Shown here piece by piece: positions 1 through 64,000 of a stretch of 64,000 nt of DNA. Source of the stretch: Lysobacter helvus (GTDB lineage: Bacteria; Pseudomonadota; Gammaproteobacteria; Xanthomonadales; Xanthomonadaceae); contig NZ_AP024546.1 of assembly GCF_018406645.1 (NCBI RefSeq), forward strand, positions 1,612,001 to 1,676,000, given 5' to 3'. The first letter of the stretch is position 1. Each line of letters opens with the position of its first letter. The position numbers were made by a program, and so were the translations under genes. Under the pieces are notes generated by a model. It saw only the letters and a program-made list of their open reading frames with translations. It was not told the DNA's origin and did no database searches.

Positions 1-30
1 GACCCGCAGCCGCCCGCCCCTGTCGGCTGA

Positions 31-1284
31 TCAGCCCGCCGCGGCCTGCTTGGCCGCCATCAGGCGCTGCAGTTCGATCTCGTCGCGCTTGAACTGCTGC
101 TTGCGCAGTTCTTCCTGGCGCATCGCTTCCAGTTCCGCCGGCGTGGGCTGGTGGTGGAGCTCCAGCGACGTCCCGGCGGCGTTCGACGGCTCGCCGCGCT
201 TGCTCTTCAACTTGATGTTCAGGCGCAGCTCGTTCGCCGAGTCCGCGTTGCGGATGGCTTCTTCGTACGAGATCAGCCCGTCGTTGTAGAGCTCGAACAA
301 CGCCCAGTCGAACGTGCGCATGCCCAGTTCGCGCGACTTGGTCATCACGCCCTTGAGCTCGTTGAACTCGCCCTTGAAGATCTTCTCGGCGATGGTGGGC
401 GTGTTGAGCAGGATTTCGATCGCGGCGACGCGGCCCTTGCCGTCCTCGGTGCGCACCAGGCGCTGCGAGACGATCGCGCGCAGGTTGGCCGACAGGTCCA
501 TCAGCAGCTGCGTGCGGCGTTCTTCCGGGAAGAAGTTGATGATGCGTTCCATCGTCTGCGACGCGCTGTTGGCGTGCAGGGTGCTCAGGCACAGGTGGCC
601 GGTCTCGGCGAAGGAGATCGCGTGCTCCATCGTTTCCGCGTCGCGGATCTCGCCGACCAGGATCACGTCCGGCGCCTGGCGCAGGGTGTTCTTCAGCGCG
701 TGGTGCCACGAATGCGTGTCGACGCCGACTTCGCGGTGCGTGACCAGCGACTTCTGCGAGACGTGCGCGTATTCGACCGGATCCTCGACCGTGATGATGT
801 GGCCGGCCGAGGTGCGGTTGCGGTGGTCGATCATCGCCGCCAGCGACGTGGACTTGCCCGAGCCCGTGCCGCCGACCAGCAGCACCAGGCCGCGCTTCTC
901 CATCACGACGTCCTTCAGGACCTCGGGGAGGCGCAGCTTTTCGAAATTCGGGATTTCCGCGGCGATCGTGCGCAGCACCATGCCCACGTTGCCCTGCTGC
1001 ACGAACACGTTGACGCGGAAGCGCGACACGCCGGGCACCACGATGGCGAAGTTGCACTCCATCTGCTCGGCGAACTCGGCGCGCTGCTTCTCGTTCATCA
1101 GGCAGCGGGCGAGGGACGCGGTGACTTCGCTGGTGAGCTTCTGCTGCGTGAGCGGCGTCATCGACCCGTGCGCCTTCATGCTCGGCGGGTAGTCGTGCGC
1201 GATGAACAAGTCGGAGCCGCCGGCCTTGGCCATCGCCGCCAGCAGCTTGTGCATGTAGTCCTTGGCTTGTTCGTCGCTCAACAT
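31..1284 (-). CDS. pilU: Type IV pilus retraction ATPase PilU
   Basis: A 417-residue PilT/PilU-family ATPase that works at the cytoplasmic base of the type IV pilus and powers retraction and twitching, PilU normally assisting PilT. Seen: Walker A GGTGSGKST (about residues 138-146), Walker B VILVGEIRD (207-215) and the His box GHLCLSTLHAN (229-239). A charged C-terminal tail rich in Glu, Gln, Arg and Lys extends past the ATPase core, which favours PilU over PilT. An in-frame ATG exists 72 bases upstream, but the ATG at 1284 has AGGAAG just before it and matches the usual family start. The stop is 30 bases from the window edge, so a pilT partner downstream cannot be checked. Confidence 0.9.
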   Translation of the reverse strand: MLSDEQAKDYMHKLLAAMAKAGGSDLFIAHDYPPSMKAHGSMTPLTQQKLTSEVTASLARCLMNEKQRAEFAEQMECNFAIVVPGVSRFRVNVFVQQGNVGMVLRTIAAEIPNFEKLRLPEVLKDVVMEKRGLVLLVGGTGSGKSTSLAAMIDHRNRTSAGHIITVEDPVEYAHVSQKSLVTHREVGVDTHSWHHALKNTLRQAPDVILVGEIRDAETMEHAISFAETGHLCLSTLHANSASQTMERIINFFPEERRTQLLMDLSANLRAIVSQRLVRTEDGKGRVAAIEILLNTPTIAEKIFKGEFNELKGVMTKSRELGMRTFDWALFELYNDGLISYEEAIRNADSANELRLNIKLKSKRGEPSNAAGTSLELHHQPTPAELEAMRQEELRKQQFKRDEIELQRLMAAKQAAAG

Positions 1285-1392
1285 CGAAACCGCTTCCTGC
1301 ACGTGGGTGCGGCAGTCTACGGATTCGGCGCACGCTGGCGTCGCGGACGCGATCACGGTCCGCGCTCCAAGAAAAATTCTTACCCGCGCGGG

Positions 1393-1656
1393 TTAAACCT
1401 GTTCAGCGTCCGCGTCGTCGCCGCTGCGATACCAGGCTTCCACCTTGCCCTGCATCTTCATCGTCATCGGCTGGCCGCGGCGATCGAGCGACTTGCCCAC
1501 CGGCAGGCGCACCCAGCCTTCGCTGATGCAGTACTCCTCGACGTTGGTGCGTTCCACGCCGTTGAACTTGATGCCGATGCCGCGCTCGAGCGCAGCCTCG
1601 TCGTAGAACTTGCTGCGGGGATCGTTGGAGAGATGATCGGGGGGCGTGTCGGACAT
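1393..1656 (-). CDS. DUF3297 family protein
   Basis: An 87-residue cytoplasmic protein without signal peptide or membrane segment. The segments GIGIKFNGVERTNVEEYC and GWVRLPVGKSLDRRGQPMT fit the DUF3297 family as I recall it, a short conserved proteobacterial protein of unknown function. It lies upstream of pilU on the same strand with about 110 bases between, so joint transcription is possible but not shown. A small palindrome overlaps its stop codon (1382-1393) and is followed on the minus strand by a T-rich stretch, which could be a weak terminator. No function can be assigned from sequence. Confidence 0.8.
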   Translation of the reverse strand: MSDTPPDHLSNDPRSKFYDEAALERGIGIKFNGVERTNVEEYCISEGWVRLPVGKSLDRRGQPMTMKMQGKVEAWYRSGDDADAEQV

Positions 1657-1694
1657 GGTGCGTTTCGGTCGACGGGTGAAGGGTGGCGCACAGT

Positions 1695-1979
1695 CTAAGG
1701 GGCTTCGCCGCGGCCCTGTGCTTTCGCGCGTGCGATGACGCGGCGGACTAGGGCGCGGTCGGCGTGGCGCGAGATCGGTACGGCGCCCAGCGCGATGGCC
1801 CGATCACGCAGGTCCGAATCCACGTCGTAGTGGGCGCCGCTGGTCTTGTCCTGGAAAGCGCGGCGGGGCATGCCCAGCGCTGCGGCCATCGCGTGCAACT
1901 CATCCAGCGTGTCCGCCATCAGGTGCGCCCAGCGGCGGTCGCGCCACAGGGTGACGGCGTCGTCCACGTACACGGTCAT
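1695..1979 (-). CDS. DUF4031 domain protein
   Basis: A 94-residue protein beginning MTVYVDDAVTLWRDRRWAHL and containing ADTLDELHAMAAALGMPRR, the typical pattern of DUF4031, a small conserved family of unknown role. The His and Asp residues near the N-terminus are the conserved ones (YVDD, HLMADT). It is divergent from the Atm1-type exporter, whose start lies 57 bases away, so the two probably share a compact promoter region. The reading frame stays open far upstream, but that part is antisense to the exporter gene, and the ATG at 1979 gives the family-typical N-terminus. Confidence 0.82.
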   Translation of the reverse strand: MTVYVDDAVTLWRDRRWAHLMADTLDELHAMAAALGMPRRAFQDKTSGAHYDVDSDLRDRAIALGAVPISRHADRALVRRVIARAKAQGRGEAP

Positions 1980-2036
1980 TCGCGCAGGGTGGGCCCGGCG
2001 TTGCATCCTGTCCACCGCGGCACCATCTGGACCCCC

Positions 2037-3968
2037 ATGCAGACCCCCAACGACCCCGTGGCTCCCGCGAGCCCGGCCCCGCCGTCCGACGACCTCGTCG
2101 CCGCCCCGGACGCCTCCGCGGGCGCCGAACCCGTCGCGCGCGCCAGCAACACCCGCGCCGACTGGCAGGTGCTCTCGACGCTGGTCCCGTACCTGAAGCC
2201 CTTCGCCGGCCGCATCTCCCTGGCGCTGCTGCTGGTGATTCTCGGCAAGCTCGCCAACCTGGCGGTGCCGATGGTGCTCAAGCGGCTGGTCGACGGGCTC
2301 AACGTCGCCCCGTCGCTGATCGTGCTGCCGGTGGGCTTGCTGCTGGCCTACGGTGCGTCGCGCGTGGCGGTCACGATGTTCACCGAACTGCGGCAGGTCG
2401 TGTTCGCGCGCGTGATGGCGCGGGTGTCGCGCCGCGTGACGTTGCAGGTCTTCCGGCATCTCCACGCGTTGTCGCTGCGCTTCCACCTGGCGCGGCGCAC
2501 GGGCGGCGTGGCGCGCGACGTCGAGCGCGGCGGCACCGCGATCTCCGACCTGCTGGACTGGACGCTCTACACGATCGTCCCCACCGCGTTCGAAATCCTG
2601 CTCGTCACCGGCGTGCTCGCGTACTACTACGACTGGGGCTTCGTCGGGATCACCTTCGCCACGCTGGTGGCGTACGTCGCCTTCACCGTGTCGATCACCG
2701 AGTGGCGCACGCGCTACTACCGCGCCGCGGTGGAGGCCGACACCAAGGCCAACGAGCGCGCGGTGGATTCGTTGCTCAACTACGAGACCGTCAAGTACTT
2801 CGGCAACGAAGAGCACGAAGCGCGCCGCTACGACGAAAACCTGCAGCGCCTCGAGAACGCGCAGGTGATGAGCCGCAAGACCCTGGCGGTGCTCAACCTC
2901 GGGCAGACCGCGATCGTGGCGCTGGGCGTGTCCGCGATGATGTGGCGCGCGGCGGCGGGCGTGGTGTCGGGCGAGATGACGGTCGGCGACCTGGTGCTGG
3001 TCAACGCCTACCTGCTGCAGCTGTCCGCGCCGCTGAACATGCTCGGCATGATGTATCGCGAGGTGAAGCAGGCGATGACCAACCTGGAACGCCTGTTCGG
3101 CCTGCTGGACGAGCGCCAGGACGTGCAGGACCGCCCCGGCGCGGTGCCGCTGCATGCCACGCAGCCGCAGGTGCGCTTCGAAGCCGTGCGGTTCGCCTAC
3201 GACCCGCGCCGGCAGATCCTGCGCGATGTCGACTTCACGATCGCGCCGGGCGCCACCGTGGCGGTGGTCGGGCATTCGGGGTCGGGCAAGTCCACGCTGG
3301 CGCGCTTGCTGTACCGCTTCTACGACATCGACGGCGGCCGCATCACGATCACCGACGCCAGCGGCACCGAGCACGACATCCGCGACTACACGCAGCACTC
3401 GGTGCGCGCCACGATCGCGATCGTCCCGCAGGACACGGTGCTGTTCAACGACACCATCTACTACAACATCGAGTACGGCCGCCCCGGCGCCACGCGCGAA
3501 GAAGTCGAGCACGCCGCGCGCGCCGCGCACATCCACGAACAGATCGCGGCCCTGCCGGATGGTTACGACACGGAAGTGGGCGAGCGCGGGCTGAAGCTTT
3601 CCGGCGGCGAGAAGCAACGCGTCGCCATCGCGCGCGCGCTGCTCAAGAACCCGGCGATCCTGATCTTCGACGAGGCGACGTCGGCGCTGGATACGCGCTC
3701 GGAGCAGGCGATCCAGGGCGAACTGGACCGCATCGCATTGGGCCGCACCACGCTGACCATCGCGCATCGCCTGTCCACCGTGATGGGCGCGGACGAAATC
3801 CTGGTGATGGATGCCGGGCGCATCGTCGAGCGCGGCACGCACCTGGACCTCATCGCGCGGCAGGGCGTGTACGCGGCGATGTGGAAGCTGCAGCAGCAGG
3901 AGCGCATGGAAGAACTGCGCGAAGCCGCGCAGGTACCGCAACCCGCGCCGCAGGAAGCGGGCGCCTGA
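2037..3968 (+). CDS. Atm1-type ABC exporter (fused membrane and ATPase domains)
   Basis: A 643-residue half-transporter with a six-helix exporter domain (about residues 55-350) followed by an ATPase domain. Seen: Walker A GHSGSGKST (412-420), signature LSGGEKQR (near 520), Walker B ILIFDEATSALD (near 541) and the switch His in IAHR (near 580). The sequence NYETVKYFGNEEHEARRYD in the membrane domain is characteristic of the Atm1/HMT1 branch, which exports glutathione-linked or Fe-S-related compounds and heavy-metal conjugates in relatives. The ATG at 2037 follows a weak ribosome site; the first 40 residues are Ala/Pro-rich and probably disordered. The next gene starts 1 base after its stop, suggesting one transcript. 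Confidence 0.85.
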   Translation: MQTPNDPVAPASPAPPSDDLVAAPDASAGAEPVARASNTRADWQVLSTLVPYLKPFAGRISLALLLVILGKLANLAVPMVLKRLVDGLNVAPSLIVLPVGLLLAYGASRVAVTMFTELRQVVFARVMARVSRRVTLQVFRHLHALSLRFHLARRTGGVARDVERGGTAISDLLDWTLYTIVPTAFEILLVTGVLAYYYDWGFVGITFATLVAYVAFTVSITEWRTRYYRAAVEADTKANERAVDSLLNYETVKYFGNEEHEARRYDENLQRLENAQVMSRKTLAVLNLGQTAIVALGVSAMMWRAAAGVVSGEMTVGDLVLVNAYLLQLSAPLNMLGMMYREVKQAMTNLERLFGLLDERQDVQDRPGAVPLHATQPQVRFEAVRFAYDPRRQILRDVDFTIAPGATVAVVGHSGSGKSTLARLLYRFYDIDGGRITITDASGTEHDIRDYTQHSVRATIAIVPQDTVLFNDTIYYNIEYGRPGATREEVEHAARAAHIHEQIAALPDGYDTEVGERGLKLSGGEKQRVAIARALLKNPAILIFDEATSALDTRSEQAIQGELDRIALGRTTLTIAHRLSTVMGADEILVMDAGRIVERGTHLDLIARQGVYAAMWKLQQQERMEELREAAQVPQPAPQEAGA

Positions 3969-3969
3969 C

Positions 3970-4776
3970 ATGTGCCTGATCGCCGTCGCCTGGCGTGCGC
4001 ATCCGCGGTATCGGCTGGCGCTCATCGCCAACCGCGACGAATTCCACGGGCGGCCCACGGCGCCGGCGGGGCCGGATCCGGAGCACGCCGACGTGTTCGG
4101 CGGACGCGATCTCGAACACGGGGGAAGCTGGTTGCTCGCGTCCACGCGCGGGCGCCTCGCCGCAGTGACCAACGTGCGCGTGGGCGGCGATCCCGAAGTG
4201 GCGCCGTTGTCGCGCGGCACGCTGGTGCGCGGATTCGCGACCGGCAACATGACCGCCGACGCATACATGGCATCGCTCGCACCGGACGCCCCGCGCTTCG
4301 GTCGCTACAACCTGTTGTGCTGGGACGGCGACGCGCTCGCGTTCGCCACCAACCATCCGGCCCACGCCAGTCACGCCGTGACCGAAGGCGTACATGCGAT
4401 GTCGAACGGCGCGTTCGATGCGCCGTGGCCGAAGAGCGGGCGCGCCACGCATGCGCTGGAACAATGGCTGGCGCAAGCCACCGATGCGCCGGTGGACGAA
4501 GCGCAGCTGGCGTCGTTGTTCGACGCGCTCGCCGACACCACGCCCGCGCCCGACGCGCGCCTGCCCGACACCGGCGTGGGCCTGGACCTCGAACGCGTGC
4601 TGTCGCCGCCCTTCGTGCGCGGCGCGCGTTACGGCACGCGGTGCAGCACGGTGGTGCTGGTGGACGAAGATGTGATCGTGTTCGCAGAACGGCGCTTCGG
4701 GCCCGACGCCCTGCCACAGGGCACCACCGTCGCGCGCCTGCCACGCGCGGGACGCAGCATCCCGAACAACACGTGA
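3970..4776 (+). CDS. NRDE family protein (TANGO2-like)
   Basis: A 268-residue protein starting MCLIAVAWRAHPRYRLALIA and carrying the family signature NRDE near residue 21. Cys2 would become N-terminal after Met removal, as in Ntn-hydrolase-like proteins. The length matches the NRDE/TANGO2 family, linked in eukaryotes to haem or lipid handling but without a settled bacterial role. Other conserved blocks are GGSWLLAS and RYGTRCSTVVLVD. It follows the Atm1-type exporter with a 1-base gap and is probably cotranslated; given the exporter's thiol/iron role, a shared metabolic context is possible but inferred. Confidence 0.85.
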   Translation: MCLIAVAWRAHPRYRLALIANRDEFHGRPTAPAGPDPEHADVFGGRDLEHGGSWLLASTRGRLAAVTNVRVGGDPEVAPLSRGTLVRGFATGNMTADAYMASLAPDAPRFGRYNLLCWDGDALAFATNHPAHASHAVTEGVHAMSNGAFDAPWPKSGRATHALEQWLAQATDAPVDEAQLASLFDALADTTPAPDARLPDTGVGLDLERVLSPPFVRGARYGTRCSTVVLVDEDVIVFAERRFGPDALPQGTTVARLPRAGRSIPNNT

Positions 4777-4870
4777 CCTGACGTTGGATCTGGTGACCTT
4801 CGGCACGGGCAGCGGCGAATACCCGCTCCTAGACTGCGCGCCGCACACACCCCACGAGACCACGCACACC

Positions 4871-5173
4871 ATGTCGAACAGCATCAAGCGCATCGCCTTC
4901 GCCTTCGCCGCCACCGCCCTGGTGGCCTTCGGCGCCAACGCGCAGCAGGCGTCGGGCAACATCGCCGGCACCGCCGTCACCGGCGACACCGTCCTGGTCA
5001 CGGGCACCGGCACCGGTTTCCACCGCGAGCTGAAGATCGAGAAGGACGGCAAGTACCAGCTGCGTTCCGTGCCGCTGGGCGAGTACGTGGTCAGCGTCAC
5101 GCACGCCGACGGCACCGCCGAGACGCCGAAGGGCGTCGCCGTGCGCGCCGGTTCGACCGCTCGCGTCAAGTAA
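4871..5173 (+). CDS. Small exported carboxypeptidase-regulatory-like protein
   Basis: A 100-residue exported protein. A Sec signal peptide (basic SIKR, hydrophobic core, AFGANA then QQ) is followed by a single beta-sandwich-like domain. The region KIEKDGKYQLRSVPLGEYVV resembles the carboxypeptidase regulatory/CnaB fold that occurs at the N-terminus of Oar-type TonB-dependent receptors. Here the domain stands alone. The ATG at 4871 is chosen because it begins the signal peptide; the longer open frame upstream has no signal. A strong terminator lies 28 bases after the stop, so this is a single-gene transcript. Confidence 0.7.
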   Translation: MSNSIKRIAFAFAATALVAFGANAQQASGNIAGTAVTGDTVLVTGTGTGFHRELKIEKDGKYQLRSVPLGEYVVSVTHADGTAETPKGVAVRAGSTARVK

Positions 5174-5200
5174 GCAACGCGCTCCAATCGTTGCACCAAG

Positions 5201-5224
5201 GGGCGGCCTCCGGGCCGCCCTTTT
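5201..5224 (+). terminator. Rho-independent terminator
   Basis: An 8-bp perfect stem (GGGCGGCC / GGCCGCCC) with a short loop followed by TTTT, located 28 bases after the stop of the small exported protein and before the EAL gene. Confidence 0.85.
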
Positions 5225-5299
5225 GCGTTGCAGCCGGCCGGTCCGCGGCGCAACCTGCGTTCCCTAGCATTCAATCCGCATGTCTTTCGGGGGGATGAC

Positions 5300-6505
5300 A
5301 TGGGCAACGTGATCCGCGAACTGTTTTCCGGCGAAGTGCTGTATCGCCAGGGCGATCCGTCCGATTGCGCGTGGCTGATCGAACGCGGCGCGGTCGAACT
5401 CCACAGCGAACAAGGCCGCCGCACGATCGTGCACGCCACGCTGGGCCCGGGCGAACTGATCGGCGAGCTCGGCATGCTCGATGGGCAGCCGCGCAGCGCC
5501 ACCGCCACCGCGCGCGGACCGACGCAATTGCTGGCGATCGACCACGACCAGTTCCTCGAACGCCTGGAAAGCGGCGATTCGATCGTCCGCACGCTCGTGC
5601 TCAGCCTGCTGCGCCGCACGCGCAGCATCCTCGCCAGCCTGCCGGCCGACCACGTGGTGCCGCCCGAAGACATGGTCAGCGAGTCGCGCGACGAGCGCGC
5701 GGGCCTGGACAAGATCCGCCTCGAAGCGCGCCTGCGCGATGCGATCGACAACCACACGCTCGACGTGCGCTACCAGCCGATCTACGACATCGCCGAAGGC
5801 CGCGTCAGCGGGTACGAGGCGCTCGTGCGCTGGCAGTTGCCGGATCGCGGCGCGGTGTCGCCGGCGGAATTCATCAAGCTCGCCGAAGAGACCTCGCTGA
5901 TCGTGCCGGTGGGCGAATACGTGCTCGATCGCGTGCTGGAAGTGCTGACGGCGCTGCGCGACGCCGGCACCACGCCGCTGCCGAGCATCGCGGTCAACCT
6001 GTCGGCGCGGCAATTGGTGGAACCGGGAATGGCGAGCCAGATCGTCGCGCGCACGCAACGCGCGCACTTGCCGCCCGGTGCGCTGAAGCTGGAGATCACC
6101 GAGAGCCGCATGCTCGACTACACGCCGGTCGCGGCCGTCATGGCGCATTGCCGCGAACACGGCATCCCGTTCGCGCTCGACGATTTCGGCACCGGCTATT
6201 CCAACCTCACGCACCTGCACAAGCTCGACTTCGAATTCATCAAGGTCGACCAGGCGTTCGCGCGCCACATGTTCGATTCACCGCGCGCGATGGCGATCGT
6301 CAACGCGATCGTCGCGATGGCGCACGGCATCGGCGCGTACGTGGTGGTGGAAGGGGTGGAGACGCACGATCAACTGCAGCGCCTGCGTGCGCTGGGCGTG
6401 CGCTATGCGCAGGGATACCTGATCGGGCAGGCGCAGCCGGCGTCGTCGGTGTTGTCGGGCGAAGCAGGGCGCGGGCTCCAGGCCCGCGCATCGGCGACCG
6501 GTTGA
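5300..6505 (+). CDS. Cyclic-nucleotide-binding and EAL domain protein
   Basis: A 401-residue cytoplasmic protein. An N-terminal cyclic-nucleotide-binding/Crp-like domain (about 5-115) has the phosphate-binding pattern GELGMLDGQPRSA (55-67). A C-terminal EAL domain (140-380) is probably a c-di-GMP phosphodiesterase. All usual metal and catalytic residues appear present: E173 (EALVRW), N233 (NLSARQ), E265 (EITES), D294/D295 (DDFGTGY), K315 (KVDQAF), E351 or E354 (VVEGVET) and Q371. The start ATG is preceded by GGGGGGAT. No GGDEF domain and no membrane segment. The layout suggests that a cyclic nucleotide, possibly cAMP or c-di-GMP itself, controls the hydrolase; which ligand is bound cannot be read from the sequence. 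Confidence 0.88.
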   Translation: MGNVIRELFSGEVLYRQGDPSDCAWLIERGAVELHSEQGRRTIVHATLGPGELIGELGMLDGQPRSATATARGPTQLLAIDHDQFLERLESGDSIVRTLVLSLLRRTRSILASLPADHVVPPEDMVSESRDERAGLDKIRLEARLRDAIDNHTLDVRYQPIYDIAEGRVSGYEALVRWQLPDRGAVSPAEFIKLAEETSLIVPVGEYVLDRVLEVLTALRDAGTTPLPSIAVNLSARQLVEPGMASQIVARTQRAHLPPGALKLEITESRMLDYTPVAAVMAHCREHGIPFALDDFGTGYSNLTHLHKLDFEFIKVDQAFARHMFDSPRAMAIVNAIVAMAHGIGAYVVVEGVETHDQLQRLRALGVRYAQGYLIGQAQPASSVLSGEAGRGLQARASATG

Positions 6506-6521
6506 GCGCCGCGAACCGCGC

Positions 6522-6662
6522 TTACGTCAGCGCGGTCCAGGCCAGCGTGGCGGCGACGATCATGACGACGGCGACGACCCACTGCGTGGCGGCTTCCTGG
6601 CGCTCTTCGCGCGTCGGGGCGACATAGGTCGTTTCGAAAGCGTCTTGCGGCATGGCGGACAT
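6522..6662 (-). CDS. 46-residue single-span membrane protein
   Basis: A very short gene with a soluble, charged N-terminal half (THREE-like segment APTREERQEAATQ) and one hydrophobic helix (about residues 26-46, WVVAVVMIVAATLAWTALT) running to the C-terminus. Codons are almost all G or C at the third position, as in neighbouring real genes. The ATG at 6662 has AGGGGATC about ten bases upstream; a second ATG lies nine bases further in. Longer upstream starts would add an unlikely Pro/Trp-rich segment. I do not recognise a family. It converges on the EAL gene with a 16-base gap. Confidence 0.6.
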   Translation of the reverse strand: MSAMPQDAFETTYVAPTREERQEAATQWVVAVVMIVAATLAWTALT

Positions 6663-6859
6663 GGCGGTGATCCCCTGGTGCCAGGCGGGCTGGTCCCGTC
6701 TGAACGGTGGCCAGTCTCTGCCCGGGCCCGGGTCTGGCAGTGCGGACGACGTCACATTTTTCGAATTCACACGCCCCGGGCCGGGGGGGCCGGCTCCATT
6801 CGCGTTGCTCTCACGGTTTCCGTTCCAGGCTCGCCCCCGACGCGGAGAGGGAGCGGGAC

Positions 6860-8185
6860 ATGCGGATGCGGTTGGCGTTTTCGGGGCTTTCGGTCGCCAT
6901 CGCGGCGCTGCTGGCCGCGGCCTGCGCGCCCAGCGCGAAGCTCACCACGGCGCAGACCAGCGGCCCGACGCCGGTGATCCCGGCCCCCGACAAGGCCCTG
7001 GTGCCCACCGTGAAGATCGCGCCCGCGACGGGCTGGCCGGCCGGGACGATGCCGACGGCCGCCCAGGGCCTGCAGGTGCAGGCCTTCGCGACGGGCCTGA
7101 CCCATCCGCGCTGGCTGTACGTGCTGCCCAACGGCGACGTGCTGGTGGCGGAAACCAATCGCCCCGCGACGGAGGATCCCTCCGGCAATCCGATCCGCGA
7201 TGCCCTGATGAACCAGGCGTTCGAAAAAGCCGGCGCCGCGGTGCCGAGCCCCGAGCGCATTTCGCTGTTGCGCGACACCGATGGCGACGGCGTGGCGGAA
7301 ACGAAGACGACGTTCCTGCAGCACCTCACCTCGCCGTTCGGCATGGCGCTCGTCGGCGGCACGTTCTATGTCGCGAACGCCGATTCGATCGTGCACGTGC
7401 CGTACAAGGCGGGCGAAACGACGATCACCGCCACGCCGGTGAAACTCGCCGACCTGCCGGGCGCGCCACGCAACCACCACTGGACCAAGAGCCTGCTCGC
7501 CAACGCGGACGGCACGAAGCTCTATGTCGGCGTGGGCTCCAACAGCAACGCCGCCGAACACGGCATGGACATCGAGTTCGAACGCGCCGCGATCCACGAG
7601 ATCGACCTTGGCACCGGCAAGGGCCGCGTGTTCGCCAGCGGGCTGCGCAATCCGGTCGGCCTGGACTGGAATCCGCAAACGAAGGCGTTGTGGGTCGTCG
7701 TCAACGAACGCGACGAACTGGGCAGCGACCTCGTACCCGATTACCTGACGTCGGTGCAGGACGGCGCGTTCTACGGCTGGCCGTGGAGTTATTACGGTGC
7801 GCACGTCGACACGCGGGTGGAACCGGCGCGTCCCGACATGGTGGCCAAAGCGATCGCACCGGATTACGCACTGGGCCCGCACGTTGCATCGCTGGGCCTG
7901 GCGTTCTACACCGGCACCGCGTTGCCTGCGCATTACCGCGACGGCGCCTTCGTCGGCTTGCACGGCTCCTGGAACCGCGATCCGCAGAGCGGCTACAAAG
8001 TGATCTTCGTGCCGTTCGCCAACGGCAAGCCCGCGGGCGCGGAGGAGGACGTGCTCACGGGCTTCCTCGATGCACAAGGCAACGCGCGCGGTCGCCCGGT
8101 GGGCGTGGTCGTGGCGAAGGATGGGGCGGTGCTGGTAGCCGACGACGTCGGCAACACGATCTGGCGGATCACGCCCGCGCATTGA
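6860..8185 (+). CDS. Sorbosone dehydrogenase / PQQ-dependent sugar dehydrogenase-like lipoprotein
   Basis: A 441-residue predicted lipoprotein: hydrophobic signal ending in LLAAAC, lipidated Cys at residue 22. The mature part is a six-bladed beta-propeller of the soluble glucose/sorbosone dehydrogenase type. Recognisable blocks are LTHPRWLYVLPNGDVLVAET, DTDGDGVAETKT, SPFGMAL, FASGLRNPVGLDW and FVGLHGSWNRDP. Family members oxidise sugars or aldehydes in the periplasm with PQQ, but the substrate is unknown here and PQQ genes are not in the window. The ATG at 6860 is preceded by GGAGAGGGAG. Probably monocistronic. Confidence 0.85.
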   Translation: MRMRLAFSGLSVAIAALLAAACAPSAKLTTAQTSGPTPVIPAPDKALVPTVKIAPATGWPAGTMPTAAQGLQVQAFATGLTHPRWLYVLPNGDVLVAETNRPATEDPSGNPIRDALMNQAFEKAGAAVPSPERISLLRDTDGDGVAETKTTFLQHLTSPFGMALVGGTFYVANADSIVHVPYKAGETTITATPVKLADLPGAPRNHHWTKSLLANADGTKLYVGVGSNSNAAEHGMDIEFERAAIHEIDLGTGKGRVFASGLRNPVGLDWNPQTKALWVVVNERDELGSDLVPDYLTSVQDGAFYGWPWSYYGAHVDTRVEPARPDMVAKAIAPDYALGPHVASLGLAFYTGTALPAHYRDGAFVGLHGSWNRDPQSGYKVIFVPFANGKPAGAEEDVLTGFLDAQGNARGRPVGVVVAKDGAVLVADDVGNTIWRITPAH

Positions 8186-8210
8186 GCGCGGGCGTTTCCG
8201 TTCCGGACAT

Positions 8211-8468
8211 TCAACGCGCGGCTTGCGGCGTCGCTTCGAACCGGCGGGCGTAGTCGCGTTCGTTCGCGACGCGTTCCACTTCCGAATCCGCCAGGTTGGG
8301 CGCGGCATAGACCGCGTAGGCAATGGACCCGTTGCGCTGGCCCACGTGGTGCAGCGTGTATCGCGGTGATCCACCGCCGGTGTTCGGAGGGTAGTGCGTG
8401 GGCGGCTGTGCGCCGTCCATGTCCAGTTCGCTGTTGTCCACCGCGCCACCGACGAAGAGGGCTCGCAT
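8211..8468 (-). CDS. Conserved hypothetical protein, 85 residues
   Basis: An 85-residue soluble protein starting MRALFVGGAVDNSELDMDG. It contains RYTLHHVGQRNGSIAYAVYA, which looks like a short beta-strand pair, then a charged helical tail. No signal peptide or membrane segment. I have a vague recollection of similar small Xanthomonadaceae proteins but cannot name a family. It is transcribed towards the dehydrogenase gene. Codon use is like the neighbours, which supports it as a real gene. Confidence 0.6.
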   Translation of the reverse strand: MRALFVGGAVDNSELDMDGAQPPTHYPPNTGGGSPRYTLHHVGQRNGSIAYAVYAAPNLADSEVERVANERDYARRFEATPQAAR

Positions 8469-8528
8469 TCGTCACTCCAGATGAGGTCAGTGACGCATCC
8501 TCTGGCAAGCGGCGTTGCGGTGGGATCA

Positions 8529-8563
8529 AACCGGCGTTAAGCGGGGTGCGCCCAACGCCGGTT
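8529..8563 (-). terminator. Possible terminator hairpin
   Basis: A perfect 10-bp inverted repeat (AACCGGCGTT / AACGCCGGTT) with a 15-base loop. Read on the minus strand it follows the stop of the 109-residue membrane protein and is followed by a short TTTGATC. The U-tract is weak. Confidence 0.5.
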
Positions 8564-8579
8564 CGGGAAGCGCGATGGA

Positions 8580-8909
8580 TCAGTTCGCGAGGCGGCGCGT
8601 CAGGAAGTAGTAGGCGAGGTTGCCCACGCCCGTGGCGAGCGCCAGGACCGCGATCACGCCGGGGGTGATTTCTTCCCAGCCGCCGACTTCGATCAGGCCG
8701 AACCCGATGCCGACCGCGACCAGCGTGACGCCCCAGCGCAGCGAGCTGTGCTTCTGGCGCATGTCTTCGCCGGCCATGATCGAGCGGACGAGGTCTTCCG
8801 AGCCATTGGCACCGATGAGCGCTTTGCGGACGCGGGCGTCCACGATCACCTTGATGACGTAGGCGATGGCGAGGAACAGGGTGATGGGAATCAGGATTTC
8901 GAAGTTCAT
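8580..8909 (-). CDS. Small membrane protein, DUF6249-like
   Basis: A 109-residue integral membrane protein: hydrophobic helix at about residues 4-22, a soluble charged segment with MAGEDMRQKHSSLRWG, then two more helices (about 59-78 and 83-102), ending YYFLTRRLAN. The pattern resembles small sigma-factor-linked membrane proteins I know as DUF6249, but the assignment is by recall only. It is divergent from the ECF sigma gene, and the GGGACC repeat lies between them. The ATG at 8909 gives a start right before the first helix; the open frame further upstream is repeat sequence. Confidence 0.65.
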   Translation of the reverse strand: MNFEILIPITLFLAIAYVIKVIVDARVRKALIGANGSEDLVRSIMAGEDMRQKHSSLRWGVTLVAVGIGFGLIEVGGWEEITPGVIAVLALATGVGNLAYYFLTRRLAN

Positions 8910-8974
8910 GTGGGCCGCTCTGGCTGGTGGGTACGGAACGGGAGATACAGCGTGGGGCGTCGTGGTTGCAGAAG

Positions 8975-9062
8975 CCGGGACCGGGGACCAGGGACCGGGG
9001 ACCAAAAGCAGAGCGGATCGCTTCGGCCGTTCCCTGGTCCCTGGTCCCCGGTCCCCGGTCCC
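8975..9062. repeat. GGGACC-rich palindromic intergenic repeat
   Basis: Two oppositely oriented arms made of GGGACC/GGGGACC units: left arm 8975-9003, right arm 9032-9062. They surround a short centre containing AGCGGATCGCTT-like sequence. The arms can pair over about 25 bp with small offsets. I recall similar elements scattered between genes of Lysobacter and relatives, so this is most likely a family-specific mobile or REP-like repeat. It lies in the divergent promoter region of the DUF6249-like gene and the ECF sigma gene. Confidence 0.8.
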
Positions 9063-9101
9063 GTTGCAACCGATCACGCCGAAGGCGTATCCAGACCTTT
9101 C

Positions 9102-9737
9102 ATGGATGGAGGTCCCCGCCTGAATTCCGTCGCGCCCGCCCCGGACGCCGCCCCCGACCGCCTGGCTTCCCTGGCGGCCGACCGGGCGCTCGTGGACGCG
9201 GTGCAGGCCGGCGAGCGCGGGGCCTTCGAGCGCCTGGTCAAGCAATACCAGGGCCTGTGCTTCCACATCATCCAGCGCATGGTCCGGCAGCCGGACGACA
9301 CGCGGGAGCTGTGCCAGGACGCGTTCCTGCGCGTGCACAAGTATTTGCACCAGTACCGCGGCGAGAGCTCGCTGCAGGGCTGGATCGGGCAGGTCGCCTA
9401 TTCGGTCGCCAAGCGGCACCTGGAGCGCAAGCGCATCCCGCTGCAGGATGCGGCCGACCCGGAAGCGCACCAGGCGCTGCTCGAAAACGTGGGCGATGGC
9501 TTCGACCTGGAAGGCGCGACCGCCGACGAGGAATCCGCACGCTGCCTCCACGCGGAAATCGAGAAGCTGCCGCCCATGCAGCGCACGCTGCTCACCCTGT
9601 ATCACCTGGATGAAGTCCCGATCGCCGAGATCGCCGCGATGACCGGTCTCGCCGAAGGCACCATCAAGAGTCATCTGTTCCGCAGCCGACAGCGCCTGCG
9701 CCAGGCCCTGGAAGCGCGGATGGGAGCCACCGCATGA
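9102..9737 (+). CDS. ECF-type RNA polymerase sigma factor
   Basis: A sigma-70 family factor of about 211 residues. The region 2 block covers AFERLVKQYQGLCFHIIQRM and ELCQDAFLRVHKYLHQYRGE. The region 4 block covers LPPMQRTLLTLYHLDEVPIA and MTGLAEGTIKSHLFRSRQRL, which binds the -35 element. The start is unsettled: the ATG at 9102 has no ribosome site, whereas an in-frame CTG at 9120 has a perfect GGAGG seven bases before it. Its stop overlaps the next start (ATGA), so it is coupled to a two-helix membrane protein that could act as its regulator. The target regulon is unknown. Confidence 0.87.
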   Translation: MDGGPRLNSVAPAPDAAPDRLASLAADRALVDAVQAGERGAFERLVKQYQGLCFHIIQRMVRQPDDTRELCQDAFLRVHKYLHQYRGESSLQGWIGQVAYSVAKRHLERKRIPLQDAADPEAHQALLENVGDGFDLEGATADEESARCLHAEIEKLPPMQRTLLTLYHLDEVPIAEIAAMTGLAEGTIKSHLFRSRQRLRQALEARMGATA

Positions 9738-10180
9738 ACACCGAACACTTCGATCCCCGCGACGAACTGGAATGGCAGGCGCAGGAACGCGCACGCCTCG
9801 CCGCGCGCGCCGGCATGCCCGCCACCGACGATCCGCTGGCCGATCGTTATCGCGTCATGGCGGAGGTATTGCGCGGGCCGTTGCCGGATGCGTTGCCGGT
9901 CGATTTCGCTGCACAGGTCGCGCGTCGCGCCTCGATGGGCGCGCAGGCCGATGCGCGTTTCGAAAGCATCCTCATGCGGACGATCCTCGCGGTATTCGGG
10001 CTTTCGGCCGCCGTGGTGGTGGCGGTGTACGGCCATGCATGGGTCGCGCCGATCCTCGAGGCGCTGAAGCTGGACTCGGCCGTGGCGGTGAACTGGGCGC
10101 TCGCGCTCGGCGCCTGCATCGGGGCGTCGTGGCTCACCGACCAGCTCCGCAAGCACTGGCACGCACCGCACGCCGCGTAA
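9734..10180 (+). CDS. Sigma-factor-coupled membrane protein (possible anti-sigma)
   Basis: A 148-residue protein with a cytoplasmic-type N-terminal half rich in Arg, Ala and Glu (residues 1-75) and two hydrophobic helices (about 82-104 and 115-135). It overlaps the ECF sigma stop by four bases (ATGA), the usual arrangement for anti-sigma factors. No zinc-binding HxxxCxxC motif is present, so it is not a classical ZAS anti-sigma; the role is inferred from position. The last residues are a short charged tail (LRKHWHAPHAA). Confidence 0.7.
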   Translation: MNTEHFDPRDELEWQAQERARLAARAGMPATDDPLADRYRVMAEVLRGPLPDALPVDFAAQVARRASMGAQADARFESILMRTILAVFGLSAAVVVAVYGHAWVAPILEALKLDSAVAVNWALALGACIGASWLTDQLRKHWHAPHAA

Positions 10181-10190
10181 ACTGCGCGGC

Positions 10191-11234
10191 ATGACCTTGC
10201 CCGCCACGCGCGACCACGACCCCGCGCTCGAAGTCCTCTTCCACGCCATCGACACCGGCGCGCTGCCCTGGCCGCGCACCGGCGGCGCCTTGTTCCTGCG
10301 CGCGCGCGACGGTTGGCCGCTGCATGCCGCCGGCCGCACGGGCCTGGTGTGCGAACAGACGTTCAAGCCCGCATTCGATGCATTGCAGCGATCGCAACTG
10401 ATGGTGCAGGCCGATCCGGTGACCGATCGCTTCCCGCTGGTGCTGGTGCTGCCGCCGCGACAGCGCGATGAAGCGCGTGCGTTGTTCGCGCGCGCGGTGT
10501 CGCAATGCACGGACGATGGCGTGGTGCTGGCCTGCATGCAGAACGACGAAGGCGCGAAGACGGGACAGTCGGACCTGGCGAAACTGGCCGGCCCGGTGTC
10601 GGTGTTGTCGAAGCAGCATTGCCGCGTGTTCTGGACGACGGCGCTGGCGATCGACGAAACGTTGCGCGCGGAATGGCGCGACCTCGACGCACCGCGTGCG
10701 ATCGTCGATGGGCGTTACACCAGCCGGCCCGGGCTGTTCGCGTGGGACCGCATCGATCCGGCGTCCGCCTTGCTCGTGAAGCATTTGCCCGCCGACCTCG
10801 CGGGGCGGGGTGCGGATCTCGGTGCAGGCTGGGGCTATCTCGCGACGGAAGTCTTCGCCCGTGCACCGAAGGTCACCGCGCTCGACCTGTACGAAGCCGA
10901 GGCGCGCGCGCTGGACCTGGCGCGCACCAATCTCGCCGGCGAACCGCGCGCCACGTTCCATTGGTCCGACGTGGGCGAAGGCCTGCCGCGTCGCAATTAC
11001 GACTTCATCGTAAGCAATCCGCCGTTCCATGCGCACGGGCGCGCGGACCGGCCCGACATCGGGCGACGCTTCATCACCGCGGCCGCCGATGCGTTGCGTC
11101 CCGGCGGGCGGTTGTTCCTCGTCGCCAATCGGCACTTGCCGTACGAATCGGTGCTCGACGCGCGCTTCGGCACGACGCGCACGCTGGCGCAAGCCGGCGG
11201 TTTCAAGGTGGTCGAAGCGGTGCGCGGCAAATGA
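10191..11234 (+). CDS. rsmC: RsmC-like 16S rRNA guanine-N2 methyltransferase
   Basis: A 347-residue class I SAM-dependent methyltransferase with an N-terminal pseudo-catalytic half and a C-terminal catalytic half, as in RsmC/RlmG. Seen: SAM motif DLGAGWGYL (209-217), acidic residue after motif II in ALDLYEAEARAL, and the base-methylation motif NPPF (276-279). RsmC methylates G1207 of 16S rRNA, RlmG G1835 of 23S rRNA; the close link to rsuA, another small-subunit rRNA modifier, favours RsmC. The stop overlaps the rsuA start (ATGA), so the two are cotranslated. Confidence 0.82.
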   Translation: MTLPATRDHDPALEVLFHAIDTGALPWPRTGGALFLRARDGWPLHAAGRTGLVCEQTFKPAFDALQRSQLMVQADPVTDRFPLVLVLPPRQRDEARALFARAVSQCTDDGVVLACMQNDEGAKTGQSDLAKLAGPVSVLSKQHCRVFWTTALAIDETLRAEWRDLDAPRAIVDGRYTSRPGLFAWDRIDPASALLVKHLPADLAGRGADLGAGWGYLATEVFARAPKVTALDLYEAEARALDLARTNLAGEPRATFHWSDVGEGLPRRNYDFIVSNPPFHAHGRADRPDIGRRFITAAADALRPGGRLFLVANRHLPYESVLDARFGTTRTLAQAGGFKVVEAVRGK

Positions 11235-11932
11235 AACTGGTCAAGCACCTGGCGAACCTGGGCTACGGCAGCCGCAAGGAAGTGGCGTGGATGTTCCGCG
11301 AGGGACGCATCACCGATGCGCAAGGCGAAGTGTTGTACGCGGACGACCAACCGGCGCACGACGACGTGCGCGTGGACGGCGAACCGCTCGATCTGCCACC
11401 CGGCATCCTGCTGATGCTGCACAAGCCGACCGGCTACACGTGCTCGACGAAGGACAAGGGCCGCATCGTCTACGACCTGTTGCCGCCGCGTTTCCGGTTG
11501 CGCGCGCCGTTGCTGTCGACGGTGGGGCGCCTGGATCGCGATACCAGCGGCTTGCTGCTGATGACGGACGACGGCGGCCTGCTGCATCGCATCGTGTCGC
11601 CGAAGGCGCATTTGCCCAAGCGCTACGAAGCCACGCTCGCGCAGGACCTGCGCGGCGATGAAGCCGAATTGTTCGCCAGCGGTACGTTGATGCTGGAGGC
11701 GGAGAACACACCGTTGGCGCCCGCGACGCTCGAAGTGCGCGATGCCAGGCATGCGAGCCTGGTGCTGACCGAAGGCCGCTACCACCAGGTACGGCGCATG
11801 TTCGCGGCCGTGGGCAACCACGTCGAAGCGCTGCACCGCAGCGCGGTGGGCGGACTGACGCTCGGCGACTTGCCGGAAGGCGAATGGATCGCGCTGGACG
11901 ACGCGGATCGCGTGCGCCTGTTCACTCCCTAG
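11231..11932 (+). CDS. rsuA: 16S rRNA pseudouridine(516) synthase RsuA
   Basis: A 233-residue RsuA-family pseudouridine synthase. An N-terminal S4-like RNA-binding domain (about 1-55, LANLGYGSRKEVAWMFREG) precedes the catalytic domain. The catalytic Asp is D102 in GRLDRDTSGLLL, the same position as in E. coli RsuA. Other blocks are MLHKPTGYTCS and EGRYHQVRRMFAAVGNHVEAL. It modifies U516 in the small subunit rRNA. Start overlaps rsmC by four bases. Its stop shares the palindrome CTAG with the stop of the convergent DUF1415 gene, so the two coding regions overlap by four bases tail to tail. Confidence 0.9.
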   Translation: MKLVKHLANLGYGSRKEVAWMFREGRITDAQGEVLYADDQPAHDDVRVDGEPLDLPPGILLMLHKPTGYTCSTKDKGRIVYDLLPPRFRLRAPLLSTVGRLDRDTSGLLLMTDDGGLLHRIVSPKAHLPKRYEATLAQDLRGDEAELFASGTLMLEAENTPLAPATLEVRDARHASLVLTEGRYHQVRRMFAAVGNHVEALHRSAVGGLTLGDLPEGEWIALDDADRVRLFTP

Positions 11933-12480
11933 TCGGCGAGCAACTGCTTCCAGCCTGCCACGCCGAGTTCGCGCAACGTCTCCACGTTCCGCGCCACGAT
12001 CACGTCCGGATCCGGGAACGCGGCCACCGCCTTCGACACGCTGTCCTCGCGCAGCAGGTGCAGCGTGGGATACGGCGAACGGTTGGTGAAATTCTCCACG
12101 TCGTCCTCGCCGCTGTCGGCGAAGCGATAGTCGGGATGGAAGCTCGCCACCTGCAGCACGCCGTCCAGGTCCATCTCTTCGACCAGGCCGTCGGCGACTT
12201 CGAGGAAGTCGTTGTAGTCCAGGAAATCGCGCAGCACGTCGGGATGCACGATCAGCGTCGTGTCGATCTGCGACGGGTCGGTGTCGCGCAGCAGCGCGAG
12301 TTCTTCGCCCAGTTCGGCGAGCAGCGCGGATTCGGTCGTCGCATCGCTCAGCACGAAGCGCACCTGGTCCTTCACGTACACCGCTTTCGCGAACGGGCAG
12401 AGGTTCAAACCGATGACGGCGCGTTCGAGCCAGCGGCGGGTGTCGGCGATCGGGTCTTGCGGGGGCGTGGCGTCGGTCAT
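11929..12480 (-). CDS. DUF1415 family protein
   Basis: A 183-residue cytoplasmic protein with the family's ERAVIGLNLCPFAKAVYV near residue 20 and NRSPYPTLHLLREDSV near 135. Conserved Cys, Asp and His residues suggest an enzyme, but no activity is established for DUF1415. It has no signal or membrane segment. It is convergent with rsuA and shares a CTAG stop overlap; the Fpg/Nei gene lies upstream on the same strand with ten bases between, so these two are probably one transcript. Confidence 0.88.
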   Translation of the reverse strand: MTDATPPQDPIADTRRWLERAVIGLNLCPFAKAVYVKDQVRFVLSDATTESALLAELGEELALLRDTDPSQIDTTLIVHPDVLRDFLDYNDFLEVADGLVEEMDLDGVLQVASFHPDYRFADSGEDDVENFTNRSPYPTLHLLREDSVSKAVAAFPDPDVIVARNVETLRELGVAGWKQLLAD

Positions 12481-12490
12481 GCCGCGCAGT

Positions 12491-13234
12491 CTAGCGATAC
12501 AGGCGCTGGCACGTGTCGCACCAGAACGCGCGCCGGCGGGCGCGGCCGAGGTGCTTGCGGTAGCTCAGCGGCGTGCCGTCGCGCGGGCAGGTCTTCTTCG
12601 TGTGCACCTGGTAGTGCTTGCGCAGCACGAAGGCCTTCTTCCATTCGTAGAAGTCGAAGCTGTAGTCGCGCGCTTCCCGGATGAGTTCGCCGAGCTTGCG
12701 CGAGGGCAGGGCGCCGATCTCGCTCTCGGGGTGCACGCGGATGCGATGCAGCACTTCGTTCTTGATGATGTTGCCCACGCCGGCGAAGACGTCCTGGTCG
12801 AGCAGCGCGTCGGCGGCCAGCGTGTCCGGGCGCAGCGCGAGCTTGCGGCGTGCGGCGCGCGGGTTCCAGGCGTCGGCCATCACGTCGCCGCTCCAGTCGT
12901 ATACGTCGTCGAGGTCGCCCTCGATGTACTTGCACGAACACGCGTAGAAGTTCAGCTCCCGCCCCTTGGCGAACCCGAGGCTCAGGCGCGGGTTGGCGTT
13001 CTCCTTGCGCTCGTCGATGCGGTAGCTGCCGAACAGCAGGAAGTGCACGCGCAGCGCGAAGCCCGGGAACACGAGCAGGAAATGCTTGCCCCAGCTGCAC
13101 ACGGCCAGCAGCGTCTTGCCTTGCATGCGCGCGATGTCGATGACGCGGGTGTTGCCTTCCACGCGCAGCACCTTTCGGCCGGCGAAGTCCGCGGCCTGCT
13201 CGCGCAGGATGACGATGGAGGGACCTTCGGGCAT
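12491..13234 (-). CDS. Fpg/Nei-family DNA glycosylase
   Basis: A 247-residue base-excision repair glycosylase/AP lyase. The N-terminal catalytic Pro2-Glu3 (MPEGPS) is intact. The helix-two-turn-helix segment is QDVFAGVGNIIKNEVLHRI. The C-terminal zinc finger begins TCPRDG and ends FWCDTCQRL: the first pair reads Cys-Pro-Arg-Asp instead of CxxC, so only three Cys remain, and Asp or a nearby His may replace the fourth ligand. This variant occurs in one Nei-like branch as I recall, so loss of activity is not implied. Substrate preference (oxidised purines or pyrimidines) cannot be decided from sequence. Confidence 0.85.
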   Translation of the reverse strand: MPEGPSIVILREQAADFAGRKVLRVEGNTRVIDIARMQGKTLLAVCSWGKHFLLVFPGFALRVHFLLFGSYRIDERKENANPRLSLGFAKGRELNFYACSCKYIEGDLDDVYDWSGDVMADAWNPRAARRKLALRPDTLAADALLDQDVFAGVGNIIKNEVLHRIRVHPESEIGALPSRKLGELIREARDYSFDFYEWKKAFVLRKHYQVHTKKTCPRDGTPLSYRKHLGRARRRAFWCDTCQRLYR

Positions 13235-13311
13235 CGCCGCAGGCTGCCGATTCGCGCGTGGCGGCCGCGTGCAGGTGGCGGGCGGGGCGTCGATGCCGCA
13301 AGCTGTCGCGC

Positions 13312-14205
13312 ATGGACGCGTCGCTCCCCCACGACACCCGCCGCCTGCGCGCGGTGGGCCTGATGCTCGCCGCCGTCGCGCTGTTCGCGGTGATGGACTC
13401 GATGCTCAAGCTGCTTTCGGCGCACTACCCGGCGTTCCAGGTGGCGACGCTGCGCGGTGCCTCGTCGTTGCCGCTGGTGCTGGCGTGGGCGGCGGCCACC
13501 ACGGGCCTGCGCCCGTTGTTCCAGGTGCGCTGGTCGTTGCACCTGCTGCGCGGCGTGCTCGGCATCGCGATGATGGCGAGCTTCGTCTACGCGCTGCGCT
13601 CCCTGCCGTTGTCGACGGCGTATTCGATCTTCTTCGTCGCCCCATTGCTGATCACCGCGTTGTCCGTGCCGTTCCTCGGCGAACACGTCGGCCCGCGGCG
13701 CTGGACCGCGATCGCGATCGGCCTGGTCGGCGTGCTGGTGGTGTTGCGACCGACGGGCGAGGGCGTGTTGAGCATGGCCGGCGTGGCCGTGCTGTTCGCG
13801 GCGTTGTCGTACGCGGTGTCCGCGATCACCGTGCGCCTGCTGGCGAAGACCGACACCATCCAGGCCATGATGGTCTGGCTGCTCGCGCTGATGGCGCTCG
13901 GTGCAGGCGTGCTGGCGATTCCCGACTGGCAACCGGTGCAGCGCGAACACTGGCCGCTGATCGCGGGCCTGGGCGTGGCCGGTGCGCTGGGGCAGTACGC
14001 GATCACGCTCGCGTTCAAGTGGGGCGAGGCGTCGTTGATCGCGCCGCTGGAATACACCGCCCTCGTGTGGGGCGTCGCGCTGGATCTCGCGCTGTGGGGC
14101 GTGCTCCCGGACAAGGTCACGTGGATCGGCGCGGGCATCATCGTCGCTAGCGGCCTCTACCTGCTGCGACGCGAAGCGGTGCACGTGGAATCGGAGCATC
14201 CGTAA
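13312..14205 (+). CDS. EamA/DMT-family transporter
   Basis: A 297-residue membrane protein with about ten hydrophobic helices arranged as two EamA repeats (roughly 15-145 and 155-285), the drug/metabolite transporter topology. Typical segments are YALRSLPLSTAYSIFFVAPL and APLEYTALVWGVALD. The substrate is unknown. The ATG at 13312 begins at the end of a short leader that lacks a good ribosome site; starting further upstream adds an unlikely Arg-rich segment. It is divergent from the glycosylase gene (77 bases between) and convergent with ompW. Confidence 0.85.
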   Translation: MDASLPHDTRRLRAVGLMLAAVALFAVMDSMLKLLSAHYPAFQVATLRGASSLPLVLAWAAATTGLRPLFQVRWSLHLLRGVLGIAMMASFVYALRSLPLSTAYSIFFVAPLLITALSVPFLGEHVGPRRWTAIAIGLVGVLVVLRPTGEGVLSMAGVAVLFAALSYAVSAITVRLLAKTDTIQAMMVWLLALMALGAGVLAIPDWQPVQREHWPLIAGLGVAGALGQYAITLAFKWGEASLIAPLEYTALVWGVALDLALWGVLPDKVTWIGAGIIVASGLYLLRREAVHVESEHP

Positions 14206-14209
14206 AAGA

Positions 14210-14231
14210 GAACGGGCCCGAAGGCCCGTTC
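14210..14231. terminator. Terminator hairpin between convergent genes
   Basis: A perfect 9-bp stem (GAACGGGCC / GGCCCGTTC) with a CGAA loop. Reading the minus strand it is followed by TCTTTTA, so it most likely ends ompW. It also follows the EamA stop on the plus strand. Confidence 0.75.
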
Positions 14232-14255
14232 CCGTGTCACTGCGTGTGCGGGCTT

Positions 14256-14897
14256 TTAGAAGCGCGCACCCACGCCCACGCCCACCACGATCGGATCCAG
14301 CTGCAACTGGCCCACCTTGGCGCCGTTGACCGTCACGTCCGAATCGCCCTTCATGTAACGCGCATCGGCACGCGCGAACCACGTGTCGGTGATGTTGAAG
14401 TCAGCACCCACGGTCGCGATCGCGCCCTTCGGCGTATCGAAGCCGACGTGCTGGCCGCCCGCGACGGTGGGGTCGAACGTCTCGCTGTCGATGTTCGCCT
14501 GGTAGTAGCCCAGGCCCACGAACGGACGGATCGGCTGCGCGGCGTTGCCGAAGTGGTACTGGCCGCTCACCGCGATGGGCTGCTGCTTGATGGTGCCGTG
14601 GCCGGTGGAAAGATTCACGTCGTGCGCGTACTTGTCGGGCGTGCCCCACAGTTCGACGCCGACGTTGTCGTTGACCATCCACGTACCGCTCAACGTCGCG
14701 GCGCCCTTGCCGTCGAGGTCGACGGCGCTGCCACCCACGTTGCCGGGGTTGGACTTCGGGATCATGTGCGAATAGCCGACCGTCGCGTTGAAGCGCTTCG
14801 GCGCGGTGGTGGTCGCATCCTGCGCGAAGGCGGCCGGTGCGATGGCAAGCGCCGCGGCGATGGCAAGGGTTCGGGTATTGAAGAAGTGGTGCTGCAT
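14256..14897 (-). CDS. ompW: OmpW-family outer membrane protein
   Basis: A 213-residue outer membrane beta-barrel: signal peptide of about 25 residues (ending APAAFA then QD), alternating strands and a C-terminal aromatic residue (VGVGARF) as needed for BAM insertion. Blocks such as RPFVGLGYYQANID, FDTPKGAIATVGADF and FARADARYM are typical of the eight-stranded OmpW barrel, a hydrophobic-compound channel. The ATG at 14897 has GAGGAG about eight bases upstream. About 200 bases separate it from the next gene, and no clear FNR or similar site was found there. Confidence 0.88.
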   Translation of the reverse strand: MQHHFFNTRTLAIAAALAIAPAAFAQDATTTAPKRFNATVGYSHMIPKSNPGNVGGSAVDLDGKGAATLSGTWMVNDNVGVELWGTPDKYAHDVNLSTGHGTIKQQPIAVSGQYHFGNAAQPIRPFVGLGYYQANIDSETFDPTVAGGQHVGFDTPKGAIATVGADFNITDTWFARADARYMKGDSDVTVNGAKVGQLQLDPIVVGVGVGARF

Positions 14898-15095
14898 TGC
14901 GTTCTCCTCGTAAGTGTTCTTTGGAGCCCCGGGGAGATGGGGCGGCGCCATCCTCGGGGACGGCGCATGAACACCAACGGGTGATGCGTGCAGCGTGTTG
15001 CGGATGCGGCGCGGATTTTCACCGCGCCATGAAGTGGATGACGCATCGTTCAGCGCGGGGCGCGTGCATGGACGCGCGCTTCACGCCGCTATCGA

Positions 15096-15350
15096 TCACG
15101 CATCCTCGGGCGGAATGCCTTTCACCACGATCGTGTCGAACTGCACGTGGCGGAACGATGCCACGTGCGCGTGCACTTCGATCGCGGCCAGCTCGGCCAC
15201 CGGCTGCATCGCGTTGGCGACGAGGGCGGTGTCTTCGCAGGCGATGTAGGCAGGCGCGTTCGCCGGGGCCGAATACGCACCGAATCCGCCGACGACCAGC
15301 AGGCTGACTGCCATCACGCCGCGCCACAGGACATGTTGGATGGAATACAT
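15096..15350 (-). CDS. Small exported or membrane-anchored protein
   Basis: An 84-residue protein with one hydrophobic N-terminal segment (about residues 8-30, WRGVMAVSLLVVGGFGAYS) that could be a signal peptide or anchor. It continues with PAYIACEDTALVANAM, a run with a single Cys, and ends with HAHVASFRHVQFDTIVVKGI. I do not recognise a family. The ATG at 15350 has AGAGGTG upstream. It is divergent from the DUF2884 gene across a 173-base region that holds two inverted repeats. Confidence 0.6.
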   Translation of the reverse strand: MYSIQHVLWRGVMAVSLLVVGGFGAYSAPANAPAYIACEDTALVANAMQPVAELAAIEVHAHVASFRHVQFDTIVVKGIPPEDA

Positions 15351-15434
15351 GACGGCACCTCTGCGTGGCTGGGGGGTTGCCACGCCATGGAAGATGCGCC
15401 GATGCGACGCTTGGTTGCAGTGGTGGAAGTGACC

Positions 15435-15479
15435 ATGACGAGAGTCATGCCACCCACCGGCACGTGCCGATCCGGCACG
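15435..15479. promoter_or_regulatory. Two inverted repeats in a divergent promoter region
   Basis: A 5-bp repeat (ATGAC, four bases, GTCAT) at 15435-15448 and a 7-bp repeat (CGTGCCG, three bases, CGGCACG) at 15463-15479. They lie between the divergent small exported protein and DUF2884 genes and could be operators or mRNA hairpins. Confidence 0.3.
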
Positions 15480-15523
15480 CGGGTTGCATGATGCGTCCCA
15501 CGAAGGGAAAAGAGGTTGCACGG

Positions 15524-16294
15524 ATGAAGATGCCCGGCACGAAGAAAGCGTTGTGCGTTGCAGCGGCCATTGGCCTGTCCGCCGCCAGCCTGGCGGCCAG
15601 CGCGAAGGATTTCGAGTGCAAGGTCGACAGCGACTACGACCTCAGCATCACCCCGAAGTCCGTCATCCTCACCCGCAACATCGGCACGCCGAAAGCGATC
15701 GTCATGCGCAACGGCCGCCTGTTCATCGATGACAAGTGGGTGACGCTCTCCAGCCAGGACAGCGCCCGCATCGCCGAATACGAGAAGCAGGCGCGCGCCA
15801 CCATGCCGCTGGCGCAGGCCATCGGCCGCGATGCCGCCGATATCGCATTCACTACGCTGGGCGAAGTGGCCGCCGGCTTGAGCGCCACGCCGGACGAGAC
15901 CCGCGCGCACCTCGCGAAGGCCCGCGCGCAGATCGACGTGCGCCTCGCGCGCTCGGTCACCGCAAATCGTTTCAACGGCAACGATCTCGGCAAGGGCATC
16001 GCCGACGCCATCGGCGAAGCGCTGCCGGTCGTCATCGGCGACATCGTGGGCGGCGCGATCGGCGCGGCCTTCAGCGGCGACACCGCGCGCATCGACCGGC
16101 TGAACTCGATCGACAAGGAGGTCGAGCGCCGCGTCGAACCGCGCGCCAAGCTGCTGGAAGCCCGCGCGGAACAGCTCTGCCGCCGCATGGAAGCACTCGA
16201 CGAGATCGACGATGCGCTGGCCTTCCGCCTCCCCGGTGGCGATCGCCTGGACCTGCTGGACGCCAAGGTGGACATCCGCGAAGCCAAGCGCTGA
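15524..16294 (+). CDS. DUF2884 (YggN-type) periplasmic protein
   Basis: A 256-residue exported protein: a signal peptide (KMPGTKKALCVAAAIGLSAA, cleavage after ASA near residue 25), then a soluble region. The segments NGRLFIDDKWVTLSSQDSAR and the long helical C-terminal half match DUF2884/YggN, a periplasmic family of unknown role. A Gly-rich hydrophobic stretch near VVIGDIVGGAIGAAF may touch the membrane. The ATG at 15524 is chosen because GAGG sits eight bases before it; the upstream ATGs at 15488/15491 would lengthen the signal. Two hairpins follow the stop, the second with a strong T-run. Confidence 0.82.
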   Translation: MKMPGTKKALCVAAAIGLSAASLAASAKDFECKVDSDYDLSITPKSVILTRNIGTPKAIVMRNGRLFIDDKWVTLSSQDSARIAEYEKQARATMPLAQAIGRDAADIAFTTLGEVAAGLSATPDETRAHLAKARAQIDVRLARSVTANRFNGNDLGKGIADAIGEALPVVIGDIVGGAIGAAFSGDTARIDRLNSIDKEVERRVEPRAKLLEARAEQLCRRMEALDEIDDALAFRLPGGDRLDLLDAKVDIREAKR

Positions 16295-16331
16295 TCCCGA
16301 ACCCCCGGCGCCGCCCCACGCGGCGCCTTCA

Positions 16332-16361
16332 ACTCCCGTGCCCCCACGCGGGAGTTTTTTT
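16332..16361 (+). terminator. Rho-independent terminator
   Basis: Stem ACTCCCG / CGGGAGT closing a C-rich loop and followed by seven T. It ends the DUF2884 gene and separates it from aceF. A second GC-rich hairpin (GGCGCC...GGCGCC) lies just before it. Confidence 0.85.
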
Positions 16362-16456
16362 ATGGGCGTGAAATCCTCGGCGTGAAGCACTGCGGTTGGC
16401 GCACCGCGCCTTGGCGGCCACAATAGCCGTCCTTTCTCCACCCCCGCGGAATCGCC

Positions 16457-17899
16457 ATGGCCGACCCCAAGGAAGCGCGCGTCCCCGACATCGGCGGTTA
16501 CGACGACGTCCCCGTGATCGAATTGCTCGTTGCCGTCGGCGACGTGGTGAAGCAGGACCAGGGCCTGGTCACGCTCGAATCGGACAAGGCGACGATGGAA
16601 GTGCCGGCGCCGTTCGCGGGCAAGATCGTCGAGCTGAAGGTCAAGGTGGGCGACAAGTTGTCGGAAGGCAGCGTGGTCGCGTTGATCGAACCGGCCGGTG
16701 AAGCGGCCGCGGATGCAAAGCCCGCCGCGGAAACGAAAGCCGCACCGGCCGCTGCGCCGACGCCGCCGGCATCGAAGCCCGCTGCCGAAACCGGCGAACG
16801 CGTCGAACCCGTGGCCGCTTCCACGCAACCCGACAACATCGCGAAGCAAAGCATCGCCGCCGCGCCGTCCACGACGATCGCGCGCGCCGCGCTCGACGAC
16901 AAGCCCGGCATCGATGCCGAAGCGCTGCCGCCGCGTTCGCCGCCGGTGGCGTTCGATGCCGAAGGCCTGATGCCGGGCAAGGTGCCGTTCGCCAGTCCCG
17001 CGGTGCGGTTGTTCGCGCGCGAACTCGGCGTCGACTTGTTGCAACTGCAGGGCACGGGCCCGAACGGCCGCCTGCTCAAGGAAGACGTGCAGCAATACGT
17101 GAAGCGTGCGTTGGCCGGCGGTGGTGCACCGGCCGCGGGCGCTGCGCATGCCGGCGGTGGCTTGAACCTGCTGCCGTGGCCGCACGTGGACTTCTCGAAG
17201 TTCGGCGAGACCGAAGTCAAGCCGCTCACGCGCATCCAGAAGATCTCCGGCGCCAACCTCGCGCGCAACTGGGCGATGATCCCGCACGTCACGCAGCACG
17301 ACGATGCGGACATCACGGACCTCGAAGCGCTGCGCGTCGCGCTCAACAAGGAAAACGAGAAGGCGGGCCTCAAGCTCACGATGCTCGCCTTCCTGATGAA
17401 GGCCAGCGTGTCCGCGCTGCAGAAGTACCCGAACTTCAACGCGTCGCTCGATGCGGCCGGCGAGAACCTCACGCTGAAGAAGTACTTCAACATCGGCTTC
17501 GCGGCCGATACGCCGAACGGCCTCGTGGTGCCCGTGGTGCGCGACGTCGACAAGAAGGGCGTGCTGCAGATCGCGAAGGAAACCAGCGAACTCGCCGCCA
17601 AGGCGCGCGACGGCAAGCTGGGCCCGGCGGAGATGAGCGGCGGGTGTTTCTCGATCAGCTCGCTGGGCGGCATCGGCGGCACCAGCTTCACGCCGATCGT
17701 CAACGCACCGGAGGTCGCGATCCTCGGCGTGTCGAAGTCCGCGATGAAGCCGGTGTGGGACGGCAAGCAGTTCGCGCCGCGCCTCATCCTCCCGCTGTCG
17801 CTGAGCTACGACCATCGCGTGATCGACGGCGCGGCGGCCGCGCGCTTCACGGCGTACCTGGCGCAACTGCTCGGCGACATGCGCCGCGCGATGTTGTGA
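16457..17899 (+). CDS. aceF: Pyruvate dehydrogenase E2, dihydrolipoyllysine acetyltransferase
   Basis: A 480-residue E2 core subunit of the pyruvate dehydrogenase complex, transferring acetyl from E1 to CoA. A single N-terminal lipoyl domain carries K44 in ESDKATME. An Ala/Pro linker follows (about 78-165), then the E1/E3-binding domain (about 172-215, SPAVRLFARELGVDLLQLQG). The catalytic domain ends with HRVIDG (H453, D457). E2 of related bacteria often has two or three lipoyl domains; here there is one, and E3 carries another. aceE is not in the window. It is followed by lpdA after 40 bases, so they are an operon. Confidence 0.92.
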   Translation: MADPKEARVPDIGGYDDVPVIELLVAVGDVVKQDQGLVTLESDKATMEVPAPFAGKIVELKVKVGDKLSEGSVVALIEPAGEAAADAKPAAETKAAPAAAPTPPASKPAAETGERVEPVAASTQPDNIAKQSIAAAPSTTIARAALDDKPGIDAEALPPRSPPVAFDAEGLMPGKVPFASPAVRLFARELGVDLLQLQGTGPNGRLLKEDVQQYVKRALAGGGAPAAGAAHAGGGLNLLPWPHVDFSKFGETEVKPLTRIQKISGANLARNWAMIPHVTQHDDADITDLEALRVALNKENEKAGLKLTMLAFLMKASVSALQKYPNFNASLDAAGENLTLKKYFNIGFAADTPNGLVVPVVRDVDKKGVLQIAKETSELAAKARDGKLGPAEMSGGCFSISSLGGIGGTSFTPIVNAPEVAILGVSKSAMKPVWDGKQFAPRLILPLSLSYDHRVIDGAAAARFTAYLAQLLGDMRRAML

Positions 17900-17939
17900 T
17901 CCATCGCCAGACCCCACTGCTGTTGAATAAGGAACGTTG

Positions 17940-19757
17940 ATGGCCACCCGCACCGAAGTGAAGGTCCCCGACATCGGCGGTTACGACGACGTCCCCGTGA
18001 TCGAATTGCTCGTTGCCGTCGGCGACGTGGTGAAGCAGGACCAAGGTTTGGTCACGCTCGAATCCGACAAGGCGACGATGGAAGTGCCCTCGTCGGTGGC
18101 GGGGAAGATCGTCGAGTTGAAGGTGAAGGTCGGCGACAAGCTGTCGGAAGGCAGCGTCGTGGCGATCGTGGAAGCGGAAGGCGCGAGCGAAGCGCCGGTG
18201 GCTGCGAAGGCCGACGCGCCCGCGAAGGCTGCGGCGCCCGCGCCCGCGAAGCCCGCACCCGCCGCCGCACCGCCGGTGACGCCGTCGCCTGCCGCGCCCA
18301 CGCAACCCGCCGGCCCGGCACCCGCCGCCGCGTCGGGCCGCAAGGCCGACATCGAATGCGCGATGGTCGTGATCGGCGCGGGCCCCGGCGGTTACAACGC
18401 CGCGTTCCGCGCGGCCGACCTCGACATGGACACCGTGCTCGTCGAACGCTATGCCGCGCTCGGCGGCGTGTGCCTCAACGTGGGCTGCATTCCGTCGAAG
18501 GCGTTGCTGCATGCCGCGGCCGTGATCGACGAAGCGGCGCACGCGAAGGATTTCGGCATCGAATTCGGTGCGCCGAAAATCACGCTCGACACGCTGCGCA
18601 AGTACAAGGACAAAGTGGTCGGCCAGCTCACGAAGGGCCTGGCCGGCATGGCGAAGCAGCGCAAGGTGCGCACGGTGCAGGGCACGGCGAAATTCGTCTC
18701 GCCCAACGAACTGGAAATCACGGGCGAGGGCGGCACGCAGCTGCTGCGCTTCCAGCACTGCATCATCGCGGCCGGATCGCAGCCGGTGAAGCTGCCGGGC
18801 TTCGACTGGAACGACAAGCGCGTGATGGATTCCACCGACGCGCTGGAACTGGCGGAAATCCCGAAGACGCTGCTCGTCGTGGGCGGCGGCATCATCGGCC
18901 TGGAAATGGCGACGGTGTTCCGCGCGCTCGGCAGCGAAGTCACCGTCGTCGAATTGCTCGATCAACTGATGCCGGGCGCGGACCTGGATCTCGTCAAGCC
19001 GCTCGCCGCGCGCCTGAAGAAGCAGGGCGTCAACGTGCACCTCAAGACGAAGGTCACGGCGAGCGAGGCGAAGAAGGACGGCATCTCGGTCACGTTCGAA
19101 GGCGAGGGCAAGCCCGCGCGCACGACGTTCGACCGCGTGCTCGTCGCCGTGGGCCGCAGCGCGAACGGCAACAAGCTCGATGCGGCGAAGGCCGGCGTGC
19201 AGGTCACCGAGCGCGGCTTCATTCCCGTCGACAAGCAGATGCGCACGAACGTGCCGCACATCTTCGCGATCGGCGACCTCGTCGGTAACCCGATGCTCGC
19301 GCACAAGGCGTCGCACGAAGGGCGCCTGGCCGCGGAAGTCGCCAGCGGCATGAAGCGCGAGTGGGTCGCGCGCGTGATTCCGTCGGTGGCGTACACCGAT
19401 CCGGAAATCGCGTGGGTCGGCGTCACCGAAGCGGAAGCCGCGGCGAAGGGCCTGCACGTGGGCACGGGCAAGTTCCCGTGGGCCGCGAGCGGGCGCGCGA
19501 TCGGCATCGATCGCACCGAAGGTTTCACCAAGCTCGTGTTCGACGAGGCCACGCATCGCGTGATCGGCGGCGGCATCGTCGGCGTGCATGCAGGCGACCT
19601 CATCAGCGAAGTCGCGCTGGCGATCGAGATGGGCTGCGAAGCGGCGGACATCGGCGCGACCATCCATCCGCATCCGACGCTGAGCGAATCCGTCGGCATG
19701 GCGGCCGAGGTCTACGAAGGCACCGTCACCGACCTGTACGTGCCGAAGAAGAAGTAA
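17940..19757 (+). CDS. lpdA: Dihydrolipoyl dehydrogenase E3 with N-terminal lipoyl domain
   Basis: A 605-residue E3 that reoxidises dihydrolipoyl groups with NAD+. Residues 1-80 form a lipoyl domain with K44 (ESDKATMEVP), then an Ala/Pro linker (82-135). The FAD domain starts at VVIGAGPGGYN. The redox disulfide is C178/C183 (CLNVGC), and the dimer-domain His-Glu pair is in HPHPTLSE near 577. This lipoyl-E3 fusion is known from Neisseria and Xanthomonadaceae complexes. The ATG at 17940 has AAGGAA upstream; a TTG three bases earlier is possible but unneeded. DNA of the first 85 or so lipoyl codons nearly repeats that of aceF. Confidence 0.92.
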   Translation: MATRTEVKVPDIGGYDDVPVIELLVAVGDVVKQDQGLVTLESDKATMEVPSSVAGKIVELKVKVGDKLSEGSVVAIVEAEGASEAPVAAKADAPAKAAAPAPAKPAPAAAPPVTPSPAAPTQPAGPAPAAASGRKADIECAMVVIGAGPGGYNAAFRAADLDMDTVLVERYAALGGVCLNVGCIPSKALLHAAAVIDEAAHAKDFGIEFGAPKITLDTLRKYKDKVVGQLTKGLAGMAKQRKVRTVQGTAKFVSPNELEITGEGGTQLLRFQHCIIAAGSQPVKLPGFDWNDKRVMDSTDALELAEIPKTLLVVGGGIIGLEMATVFRALGSEVTVVELLDQLMPGADLDLVKPLAARLKKQGVNVHLKTKVTASEAKKDGISVTFEGEGKPARTTFDRVLVAVGRSANGNKLDAAKAGVQVTERGFIPVDKQMRTNVPHIFAIGDLVGNPMLAHKASHEGRLAAEVASGMKREWVARVIPSVAYTDPEIAWVGVTEAEAAAKGLHVGTGKFPWAASGRAIGIDRTEGFTKLVFDEATHRVIGGGIVGVHAGDLISEVALAIEMGCEAADIGATIHPHPTLSESVGMAAEVYEGTVTDLYVPKKK

Positions 19758-19772
19758 CCCCGGACAAGGCGA

Positions 19773-19799
19773 AGCCCCGACGCTTCGAGCGCCGGGGCT
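19773..19799 (+). terminator. Strong hairpin after lpdA
   Basis: AGCCCCG / CGGGGCT with an inner CGCT-TCG-AGCG extension. The structure is very stable but has no T-run, so it may be a terminator aid or an mRNA-stabilising hairpin. Confidence 0.55.
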
Positions 19800-19953
19800 C
19801 CGGGAGCCTGCCGCGAGGACCGACGAGGAAGTAGCGACGGGCTCGACGGAAACTGACCGGGCCGGTGCCGAAAGGTTCAAGCCGCACCGGCCGCTTTCGC
19901 GCCCGGGGGCGCAATCCGCTACCTAACCCCATGTTTTCGCGCGGTTCCGGCGG

Positions 19954-19983
19954 TTGCCGGGGGTGCGGGCCGACCGCTATACT
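19954..19983 (+). promoter_or_regulatory. Candidate sigma-70 promoter of the atp operon
   Basis: TTGCCG (19954-19959), an 18-base spacer and TATACT (19978-19983). Transcription would start near 19990, giving a leader of about 60 bases before the GTG of atpI. This is the best match in the 291-base gap between lpdA and atpI. Confidence 0.6.
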
Positions 19984-20048
19984 TTCGCGGCTTCGCGGAG
20001 CCGTTTGCTGTCCGCGGCATCTTCGCCACCTCCCCCGGATCCACGCGC

Positions 20049-21604
<1,556 letters not shown>

Positions 21605-21692
21605 TCCATCGCGCGGGCCTCGTGCCCGCGTCGATGTGCAACGGGTGTCGCGGCATCGTGCCGCGGCGCCTAAACGATTCGCAGGGCATGAA

Positions 21693-22166
21693 ATGAATCC
21701 GACCTACACCACCTTGCTCGGCCAGATGTTCACGTTCGCGATCCTCATCTGGTTCACGGTCAAGTTCATCTGGCCGCCGATGATGAAGGCGATCGAAGAC
21801 CGCCAGCAGAAGATCGCCGAAGGTCTCGCCGCCGCCGATCGCAGCCAGAAGGACCTTGCGCAGGCGCAGGACAAGGTCAACGAAGAGCTGAAGAAGGCAC
21901 GCACGCAGGCCAACGAGATCATCGACCAGGCCCACGCGCGCGCCAACCAGATCGTCGACCAGGCGAAGAACGACGCGATCGCCGAAGCCGGCCGCCAGAA
22001 GGCGCTCGCCGACTCGGAGATCTCCGCCGCCGCCAACCGCGCGAAGGAAGACCTGCGCAAGCAGGTGTCCGCGCTCGCCGTCTCCGGCGCGGAAAAGCTG
22101 CTCAAGCGCGAAATCGACGCCAGTGCCCACAAGGCGCTGATCGACGACCTCGCCGCGCAGCTGTAA
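21693..22166 (+). CDS. atpF: ATP synthase F0 subunit b
   Basis: A 157-residue peripheral stalk subunit. One N-terminal membrane helix (about 8-28, [19 protein letters not shown]) is followed by a long charged coiled coil ([20 protein letters not shown] onwards) that reaches the F1 head. The ATG at 21693 has AGGG upstream; a longer frame starting at 21636 has no ribosome site. The length matches the usual 156-residue bacterial b. Confidence 0.95.
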
Positions 22167-22176
22167 GGAACGCACG

Positions 22177-22713
22177 ATGACCCAGGCCCTGACCCTCGCC
22201 CGTCCCTACGCCCGCGCAGCGTTCTCGCTCGCGCGCGATGGCGGTGCGCTCGCCGGCTGGTCCGACGCGCTCGGCTTCGCCGCGCGCGTGGCCGCCGATC
22301 CGCAGGTTGCCGCGTTGCTGGGCCACCCGGGCCTGACGACCGACGACGCGATCGGGCTGCTGCAGCCGGCGCAGTCCACGATCGACAACGACGCGTTCTC
22401 GCGCTTCATCGGCCTGCTGGCCGACAACCGCCGCCTGCCGTTGCTGCCGGAAATCGCCGGGCTGTTCGACGAACTGCGCTTCGAGGCCGAACGCGTCGTC
22501 AAGGCACGCATCACCTCGGCCACGGCACTGCCGGCCGCCGAGCTCGAAACCATCAAGGTCGCGCTGCGCAAGCGCTTCGGCCGCGAAGTGGATGTCGAGA
22601 CCGCGGTCGACGCCGACCTGATCGGCGGCGCCGTCATCGACGCCGGCGACGTGGTCATCGACGGTTCGTTGCGCGGCCAGCTCGGCCGCCTGCAAGCCGC
22701 ACTGTCCAACTAA
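22177..22713 (+). CDS. atpH: ATP synthase F1 subunit delta
   Basis: A 178-residue subunit that links the b stalk to the top of F1. The N-terminal helical bundle starts [16 protein letters not shown], and the C-terminal half contains the conserved [24 protein letters not shown] block (here [16 protein letters not shown]). It starts ten bases after the atpF stop with AAGGAA upstream. Confidence 0.94.
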
Positions 22714-22762
22714 GAATTCATTTGCTCAGCCCGCGGCAACGCGGGCAACCAGGGAAACCGAC

Positions 22763-24313
<1,551 letters not shown>

Positions 24314-24342
24314 GCGGTCGCACGTAGACGCAGGAGAGAGAG

Positions 24343-25206
24343 ATGGCAGGCGGTCGCGAAATCAAAACCAAGATCAAGAGCGTGCAGAACACCCGCAAGG
24401 TGACGCGCGCGCTCGAAATGGTCTCGGCGTCCAAGATCCGCAAGGCGCAGGAACGCATGAAGGCCTCGCGCCCGTATGCGCGCGCGATGAAGCAGGTGAT
24501 CGGCCATCTCGCCCAGGCGAACTCCGAGTACCGCCATCCGTACCTGGTGCAGCGCCCGAACGTGAAGCGCGTGGGCTACATCGTCGTCTCGTCCGACCGC
24601 GGCCTGGCCGGCGGCCTGAACAACAACCTGTTCCGCAAGTTGCTGGGCGAGTTCCGCCAGTGGCAGGACCAGGGCGTCGAGGTCGACGTGGTCACGATCG
24701 GCCAGAAGGCGTCGGTGTTCTTCCGTCGCCTCAAGGTCGGCATGCTGGCCTCGGTCACGCACCTGGGCGACCAGCCGCACGTCGAGCAGCTGGTGGGCGT
24801 CATCAAGGTGATGCTGGACCACTACACCGACGGTTCGGTCGACAAGGTGTTCCTGGCGTACAACGACTTCGTCAACACGATGACGCAGAAGGCGACGTTC
24901 GATGCGTTGCTGCCGCTGCAGGCGTCGGAGACGCAGGTCGCCAAGCACGACTGGGACTACCTGTACGAACCCGACGCCGAGACCGTGCTGGAGCACGTGC
25001 TCACGCGTTACATCGAATCGCTGGTGTACCAGGCGGTGCTCGAAAACGTGGCCTCCGAACATGCCGCGCGCATGGTCGCGATGAAGGCCGCGTCCGACAA
25101 CGCCACCAAGCTGATCGGCACGCTGAACCTCGTCTACAACAAGGCGCGCCAGGCAGCGATCACGCAAGAGATTTCCGAAATCGTGGGCGGCGCCGCCGCG
25201 GTCTGA
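24343..25206 (+). CDS. atpG: ATP synthase F1 subunit gamma
   Basis: A 287-residue central rotor shaft. The N-terminal helix ([20 protein letters not shown]) and C-terminal helix ([20 protein letters not shown]) form the coiled coil inside the alpha-beta hexamer. GGAGAGAGAG upstream gives a strong ribosome site. It lies between atpA and atpD as usual. Confidence 0.96.
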
Positions 25207-25254
25207 TCCGCGCGCGCTTCCCGAGAGACATTACGAGTTACTACTGAGGCTTAG

Positions 25255-26658
<1,404 letters not shown>

Positions 26659-26695
26659 GCGACGGTCTTCCCTGTAACGAACGAAGGAACACCCG

Positions 26696-27121
26696 ATGGC
26701 ATCCACGATCCGCTGCGACATCGTCAGCGCCGAAGCCGAGATCTTCCACGGCGAAGCCGAACTGATCGTCGCCACCGGCGAGCTGGGCGAGCTCGGCATC
26801 GCGCCGAAGCACGCCCCGCTGATCACGCGCCTGAAGCCGGGCAAGGTCGTCGTGACCCTGCCGGGCGGCGAGAAGCTGGACTTCGCGATCTCCGGCGGCA
26901 TCCTCGAGGTGCAGCCGCAGGTGGTGACGGTCCTGGCCGACACCGCGATCCGCGCGACGGACATCGACGAAGCCGCCGTGCGCACCGCGAAGGAAGAAGC
27001 CGAACGCATCCTCGCCCGCCGCGGCGAACCGATGGAACTCGCCGAGGCGCAGCAGCGCCTGGTGGAAGCCACGGTGCAGATGCAGGCGCTGGAGCGGTTG
27101 CGCAAGACGCTCAAGCACTGA
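26696..27121 (+). CDS. atpC: ATP synthase F1 subunit epsilon
   Basis: A 141-residue subunit: an N-terminal beta-sandwich (1-85, with [19 protein letters not shown]) and two C-terminal helices (90-139) that can insert into F1 and inhibit ATP hydrolysis. It is the last gene of the operon; a terminator follows within 30 bases. Confidence 0.95.
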
Positions 27122-27146
27122 TCGCACGCTGCATGCGACATCGAAC

Positions 27147-27172
27147 GACGCCGGCCTCGCGCCGGCGTTTTT
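27147..27172 (+). terminator. Rho-independent terminator of the atp operon
   Basis: Stem ACGCCGGC / GCCGGCGT with a 5-base loop, followed by TTTTT. It lies 26 bases after the atpC stop. Confidence 0.9.
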
Positions 27173-27183
27173 CGTTTGCGCGG

Positions 27184-27567
27184 TTACTTCTTGTAGACCC
27201 AGTGCCGCGAGAGCAGGAACCCCACCACTCCCAGCACGCCCTCGACCGCCGGCTTTGCCAGCTGCGCCCACTTCAAGCCCAGGTGGTCGTCGATCACGCC
27301 CATGGAGAGCGTGCTGACCGTCGTCGTGCCGATCCACATCACGATGAAGCGCACCAGCTGCGTGCGGCCGACCTCGGTCTCGTCGCCGGCGAAGGTGAGC
27401 TTGCCATTGAGCCAGTAGCCGAGCATCGCGCCGGCCACGCGGCCGAGGATGTTGGCCAGTTCCACCGCCATGCCCCAGTTGCTCAGGAGCACCATCACGC
27501 CCCAGTCGACGAGCCATTGGAGCCCGCCGATCAACAGGTAGTGGCGTGCGTGTCGACCCAGGGTCAT
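27184..27567 (-). CDS. GtrA-family membrane protein
   Basis: A 127-residue protein with four hydrophobic helices, the GtrA topology. GtrA proteins move or flip undecaprenyl-phosphate-linked sugars for O-antigen or teichoic-acid type modification; no glycosyltransferase partner is nearby, so the pathway is open. Typical segments are LQWLVDWGVMVLLSN, GYWLNGKLTF and GFLLSRHWVYKK. The ATG at 27567 is chosen; a second ATG ten codons upstream is possible. The gene is convergent with atpC and divergent from glmU. Confidence 0.8.
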   Translation of the reverse strand: MTLGRHARHYLLIGGLQWLVDWGVMVLLSNWGMAVELANILGRVAGAMLGYWLNGKLTFAGDETEVGRTQLVRFIVMWIGTTTVSTLSMGVIDDHLGLKWAQLAKPAVEGVLGVVGFLLSRHWVYKK

Positions 27568-27662
27568 CGGGCACCGCGTGATGGGAAGGCGACGCATCCT
27601 AGCAGCGCGCGCCGCTAGAATCCGGCAACGCGACCGCCATGCCCCAAGGACCTGCACGCCCG

Positions 27663-29036
27663 ATGAGCGCTCCCCTGCACGTTGTCATCCTCGCTGCCGG
27701 CGAAGGCAAGCGCATGAAATCGAGCCTGCCCAAGGTGCTGCAGAAGATCGGCGGCAAGCCGATGCTCGCGCAGGTGATCGCCACCGCGCGCAGCCTGTCG
27801 CCCGCCGGCGTGCACGTGGTGTACGGGCATCGCGGCGACCAGGTGCTCAAGGTCTTCGCCGACCAGCCGGACCTCGTGTGGGCCGAACAGGCGCAGCAAC
27901 TCGGCACCGCGCACGCGGTGCAGCAGGCGATGGCCAACGTGCCCGATGGTGCGCACGTCCTCGTGCTGTACGCCGACGTGCCGCTGATCACCGCGCAGAC
28001 CTTGCGTCGCCTGCTCGAAGCGCCGGGGCGCCTGTCCGTGCTCGCCGCCGAACTCCCCGATCCCGCCGGCTACGGCCGCATCCTGCGCGACGCCGAAGGC
28101 CGCGTCGCCTCGATCATCGAACACAAGGACGCCGACGACGACCAGCGTGCGATCCGCCTGGTCAACACCGGCGTCATCGCCGCCGAATCCACCGCGCTCA
28201 AGCGCTGGCTGGCGCGCGTGTCCAACGACAACGCGCAGGGCGAGTACTACCTCACCGATGTGTTCCGCGAAGCCGCGCAGGAATTCAGCGCCGCGGAAAT
28301 CGTGATTGCCACCGACCCGCTGGAAACCGAAGGCGCCAACGATCCCTGGCAGCTCGCCCAGCTCGAACGCGCGTTCCAGTTGCGCCAGGTGCGCGCGCTG
28401 TGCGTGGAAGGCGCGCGGTTCGCCGACCCGGCGCGCGTGGACATCCGCGGCGAGGTGTACGTGGGCCAGGATGTCGAGATCGATGTCGACGTGGTGTTCG
28501 AAGGCCGCGTGATGCTGGGCGACGGCGTGCGCATCGGCCCGTTCTGCCGCATCAAGGACGTCGTGCTGGCCTCGGGCACCGAAGTGCGCGCGCATTGCGA
28601 CCTCGACGGCGCGCGCACGGAAGGCGCGGTCACCATCGGCCCGTTCGCGCGCCTGCGCCCCGGCACCGTGCTGGCCGACGGCGTGCACGTGGGCAACTTC
28701 GTCGAGACCAAGAACGCGAAGCTCGGCGTCGGCAGCAAGGCCAATCATCTGACCTACCTCGGCGATGCGGTCGTCGGCAGCGCGGTGAACATCGGCGCCG
28801 GCACGATCACCTGCAACTACGACGGCGTGAACAAGTCGACGACCACGATCGAGGACGGCGCCTTCATCGGATCCAACAGCGCGCTCGTCGCGCCGGTGAC
28901 GATCGGCAAGGACGCGACGATCGGTGCGGGCTCCGTGATCACCAAGCGCGCCCCCGACGGCAAGCTGACGATCGCGCGCGGCAAGCAGGAAACGATCGAG
29001 GCGTGGCAGCGGCCGGTGAAGAAGCCGAAGGACTGA
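27663..29036 (+). CDS. glmU: Bifunctional GlcNAc-1-P uridyltransferase / GlcN-1-P acetyltransferase
   Basis: A 457-residue enzyme making UDP-GlcNAc for peptidoglycan and lipopolysaccharide. The N-terminal uridyltransferase has [11 protein letters not shown] (10-20) and PKVL. The C-terminal left-handed beta-helix acetyltransferase has hexapeptide repeats and the CoA/active-site segments [21 protein letters not shown] and [13 protein letters not shown]. The ATG at 27663 gives the family N-terminus; another ATG at 27639 would add eight residues. glmS, the first enzyme of the same pathway, lies 9 kb away, not cotranscribed. Confidence 0.95.
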
Positions 29037-29040
29037 CGCG

Positions 29041-30409
29041 TCAGACCGCGTCGGGCAACACCATCGCCACGCACAGGCCGCCGCCGTCGCGATTCAACAG
29101 CGCGATGCGGCCGCCATGCGCTTCCGCGATCTCGCGTGCAAGCGCGAGGCCCAGCCCGGTACCGTGGCGCTTCGTCGAATAGAACGGCAACAACGCATTC
29201 GCGAGCACCGCTTCGTTCATGCCGGTGCCGCGATCGAGCACTTCGATGCGCCACGAGCCCGGAAGGTGCTTCAGCCCCAGCACCACTTCACGCGGGGACG
29301 ATCCTGATTCGTGCGCGTTCTTGAGCAGGTTGAGCAGGCACTGCTCCAGCTGCGCCGCATCGAAGCGGCCGATGCCCGCTTCGGCCGGGCCGTCGTACAC
29401 GAATTCCACCTGCGAACGCAGCTGCGCGACGAAGCGCTTCCAGTCCACGGCTTCCAGGCGCGGCGCCGGCAACTTGGCGAACCGTGCGTAGTCGCGGATG
29501 AAGCCTTCGAGATGCCGTGCGCGATCCTCGATCGTGGCCAGTGCATTCGGCAGCCGTTCCAGCTGGCCGCGCTTGAGCAGTTCCGCGCCGGAATGCGCGA
29601 GCGAGGCGATCGGCGCCAGCGAGTTGTTCAACTCGTGGCTGATGACGCGGATGACCTTCTTCCACGTCTGCACTTCCTGGCGCCGCAATTCCGCGGTGAG
29701 CTGGCGCAGCAGGATGAGTTCGTGCTTGCGGCCGTTCAACCGGAACGCGCGGCGCGCGAGGTGGTAGATCTCTTCGCTGTCGTCCTCGCCGACGGTGAAC
29801 ATGCCGTCACCGCCGCGCTGCAAGGCTTCGCGCAAGGCCTCCGGCGAGCGCGCCAGCAGGTCTTCGAACGACTGGCCTTCGAGCTTGCGTCCTTCGCCCA
29901 GCAACTTCCGCGCGGCGAGGTTGGCGTGGACGATGCGGCGATGCGGGTCGACCAGCATCATGGCCACCGGCGTGTGCTGCACCATCGTGTCGAGCAGCAG
30001 CTCGCGCTGCACGAGCGCCAGGCGCTGGTCGCGCAACGCATCGCCGAGGTGGTTGTGCGCGGCGACCAGCTCCTCCAGGTCCACCGAGCCCTTCCACGAC
30101 AGGCCGAACCCGAAGTCGCCGTCGCGATAACTGGCGACGGTGCCGCTCAGCGCGCGGAACAACGCATGCATCGGCCCGAACGCGCGCCGCACGTGGTACC
30201 AGAGCACCGGCAGCAACACGAGCGCAGCCAGCGCGATCGCCTGCCACGGATTGTCGAGCACCGTGAGGAACCACAACGCCAGCGATGCGGCCGCGACCAT
30301 GTACGCGGCGGCGAGCACCGTCACCGTGGTCGCCAACGGCAGGCGCCGCGCCCAGCCCCGGTGTTCACGCAGGTGCGTGACCGGTTTGCTGGCCGCGGGG
30401 CGCGCGTCG

Positions 30410-30417
<8 letters not shown>
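29041..30417 (-). CDS. NtrY/AtoS-like sensor histidine kinase
   Basis: A 458-residue membrane kinase. Two hydrophobic helices (about 28-52 and 58-75) carry almost no periplasmic loop. A HAMP-like region (82-130) follows, then a PAS domain (144-240). The phosphoacceptor is H261 in VISHELNNSLAPI. The ATPase domain has LEQCLLNLLKNAHES, DRGTGM and STKRHGTGLGLAL. The start is GTG at 30417; GTGACTGA overlaps the response regulator stop by eight bases, so the pair is cotranslated. The Asn-rich H-box is typical of NtrB/NtrY-type kinases that signal to sigma-54 activators. It probably senses a membrane or cytoplasmic cue. Confidence 0.87.
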
Positions 30418-31753
<1,336 letters not shown>

Positions 31754-31788
31754 GTGCGAAGCGTACAGGCTGGGCGATCGTGAAAGGA

Positions 31789-31812
31789 CTGCGCCGCCCG
31801 GAGGCGGCGCAG
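31789..31812 (-). terminator. Probable terminator of the ABC efflux operon
   Basis: A perfect 10-bp stem (CTGCGCCGCC / GGCGGCGCAG) with a CGGA loop. On the minus strand it follows the permease stop and is trailed by TCCTTTC. Confidence 0.6.
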
Positions 31813-31836
31813 GAGACACCCCGTGGGGGAGGTGTG

Positions 31837-33066
31837 TCAGACGGAACGCGTGGCCACGGCCGGCGGCACCGCGGCGGCGCGCCGCGCGGGACCGAACACC
31901 GACACCTGGCCCAGCAGCCACAGCACCACCGCGCCGATCGGCAGGTACAGGATCGGCAGGCGCGGCAGTTCGTACTTGCCCATCAGCATCTGGTTGATGC
32001 CGAAGGCCAGGACCATGCCGAGCACGATGCCGAGCGTGGCGAGCAGGAAGTTCTCGGTCTGGAAGTAGCGCAGGATCTGGCCCTTCGTCGCGCCCAGCGC
32101 GCGCCGCACGCCGATCTGCCGCGTGCGCTGCTGCACCCAGAAGCTGGCCAGGCCCACGATGCCGAGCGCGGTGACGATCAGCAGCGCCACGATCACCGCC
32201 GACAGCATCCACGCCATCGAACGATCGCCGCGGAAGAAATCGGAACGCATCTCTTCCATCGTCTGCTTCTCGGTGACCAGGCGGTTGTTGGCGTTGCCGA
32301 GCAACGTCTTTTCCGCCGCGGCGAGCGTGGCCTGGCGCTGGCCCGGATCGTCCACGCGGAGCACGTAGTTGCCGCCGACCGTGTAGGGCACGCGCACCGG
32401 CAACAGCTGCGCGTATTCGAACTCGCCGAAACCGCCGTTGTTGTTGGGGCGCACCATGTGCTCGATGATCCCGACCACGCGCGTGGGTTCGTCGCCCCAG
32501 CTGTAGTACTGCTTGCCGATCGGGTTTTCGCCGGGCCACAGCTTGTCGGCCGTCGCGCGCGTCAGGATCGCCACGTGCGGCTGGACCTTGCTGTTCGGCT
32601 TGTCCATGTCCTCCCACGTCACGACGTCTTCGGGCGTGAAGTTGCGGCCGGCGACGATCTTCAGGCCCATCGTGCCGACGAACTGCACGTCGCCCATGTA
32701 GACGGTGGCGTTGAGGTTCTGGTGCGTCTGTTCCTTCGTCAGGTTGACGCTGCTGTTCCAGGAACTGTTGTTGAAGGGCACCTGGTTGGTCACCGTGGCG
32801 TCCTTGACGCCGGGCAGCGCGCGCAGGGCCGCCAGGTCGCTCTGCGTGAGCGCGCCGGCGTTGTCGTTCGTGCCGATGCCACCGGCCTGCACGCGCACGA
32901 TGTGCGTCTCGTCGAAGCCGCTGGTGCGGTTGATCGCCTCCAGGCGTTGGCTGATCAGGAACAACGCGTTGCAGATGATCGCGCAGCTCAGGGCGATCTC
33001 CAGCACGATGAGGGAGGCCGCGGTCTTGTGCCGGCGGAGCGTGGAAAGGATGGGGCGGAGTTCCAT
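31837..33066 (-). CDS. MacB-like ABC transporter permease (second copy)
   Basis: A 409-residue FtsX/MacB-type permease: one N-terminal helix (about 18-40), a large periplasmic domain (45-285), then three C-terminal helices (about 288-400). The conserved block is QQRTRQIGVRRALGATKGQI. It pairs with the other permease gene to form the membrane part of an efflux or lipoprotein-type transporter driven by the separate ATPase. AAGGGAG lies just before the ATG at 33066. The substrate is unknown; MacAB systems move antibiotics, peptides or siderophores. Confidence 0.85.
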   Translation of the reverse strand: MELRPILSTLRRHKTAASLIVLEIALSCAIICNALFLISQRLEAINRTSGFDETHIVRVQAGGIGTNDNAGALTQSDLAALRALPGVKDATVTNQVPFNNSSWNSSVNLTKEQTHQNLNATVYMGDVQFVGTMGLKIVAGRNFTPEDVVTWEDMDKPNSKVQPHVAILTRATADKLWPGENPIGKQYYSWGDEPTRVVGIIEHMVRPNNNGGFGEFEYAQLLPVRVPYTVGGNYVLRVDDPGQRQATLAAAEKTLLGNANNRLVTEKQTMEEMRSDFFRGDRSMAWMLSAVIVALLIVTALGIVGLASFWVQQRTRQIGVRRALGATKGQILRYFQTENFLLATLGIVLGMVLAFGINQMLMGKYELPRLPILYLPIGAVVLWLLGQVSVFGPARRAAAVPPAVATRSV

Positions 33067-33077
33067 GGCGGGCTCCC

Positions 33078-34397
33078 TTACTGCGACTTGAGTTGGACGG
33101 CGGGCGTCACCTGGCACGCATGCCAGGCGGGCACGAGCCCGGCGAGCACGCTGGCGATGACGGCCAGCGCGAACGTAGCGAGGAACATGGTCGGATCCAG
33201 GTGCGCGAGGTCCGCGTAACCGACCGGCTGCTGGCGCACGGCCCACAGGCCGAGCATCGCAAGGCCCAGGCCCAGCACGCCGCCGGCAAGACCGACCGTG
33301 CCGGCTTCCACCAGGCACTGCGCGAAGATCGCGCGGCGCGAGGCACCGAGCGCGCGACGCACGCCGATTTCACCGGAGCGACGCAGGAACTTGGCGAGCA
33401 GCAGGCCGACCGTGTTGAGCAGGCACACCGCAAGGAAGCCGAAGGCGAGCCACACCTGCAGGCGCACGTCGCTCGGGACGACATTCCTGAAGTCCAGCCA
33501 CTCCATCACGTTGCGCAGGCGCACGTTGGTCGGACGCGCGTAGCGGCCCGCGGCGTGCTGGTTGTCGGAATAGTTGGTGAGGTAGCGCTTGTACGCCTCG
33601 GCCTTTTCCGGCGTGTCCAGCTGCACCCAGTACTGCATCCAGGTGCACGGTGCGTTGACGCCGGTTTCGCCTTCCGGATCGTCCTCGCCATCCTTGTGGT
33701 CGTCCCAGCAGTCCATCGAACCGTTGCGGCCCATCTTGAGGTCGCGCGACGTGGTGAAGGGCAGGTAGATCTGTTCGGCTTCGCCGTAGCGATCGGAGTT
33801 GAGGTCGTAGAACTTCGGCTTCGGGCGGAAGTCCTCCATCACGCCGACGACGCGGAAGTCGGTGCCGTCCATGCGCAGGGTCTTGCCAACCGCCTGCACG
33901 GTGCCGTACAGCTTTTCGGCGAGCTTGCGCGTGATCACCGCCACGCGGTCGTGCGCGTCGTCCTGCGCCTTGTTCCAGCCGCTGCCGGCGAGGAAGGGCG
34001 GCTCGAACATCGGGAAGAAGTCCGCCGAGGTGTAGCGCGCATCGAGCGCGAAGGGTTCCAGGCCCGCGCGCTCGGGTTGCACGGCCACGCCGCCGCCGGT
34101 CATCAGCGCCTGGCGATCGCCCTTGGCTTCGCGCAGCAGCTGTTCGGCGTCGTAGCGCGTCACCTGGTCGTCGGGTTCCTCGCCCGGGGTGTAGCCGTCC
34201 ATGCTTTGCGGATCCAGCTGCGGGATGAAGAGCTTCGCGCTCTTCTGCGGGATCGGATCGCCCGACAGCACGTGGAAGACGGTGAGCGTGGTCATGCTGG
34301 CGCCGATGCCCAGCGCGATCGCCAGCACCATCAGCGCGGTGAGCACGCGATTGCGCCGGAAACTGCGCAACGCGAGGTCGAAGTAGTAGGCGAACAT
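33078..34397 (-). CDS. MacB-like ABC transporter permease (first copy)
   Basis: A 439-residue FtsX/MacB-type permease with the same topology as its neighbour: N-terminal helix (about 16-40), periplasmic domain (45-320) and three C-terminal helices. The marker RRSGEIGVRRALGASRRAI is intact. The two copies are clearly related in design but diverged, so they probably form a heterodimer. It ends 11 bases before the second permease and starts 12 bases after the ATPase gene, all in one operon. Confidence 0.87.
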   Translation of the reverse strand: MFAYYFDLALRSFRRNRVLTALMVLAIALGIGASMTTLTVFHVLSGDPIPQKSAKLFIPQLDPQSMDGYTPGEEPDDQVTRYDAEQLLREAKGDRQALMTGGGVAVQPERAGLEPFALDARYTSADFFPMFEPPFLAGSGWNKAQDDAHDRVAVITRKLAEKLYGTVQAVGKTLRMDGTDFRVVGVMEDFRPKPKFYDLNSDRYGEAEQIYLPFTTSRDLKMGRNGSMDCWDDHKDGEDDPEGETGVNAPCTWMQYWVQLDTPEKAEAYKRYLTNYSDNQHAAGRYARPTNVRLRNVMEWLDFRNVVPSDVRLQVWLAFGFLAVCLLNTVGLLLAKFLRRSGEIGVRRALGASRRAIFAQCLVEAGTVGLAGGVLGLGLAMLGLWAVRQQPVGYADLAHLDPTMFLATFALAVIASVLAGLVPAWHACQVTPAVQLKSQ

Positions 34398-34409
34398 GGC
34401 GTTGCCTCC

Positions 34410-35126
34410 TCAGGATTCGGCGAGCGAGGCCGCGGCCACGCGGATCAGGCTCGGTTCGACCGACAGGTCGGTGGCCATGCCGTCGACGATGTGCACGTTG
34501 CGCTGCGCGCGCGCGGCCAGTTCCGGATCGTGCGTGACCATCACGATCGTGGTGCCGGCGGCGTTGATTTCCTCGAGCAGCTCGAGCACGCCGCGCGCCA
34601 TCTGCGAATCCAGGTTGCCCGTGGGTTCGTCGGCGAGCAGCAGGCGCGGCGTGCCGGCGAGCGCACGCGCGATGGCCGCGCGCTGCTGCTGGCCGCCCGA
34701 GAGTTCGGCGGGGAAGTGCTTCATGCGCGACCCCAGGCCCACGCGGCCCAGCGCATCTTCGATGCGCTTCTTGCGCTCGGCGGCGTTCATGCCGCGGTAG
34801 CGCAGCGGGACGTCGACGTTGTCGAACAGGTTGAGGTCGGGGATGAGGTTGAAGCTCTGGAAGATGAAGCCGATCTTCTGGTTGCGCAGCTTGGAGCGCG
34901 CGTCGTCCGACAGGCCGCTCACGTCTTCGCCATCCAGGTGGTATTCGCCGCCGGTGAAGGATTCCAGCAGGCCGGCGATGTTGAGGAACGTCGTCTTGCC
35001 CGAGCCCGAGGGGCCGGTGACGGCGACGAACTCGCCTTCGCGCACATGCAGGTCGAGCGAACGCAGCGCGTGGGTTTCGACGAGTTCGGTGCGGTAGACC
35101 TTGGTGACCTGGCGCATGTCGAGCAT
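34410..35126 (-). CDS. MacB/LolD-type ABC transporter ATPase
   Basis: A 238-residue ATPase of the lipoprotein/macrolide export type. Walker A is GPSGSGKTT (near 38-46), the signature LSGGQQQRAAIARAL, Walker B LLLADEPTGNLDS and the switch His in VTHDPE. The block QSFNLIPDLNLFDNV is characteristic of the MacB/LolD subfamily. It powers the two permeases that follow. A membrane-fusion adaptor gene precedes it, which points to an envelope-spanning pump. Confidence 0.92.
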   Translation of the reverse strand: MLDMRQVTKVYRTELVETHALRSLDLHVREGEFVAVTGPSGSGKTTFLNIAGLLESFTGGEYHLDGEDVSGLSDDARSKLRNQKIGFIFQSFNLIPDLNLFDNVDVPLRYRGMNAAERKKRIEDALGRVGLGSRMKHFPAELSGGQQQRAAIARALAGTPRLLLADEPTGNLDSQMARGVLELLEEINAAGTTIVMVTHDPELAARAQRNVHIVDGMATDLSVEPSLIRVAAASLAES

Positions 35127-35204
35127 GACGGTGTTCCTTCTGACGGATTCGGATTTGGTGGAAGCGGGGATCGGGATGCTTGGGGGAGGAAAAACGTTGC
35201 GTCG

Positions 35205-36503
35205 TTAGTGGATGGAGATGCGTTCCGCGTCGCCGAACTGGTCGCTGCCGGAGACCACGATGCGGTCGCCTTCCTTGACGCCGTCGAGCAGTTCCACCGC
35301 GCTCAGGCTGCTGGTGCCGACGCGCACCGGACGCTTGATGGCGGTGTCGCCGTCCATGACCCATGCGCTGCGGCCGCCGCCTTCGTCGACGAACGGACCG
35401 CGTTCGACCTGCAGCACGTTCTTGCGCGTGTCCATCACGATGCGCGCGGACAGGCGCTGGTTCTGGCGCAGGCCCGGCGGCTGCTTGCCGGCGAAGCGCA
35501 GGCGCGCAGTGACTTCGCCATTCACGACTTCCGGCGACACGGCGGCTACCTGCGCGGCGAACGGATCGCCGCCCGCGTTGCGGATCTGCGCGGGCATGCC
35601 GATGCCGAGGTCGCGCGCGAAGCTTTCCGGCACCTTGATCTCGACTTCGAACTCGGACAGGTCGACGACGCTCAGCACCGGCGCGTTCTGCGCGACGTTG
35701 GCGCGCTGCGCCACCTGCACCTGGCCCACCTGGCCATCGAACGGCGCACGCAGCGTGAGGCGCGCGACCTGGCGCTGCAGTTCCACCACGACCGCGCGCT
35801 GGCGATCGGCGAGCAGCTTCTTGTTGCGCGTATCCAGGCCCGCGCCCTGGCCCGTCAGCGAGAGATCGCTCTTCGCATGCGACAGGCCGATGTCGGCCTT
35901 CTTCAGCGAGTCCTGCGCGCGCGCCACGTCGACCTGCGCGACGGCGCCGCCTTCGTAGGCCTTCTGGTTGCGCTCGAGGTCGCGCACCGCGGCCTGGCGA
36001 TCGATGTTGGCCTGGTCGAGCAGCTTGCGGGCGTTGGCGCGCGCGAGTTCCGCATCCAGGCCGGCGCGGCTGGCTTCGGCTTCCAGGCTGGCGAGCGTGG
36101 CTTCTTCCTGCGCGAGCTGGCTCCGCAATTCGGGGCTGTCGATCTCGGCGAGCGGCTGGTCCTTGGTGACCTTGTCGCCGGCAACGACTTTCAGCGTGAC
36201 CGTGCCGCCCGCGATCGCGTACAGCACCGGGCTGTTGGCGGCGATGACGCGACCGTCGGCGGAGATGTCGCGCACGAGGTCGCCGCGCGTGACTTCCGCG
36301 ATGCGCACGCGTGACGAATCGACCGAGCGGTTGCCGGCGCTCCAGCCGGTGGCGACCCAGCCGATCATCAGCAGCAGGCCGACGCCGGCGGCGCCGCCGA
36401 TGAGCCACGACTTCTTCAGCGGCGGCAGGCGGCGGCCGGTGGACGACGACGCGGGGGGCGGGGAGAGGGGACGATCCTGTCCGGAGGTGTCGCGGATGCT
36501 CAT
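35205..36503 (-). CDS. Membrane-fusion/efflux adaptor protein (MacA-like)
   Basis: A 432-residue periplasmic adaptor anchored by one N-terminal helix (about 33-52, [20 protein letters not shown]). A lipoyl/barrel-sandwich domain flanks a long coiled-coil hairpin (about 118-230, Ala/Glu/Gln-rich), then beta-barrel and membrane-proximal domains follow. [18 protein letters not shown] and [15 protein letters not shown] are typical. It would join the ABC permeases to an outer membrane channel, which is not encoded here. The start at 36503 lacks a good ribosome site. It is the first gene of the ABC operon. Confidence 0.85.
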
Positions 36504-36602
36504 GGGGCGGGTCGGGCTCGCAAAGGGCACTACCCACAAGGAAGCACGGTTCGTGCCAGCTGCAAGGCCTTGATTTGCAAGGGCACGTCCGCATCTGTCC
36601 GG

Positions 36603-36618
36603 GTGTCCACGCGGACAC
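36603..36618. promoter_or_regulatory. Inverted repeat between the adaptor gene and glmS
   Basis: GTGTCC, four bases, GGACAC, a perfect 6-bp repeat. A wider TGTCCG/CGGACA pair surrounds it. It lies in the 201-base divergent promoter region and might bind a regulator of either gene. Confidence 0.35.
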
Positions 36619-36704
36619 GACGGCGGACGGCGGACAGTGCCTGCAGAGCTTGGCGCGTCGCGGGCCCCGTAAACTACGAACGACTTCCAGGAGTGTCCCC
36701 CTAC

Positions 36705-38543
<1,839 letters not shown>

Positions 38544-38558
38544 CGCGAGCGCGTTTGC

Positions 38559-40895
38559 TCACGCGGTGAAAAAGGGGAAATGGGCGCCGGAAGGGTCGTC
38601 CAGTTCGGCGGCGAGGATCGCAGTCCCGATCTCGCCCTTGTACAGGCTGTGAGCCGTCAACTTTGCCGATCCGGACGCTGCGATGGCACGGTTTGCAAGA
38701 TCGCGCGCCGCATCGCGCCATTCCGCGGACGGCTCGCTGCGGTGCATGTCCAGCAACGCGTAGGCTTGGCCGGTCGTCCCGCAGCACAACTGCCCGACGG
38801 CATGCGGATCGGAAGCGGCATGGCGCGCCGCGCCGCGCGCCAGCGCCTTGTAGTCCTCATCGCCGAATGCGCGCCATGCGGCGAGCCAGAGGTGCACGTA
38901 GCCAGCCGATCCATGACACCAGCCCGTCCAGAAGGCCGAGCGTTCCGCAGATCCGGCGCCCCGCGGCCAGCGCAAAGCGTTTAGCCCCCAGGGCTGCGCG
39001 TAGCCCGCCAATGCATCGCACGCCTCGCGCACGCCAGCGAGCGAACATTGATCCTGTGCCGTATCCCAGCGGAGCGTGGCGTAAAGGATTCCCGCCCAAC
39101 CGTGTGCGATGCCGAAGTAGGAAGGTCCCTTGGAGTCACCGGGAAGCGCGTCGCGCAGGGCGCGCCAGAGCGATCTACGCAATTCGCCACCTCGGCCATC
39201 TAGCGTGGTGGGTACGGGCAATGCGTTGCGCACGAGCTGTTCGCGCAAATTCGCGCAGCCTAGAAGGACACTTGCAATCCCCACGGTAGCGTCAAGTCCC
39301 TGAGCCGGCTGGTGGGTGGACGCGATGAACGCTTCGATCGCCACGCGGAGTGCATTGCGATCCCGTCGCGCGATCGCCACGTACGCAGCGACGGTGTGCG
39401 GACCGCCATGCGCATGTAGCGGCGATGCAAGGCCCACCGTGCGCTGCGTGAGATCGAGGTCCGCGCTTTCGAAGGCGGTGGGCGTATGCGATTCCCGCAC
39501 GGCCCGGCACGCCCACGCATCGGCGAGCGCCAACAAGCGCGGATCTTCGCGACGCAACGCAACGCGCAAGTGCATCAGCGCAATCCCGGCGGCGCCAAAC
39601 GCTACCGAGGCCGTGGCGTCGCGAGGCCACGGTCCTTCCAGCAGCGGACTGTCCCAGTCGTATCGTTTCAGGATGCTGTCGATGAACGCACGCGATTCGT
39701 CGTCCCCCGTGACGGCGGCATCGGTCAGGGCCGATTCGCCCGCGCATGTCGCCAAGCCTTCCAGCGCGCATGCGAATGCATGCAGGTCGTCGAAGCGCTC
39801 AGCCGGATCCTTGTTCAGTGCTCGCGCGAATATCGCATCGGCGTCTCGTCGAAAATCGACCCCGCCCAAGCCCACCCCGATCGGCGGCGTCGTCGCGATT
39901 TCCTCCCAGGCGCGCTGCTGGTCGATCGACAACGCGATCGGGAATTTGTCGAAGAGCAAACGGTACACGAGCACGGCCAAGGCATATTGTTCGCTACGAA
40001 ATGTGGCGGCCGGTGGCGGCGCACCGGCTAGCTTGGCCTGCGCGTACTCCGGTTCGAAATAGAGCGCATTTCCTCCGCGAGGGACTGTTCCGGCGTGCGC
40101 CGACACCACGCGCGCCAGTCCGAAATCGAGAATGGTCGCCATGCCATCAGCATCGACCAGGACGTTGCCCGCATGAATGTCGCCATGGACGATGTCTCGA
40201 TCGTGCAACGCGGCGCAGGCGCGGAGGATCGCAACGCCTAAGGTGACGCGCGCAGGCAGCGAGGCCTCCTTTGCCCAGTGCAGCGGATCTCGGCCCTCGA
40301 TCCATTCCAGTCGCAGGAAGTCGCGACCCTCCCAAGTGCCCGCTTCGATCAGTCTCGGCACGCAGCAGCCGTCGGCATGCGCCAGCATTGCGCGCTCGCG
40401 GTCGAATGCCGCATTCCGATCTACGCCTGGACGGGCGATCTTCAATGCTGCCGTGCCGCCCCCGTCCGATCCCGTGCAATAAACCTCAACGTCTTCCAGC
40501 GACTGCACGCAATGCAACACGTCGAATGCACCGCCGCGCGACAGGGTCGGAGCGAGTGCGTTGGCACCGGACTCTCCGGGGGCAACCAGCACCCCCTCTC
40601 GCCTGCACTGCCGAAGCAGGGGATAGGCCTCCATCAGGACTTGCCTCGGATCGAGCGCGTGGCGCAGCGCGAAGTCGACAATGGCATCCGCCACCGTGGT
40701 TGGGGTGCCGAACGCATTGAGCAGTTCGGCGCCCGCCGCATCGAGCGTTCGGGATGTCGCGCGGCTCCGGACTCGGCTCTGCACGCTGTGTGCGTCCTCG
40801 GCCAGTTGGTCGCGCACGCTGGGGTCGAGCGCGGACACCGGCGTGACCCGGACGTCGGGGTGAAGGACCAGCGCTTCGGCCAACGACTCACGCAT
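38559..40895 (-). CDS. Protein kinase-LanC fusion (lanthionine synthetase-like)
   Basis: A 778-residue protein. Residues 1-120 are unassigned. A Ser/Thr kinase domain spans about 125-385: Lys152 in AALKIA, catalytic loop HGDIHAGN (237-244, Gly instead of Arg in HRD) and DFG at 257-259. A LanC-type cyclase spans about 425-778: GxxG repeats, GIAHGWAG (595-602), zinc-site C660 (WCHGSAG), then C704-C705 (CCGTTG) and LYKGEIG (751-757). The CHG His of NisC is replaced by Cys, giving a three-Cys site as in CCG-type LanM enzymes. No separate lyase domain is visible. The ATG at 40895 overlaps the preceding gene by eight bases. Confidence 0.85.
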   Translation of the reverse strand: MRESLAEALVLHPDVRVTPVSALDPSVRDQLAEDAHSVQSRVRSRATSRTLDAAGAELLNAFGTPTTVADAIVDFALRHALDPRQVLMEAYPLLRQCRREGVLVAPGESGANALAPTLSRGGAFDVLHCVQSLEDVEVYCTGSDGGGTAALKIARPGVDRNAAFDRERAMLAHADGCCVPRLIEAGTWEGRDFLRLEWIEGRDPLHWAKEASLPARVTLGVAILRACAALHDRDIVHGDIHAGNVLVDADGMATILDFGLARVVSAHAGTVPRGGNALYFEPEYAQAKLAGAPPPAATFRSEQYALAVLVYRLLFDKFPIALSIDQQRAWEEIATTPPIGVGLGGVDFRRDADAIFARALNKDPAERFDDLHAFACALEGLATCAGESALTDAAVTGDDESRAFIDSILKRYDWDSPLLEGPWPRDATASVAFGAAGIALMHLRVALRREDPRLLALADAWACRAVRESHTPTAFESADLDLTQRTVGLASPLHAHGGPHTVAAYVAIARRDRNALRVAIEAFIASTHQPAQGLDATVGIASVLLGCANLREQLVRNALPVPTTLDGRGGELRRSLWRALRDALPGDSKGPSYFGIAHGWAGILYATLRWDTAQDQCSLAGVREACDALAGYAQPWGLNALRWPRGAGSAERSAFWTGWCHGSAGYVHLWLAAWRAFGDEDYKALARGAARHAASDPHAVGQLCCGTTGQAYALLDMHRSEPSAEWRDAARDLANRAIAASGSAKLTAHSLYKGEIGTAILAAELDDPSGAHFPFFTA

Positions 40896-41988
40896 GAGCG
40901 GGATGGACCCCCGGGTCGAGGGGCGCCCACGTGGTCGTGTCGACGCCCTCGAGCCGCAGGCGCTCCAGCGCGAATTGCAGCGGCGATTCGGCCAGGCGGG
41001 CGCCACCGCACAAGGTCACGGCAAGACGATCGGTGATCCATCGACGCCAGCTGGGACCTTGCCAAGGAAGGCGCGCGTCATCCCGGGGTGGGTCTGCTCC
41101 CCAGGACAGAACGCCACGCGATTCCAGCGCCGCCGTGAAGGGAACGCCATGCGCAGGCAGCGTTGCAACGATCGGCGACAACGCGGCGCACAACTCCTCG
41201 AGCGCCTTTCGATCCGGGAGATAGACCACGCATTTGTCGGGCCTAAGTAGCTGCTCGGTGTCCGACCCGATCTTGAAGCCACACACCGGCAGCGCATCGA
41301 ACACCTTCATCAATCGTTCGAAGACCTCGACGAAAGCAGACGGCATCGGGCTGACATATGCTTTGCAGCGCGCGGGCGGGGCCCCTCGGCGTGAGAAATA
41401 GCGCCAGTATTCGGTCGTCGACGTGGACCACTCCAGCGGCGGCGCGAGTCGCCAGATTCCCGCGCGTTCGGCTGCCTCGCCGAGCGACGAAACGATCTCC
41501 GGCGTCTGCGGCAGCCGGAAGTAGTCGTACAGGCGGGAGGACAACACCAGCGGATCGTGCAGGCGCAACGCGGCCGCGTATCGAAGCGCATCCAGCGACA
41601 GGCGCCCGATGACGCCTTCGCCGACGAGATTTGCGTCCGGGCGTTCGATGGGACACCACGCGGCACCACCAACGAACCCGCGCTCGGTCTCGATCTCGAT
41701 GATGTGGTCCAGCACGAGGCGTGCGACTGCGGCGTTGGCGACACCTTCGTCCGGATCGAGCAGGCATCGCGGCAGCGCGCCGGGCGTGCGTAGCGACAGC
41801 CACAGCAGTGCGGTGCGCAGGCAGACGGCCTTCATGTCTTCGCCGTCGCGCGCTGGCTTCAGGACACCGAAACACTCAGGATCATTGCGCAACCCTGCGA
41901 GGGTGCGCTGCTCGGTCGTCGCCATGCGCTCGAACTGCACGAGTTCGAAGGCGGCGCTCGTGCGGAACGTGGCGTCCAGCAGATTCAA
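40888..41988 (-). CDS. Conserved hypothetical, possible HopA1-like lyase partner
   Basis: A 366-residue soluble protein without signal or membrane helices. An N-terminal helical half precedes a mixed alpha/beta half. The stretch around residues 225-275 (CKAYVSPMPSAFVEVFERL, then VCGFKIGSDTEQLLRPDKC and VVYLPDR) recalls the Lys/Arg pattern of HopA1-type proteins, which serve as phospho-Ser/Thr lyases in class V lanthipeptide systems. This match is by eye only. The start is TTG at 41988 and overlaps the previous stop by four bases (TTGA); the next ATG is at codon 22. The overlaps bind it into one operon with the kinase-LanC gene. Confidence 0.6.
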   Translation of the reverse strand: MNLLDATFRTSAAFELVQFERMATTEQRTLAGLRNDPECFGVLKPARDGEDMKAVCLRTALLWLSLRTPGALPRCLLDPDEGVANAAVARLVLDHIIEIETERGFVGGAAWCPIERPDANLVGEGVIGRLSLDALRYAAALRLHDPLVLSSRLYDYFRLPQTPEIVSSLGEAAERAGIWRLAPPLEWSTSTTEYWRYFSRRGAPPARCKAYVSPMPSAFVEVFERLMKVFDALPVCGFKIGSDTEQLLRPDKCVVYLPDRKALEELCAALSPIVATLPAHGVPFTAALESRGVLSWGADPPRDDARLPWQGPSWRRWITDRLAVTLCGGARLAESPLQFALERLRLEGVDTTTWAPLDPGVHPAHA

Positions 41989-42713
41989 CGCTTCTGTTCG
42001 CCTGACAGTGCACGGACGCGCTCAAGCCGGGCGATCGCATCCTGCAGCGCCGCTCGCAACGCGGTGATCTCCGCGCTCGTGGTCGGCGCGCGCGCCGCGC
42101 CATTCACACCGGTGGCGATGGTGACGTGGCCGAGCAACGCCTGGAGCTCGAAGCGCTCGCGCTCTTCCATTGGATCGAAATCTTCCCTGGTCGACGCGTT
42201 TGTGCAACCGGTCGCCCCCGAGCAGCCCGCGACGCACGTACAGCCCGGGCAACCCGAGTCGGCGGCTGTGTCGAAAGGTTTCAGGACGCTGATCAACAGA
42301 TCGCGGACGCGGAACATGCCGGCGGGCGGAATCACCGTTACCTCAGGCTTGTCGGCCTGCACGGGCTTGAGGGCGTCGACTTCCTTCAGTGTTGCCTGCA
42401 GCCGCTCGATGAGGGCATCGGATTCCTGGAGCGAACGCGGCCGCAGGGTGGCGCGTTCACGGTGGCGCGCGCGAACCCGAACGAGCGCCTGCTCGAGGAG
42501 AGCTTCGAGTTTCACGAGTTCGGCGGGATCCTCGAACTGCGGCGGGCAGTGTTCGCTGAAGTCGGAGCGTTGGTTGCTGCAGCCTCCGGGACAATCGCTG
42601 TACTGGTTCGTACACCCGTTGCAGTGCGTGTCGGGCGAACAATTGCCGCACTCGTTGATGTCGAGCTTCGCGCCGGGGATCAGGCTGACGATGAGATTGT
42701 TGACCTTGAACAT
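41985..42713 (-). CDS. Duplicated Cys-rich protein, candidate RiPP precursor
   Basis: A 242-residue protein made of two similar modules. Each begins with a short hydrophobic leader-like stretch (MFKVNNLIVSLIP at 1; MFRVRDLLISVLKP at 133), then a Cys/Gly/Ser/Thr-rich segment (22-56 with seven Cys; 155-170 with five Cys) and a Glu/Leu/Ala-rich helix. Blocks such as CTNQYSDCPGGCSN and CTCVAGCSGATGCTN have Ser/Thr and Cys spaced as in lanthipeptide cores. No signal peptide is seen. The ATG at 42713 has GAGGG upstream; a start at 42746 lacks one. It is the first gene of the operon, so it is a likely substrate of the enzymes downstream. A metal-binding role is the main alternative. Confidence 0.65.
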   Translation of the reverse strand: MFKVNNLIVSLIPGAKLDINECGNCSPDTHCNGCTNQYSDCPGGCSNQRSDFSEHCPPQFEDPAELVKLEALLEQALVRVRARHRERATLRPRSLQESDALIERLQATLKEVDALKPVQADKPEVTVIPPAGMFRVRDLLISVLKPFDTAADSGCPGCTCVAGCSGATGCTNASTREDFDPMEERERFELQALLGHVTIATGVNGAARAPTTSAEITALRAALQDAIARLERVRALSGEQKR

Positions 42714-42909
42714 GGCGCCCTCGCGTGCGAGTGATCTCGCATGCAAAGGAGCACGGCTCGCGGCGCGCGGGCCGGTCAGCGGGTGGCAGTGAACGTCGGT
42801 ATCGGAACGCTACCCTCGATGCGACTGGACGGCGCCGCAAAGAGGGTTCGGCCCGTCGGGGAGACCGCAAGTGGCGGATTGACGTGAATCTGACTCACGT
42901 CGTGAACGG

Positions 42910-42941
42910 CCGTGGGCGCGGCCTTATTGCCGCGCCCACGG
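42910..42941. terminator. Hairpin between btuB and the Cys-rich gene
   Basis: A perfect 12-bp stem (CCGTGGGCGCGG / CCGCGCCCACGG) with an 8-base loop. It follows the btuB stop on the minus strand, but no T-run is visible there; a terminator or stabilising hairpin. Confidence 0.6.
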
Positions 42942-42947
42942 TCTTGT

Positions 42948-44837
42948 TCAATCAGGCGAATACCGCAAGGTCAACCCGTATTCGCGACCAGCCTGCGCGT
43001 AATACGCAGACGTCTCGTAGTCGTGGTCGAACACGTTGCTCGCGCGCGCCTGCAGCGTCCAGGCATCGGCCACGCGCCACTCGGCGCGCAGGTCGAGCGT
43101 GGAGAAGCCGGCGACTTCGAGCGTGTTGGCGACGTCGTCGAAGCGACGGCCTTCGCCGATCACCGTGGCCCCGATGCGCCAATCACCGAATGCGCGATCG
43201 ACGTCCAGGCGCGCGGTCTTCTGCGCACGACGCGGCAGGAGCTTGTCGTAGTTCTCGCTGTCGTTGGTCCGGCTGCGGTTGCGCGGGTCGAGCCAGCTCG
43301 CCGCGCCGGTGATGTCCCAGCCGCCCAGCGTCGTGCCGGCCGTGAGTTCGGCGCCGCGAATGCGCGCCTGTTCGAGGTTGTTCGCCATGAACAAGGTGCT
43401 GTCGTAGACGATCAGGTCGTCGATGCGCGTCTGGTAGGCATCGAGCTGCCAATGCCATGCGTCGTGGCGCTGCCCCAGGCCGATGTCGAAGCTGTCCGAG
43501 GTTTCCGGCGACAGGTCCGGGTTGCCGTAGAACGGGAAGTACAACTCGTTGAAGGTCGGGGCCTTGAATGCGTTGCCGGCGCTGGCGGAGACGCGCAAGC
43601 CGTGCGACAGGTCGATGCCCCACGCGAGGCTGCCGGTCGAATGCCCGCCGAACTGTTCGTTGTCGTCGTGGCGCACGCTTGCCTGCACGTCGTTTCGGCC
43701 CAGGTCGCCTTGGTATTGCAGGAACACCGCACGGTTGTTGCGCGACCGCACCACGTTGCTGAAGGGATCGAACGCATCCAGGATCACCGCCGCATCGCGC
43801 GCCCAGTCGAAGCCTGCGGTGACCAGGTGTCCCTCGGCCACGCGGATGTCACCCTGCAGCGACGCGCCGTCGCGCTTGCTCTCGAAGCTGCCCAGCGGAT
43901 CGTTGTCGCGCGACTGCACCGAGCGATCGACGTTGCGGCCGGCGGACAAGGTCCACGTGCTGCGCGCCAGTTCGTACTTCGCCTTGCCGCCGACGACCTG
44001 CTGCAGCGTCCTGGACAGGTCGGGCAAGCCGAACGCAGGTTCCGCGTCGTATTCGTTGCGGCCTTCGGCGCGCAGCACGTTCGCGTCCAGCGTGAGTGCA
44101 TCGACCGGCTTGATGCCGGCGCGCAGCGAGACGGAATTGTTTTCGTAGCCGTCGTTGTCCGGATCCGGGTTTTCCATGAAGCAACCCGCGAACACGGGCG
44201 AAACCGCCCCCGTGCACGACTGGAAGCCATCGCTGGACTGGTGCGCGTAATCCGCGCCGAACCACGCGCGATCGAAGCCCACGTCCAGGCCCGCGCTCGC
44301 TTCGCGCAGGTTGTGGCTGCCGCCGCCGAGCTTGAAGCGCGTGCGCACGCCCGACTGCGGATGGCGCGTGAACACCTGGATGACGCCGCCGATCGCCTCG
44401 GAGCCGTACAGGCTCGAACGCGGGCCGCGCACGATTTCGATGCGGTCGATCATTTCGACCGGCAAATCCTGGATCGACGTGAGGCCCGACGTCGACGAGC
44501 CCACGCGCACGCCATCGACGAGGAACAGCGTGTGGTCGGATTCGGTGCCGCGCATGAACACCGTCGTGAGCTTGCCCAGGCCGCCCTGGTTGACGAGGTT
44601 GACGCCGGCGCGGCCGCGCAGCAGGTCGGCGAGCGAACGCGCCTGCGCGCGCTCGATCTCCGCGCGATCGATCACTTCGACCGGCGCGAGCGAATCATCG
44701 ACGGTGACCGCGGTGCGCGTGCCGGTGACGACGACGCGGTCGAGCGCATCGGCGTCGCTCGCGTCCTGCGCATGCACGGGGGAAGAGGGAAGGAACACGG
44801 CCAACGCGATCGCAGTGGCCAGGGAAGTACGGAACAT
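42948..44837 (-). CDS. btuB: TonB-dependent vitamin B12 receptor (BtuB-like)
   Basis: A 629-residue outer membrane receptor. Signal peptide of 23 residues (VHA then QD), TonB-box region DRVVVTGTR, plug domain (about 45-155, LADLLRGRAGVNLVNQGG and MIDRIEIVRGPRSSLYG) and a 22-strand barrel ending in a DNA-encoded LRYSPD C-terminus. It imports cobalamin or cobinamide using TonB energy. The leader carries a cobalamin riboswitch, which strongly supports the substrate. Length is close to E. coli BtuB (614). No cobalamin ABC importer or salvage genes are in the window. Confidence 0.9.
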   Translation of the reverse strand: MFRTSLATAIALAVFLPSSPVHAQDASDADALDRVVVTGTRTAVTVDDSLAPVEVIDRAEIERAQARSLADLLRGRAGVNLVNQGGLGKLTTVFMRGTESDHTLFLVDGVRVGSSTSGLTSIQDLPVEMIDRIEIVRGPRSSLYGSEAIGGVIQVFTRHPQSGVRTRFKLGGGSHNLREASAGLDVGFDRAWFGADYAHQSSDGFQSCTGAVSPVFAGCFMENPDPDNDGYENNSVSLRAGIKPVDALTLDANVLRAEGRNEYDAEPAFGLPDLSRTLQQVVGGKAKYELARSTWTLSAGRNVDRSVQSRDNDPLGSFESKRDGASLQGDIRVAEGHLVTAGFDWARDAAVILDAFDPFSNVVRSRNNRAVFLQYQGDLGRNDVQASVRHDDNEQFGGHSTGSLAWGIDLSHGLRVSASAGNAFKAPTFNELYFPFYGNPDLSPETSDSFDIGLGQRHDAWHWQLDAYQTRIDDLIVYDSTLFMANNLEQARIRGAELTAGTTLGGWDITGAASWLDPRNRSRTNDSENYDKLLPRRAQKTARLDVDRAFGDWRIGATVIGEGRRFDDVANTLEVAGFSTLDLRAEWRVADAWTLQARASNVFDHDYETSAYYAQAGREYGLTLRYSPD

Positions 44838-44984
44838 GGATTCAGCTCTCCGGCGCGCACGCCCGCGCGCCTTGGGTCAGCAAGGAAAGTCGCGGACGGA
44901 GGGAGCGAAGCGGATACGCGGGGCCGGGGGACAGCGAAACCAGCGACGGCGTGGCCGCCGCGATGCCCTCCGCATCGCAACCAG

Positions 44985-45206
44985 TCGACTCCGTGGCCGG
45001 TCTCCGGGCTTGCGCGCCGGACCGCCGTGCATCGATCGATGCGGGGCGGTCCCGGCCCGGGCGCCTTCCCGTGCGATGCACAGTGGCGGATGCCTGGGCC
45101 TTTGCGTGCCTACCGTTGCGGGGGCAGCGCCGGAATGGGATCGCTGTGCGATCCGTCACCGGCTTCCCGTTTCAACCCTTCGACGACAGCCGTCGGGTCA
45201 CCACGA
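44985..45206 (-). ncRNA. Cobalamin riboswitch upstream of btuB
   Basis: Conserved pieces read on the minus strand in order: GGGAAGCCGGTGA near 45160-45172, GCTGCCCCCGCAACGGTA near 45107-45125, GCCACTG near 45084-45090, GGGAAGGCG near 45063-45071 and the B12 box AAGCCCGGAGACCGGCC at 44995-45011. These match the cobalamin riboswitch consensus order. It ends about 150 bases before the btuB ATG. Bound B12 would block receptor expression. The stretch 44838-44984 between it and the start codon shows no gene. Confidence 0.92.
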
Positions 45207-45215
45207 AGCGGGCGC

Positions 45216-45221
45216 AGTGTA
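45216..45221 (-). promoter_or_regulatory. Candidate -10 element for the btuB leader
   Basis: TACACT on the minus strand, placing transcription start near 45208, just where the riboswitch structure begins. No good -35 was found, so activation may be needed. Confidence 0.4.
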
Positions 45222-45251
45222 CTGCAGCGTGGGGCGCGCGGGCGCCGCGGG

Positions 45252-45629
45252 TCAGTCGGCGTCGCCGACCGGTTCGTCCAGCAGCTCGAACGCGGGCGCC
45301 GAATCCATGTGATTGTCGGCGACCTGCGTGGTCGTGACGGGCGAGGCGGCCGGGCGGTTGCGCGGCGGCGGGAGCAGGGCGATGGCGGCTTCGGCGGCCT
45401 GCACGAGCTCGCTGCGGCGCGCCTCGGGGACTTCCTGCCAGTGGCAGTCGAGCAACGCGCCTTCGAGCGCGTAGAGCAGGTTGAGGCTCGGCTTGAAGCC
45501 CGCGCGCTTGACGCGCATGAAGGCATCCACCGCGCCGACGGCTTCGAGGTCTTCGCGCGAACGCAGGCCGACCTGGCGCAGCCACGCCGCGCTCTTGGGA
45601 CCGATGTTCCGCAATTTGACCGTGCTCAC
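45252..45629 (-). CDS. TfoX C-terminal domain protein
   Basis: A 125-residue protein whose first 80 residues match the TfoX/Sxy C-terminal domain (KLRNIGPKSAAWLRQVGLRS, EDLEAVGAVDAFMRVKRAGF, LNLLYALEGALLDCHW). This helix-hairpin-like domain occurs in the Sxy competence activator. The N-terminal TfoX domain is absent, so a competence role is uncertain. The last 40 residues are acidic and unconserved. Its start overlaps the upstream reductase gene by four bases. Confidence 0.8.
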   Translation of the reverse strand: MSTVKLRNIGPKSAAWLRQVGLRSREDLEAVGAVDAFMRVKRAGFKPSLNLLYALEGALLDCHWQEVPEARRSELVQAAEAAIALLPPPRNRPAASPVTTTQVADNHMDSAPAFELLDEPVGDAD

Positions 45630-46108
45630 GCCATCGACTCCAGGAAAAGACGGGCGATTGTTTCCAACCCTGCCTGGTCTTCAACGCTGAAACGCGCGGG
45701 AACCGGACTGTCGATGTCGAACACGCCGACCAGCGCGCCGTCCTTCACGAGCGGCACCACCAGTTCCGACATCGAGGCCGAGTCGCAGGCGATGTGGCCC
45801 GGGAAGGCGTGCACGTCGTCGATGCGCTGCGTGGTGCGCGTGGTGGCCGCCTTGCCGCACACGCCCTTGTCGAGCGGGATGCGGATGCAGGCGGGCAGGC
45901 CCTGGAACGGGCCGACCACGAGCTCGGTGCCGTCGAAGAAATAGAAGCCCACCCAGTTGAGGTCGGGCAGCGCGTTGAAGACCAGCGCGGACAGGTTGGC
46001 GGCGTTGGCGATGCGGTCGCGCTCGCCGTACACCAGGGCGGCGGCCTGTTCGGCCAGCTGGGCGTATTGCGCCGGCTTGTCGCCGGACAGCGTGGAGGTC
46101 GTGAACAT
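45626..46108 (-). CDS. Free methionine (R)-sulfoxide reductase (GAF domain)
   Basis: A 160-residue GAF-fold enzyme that reduces free methionine-R-sulfoxide. The three catalytic Cys are C74 (PACIRI), C84 (KGVCGKA) and C108 (HIACDSAS), with spacing 10 and 24 as in E. coli fRMsr (84, 94, 118). Other markers are NWVGFYFFDG and ELVVPLVKDGALVGVFDIDS. It is a cytoplasmic repair enzyme for oxidative damage. It is cotranslated with the TfoX-C protein (ATGA overlap) and divergent from the TMEM175-like gene. Confidence 0.92.
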   Translation of the reverse strand: MFTTSTLSGDKPAQYAQLAEQAAALVYGERDRIANAANLSALVFNALPDLNWVGFYFFDGTELVVGPFQGLPACIRIPLDKGVCGKAATTRTTQRIDDVHAFPGHIACDSASMSELVVPLVKDGALVGVFDIDSPVPARFSVEDQAGLETIARLFLESMA

Positions 46109-46183
46109 GCGCGGGAGTGTAGCAGCGGGGTCCTTCGGACCTCGTTACCATGCCCCCGCGCGCAGCATGCAAGGGGAGCGTCC

Positions 46184-46918
46184 ATGGACTTGTCGCCACT
46201 GCCGGTCGAAGACGGCTTCCGCCTGCGCGGACAGAGCGTCACGCGGCTCGAAACCTTCGTCGATGCGGCCTTCGCGTTCTCGCTGACGCTGCTGGTGATC
46301 TTCTACAACGAACTGCCCGACACGGTCGCCGAATTGCGCGAGGCGCTGCGGCGCGTGCCGACGTTCGCCGCGTGCTTCGCGTTGCTGGCGTTGTTCTGGA
46401 CGGCGCACAACCGGTGGAGCCGGCGGTTCGGGCTCGAGGATGCGAAGTCGACGGTGCTGAGCCTGTCGTTCGTCCTCGTCGTGCTGGTGTACGTGTATCC
46501 GTTGCGCATGGTGACGTCGAGCGGCCTGTCGCTGCTCACGCACGGCTTCGTGCCGAGCGAGCTGGGCATCGACCACGCGCACTGGATGCTCGACCTGCAG
46601 ACGGCCTTCATGGTGTACGGCGCGGGGTTCGCGGCGTTGTCGTGGATCCTGTGGCGGCTCAATGCGCACGCGCTGCGGCGCGCGGATTTCCTCGAGCTGG
46701 ATGCAGGCGAGCGCTTCCGCACGCAGAGCGAGATCGGCGCGTATGCGTTGATGACCGCGAGCGCGGCGGCGAGCGTGGTACTCAGCATGTTCCTGCTCGT
46801 GGCGCCGCCGTGGTTCCTCAACAACCTCACCGTCGGCGGGCCGATGTGGCTGTACTCGATCATGGGCTTCGGGCTCTGGGCGTATCGCGCGCGGCGCGAC
46901 CGCATGGCGCGCGCATGA
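46184..46918 (+). CDS. TMEM175/DUF1211-like membrane protein
   Basis: A 244-residue membrane protein with about six hydrophobic helices. The first helix carries RLETFVDAAFAFSLTLLVI, close to the family signature R/KxxxFSD but with Val instead of Ser. TMEM175 proteins are potassium or proton channels, and bacterial copies have one repeat, as here; whether this variant conducts is unknown. The ATG at 46184 has AGGGGAG upstream. Its stop overlaps the bioD start (ATGA), which is an unexpected partner. Confidence 0.78.
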   Translation: MDLSPLPVEDGFRLRGQSVTRLETFVDAAFAFSLTLLVIFYNELPDTVAELREALRRVPTFAACFALLALFWTAHNRWSRRFGLEDAKSTVLSLSFVLVVLVYVYPLRMVTSSGLSLLTHGFVPSELGIDHAHWMLDLQTAFMVYGAGFAALSWILWRLNAHALRRADFLELDAGERFRTQSEIGAYALMTASAAASVVLSMFLLVAPPWFLNNLTVGGPMWLYSIMGFGLWAYRARRDRMARA

Positions 46919-47598
46919 CACGGCGCGGCCTTTTCGTCACCGGCACCGACACGGGCGTCGGCAAGACGCTGGTGTCGTGCGCGTTGCTGCACGTGGCGCG
47001 CGCGCAAGGATTGCGCGCGGTCGGCATGAAGCCCGTCGCGAGCGGATGCGACCTCGTCGACGGTGCATGGCACAACGAAGATGCGCTGGCGTTGCAGGCC
47101 GCGAGCGATCCGCGCCCCGACTACGCCGACGTCAATCCGTTCGCGCTGGCGCATCCACTCGCGCCCGAACTCGCCGCGCGCGATGCAGGCGTGGCGGTCA
47201 CGCTGGCGCCGATCCTCGCCGCGCACGCGCGCCTGCAGGCGCAGGCGGACGTGGTGGTGGTGGAAGGCGTCGGCGGCTGGGCCGCGCCGCTGTCCACGCA
47301 ACTGCACCAGGCCGATCTCGTGCGCGCGCTGCACCTGCCGGTGGTGCTGGTGGTCGGGCTGCGACTCGGCTGCCTCAACCACGCGTATCTCACGCAGCGG
47401 GCGATCGCCGAGGACGGCGGCCGTTTCGCCGGCTGGATCGCGACCGGCATCGATCCCGACATGGCGCGCGCCGACGACAACGTCGCATTGCTGACGGAGC
47501 GGCTGCGTGCGCCTTGCCTGGGGCGGCTGCCCTTCGAGGCAGGGCCCGATCCCGCGCGCATGGCCAGGCTGCTGCGCTGGCCGGAGACGTCGACCTGA
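46915..47598 (+). CDS. bioD: Dethiobiotin synthetase
   Basis: A 227-residue ATP-dependent carboxylase that closes the ureido ring of dethiobiotin, the penultimate step of biotin synthesis. The P-loop is GTDTGVGKT (near 9-17), the catalytic Lys is in GMKPVASG near 40, and VVVEGVGGWAAPLS carries the Mg/substrate Glu. The start overlaps the previous stop (ATGA). Other bio genes are not in the window, so the pathway is split in this genome region. Confidence 0.93.
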   Translation: MTRRGLFVTGTDTGVGKTLVSCALLHVARAQGLRAVGMKPVASGCDLVDGAWHNEDALALQAASDPRPDYADVNPFALAHPLAPELAARDAGVAVTLAPILAAHARLQAQADVVVVEGVGGWAAPLSTQLHQADLVRALHLPVVLVVGLRLGCLNHAYLTQRAIAEDGGRFAGWIATGIDPDMARADDNVALLTERLRAPCLGRLPFEAGPDPARMARLLRWPETST

Positions 47599-47642
47599 GC
47601 CGTTTGGTTCCTTCGCATCCTTGCGTCGAGGGCGCCAATGCC

Positions 47643-47683
47643 GCGATGCGACATCGCAGCCGTTTCAATCGCAACCGTTGCGA
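47643..47683. promoter_or_regulatory. Two inverted repeats upstream of the RND pump genes
   Basis: GCGATG, three bases, CATCGC at 47643-47657, and TCGCAAC-C-GTTGCGA (7-1-7) at 47669-47683. They lie 100-140 bases before the adaptor start and look like operator half-sites for a TetR/MarR-type regulator; no such gene is nearby. Confidence 0.45.
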
Positions 47684-47783
47684 CGACGCGGAAGCAACCT
47701 GACTTCCAGCAGGGTGTCCGCTGAACGCGGGCGAGGCTAAACTGCGCGGTACAAAAATTCCAACCGATCCCTCGAGGACCCGC

Positions 47784-48953
47784 ATGCGCACCCCCCATGT
47801 CGCACTGCTCACGCTCGCCTGCATCGCCGCGTTCGGCGCAGGCTGCTCCAAGGAAGGCAACAACGCAGGTCCCGGCGGACCCGGTGGTGCCATGCCGCCG
47901 CCGGAAGTCGGCGTCGTCACCGTGCAACCGGCCTCGGTGCCACTGGTGAAGGAACTCGTCGGGCGCTTGTCCGCGTATCGCAGCGCCGATGTGCGCGCGC
48001 GCGTGCCGGGCGTGCTCCAGCGTCGCGCGTACGAAGAAGGCAGCGACGTGGCGAAGGGCCAGTTGTTGTTCGTGATCGATCCCGCGCCGTTGCAGGCCGC
48101 GCTCGGCCAGGCCGAAGCCGCGCTCGCCACCGCGAACGCCAACTACGCCAACGCGCACGCCGCGGCGGAACGCGCACGCACGCTGGCGCCGCAGAAGTTC
48201 ATCTCGCAGGCGGACCTCGACAACGCGCTCGCCGCGGAACGTTCCGCGTCCGCGGCGCGCCTGTCGGGCAAGGCCGCGGTGGATGCCGCGCGCATCAACC
48301 TCGGATATGCCTCCGTGCGCGCGCCGATCAGCGGCCGCGCCGGCAAGCAGCAGGTCACCGAAGGCGCGCTGGTCGGGCAGGGCGACGCCACGCTGCTCAC
48401 CACCGTCGACCAGATCGACGAGATGTACGTCAACCTCTCCATCGGCGTCGATGAACTCGACCAGGTGCGCAAGGCCAGCGACGGCGGCCAGCGCAGCGTG
48501 CAGATCCTGTTGTCGGACGGCAGCGTCTACAAGCAGGCGGGCGCGGTCGATTTCTCCGGTGACGTGGTCGATCCGTCCACCGGCGCGATCGCGATCCGCG
48601 CACGCGTGAAGAATCCCGACCACATGCTGCTGCCGGGCACGTTCGTCACCGTGCGCGCCACGATGGGCGAACAGCGCGGCGCGTATCGCGTGCCCGCACT
48701 CGCCGTGCAGCGCGACGTGACCGGCCCGTACGTGATGGTCGTGGGCGCCGACGGCAAGGTGGCGCGCAAGAACGTCACGACGGAACGCCAGGACGGCGCG
48801 GACTGGGTGGTCAGCGCCGGCGTGGCGCCGGGCGACAAGGTGGTGGTGTCGGGATTGCAGCGCGTGCAACCGGGTGCGCCGGCGAAGGCCGTGCCGTACG
48901 TGCCGGAGAAGCCCGCGGGCACTGGTGCCGCCCCCGCCGCCAAGCAGGGCTGA
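47784..48953 (+). CDS. RND efflux periplasmic adaptor (MexA/AcrA-like)
   Basis: A 389-residue lipoprotein adaptor: signal peptide with lipobox FGAGC (Cys21), lipoyl domain, coiled-coil hairpin (Ala/Asn-rich, about 95-165), beta-barrel (FSGDVVDPSTGAIAIRARVK) and membrane-proximal domain. Blocks VRARVPGVLQRRAYEEGSDV and DPAPLQAALGQAEAAL are typical of the AcrA/MexA line. It links the RND pump encoded next to an outer membrane channel that is not in the window. It is 6 bases before the pump gene. Confidence 0.92.
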   Translation: MRTPHVALLTLACIAAFGAGCSKEGNNAGPGGPGGAMPPPEVGVVTVQPASVPLVKELVGRLSAYRSADVRARVPGVLQRRAYEEGSDVAKGQLLFVIDPAPLQAALGQAEAALATANANYANAHAAAERARTLAPQKFISQADLDNALAAERSASAARLSGKAAVDAARINLGYASVRAPISGRAGKQQVTEGALVGQGDATLLTTVDQIDEMYVNLSIGVDELDQVRKASDGGQRSVQILLSDGSVYKQAGAVDFSGDVVDPSTGAIAIRARVKNPDHMLLPGTFVTVRATMGEQRGAYRVPALAVQRDVTGPYVMVVGADGKVARKNVTTERQDGADWVVSAGVAPGDKVVVSGLQRVQPGAPAKAVPYVPEKPAGTGAAPAAKQG

Positions 48954-48959
48954 GCCGCC

Positions 48960-51900
48960 ATGTCCCGTTACTTCATCAACCACCCGGTCTTCGCCTGGGT
49001 CATCGCGATCATGATCGTGATCTCCGGCGTGCTCGCGATCCGCGGGCTCGGCGTGGAGTCGTATCCGAACATCGCCCCGCCGCAGGTCGGCGTGTTCGCC
49101 GCCTATCCCGGCGCGAATGCGGAAACCGTCGAACGCGCGGTCACGCAGATCATCGAGCAGCAGCTCACCGGCATCGACAACCTGGATTACTTCAGCGCGT
49201 CGTCGGGCTCCGATGGCAGCGCCTCGCTCAACCTCACCTTCAAGCCCGGCACCGATCCCGACATCGCGCAGATGCAGGTGCAGAACAAGGTGTCGCAGGC
49301 CACGCCGCGCCTGCCCGGCGACGTGGTGCAGCAGGGCGTCACGGTGTCGAAGTCCAACAGCGGCTTCCTGCTCGTCATCGCGCTGAAGTCCAGCGATCCG
49401 GCGATCGGGAAGGACGAGCTGTCCGACTTGCTCGCCTCCAACGTGCTCGACCAGGTCGCGCGCGTGCCGGGCGTGGGCAGCACGCAGCTGTTCGGCGGCC
49501 AGTACTCGATGAACATCTGGCTCAACCCGGACAAGCTGCACGCGTACGGGCTGTCGGCCAGCGACGTGCTGTCCGCGGTGCGCGCGCAGAACGTGCAGTT
49601 CTCCGCGGGCCAGGTGGGCGGCGAACCGTCGCCGGAAACGCAGATGTTCACCGCGTCGGTCGCGGCCGAAGGGCGTTTCACCAAGCCCGAGGAGTTCGAG
49701 AACATCCTGCTGCGCGCCAACGCCAGCGGTGCCGCGGTGCGCCTGCGCGACGTTGCGCGCGTGGAGATCTCCGGTTCCGCGCACGGCTTCGACCTGCAGT
49801 GGAACGGTCAGCCGGCCGCGGGTTTCGCGGTGTCGCTCGGCCCGGGCGAGAACGCGCTGGAAGTGGCGGCGGCGGTCAAGGCGCGCATGGCGCAGTTGCA
49901 GCCGAGCTTCCCGAAGGGCGTGGAGTGGTTCGCGCCCTACGACACATCGGACTTCGTGCGCATCTCGGTCGACGAGGTGATCAAGACGCTCGGCGAAGCG
50001 ATGGTGCTGGTGTTCCTGGTGATGCTGCTGTTCCTGCAGAACCTGCGCGCCACGCTCATCCCGACGCTCGTCATCCCCGTCGCGCTGCTCGGCACGTTCC
50101 TGGGCATGTACGTGCTCGGCTTCACCATCAACCAGCTCAGCCTGTTCGGCATGGTGCTGGCGATCGGCATCGTGGTCGATGACGCGATCGTGGTGATCGA
50201 GAACGTCGAACGCATCATGACCGAGGAAGGTTTGTCGCCGAAGGAGGCCACGCGCAAGGCGATGCACCAGATCACCGGTGCGGTCATCGCGATCACGCTG
50301 GTGCTGGCGGCGGTGTTCATCCCCAGCGCCCTGCAAGCGGGCAGCGCGGGCGCGGTGTACAAGCAGTTCGCGCTCACCATCGCCATGGCGATGTTGTTCT
50401 CCGCGTTCCTCGCGCTGGGCTTCACGCCGGCCCTGTGCGCCAGCCTGCTCAAGCCCTCGGCGCACCACGAAGCGCGCAACCCGATCTTCCGCGCCTTCAA
50501 CAAGTTCTACGGGAAGATGAGCACGATCTACGTCGGGCACATCGGCAGCGCCGTGCGGCATGCGCCGCGCTGGATGGCGGTGTTCGCGGCGTTGGCGATC
50601 GGGTGCGGCTTCCTGTTCTGGAAGATGCCGGGCAGCTTCCTGCCGGAAGAAGACCAGGGCTACGCATTCGCCATCGTGCAGCTGCCGCCGGGCGCCACCC
50701 TGCGTCGTACCAACGCCGTGTTCGAACAGATCCGCGCGAAGGTCGACAAGATGGAAGGCTTCGACGGGATGATGCAGGTGTCCGGCTTCAGCTTCATCGG
50801 CCAGGGCGAGAACGTCGGCATGGCCTTCATCAAGCTCAAGCCGTGGGACCAGCGCAAGATCACCGCGACCGAGTTCATCCAGAACGCCAACGGTGCGTTG
50901 TTCCCGATCCGCGATGCGCAGATCTTCGTGGCCAACCTGCCGACGGTGAATGGCCTGGGCCAGTTCGGCGGCTTCGACATGTACCTGCAGGACCGCACCG
51001 GCCAGGGACGCGACGCGCTGATGGGTGCGATGGGCACGCTGCTCGGCAAGGCGGGCGAAAACAAGGCGCTGGTGGGCGTGCGACCGAACACGCTGGAGCC
51101 TTCGCCGCAGTTGAAGCTCGATGTCGATCGCTTGCAGGCGCAGGCGATGGGCCTGGAAGTCGGTGACATCTACAGCGCCATCCAGTTGATGCTGGCGCCG
51201 ATCTACGTCAACGACTTCGTGCAGGGCGGGCGCGTCAAGCGCGTGAACATGCAGGCCGATGGTCCGTTCCGAACGGGGCCCGAATCGCTCGCGCATTACT
51301 ACACGCCCTCCAACACCAAGGATGCGGACGGCCTGCCGACGATGATCCCGTTGTCGAACGTGGTGAAGGCGAAGTGGGAAGTCGCCTCGCCCTCGCTCAC
51401 GCGCTACAACGGGTTCGCGGCGGTGGAGATCGTGGGTTCGCAGGCGCCGGGGCACAGCTCGGGTGAGGCGATGAACGCGATGCAGGCGATCGTCGAGAAG
51501 GACCTGCCCGCGGGCTTCGGATACGACTGGGCGGGGCAGTCGCACCAGGAAATCCTGTCCGGCAGCCAGACCACGATGCTGATGATCCTGTCGATCATCG
51601 TCGTGTTCCTGTGCCTGGCCGCGTTGTACGAAAGCTGGTCGGTGCCCGTCGCGGTGCTGCTGGTGGTGCCGGTGGGCGTGCTGGGCGCGGTGTTGTTGTC
51701 GATGGCGCGCGGATTGCCCAACGACATCTACTTCAAGATCGGCCTGATCACGGTGATCGGCCTGGCGGCGAAGAACGCGATCCTGATCGTCGAGTTCGCG
51801 ATCCAGGAACGCAAGGAAGGCAAGCCGCTGGGCCAGGCGGTGGTCGAAGCCGCCAAGCTGCGACTGCGCCCGATCCTCATGACGTCGCTCGCCTTCATCA

Positions 51901-52097
51901 TGGGCGTGCTGCCGCTGGCGATCTCCACCGGCGCCGGCGCGAACGCGCGGCATGCGATCGGCACGGGCGTCATCGGCGGCATGCTGGCCGCCACGTTCCT
52001 CGGCCTGCTGTTCATCCCGGTGTTCTACGCGATCGTGCGCAGGATGCTGGGCGACAAGCTGGACGTCGCGCCGAAGATCGTCCACGAAGACGACTGA
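48960..52097 (+). CDS. RND efflux pump inner membrane protein (HAE1 family)
   Basis: A 1045-residue proton-driven multidrug pump of the AcrB/MexB type with twelve helices and two large periplasmic loops. The proton-relay Asp pair is in TM4, GIVVDDAIVVIENVER (near residues 405-410), and a Lys partner is expected in TM10. Start MSRYFINHPVFAWVIAIMIV is typical. Length is that of AcrB (1049). Substrates are likely hydrophobic antibiotics and solvents, but specificity cannot be read. A bidirectional terminator follows the stop. Confidence 0.95.
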   Translation: MSRYFINHPVFAWVIAIMIVISGVLAIRGLGVESYPNIAPPQVGVFAAYPGANAETVERAVTQIIEQQLTGIDNLDYFSASSGSDGSASLNLTFKPGTDPDIAQMQVQNKVSQATPRLPGDVVQQGVTVSKSNSGFLLVIALKSSDPAIGKDELSDLLASNVLDQVARVPGVGSTQLFGGQYSMNIWLNPDKLHAYGLSASDVLSAVRAQNVQFSAGQVGGEPSPETQMFTASVAAEGRFTKPEEFENILLRANASGAAVRLRDVARVEISGSAHGFDLQWNGQPAAGFAVSLGPGENALEVAAAVKARMAQLQPSFPKGVEWFAPYDTSDFVRISVDEVIKTLGEAMVLVFLVMLLFLQNLRATLIPTLVIPVALLGTFLGMYVLGFTINQLSLFGMVLAIGIVVDDAIVVIENVERIMTEEGLSPKEATRKAMHQITGAVIAITLVLAAVFIPSALQAGSAGAVYKQFALTIAMAMLFSAFLALGFTPALCASLLKPSAHHEARNPIFRAFNKFYGKMSTIYVGHIGSAVRHAPRWMAVFAALAIGCGFLFWKMPGSFLPEEDQGYAFAIVQLPPGATLRRTNAVFEQIRAKVDKMEGFDGMMQVSGFSFIGQGENVGMAFIKLKPWDQRKITATEFIQNANGALFPIRDAQIFVANLPTVNGLGQFGGFDMYLQDRTGQGRDALMGAMGTLLGKAGENKALVGVRPNTLEPSPQLKLDVDRLQAQAMGLEVGDIYSAIQLMLAPIYVNDFVQGGRVKRVNMQADGPFRTGPESLAHYYTPSNTKDADGLPTMIPLSNVVKAKWEVASPSLTRYNGFAAVEIVGSQAPGHSSGEAMNAMQAIVEKDLPAGFGYDWAGQSHQEILSGSQTTMLMILSIIVVFLCLAALYESWSVPVAVLLVVPVGVLGAVLLSMARGLPNDIYFKIGLITVIGLAAKNAILIVEFAIQERKEGKPLGQAVVEAAKLRLRPILMTSLAFIMGVLPLAISTGAGANARHAIGTGVIGGMLAATFLGLLFIPVFYAIVRRMLGDKLDVAPKIVHEDD

Positions 52098-52117
52098 TCG
52101 CCTCCGTCATCGCGCAC

Positions 52118-52149
52118 AAAAAAACCCCGGCATCGCTGCCGGGGTTTTT
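52118..52149. terminator. Bidirectional terminator
   Basis: CCCCGGC / GCCGGGG with a 6-base loop, seven A before and five T after, so it can end both the RND operon (plus) and the convergent phasin gene (minus). Confidence 0.93.
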
Positions 52150-52175
52150 GTTTTGCGGTGCTTGCCGCGGAAGGC

Positions 52176-52571
52176 TTACTTCGCCTTCGACGCCTGCTGC
52201 ACGACCGTCTCGACGTTGCTCTTGGCCTGCGCGGTGGCGGCTTCGAACTGCGACTTGGCGATCTGGCCGATGGCTTCGTTGGTCTTCAGCGTGGTGCCGA
52301 GGACTTCCTGGCCGGTGGCGAGGTTGCGCTCGGCGGTCTCGCGGACGACCTGCAGGCCCTTCGGCATGACGGTCTTGAACTGGTCGGGGGTGCGGACTTC
52401 GGCGACTTCACCGAGGAACGCGAACGTGGCGGTGGCGCCGGCTTCGATCGCGGCCAGCTGCAGGCCGAAGACCTTGGTGGCGTTGTCGAGCGCGAGGCGG
52501 TTGATCTGCGCCGCGGTGTCGGCGAACTGGCGCGAGGCGGCGGCGAACTGTTCGTTGAACTGCTGGTACAT
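52176..52571 (-). CDS. Phasin family protein
   Basis: A 131-residue amphipathic helical protein of the phasin family, which coats polyhydroxyalkanoate granules. Markers are MYQQFNEQFAAASRQFADTA and LNRLALDN-like heptads rich in Ala, Gln and Glu. No PHA synthase is in the window, so a general stress or membrane-surface role is also possible. Codon use and family fit make it a real gene. It is divergent from ku with 213 bases between. Confidence 0.88.
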   Translation of the reverse strand: MYQQFNEQFAAASRQFADTAAQINRLALDNATKVFGLQLAAIEAGATATFAFLGEVAEVRTPDQFKTVMPKGLQVVRETAERNLATGQEVLGTTLKTNEAIGQIAKSQFEAATAQAKSNVETVVQQASKAK

Positions 52572-52784
52572 GGCAGGGAGACTCCACGGGGGTCCACCGG
52601 GCGGGATGCCTGATGGTGCGGTGCAGCATAGACCTCGGGATGTTGCAGTGCAACAACCGTTCGTCGCGTCGTTGGGGAAGCAGCAAGGCGCCTGAATTCA
52701 AGGGCTTGGCCCTGAAACCGGCCATTCACGCGGCCACAACTCGGCCGGAGGGACGCTGCAAGGCCCACTCCCGGAGCCCCGGCC

Positions 52785-53687
52785 ATGGCTGCCCGCCCCA
52801 TCTGGAACGGCACTTTGTCGTTCGGCCTGCTGAACATCCCGATCCAGCTGATGACGGGCGAGCGCAGGAACGAACTGCACTTCCGGATGATGGATGCGCG
52901 CAACAAGGCGCCGGTGAAGTACGAGCGCGTCAACGCCGAGACCGGCGAAGAAGTGCCCTGGAAGGAAATCGTCAAGGCCTTCGAATACTCGAAGGGCAAC
53001 TACGTGGTGCTCGAACCCGAGGACCTTGCCGCCGCGGCGAGCGAGAACCGGGAAGTGATCGAGATGGAAGCGTTCGTCGATCGCGAGCAGATCGCGCCGT
53101 CGTACCTGGAGAAGCCCTACATCCTCGTGCCCGGCAAGAAAGCCGAGAAGGGCTACGTGCTGCTGCGCGAAGTGCTGAAGAAGACCGGCAAGGTCGGCAT
53201 CGGCCGCGTGGTGATCCGCACGAAGGAATACCTGACGATGGTGACGCCGCAGGACGACGCGCTGATGATGATCCTGCTGCGCTTTCCGCAGGAGATCGTC
53301 GACATCGCCGAATACAACATCCCCGAGGGCGGCGTGGCGAAGTGGAAGATCAGCCCCAAGGAACTGGAGATGGCCACGACGCTGCTCGAGTCGATGGCGG
53401 CCGATTTCGATCCGGAGCAGTACAAGGACGAATTCAAGGAACGCCTGTCCGCCGTGATCAAGAAGCGCTTGAAGCAGAAGGGTGCGACGACGACGGTGGA
53501 AGAGGAGGAAGGCCCGGCGCACGACGCGACGACGAACGTGGTCGACTTCATGGCGCTGCTGAAAAAGAGCCTGGAGAAGAAGGGCGACGCGCCGGCCAAG
53601 GCCACCGCGCGCAAGGCGGCCAAGAAACCCGCGACGAAGAAGGCCGCCACCAAGACGCCGTCGTCGAAGAGCAAGAAGAGCGCCTGA
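52785..53687 (+). CDS. ku: Bacterial Ku, non-homologous end joining protein
   Basis: A 300-residue Ku homodimer subunit that rings broken DNA ends. The N-terminus MAARPIWNGTLSFGLLNIPI and the beta-barrel core match the family. The last 50 residues are Lys/Ala-rich (KKPATKKAATKTPSSKSKKS), a DNA-binding tail seen in Ku of related bacteria. It is followed after 3 bases by a LigD polymerase-domain gene, its functional partner. Confidence 0.94.
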   Translation: MAARPIWNGTLSFGLLNIPIQLMTGERRNELHFRMMDARNKAPVKYERVNAETGEEVPWKEIVKAFEYSKGNYVVLEPEDLAAAASENREVIEMEAFVDREQIAPSYLEKPYILVPGKKAEKGYVLLREVLKKTGKVGIGRVVIRTKEYLTMVTPQDDALMMILLRFPQEIVDIAEYNIPEGGVAKWKISPKELEMATTLLESMAADFDPEQYKDEFKERLSAVIKKRLKQKGATTTVEEEEGPAHDATTNVVDFMALLKKSLEKKGDAPAKATARKAAKKPATKKAATKTPSSKSKKSA

Positions 53688-53690
53688 CGC

Positions 53691-54563
53691 GTGGCGCGCA
53701 AGGGCGCATCGCTGCCCACGCTCAGCTCGCCCGATCGCGTGGTGTTTCCCGACGTGGGGATCACCAAGCGCGATGTCTTCGCGTACTACGAAGCCGTGGC
53801 CGATCGCCTGCTCGAAGACACCGGCGAACGCCTGGTGTCGGTCGTGCGTTGCCCGGACGGCATCGAAGGCGAGCGCTTCTTCCAGAAACACCTGGGGGCG
53901 AGCTTCGGCGCCGCCGTGCATCGGGTCGAAATCGCGGAGAACGATGGCAAGCGCGCGGAGTACGCCTGGATCGACGACCTCGCCGGCGTGCTCTCGCTCG
54001 CGCAGATGAACGTGATCGAATTCCATCCGTGGGGTTCGCGCGTGGCGTCGCTGGAAAAACCCGACCGCGTGATCTTCGACCTCGACCCGGACCCCGGCGT
54101 CACATGGCCGAAGGTGAAGACCGCCGCGAAGGAAATGCGCGACGCGCTCGCCGAACGCGGCCTGCAATCCTTCGCGCGCATGACCGGCGGCAAGGGCGTG
54201 CACCTCGTGGTGCCGATCGCGAAGCGCTATTCGTGGGACCAGGCGCGCACGTTCTGCGATCGCTTCGCGCACGACTTCGAAGCGCGCTTCCCCACGCGCT
54301 ACGTCGCCACCGCCAGCAAGGCGAAGCGCGAAGGGCGCATCTTCATCGACTGGTTGCGCAACGGCCGCGGGGCGACCGCGGTGGCGAGCTGGTCGCTGCG
54401 CGCGCGCCCCGGGGCGCCGGTGGCGATGCCGGTGACGTGGGATGAATTCACGACGTTGCGCGCGCCGGACCGCTTCAAGCTGCGCGATGCGCTGAAGCGG
54501 ATCGACGCGCGCATCTGGGACGACGCTTCGGCGAAGACGCAGCGCCTGCCGAAGCTTGAATGA
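53691..54563 (+). CDS. LigD polymerase-domain protein (NHEJ primase-polymerase)
   Basis: A 290-residue archaeo-eukaryotic primase-type polymerase matching the PolDom of LigD, which adds nucleotides at ends held by Ku. Seen: catalytic DLDPDPGVTW near residue 123, ARMTGGKGVHLVVP near 160 and RNGRGATAVASWSLRARPGA. No ligase or phosphoesterase module is attached, although Ku partners are usually full LigD proteins; a ligase may be elsewhere. The start is GTG at 53691, three bases after the ku stop. It could work as a separate repair polymerase. Confidence 0.88.
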   Translation: MARKGASLPTLSSPDRVVFPDVGITKRDVFAYYEAVADRLLEDTGERLVSVVRCPDGIEGERFFQKHLGASFGAAVHRVEIAENDGKRAEYAWIDDLAGVLSLAQMNVIEFHPWGSRVASLEKPDRVIFDLDPDPGVTWPKVKTAAKEMRDALAERGLQSFARMTGGKGVHLVVPIAKRYSWDQARTFCDRFAHDFEARFPTRYVATASKAKREGRIFIDWLRNGRGATAVASWSLRARPGAPVAMPVTWDEFTTLRAPDRFKLRDALKRIDARIWDDASAKTQRLPKLE

Positions 54564-54566
54564 TCG

Positions 54567-54749
54567 TCAGTGGTGCGTCTTGCGGCCCGAGCCGCTCTTC
54601 TTGCCGCCGCCGTCCTGCTTGTTGACGGTGGCCCAGGCGCGGGCCTCGGCTTCCTTGTCCGGCACGCCCTTCTTCTCGTAGCCCTCTTCGATGTGCTGGG
54701 CCTGGCGCTTCTGCTTGTCGGTGTAGGCCTCTTTGCTGCCCTGCGGCAT
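54567..54749 (-). CDS. Small KGG-rich stress-type protein
   Basis: A 60-residue, highly charged, probably disordered protein: MPQGSKEAYTDKQKRQAQHI then EEGYEKKGVPDKEAEARAWA and a Gly/Lys tail. Similar small proteins (often labelled plasmid stabilization protein) recur beside Ku/LigD genes as I recall, with no proven role. The ATG at 54749 starts the conserved part. It converges on the polymerase gene with a 3-base gap. Confidence 0.75.
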   Translation of the reverse strand: MPQGSKEAYTDKQKRQAQHIEEGYEKKGVPDKEAEARAWATVNKQDGGGKKSGSGRKTHH

Positions 54750-54834
54750 GGCGACCTCGCTGCGCTCGTGCGCGTGGTGGGGGAGGCCCGAGGCTAGAAA
54801 AGGTGTGGTCGACGCGGCGTCACCGCGCGCGCAT

Positions 54835-55500
54835 TCAGGCGAGCGGCAAACTGCAACGCAGGCAGAACGACGACTGGCTATCGTCGATGACGCGCAGTTC
54901 GCCGCCATGGCCTTCGGTGATCGCGCGCGCGATGAGCAGGCGCAGGCCCAGCCCGTTGTCCGGCGGCGGGATCTGCGGCCCGTCCAGCAACGTGGCGCGC
55001 ACCTCGCCGGCGATCGCCGGCCCGTTGTCCATCACGGTCACGAGTGCGCGATCGCCTTCCCGCGCAATGGTGATGCGCGCGCTATCCGCATCGCGCGCCA
55101 TCACCTGCTCCAGCATCGTGCGGAACAACTGCGGCAAGCGCGTGCCGTCGGCGCGTACGGTGAGGCCCTTCGCGTCGTCACCGACGTGCATTGGTTCCAC
55201 CATGCAGCCCTGCACGCCGGCCAGCGCCATGTCGAGCGCGCCGTCGAGGTCGAGCTTTTCGGTCGCGTCGACCAGGCGACCCTGTTCGGCGCGCGACCAG
55301 TCGTCGAGTTCCTCGATCATCTTGCCCAGGCGCTGCGCCTGGCGCACGACGATGTCGGCGAGTTCCTTCGTGTTGCTGCCGCCCGGATCGCTGCGCATCA
55401 GGTAAGCGGCGGTCTGCAAGGACGTCAGCGGACTGCGCAGGTCGTGCGCGAGCCGGTCGAACCACGGCCGCTGCGTCGGCGATTGCATGGCGTCTCCCAT
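54835..55500 (-). CDS. Soluble sensor-less histidine kinase
   Basis: A 221-residue kinase with a minimal HisKA domain (H19 in AHDLRSPLTSL) and an ATPase domain (VMDNGPAIAG, NGLGLRLLIARAI). No sensor, HAMP or membrane segment, so it depends on partners. Its ATG overlaps the preceding hybrid kinase stop (TGATG), so it is translated with it. It may receive or pass phosphate within the same system; the ATPase N box is divergent, which leaves its activity uncertain. Confidence 0.83.
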   Translation of the reverse strand: MGDAMQSPTQRPWFDRLAHDLRSPLTSLQTAAYLMRSDPGGSNTKELADIVVRQAQRLGKMIEELDDWSRAEQGRLVDATEKLDLDGALDMALAGVQGCMVEPMHVGDDAKGLTVRADGTRLPQLFRTMLEQVMARDADSARITIAREGDRALVTVMDNGPAIAGEVRATLLDGPQIPPPDNGLGLRLLIARAITEGHGGELRVIDDSQSSFCLRCSLPLA

Positions 55501-57211
55501 CAGCTGAGCCGCACGGCGTCGTCGCAGATGGTGCGCACGATATCGAGGTCCGGCGGCTTGACCAGGTGGTGGTCGAAGCCGGCTTCTGCCGTGCGACGCC
55601 GGTCGTCGGGCTGGCCCCAGCCGGTGACGGCCACGAGCACGCGCTCTTCGCCGCCGGGTTGCGCGCGCAGGCGCCGCGCAAGTTCGTAACCGCTGAGGTT
55701 GGGCATGCCGATGTCGAGGAACACGAGGTCGGGGTTGAAGCGCTCGACTTCCGCCACGGCTTCCTGCGGATCGTAGAGGCGGCGCACGTCGTGGCCCAGC
55801 AGCTCCAGCATCATCGCCAGCGTGTCGGCCGCGTCGCGGTTGTCGTCGAGCACCAGGATGCGGCGCGTGCCGGCGGGCGCGTGGCGGGAAGGAACGACGG
55901 GCGCGGGGGAGGGAAGCACGGGGGCGTCGCGGAGCGGCAGGTTGACGCGGAATGTACTCCCCTGCTCGAGGCCGGGGCTTTCCACGGAGATGACGCCGCC
56001 GTGCATCTCGACGAGCTGCTTCACCAGCGTCAGCCCGATGCCGAGGCCGCCGCGCGCGCGTTCGATCGACGTATCCACCTGCGCGAACAGTTCGAAGATG
56101 TCACCCGTCTGCTGCGCCGTCAGGCCGATGCCGCGGTCGTGCACGCACACGCTCACCATGCGGCCATCGCGATGCGCTTCGATCTCGATCGGCCGGCCGG
56201 TGTCGGAATACTTGGCCGCGTTGCTGAGCAGGTTGGAGAACACCTGCGACAGGCGTTCGCCGTCGGCGAGCATCGGCAGGTCGATTTCCGGCAGCGCGAC
56301 CTGCAAGGGATGCGCGCCCGCTTCGAGCACCGGGGAGGCCGTCTCGATCGCCGCATGCAGGATCTGCTGCAACGTCGTGGGCTCCGGCTTCAGCGTGAGC
56401 TTGCCGCGGCTGATGCGCGCGACGTCCAGCAGGTCGTCGATCAGGCGCACGAGCAGGCCAAGCTGGCGCTCCATCATTTCCTGCAGCGGATCGTCGCCGC
56501 CGGTGAGCTTGCGGATGCTCACGGCATTGCGCAGCGGGGCCAGCGGATTGCGCAGTTCGTGCGCGAGCGTGGCGAGGAATTCATCCTTGCGCCGGTCCAG
56601 CTCGCGCAGCTGCGCTTCGGCGCGCGCGCGTTCGCCGATCTGCGATTGCAGGTCGACGTTGCGCTGGGCGAGTTCGACGTTCGCCAGGCGCAGGGATTCG
56701 TTGAGTTGTTCGAGTTCGCGCGCCTTCTCGGTGCGCAATGCTTCGTTGGCCGCGGCCAGGCGTTCGTTGGCCAGCTGCAGTTCGCGACGCTTGCGGAACA
56801 GTTCCGCCAGCACGACCACCTTGGAACGCAGGATCTCCGGGATCACCGGCACCATCACGTAATCGACGGCGCCGAGCTTGTAACCGCGCATGCGGTCGAG
56901 GTCGGACACGTTGACGGCGGTGACGAAGATGATCGGCGTGCGTTCGAAGCGGGGATGCTGGTGGATCAGGCTGGCGGTTTCGAAGCCGTCCATGCCCGGC
57001 ATGTTCACGTCGAGCAGGATGAGCGCGAACTCTTCCTGCATCAGTTTCTGCAGCGCTTCCTGGCCGGAACTGGCGTCCACGAGCCGCTCCCCGAGCGGTT
57101 CGAGGATGGCGCGGTACGTGAGCAGCCGCCCCGGCTGGTCGTCGACGAGGAGGATGTTGACCGGGGCGGGCGCGGATCCGGCGGGTTGCATGCCGGATCC
57201 GGGCACGGGCG

Positions 57212-57227
<16 letters not shown>
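55500..57227 (-). CDS. Hybrid histidine kinase with two receiver domains
   Basis: A 575-residue cytoplasmic protein in the order receiver (25-140), coiled coil (145-205), HisKA (H223 in LAHELRNPLAPL), ATPase domain (about 285-430, GLGIGLTLVKQLVEMHGG) and a second receiver (450-570, VFLDIGMPN). The first receiver has D73 (LLDVNMPGMD), but the usual Lys is Val (DYVMVPV), seen in this family. Its start overlaps the giant kinase stop by 16 bases, so the two are cotranslated. It probably takes phosphate from the giant kinase. Confidence 0.88.
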
Positions 57228-62728
<5,501 letters not shown>

Positions 62729-62977
62729 GGGCAAATTGCTGGGAACGCTAGCTTCAGGAAAGTTGAATTCATGTGAGGACGGCGCACGCGCACGGTTCGT
62801 CGGGCGAGGCGGCCGCCGAGGAAGACGTACTTTCGGGGATGCCGCGTTTGCCACGCGTGAGGCGGAATGCGTTTCCGGGACGCATGCGCACGCGTGTTCT
62901 GGCATGCCGATTGCGTGGTTGCAGGTGCGGGATTTCCGCATTGGCAGTGCTTGCAACCAGGACCAGGAGCGCAACGC

Positions 62978-63724
62978 ATGAAGCATCGAGAACCATGGGG
63001 CAGGGGTGAACGGGAGCGCGGCGAAGGCCAGCGCGGGGAAGGACTGCGCGGCGCGCAGAATCCGGATACGTGGAATTCCGAACCGCAGTGGCTGCGCAAC
63101 GAACGCGAACAACGCGCGGGCCCGGATGCGGACCGCCAGGCCCAGCGCGGTGGACCGGCGCGTTACGACGACGCCTACCGCACCGATGAACGCGGCCGCG
63201 CGCCGTACGCCGGCGCACGCGATGAGCGCGACGAACGCGAACTGCGGCGACGCGCCGGCACGTGGGAAGAACACAGTCGTGGCTACGAGGCCAGCGGCTG
63301 GGACGACGATCTCGACCTCGGTGGCGGCCAGCGCTACCAGCCCTTCCACGTCGGCACCGGCATGGGCCTGGGCACGGGCTCGCCGGGTTACGGGTACGGA
63401 AGCCGCGGCGGCTGGGACCTCGGCACGCACCAGCGCGACATCGGGCGTTCGTTCCGCGGCATGGGGCCGCAGGACTACACGCGTCCGGACGAACGCATCC
63501 GCGAAGACATCCACGAGCGGCTCACCCAGAGCCACGACATCGATGCACGCAAGATCCAGGTCGACGTGAACGCAGGCAACGTCACGCTGACCGGCACGGT
63601 GATCGAGCGCCGCATGCGGTATCTCGCGGAAGACCTCGTCGAAGGCGTGACGGGCGTGGCCAACATCGACAACCAGCTGCAGGTGCAGAACGGGCTGGCG
63701 TCCAGGCCGGACGACCCGCACTGA
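62978..63724 (+). CDS. BON-domain protein with Arg/Gly-rich N-terminus
   Basis: A 248-residue soluble protein. Residues 1-170 are highly charged and low-complexity (Arg, Glu, Gly, Asp, Tyr), probably disordered. A single BON domain follows (about 178-245, [17 protein letters not shown] to [14 protein letters not shown]). BON domains bind phospholipid or other membrane components and often stabilise envelopes under stress. No signal peptide is seen. The ATG at 62978 has AGGAG upstream. It is divergent from the giant kinase. Confidence 0.83.
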
Positions 63725-63732
63725 AGGCGTAC

Positions 63733-63760
63733 CGCGGGCGTGGCGATCGCCGCGCCCGCG
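63733..63760. terminator. Hairpin between convergent genes
   Basis: A perfect 8-bp stem (CGCGGGCG / CGCCCGCG) enclosing a GGCGATCGCC core. It separates the BON gene from the convergent regulator. No T-run. Confidence 0.45.
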
Positions 63761-63763
63761 AGG

Positions 63764-64000
63764 TCAGCTGTCGTCGTCTTCGTTGGCGGCGCAGTCGCGC
63801 TCGCGTGCCAGGCGATTGCGGATGGTGCGCGCGGTGATGCCCAGCGCCGCCGCGGCGCGACGGCGGTTGTTGCCGAAGTGCTGCAGCGTCTTGCGCAGGA
63901 TGCGGCGCTCCATTTCCTCGAACGTGGTGCCGACCGCGAAAGTGATCGTGTCGGAGGATTCGCCCACCGCGCGCTGCGGCATCGGTTGGGGTGCCGGCAT
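63764..64000 (-). CDS. C-terminal part of a Fis-type (sigma-54) regulator, cut by the window edge
   Basis: The last 78 codons or so of a gene that continues past the right edge. It contains MERRILRKTLQHFGNNRRRA then ALGITARTIRNRLARE, a Fis-type helix-turn-helix as found at the end of NtrC-family activators, after a linker with VGTTFEE. An ATG lies right at the edge, so a short stand-alone protein is possible, but the pattern fits a C-terminus much better. The full domain order cannot be judged. Confidence 0.75.
   Translation of the reverse strand: MPAPQPMPQRAVGESSDTITFAVGTTFEEMERRILRKTLQHFGNNRRRAAAALGITARTIRNRLARERDCAANEDDDS

What the first reader, a model, noticed from the sequence alone, without database searches (positions are those of the whole stretch)
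38559..42713. Three-gene lanthionine-type (RiPP-like) operon with a separate lyase candidate
Three minus-strand genes overlap by 4 and 8 bases: a duplicated Cys-rich protein, a 366-residue protein with HopA1-like features, and a kinase-LanC fusion. A kinase plus LanC cyclase plus a separate lyase would cover Ser/Thr phosphorylation, elimination and Cys addition. In known class III/IV enzymes lyase, kinase and cyclase are in one protein; in class V they are all separate. This arrangement (kinase fused to LanC, lyase apart) would be intermediate. No protease or dedicated transporter is seen, which is a gap in the model.
Basis: partly seen in the sequence, partly recalled or inferred. Interest (0 to 1): 0.9.

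Follow-up and report, generated by a model that had tools for sequence, protein, structure and literature searches.

The report
Lanthipeptide operon with separate lyase
A compact three-gene unit, seen in a few distantly related bacteria, appears to make thioether-bridged (lanthionine) peptides with a division of labour among its enzymes that matches none of the lanthionine-making enzyme classes we found described.

Summary
Three minus-strand genes overlap by 4 and 8 bases: a 242-aa precursor with two Cys-rich repeats, a 366-aa protein, and a 778-aa kinase-LanC fusion. Ten other loci carry all three (eight in the Dyadobacter soli family, plasmids of Paenibacillus and Cupriavidus), but the unit is rare. 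The precursor has the RiPP pattern: identical leader, conserved tail, more variable Cys-rich core. The 366-aa protein is missed by Pfam's HopA1 model but is related to class V LanY lyases by profile comparison, well above 200 shuffles, also when the LanY that led to them is left out; the LanY catalytic pattern is invariant in 10 aligned sequences. Kinase and three-Cys zinc-site residues are intact in 11 of 11 fusions. Best reading: kinase phosphorylates the precursor, the separate lyase eliminates phosphate, zinc LanC forms thioether rings: a class IV-like kinase-cyclase with a class V-like lyase. No description of this arrangement turned up in the open-access searches. Chemistry, product, protease and exporter are untested or unknown; both structure predictions were of low confidence.

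The parts
41985..42713 (-). Precursor CDS, 242 aa, two leader-core-tail units
   Evidence: a precursor-like gene lies upstream of the lyase gene at the other 10 loci
42678..42713 (-). Leader strand 1, MFKVNNLIVSLI
   Evidence: second-best match in the precursor to the invariant leader of the D. soli family
42528..42677 (-). Core 1: 7 Cys, 7 Ser/Thr
   Evidence: leader/core/tail boundaries are inferred
42318..42527 (-). Tail/linker 1, helix-rich by eye
   Evidence: aligned with the tail of homologues (low identity); helix is inferred
42282..42317 (-). Leader strand 2, MFRVRDLLISVL
   Evidence: best match in the precursor to the invariant leader
42162..42281 (-). Core 2: 5 Cys, 8 Ser/Thr
   Evidence: boundaries inferred
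41988..42161 (-). Tail 2, helix-rich by eye
   Evidence: helix is inferred
40888..41988 (-). Separate phospho-Ser/Thr lyase candidate, LanY/HopA1-like, 366 aa
40933..41370 (-). Lyase catalytic domain, residues 207-352, with invariant K209, Y211, K239, R249, D251, Y256
   Evidence: hhalign against LanY/HopA1 proteins; invariance in 10 sequences, window included
38559..40895 (-). PqqD-like - kinase - LanC synthetase, 778 aa
40551..40895 (-). N-terminal PqqD-like domain, probable RiPP recognition element, residues 1-115
39696..40538 (-). Ser/Thr kinase domain, approx. residues 120-400 (my bounds; Pfam stretch 144-335); K152, E167, D239, N244, D257
   Evidence: PF00069; residues intact in 11 of 11 sequences
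38568..39608 (-). LanC cyclase domain, residues 430-776; H598, C660, C704, C705 (CCG zinc motif)
   Evidence: PF05147; residues intact in 11 of 11 sequences

Best explanation
The operon is a lanthipeptide synthetase system of a new architecture. The precursor carries two leader-core-tail units. The N-terminal PqqD-like domain of the fusion binds the short leader strand (inferred). The kinase domain phosphorylates Ser/Thr in the Cys-rich core (inferred from intact catalytic residues). The separate 366-aa LanY-type protein removes phosphate by beta-elimination to give dehydroalanine/dehydrobutyrine (remote homology shown, activity inferred). The LanC domain, with a three-Cys zinc site, adds Cys thiols to form (methyl)lanthionine rings (inferred from intact residues). 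Gene overlaps suggest translational coupling of the partners. Leader removal and export are not encoded in the unit and may use general host enzymes. The product's role is unknown.
For: Three genes together at 11 loci (window). Precursors of eight loci in the D. soli family: leader 100% identical, core mean 65% (min 27%), tail mean 87% (min 77%); one locus (L019) has a core 27-31% identical to the others although its synthetase is 79-84.5% identical. A leader motif stands before each core: two in the window, three in Paenibacillus. Lyase: hhalign of 10 lyases against 9 LanY/HopA1 proteins scores 45.5, maximum of 200 column shuffles 22.2; without the LanY that led to them 38.2 against 22.5, and with only the four most distant ones 37.0 against 24.8. 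K-10-R-7-Y spacing equals CaoY K219/R229/Y236 (PMC9486802 passages); with a K/R 28-35 residues upstream this arises in 3.5e-5 of random placements. Kinase and zinc residues intact in 11 of 11. The best LanL match begins at model position 190-240 in the four fusions tested. PqqD-like domain: hhalign 26.6 against a maximum of 18.0 in 200 shuffles.
Against: No biochemistry. Both AlphaFold models are of low confidence: lyase pLDDT 36, N-terminal domain pLDDT 49; the lyase model showed no HopA1 or SpvC among the 50 of 571 rows listed. PF17914 was not detected in any of the four lyases scanned, and a permissive tblastn with the Paenibacillus lyase half found no HopA1 protein in 6 records. PqqD was seen by Pfam in 1 of 10 N-terminal domains, below cut-off, and not in the PDB profile search. 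Apart from L019, the cores in the D. soli family are not hypervariable: mean 77% against 88% for the tail. No protease or dedicated exporter. The window cores are CxxC-rich and could instead bind metal.
Confidence: 0.8

Rival explanations
1. A phosphorylation-elimination system that dehydrates peptides, but whose LanC domain adds glutathione or another free thiol (LanCL-like detoxification or repair; LanCL role recalled), or leaves rings to form spontaneously, so that no defined lanthipeptide is made.
For: LanC-like proteins are not all ring formers (recalled); no exporter or protease is recognised by eye in the flanks.
Against: A Cys-rich precursor with a leader-like start accompanies the enzymes at 11 of 11 loci; Cys and Ser/Thr are 7 and 7, and 5 and 8, in the two window cores; zinc site intact in 11 of 11.
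Confidence: 0.08
2. The Cys-rich protein is a metal-binding or disulfide protein and the kinase-LanC plus 366-aa protein regulate it by phosphorylation without elimination.
For: CxxC spacing in the window cores (sequence); a serine/threonine kinase domain is present.
Against: Core Cys number and spacing differ between genera and in L019; the LanY-like catalytic residues are invariant in the 10 aligned sequences; a LanC zinc site would have no evident role.
Confidence: 0.06
3. An ordinary class V lanthipeptide cluster in which the kinase merely happens to be fused to LanC.
For: The lyase is LanY-like; class V with LanC exists (class Vb, PMC12328550 passage); a HopA1-LanC fusion exists in Deinococcus; the window kinase also passes the cut-off of the APH model (35 bits), the Pfam family given for LanK.
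Against: The kinase fits PF00069 better (53 bits) and its protein fits LanL first; the window precursor matched no NCBIfam family at E <= 1; lyase not seen by PF17914; PqqD-like domain present, whereas PMC10604976 states that none was identifiable in classes II-V (passage).
Confidence: 0.06

Closest known systems
Class IV lanthionine synthetase LanL (NF038150)
   Same: Best NCBIfam match of the four fusions tested (E 4e-37 in the window); kinase followed by a zinc-type LanC domain
   Different: Best match starts at model position 190-240 of 851, so the N-terminal part, where LanL has its lyase, is not matched; 128-151 bits against a cut-off of 650; PqqD-like domain instead; lyase encoded separately
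Class V lanthipeptide system LanK/LanY (cacaoidin CaoKY, lexapeptide LxmKY)
   Same: Separate lyase with remote homology and the same K, R, Y spacing; a kinase and a lyase for one precursor
   Different: LanK is a separate kinase given as PF01636 (PMC10604976 passage); here the kinase is best matched by PF00069 and fused to LanC; no LanD, LanX or F420 oxidoreductase in the three-gene unit; different precursor
Class III synthetase LanKC
   Same: Lyase, kinase and cyclase chemistry in one system
   Different: All in one protein, without zinc ligands (PMC10604976 passages); here zinc Cys are present and the lyase is apart
Class VI synthetase of streptococci (LanKCb)
   Same: Kinase plus cyclase in one protein
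   Different: A review describes truncated cyclase and lyase domains in one protein (PMC10676316 passage; original paper not read); here the cyclase is full length and the lyase is another protein
Deinococcus sp. QL22 plasmid cluster (APH kinase + HopA1-LanC fusion)
   Same: A different two-protein division of the same three activities
   Different: Fuses lyase to cyclase instead of kinase to cyclase

Membership tests
Lanthipeptide biosynthetic system (general) | Dehydration machinery plus LanC-type cyclase beside a Ser/Thr/Cys precursor | tested here: met
   (by sequence)
Lanthipeptide biosynthetic system (general) | (Methyl)lanthionine in the product | not testable with these tools
   needs mass spectrometry
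RiPP precursor | Conserved leader and variable core | tested here: met
   leader 100%, core 65% mean, 27% min, tail 87% mean over eight loci; without L019 core 77%, tail 88%, so the contrast within this family rests largely on one locus
HopA1 / LanY lyase | PF17914 match above cut-off | tested here: not met
HopA1 / LanY lyase | Homology and catalytic K/R, K, R, Y of CaoY | tested here: met
   CaoY residues from PMC9486802 passages
HopA1 / LanY lyase | Lyase fold | tested here: inconclusive
   model pLDDT 36, no HopA1/SpvC among the 50 of 571 rows listed
Class IV (LanL) | N-terminal lyase domain in the same protein | tested here: not met
   best matches begin at model position 190 or later in four proteins
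Class IV (LanL) | Kinase and zinc-binding LanC in one protein | tested here: met
Class III (LanKC) | Cyclase without zinc ligands | tested here: not met
   C660, C704, C705 in 11 of 11
Class V | Separate APH-type LanK | tested here: not met
   the kinase is part of the LanC protein; PF00069 53 bits, APH 35 bits, both over their cut-offs
Class VI | Single protein with truncated lyase and cyclase | tested here: not met
   LANC_like matched over positions 6-348 of 350; definition from a review passage
RiPP recognition element (PqqD-like) | PqqD-family domain | tested here: inconclusive
   PF05402 E 0.013-0.016 in the window only, 1 of 10 members; hhalign above all 200 shuffles; Foldseek PqqD 5SXY rmsd 2.3 over 51 columns but E 3.0
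RiPP recognition element (PqqD-like) | Binds the leader peptide | not testable with these tools
   binding assay needed

The most novel reading that the evidence does not exclude
A separate class of lanthionine synthetase: an RRE-kinase-zinc cyclase protein working with a stand-alone LanY-type lyase, in some hosts on multi-core precursors in which each core is framed by its own leader strand and a helical tail. In Cupriavidus the same recognition domain also steers a 2-oxoglutarate oxygenase to the precursor, so the domain is a shared docking module, and the rare, patchy unit spreads between phyla, partly on plasmids.
Probability: 0.6. Interest if true: 0.82.

Novelty: new variant of a known kind. 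Interest (0 to 1): 0.72.

Why it matters
Classes of lanthipeptides are defined by how kinase, lyase and cyclase are combined. This arrangement is not among those described in the passages read, and as far as those go it would be the first kinase-type lanthionine synthetase with a recognisable leader-binding domain (PMC10604976 says none was identifiable in classes II-V). Together with the Deinococcus HopA1-LanC fusion it suggests that the three activities are exchangeable modules. The minimal three-gene size and a core that can change while the leader stays fixed make it attractive for peptide engineering, and the prediction is directly testable by co-expression.

Tried and rejected
Structure route: AlphaFold of the lyase and of the N-terminal domain with three-sequence alignments gave models too weak to use; Foldseek gave no match at E <= 0.001 for either.

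Family libraries gave no credible family for the lyases; the one row, NdhM at E 0.006 in the Cupriavidus protein and below its cut-off, is taken as chance. PDB profile searches gave only unrelated rows at E 0.45 and above for the lyase and no PqqD for the N-terminal domain (best row a ribosomal protein at E 0.03).

HopA1 yardsticks: 0 of 375 Bacteroidota genomes had PF17914; one Streptomyces plasmid had none and a large Nonomuraea record was over the size limit. A permissive tblastn (E <= 10) with the Paenibacillus lyase half matched 6 plasmid records, none HopA1; with the window half it matched 5, one of them a HopA1 protein at E 7. The BLASTP E of 2e-6 with that protein is therefore not independent, since the protein was picked by similarity; the profile comparison was repeated without it. 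Of 33 plasmid records with a match to that LanY, 9 proteins were aligned: five records of an oyster pathogen were left out on purpose, and near-identical or unannotated records were skipped (one of these was fetched and not used).

Rows dropped: the second hit (G121, 21 bits) lies in frame within a threonine dehydratase-like ORF (that identity is recalled) and is taken as chance. Three of 21 PqqD loci were dropped before because the locus was short or cut. The first PqqD run read minus-strand loci on the wrong strand and was replaced.

Rejected: ABC/HlyD genes at 33078-36572 as a dedicated exporter, because they are 81-93% identical in a congener without the operon. Phage origin: no relatives of the lyase in phage records (Paenibacillus query) or viral contigs. 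Promoter scan uninformative. Paper searches for this arrangement were seen as listings and abstract openings; passages were read of PMC12328550, PMC9486802, PMC10604976, PMC10676316, PMC13083261, PMC7794033 and PMC12584681. The last reports a class I lanthipeptide cluster in a Dyadobacter, not this unit as far as the passages tell.
Full report
What is there. Gene 1 (42713-41985) encodes 242 aa made of two related units; the two units align at score 73 against a shuffled mean of 26.5, with 0 of 2000 shuffles reaching it, and all 12 Cys lie in the two core segments. Gene 2 (41988-40888, TTG start) encodes 366 aa. Gene 3 (40895-38559) encodes 778 aa with Pkinase and LANC_like domains. Third-position GC is 0.74-0.79 in the three genes against 0.88 and 0.91 in the flanking btuB-like and glmS genes, compatible with acquisition from elsewhere.

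Is it a unit. The lyase candidate was used to find relatives. Ten other loci have all three genes: Dyadobacter sp. 50-39 and D. soli, six unnamed species of the D. soli family, and plasmids of Paenibacillus peoriae and Cupriavidus oxalaticus. In nine of these ten the order precursor-lyase-fusion on one strand is the same as in the window; in Cupriavidus the fusion lies nearby on the other strand. The unit is rare. Apart from the window's own genome, none was found in the other 148, 368 and 397 genomes sampled (with overlap) from its family, class and phylum, one chance hit in the family discarded. It was found in 7 of 200 of the D. soli family including D. soli, in 1 of 395 Bacteroidota, which is D. 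soli itself, in 2 of 72,556 plasmid records, and in 0 of 50,697 phage records. The samples are partial: the Cupriavidus case was not among the phylum genomes drawn. In the four congeners sampled the lyase was not found. Between glmS and btuB, in the two congeners where both were in the stretch fetched, other genes (surface-protein- and subtilase-like by eye) stand instead.

The precursor. Over eight loci of the D. soli family the 13-residue leader is identical, the core averages 65% identity with a minimum of 27%, and the tail averages 87% with a minimum of 77% (boundaries set by me). One locus (L019) has a core only 27-31% identical to the others while its synthetase remains 79-84.5% identical. 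This is the pattern of a RiPP precursor. It rests largely on L019 within this family: without it the core averages 77% and the tail 88%. Between genera only the layout and the leader motif are recognisable. A leader-like strand (MFRxxDLxxxV) stands before each core: twice in the window and three times in Paenibacillus; it is weaker in Cupriavidus, 14 against 11 for the next-best place.

The lyase. No curated model recognises it, so the label HopA1 had to be tested. A permissive tblastn hit a HopA1-family protein in a Streptomyces plasmid at E 7; it sits directly after lxmK in a class V cluster and matches PF17914 at E 9e-42. BLASTP of the two gives E 2e-6 over 118 residues, but that protein was picked by similarity, so this E is not independent. 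Profile against profile, the 10-sequence family and 9 LanY/HopA1 proteins align over 142-143 columns: probability 58, E 1e-4 on the full alignment; probability 76, E 2.3e-5, score 45.5 on the alignment cut to its first 396 columns, best of 200 column shuffles 22.2. With the picked protein left out the score is 38.2 (E 2.7e-4, probability 42) against at most 22.5, and with only the four most distant proteins (Arthrobacter, Nostoc, Tolypothrix, Deinococcus) 37.0 against at most 24.8. The alignment pairs K209 with the LanY Arg, K239 with the LanY Lys, R249 with Arg and Y256 with Tyr. In CaoY these are R187, K219, R229 and Y236, of which the first three were shown by mutagenesis to matter (PMC9486802, passages). 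The spacing K-10-R-7-Y is the same; random placement of the 54 invariant residues gives it in 3.6e-4 of trials, and in 3.5e-5 with a K or R 28-35 residues upstream. The AlphaFold model was too poor to use and its fold search listed no lyase.

The fusion. In 11 of 11 sequences the kinase Lys, Glu, catalytic Asp, Asn and DFG, the LanC His and the three zinc Cys (C660 and the CCG pair C704-C705) are present. A review gives the zinc motif as Cys-Cys-His/Cys (PMC10676316 passage). The four proteins tested all match the LanL model first, with the best stretch starting at position 190-240 of 851, well below its cut-off of 650 bits: kinase and cyclase are class IV-like, and the part where LanL has its lyase is not matched. 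The window kinase also passes the APH cut-off, with fewer bits than for Pkinase. The first 115 residues resemble PqqD: a sub-threshold Pfam match in the window protein only, an ungapped 53-column profile alignment with 18 PqqD sequences scoring 26.6 against at most 18.0 in 200 shuffles, and PqqD at rank 10 but with the lowest rmsd (2.3) of the 50 rows listed in a low-confidence fold search. In Cupriavidus the same domain (72 of 106 identical) is also fused to a 2-oxoglutarate oxygenase whose gene overlaps the lyase gene by 4 bases. A domain shared by two unrelated enzymes of one cluster fits a docking role, which remains unproven.

How it probably works. Leader docking on the PqqD-like domain, phosphorylation by the kinase, beta-elimination by the separate lyase, and zinc-assisted thioether formation by LanC. 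Homology and residue integrity are shown; each chemical step is inferred. By eye no protease or peptide exporter recurs in the flanks, which are partly shared by three loci (L017, L020, L021) and otherwise differ. The ABC/HlyD genes beyond glmS are present in a congener without the operon.

Comparison. Class III and IV synthetases carry lyase, kinase and cyclase in one protein; class V uses a separate kinase and a HopA1 lyase (PMC10604976 and PMC9486802 passages), with LanC in a subgroup (PMC12328550 passage); class VI is described as one protein with truncated lyase and cyclase (PMC10676316 passage; the original was not read). The present system fails a defining feature of each of classes III-VI and combines features of IV and V. 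A Deinococcus plasmid shows another permutation, a kinase next to a HopA1-LanC fusion. Searches of the open-access library found no description of this arrangement; most subscription papers, and preprints, are not covered.

Verdict. Real, conserved as a unit, and a new architecture of a known kind of pathway. The main uncertainties are the lack of biochemistry, the moderate evidence for the recognition domain, and the unknown product.

Noticed in passing
L055 5451-8968 (Deinococcus sp. QL22 plasmid): APH-type kinase gene overlapping a gene for a HopA1-LanC fusion, followed by an S8 protease and an LLM-class oxidoreductase: another division of kinase, lyase and cyclase.
   Followed up: partly
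L008 4339-13458 (Cupriavidus oxalaticus plasmid): The cluster also holds a LanB dehydratase, a cupin/JmjC-like protein and a 2-oxoglutarate oxygenase with the same N-terminal PqqD-like domain, so glutamylation-type and phosphorylation-type dehydration may act on one precursor.
   Followed up: partly
window 38544-42947 (glmS-btuB interval): In two congeners with both flanks in the fetched stretch this interval holds different genes, surface-protein- and subtilase-like by eye, so it seems a variable locus just downstream of glmS.
   Followed up: partly
window 33078-36572: ABC permease, ATPase and HlyD-type adaptor genes (names by eye), 81-93% identical in a congener without the operon.
   Followed up: yes
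L009 8032-8784 (Paenibacillus peoriae plasmid): Precursor with three near-identical leader-core-helix repeats, core about ASANDCGITCLASCGLFSVGG; a simple test substrate.
   Followed up: no
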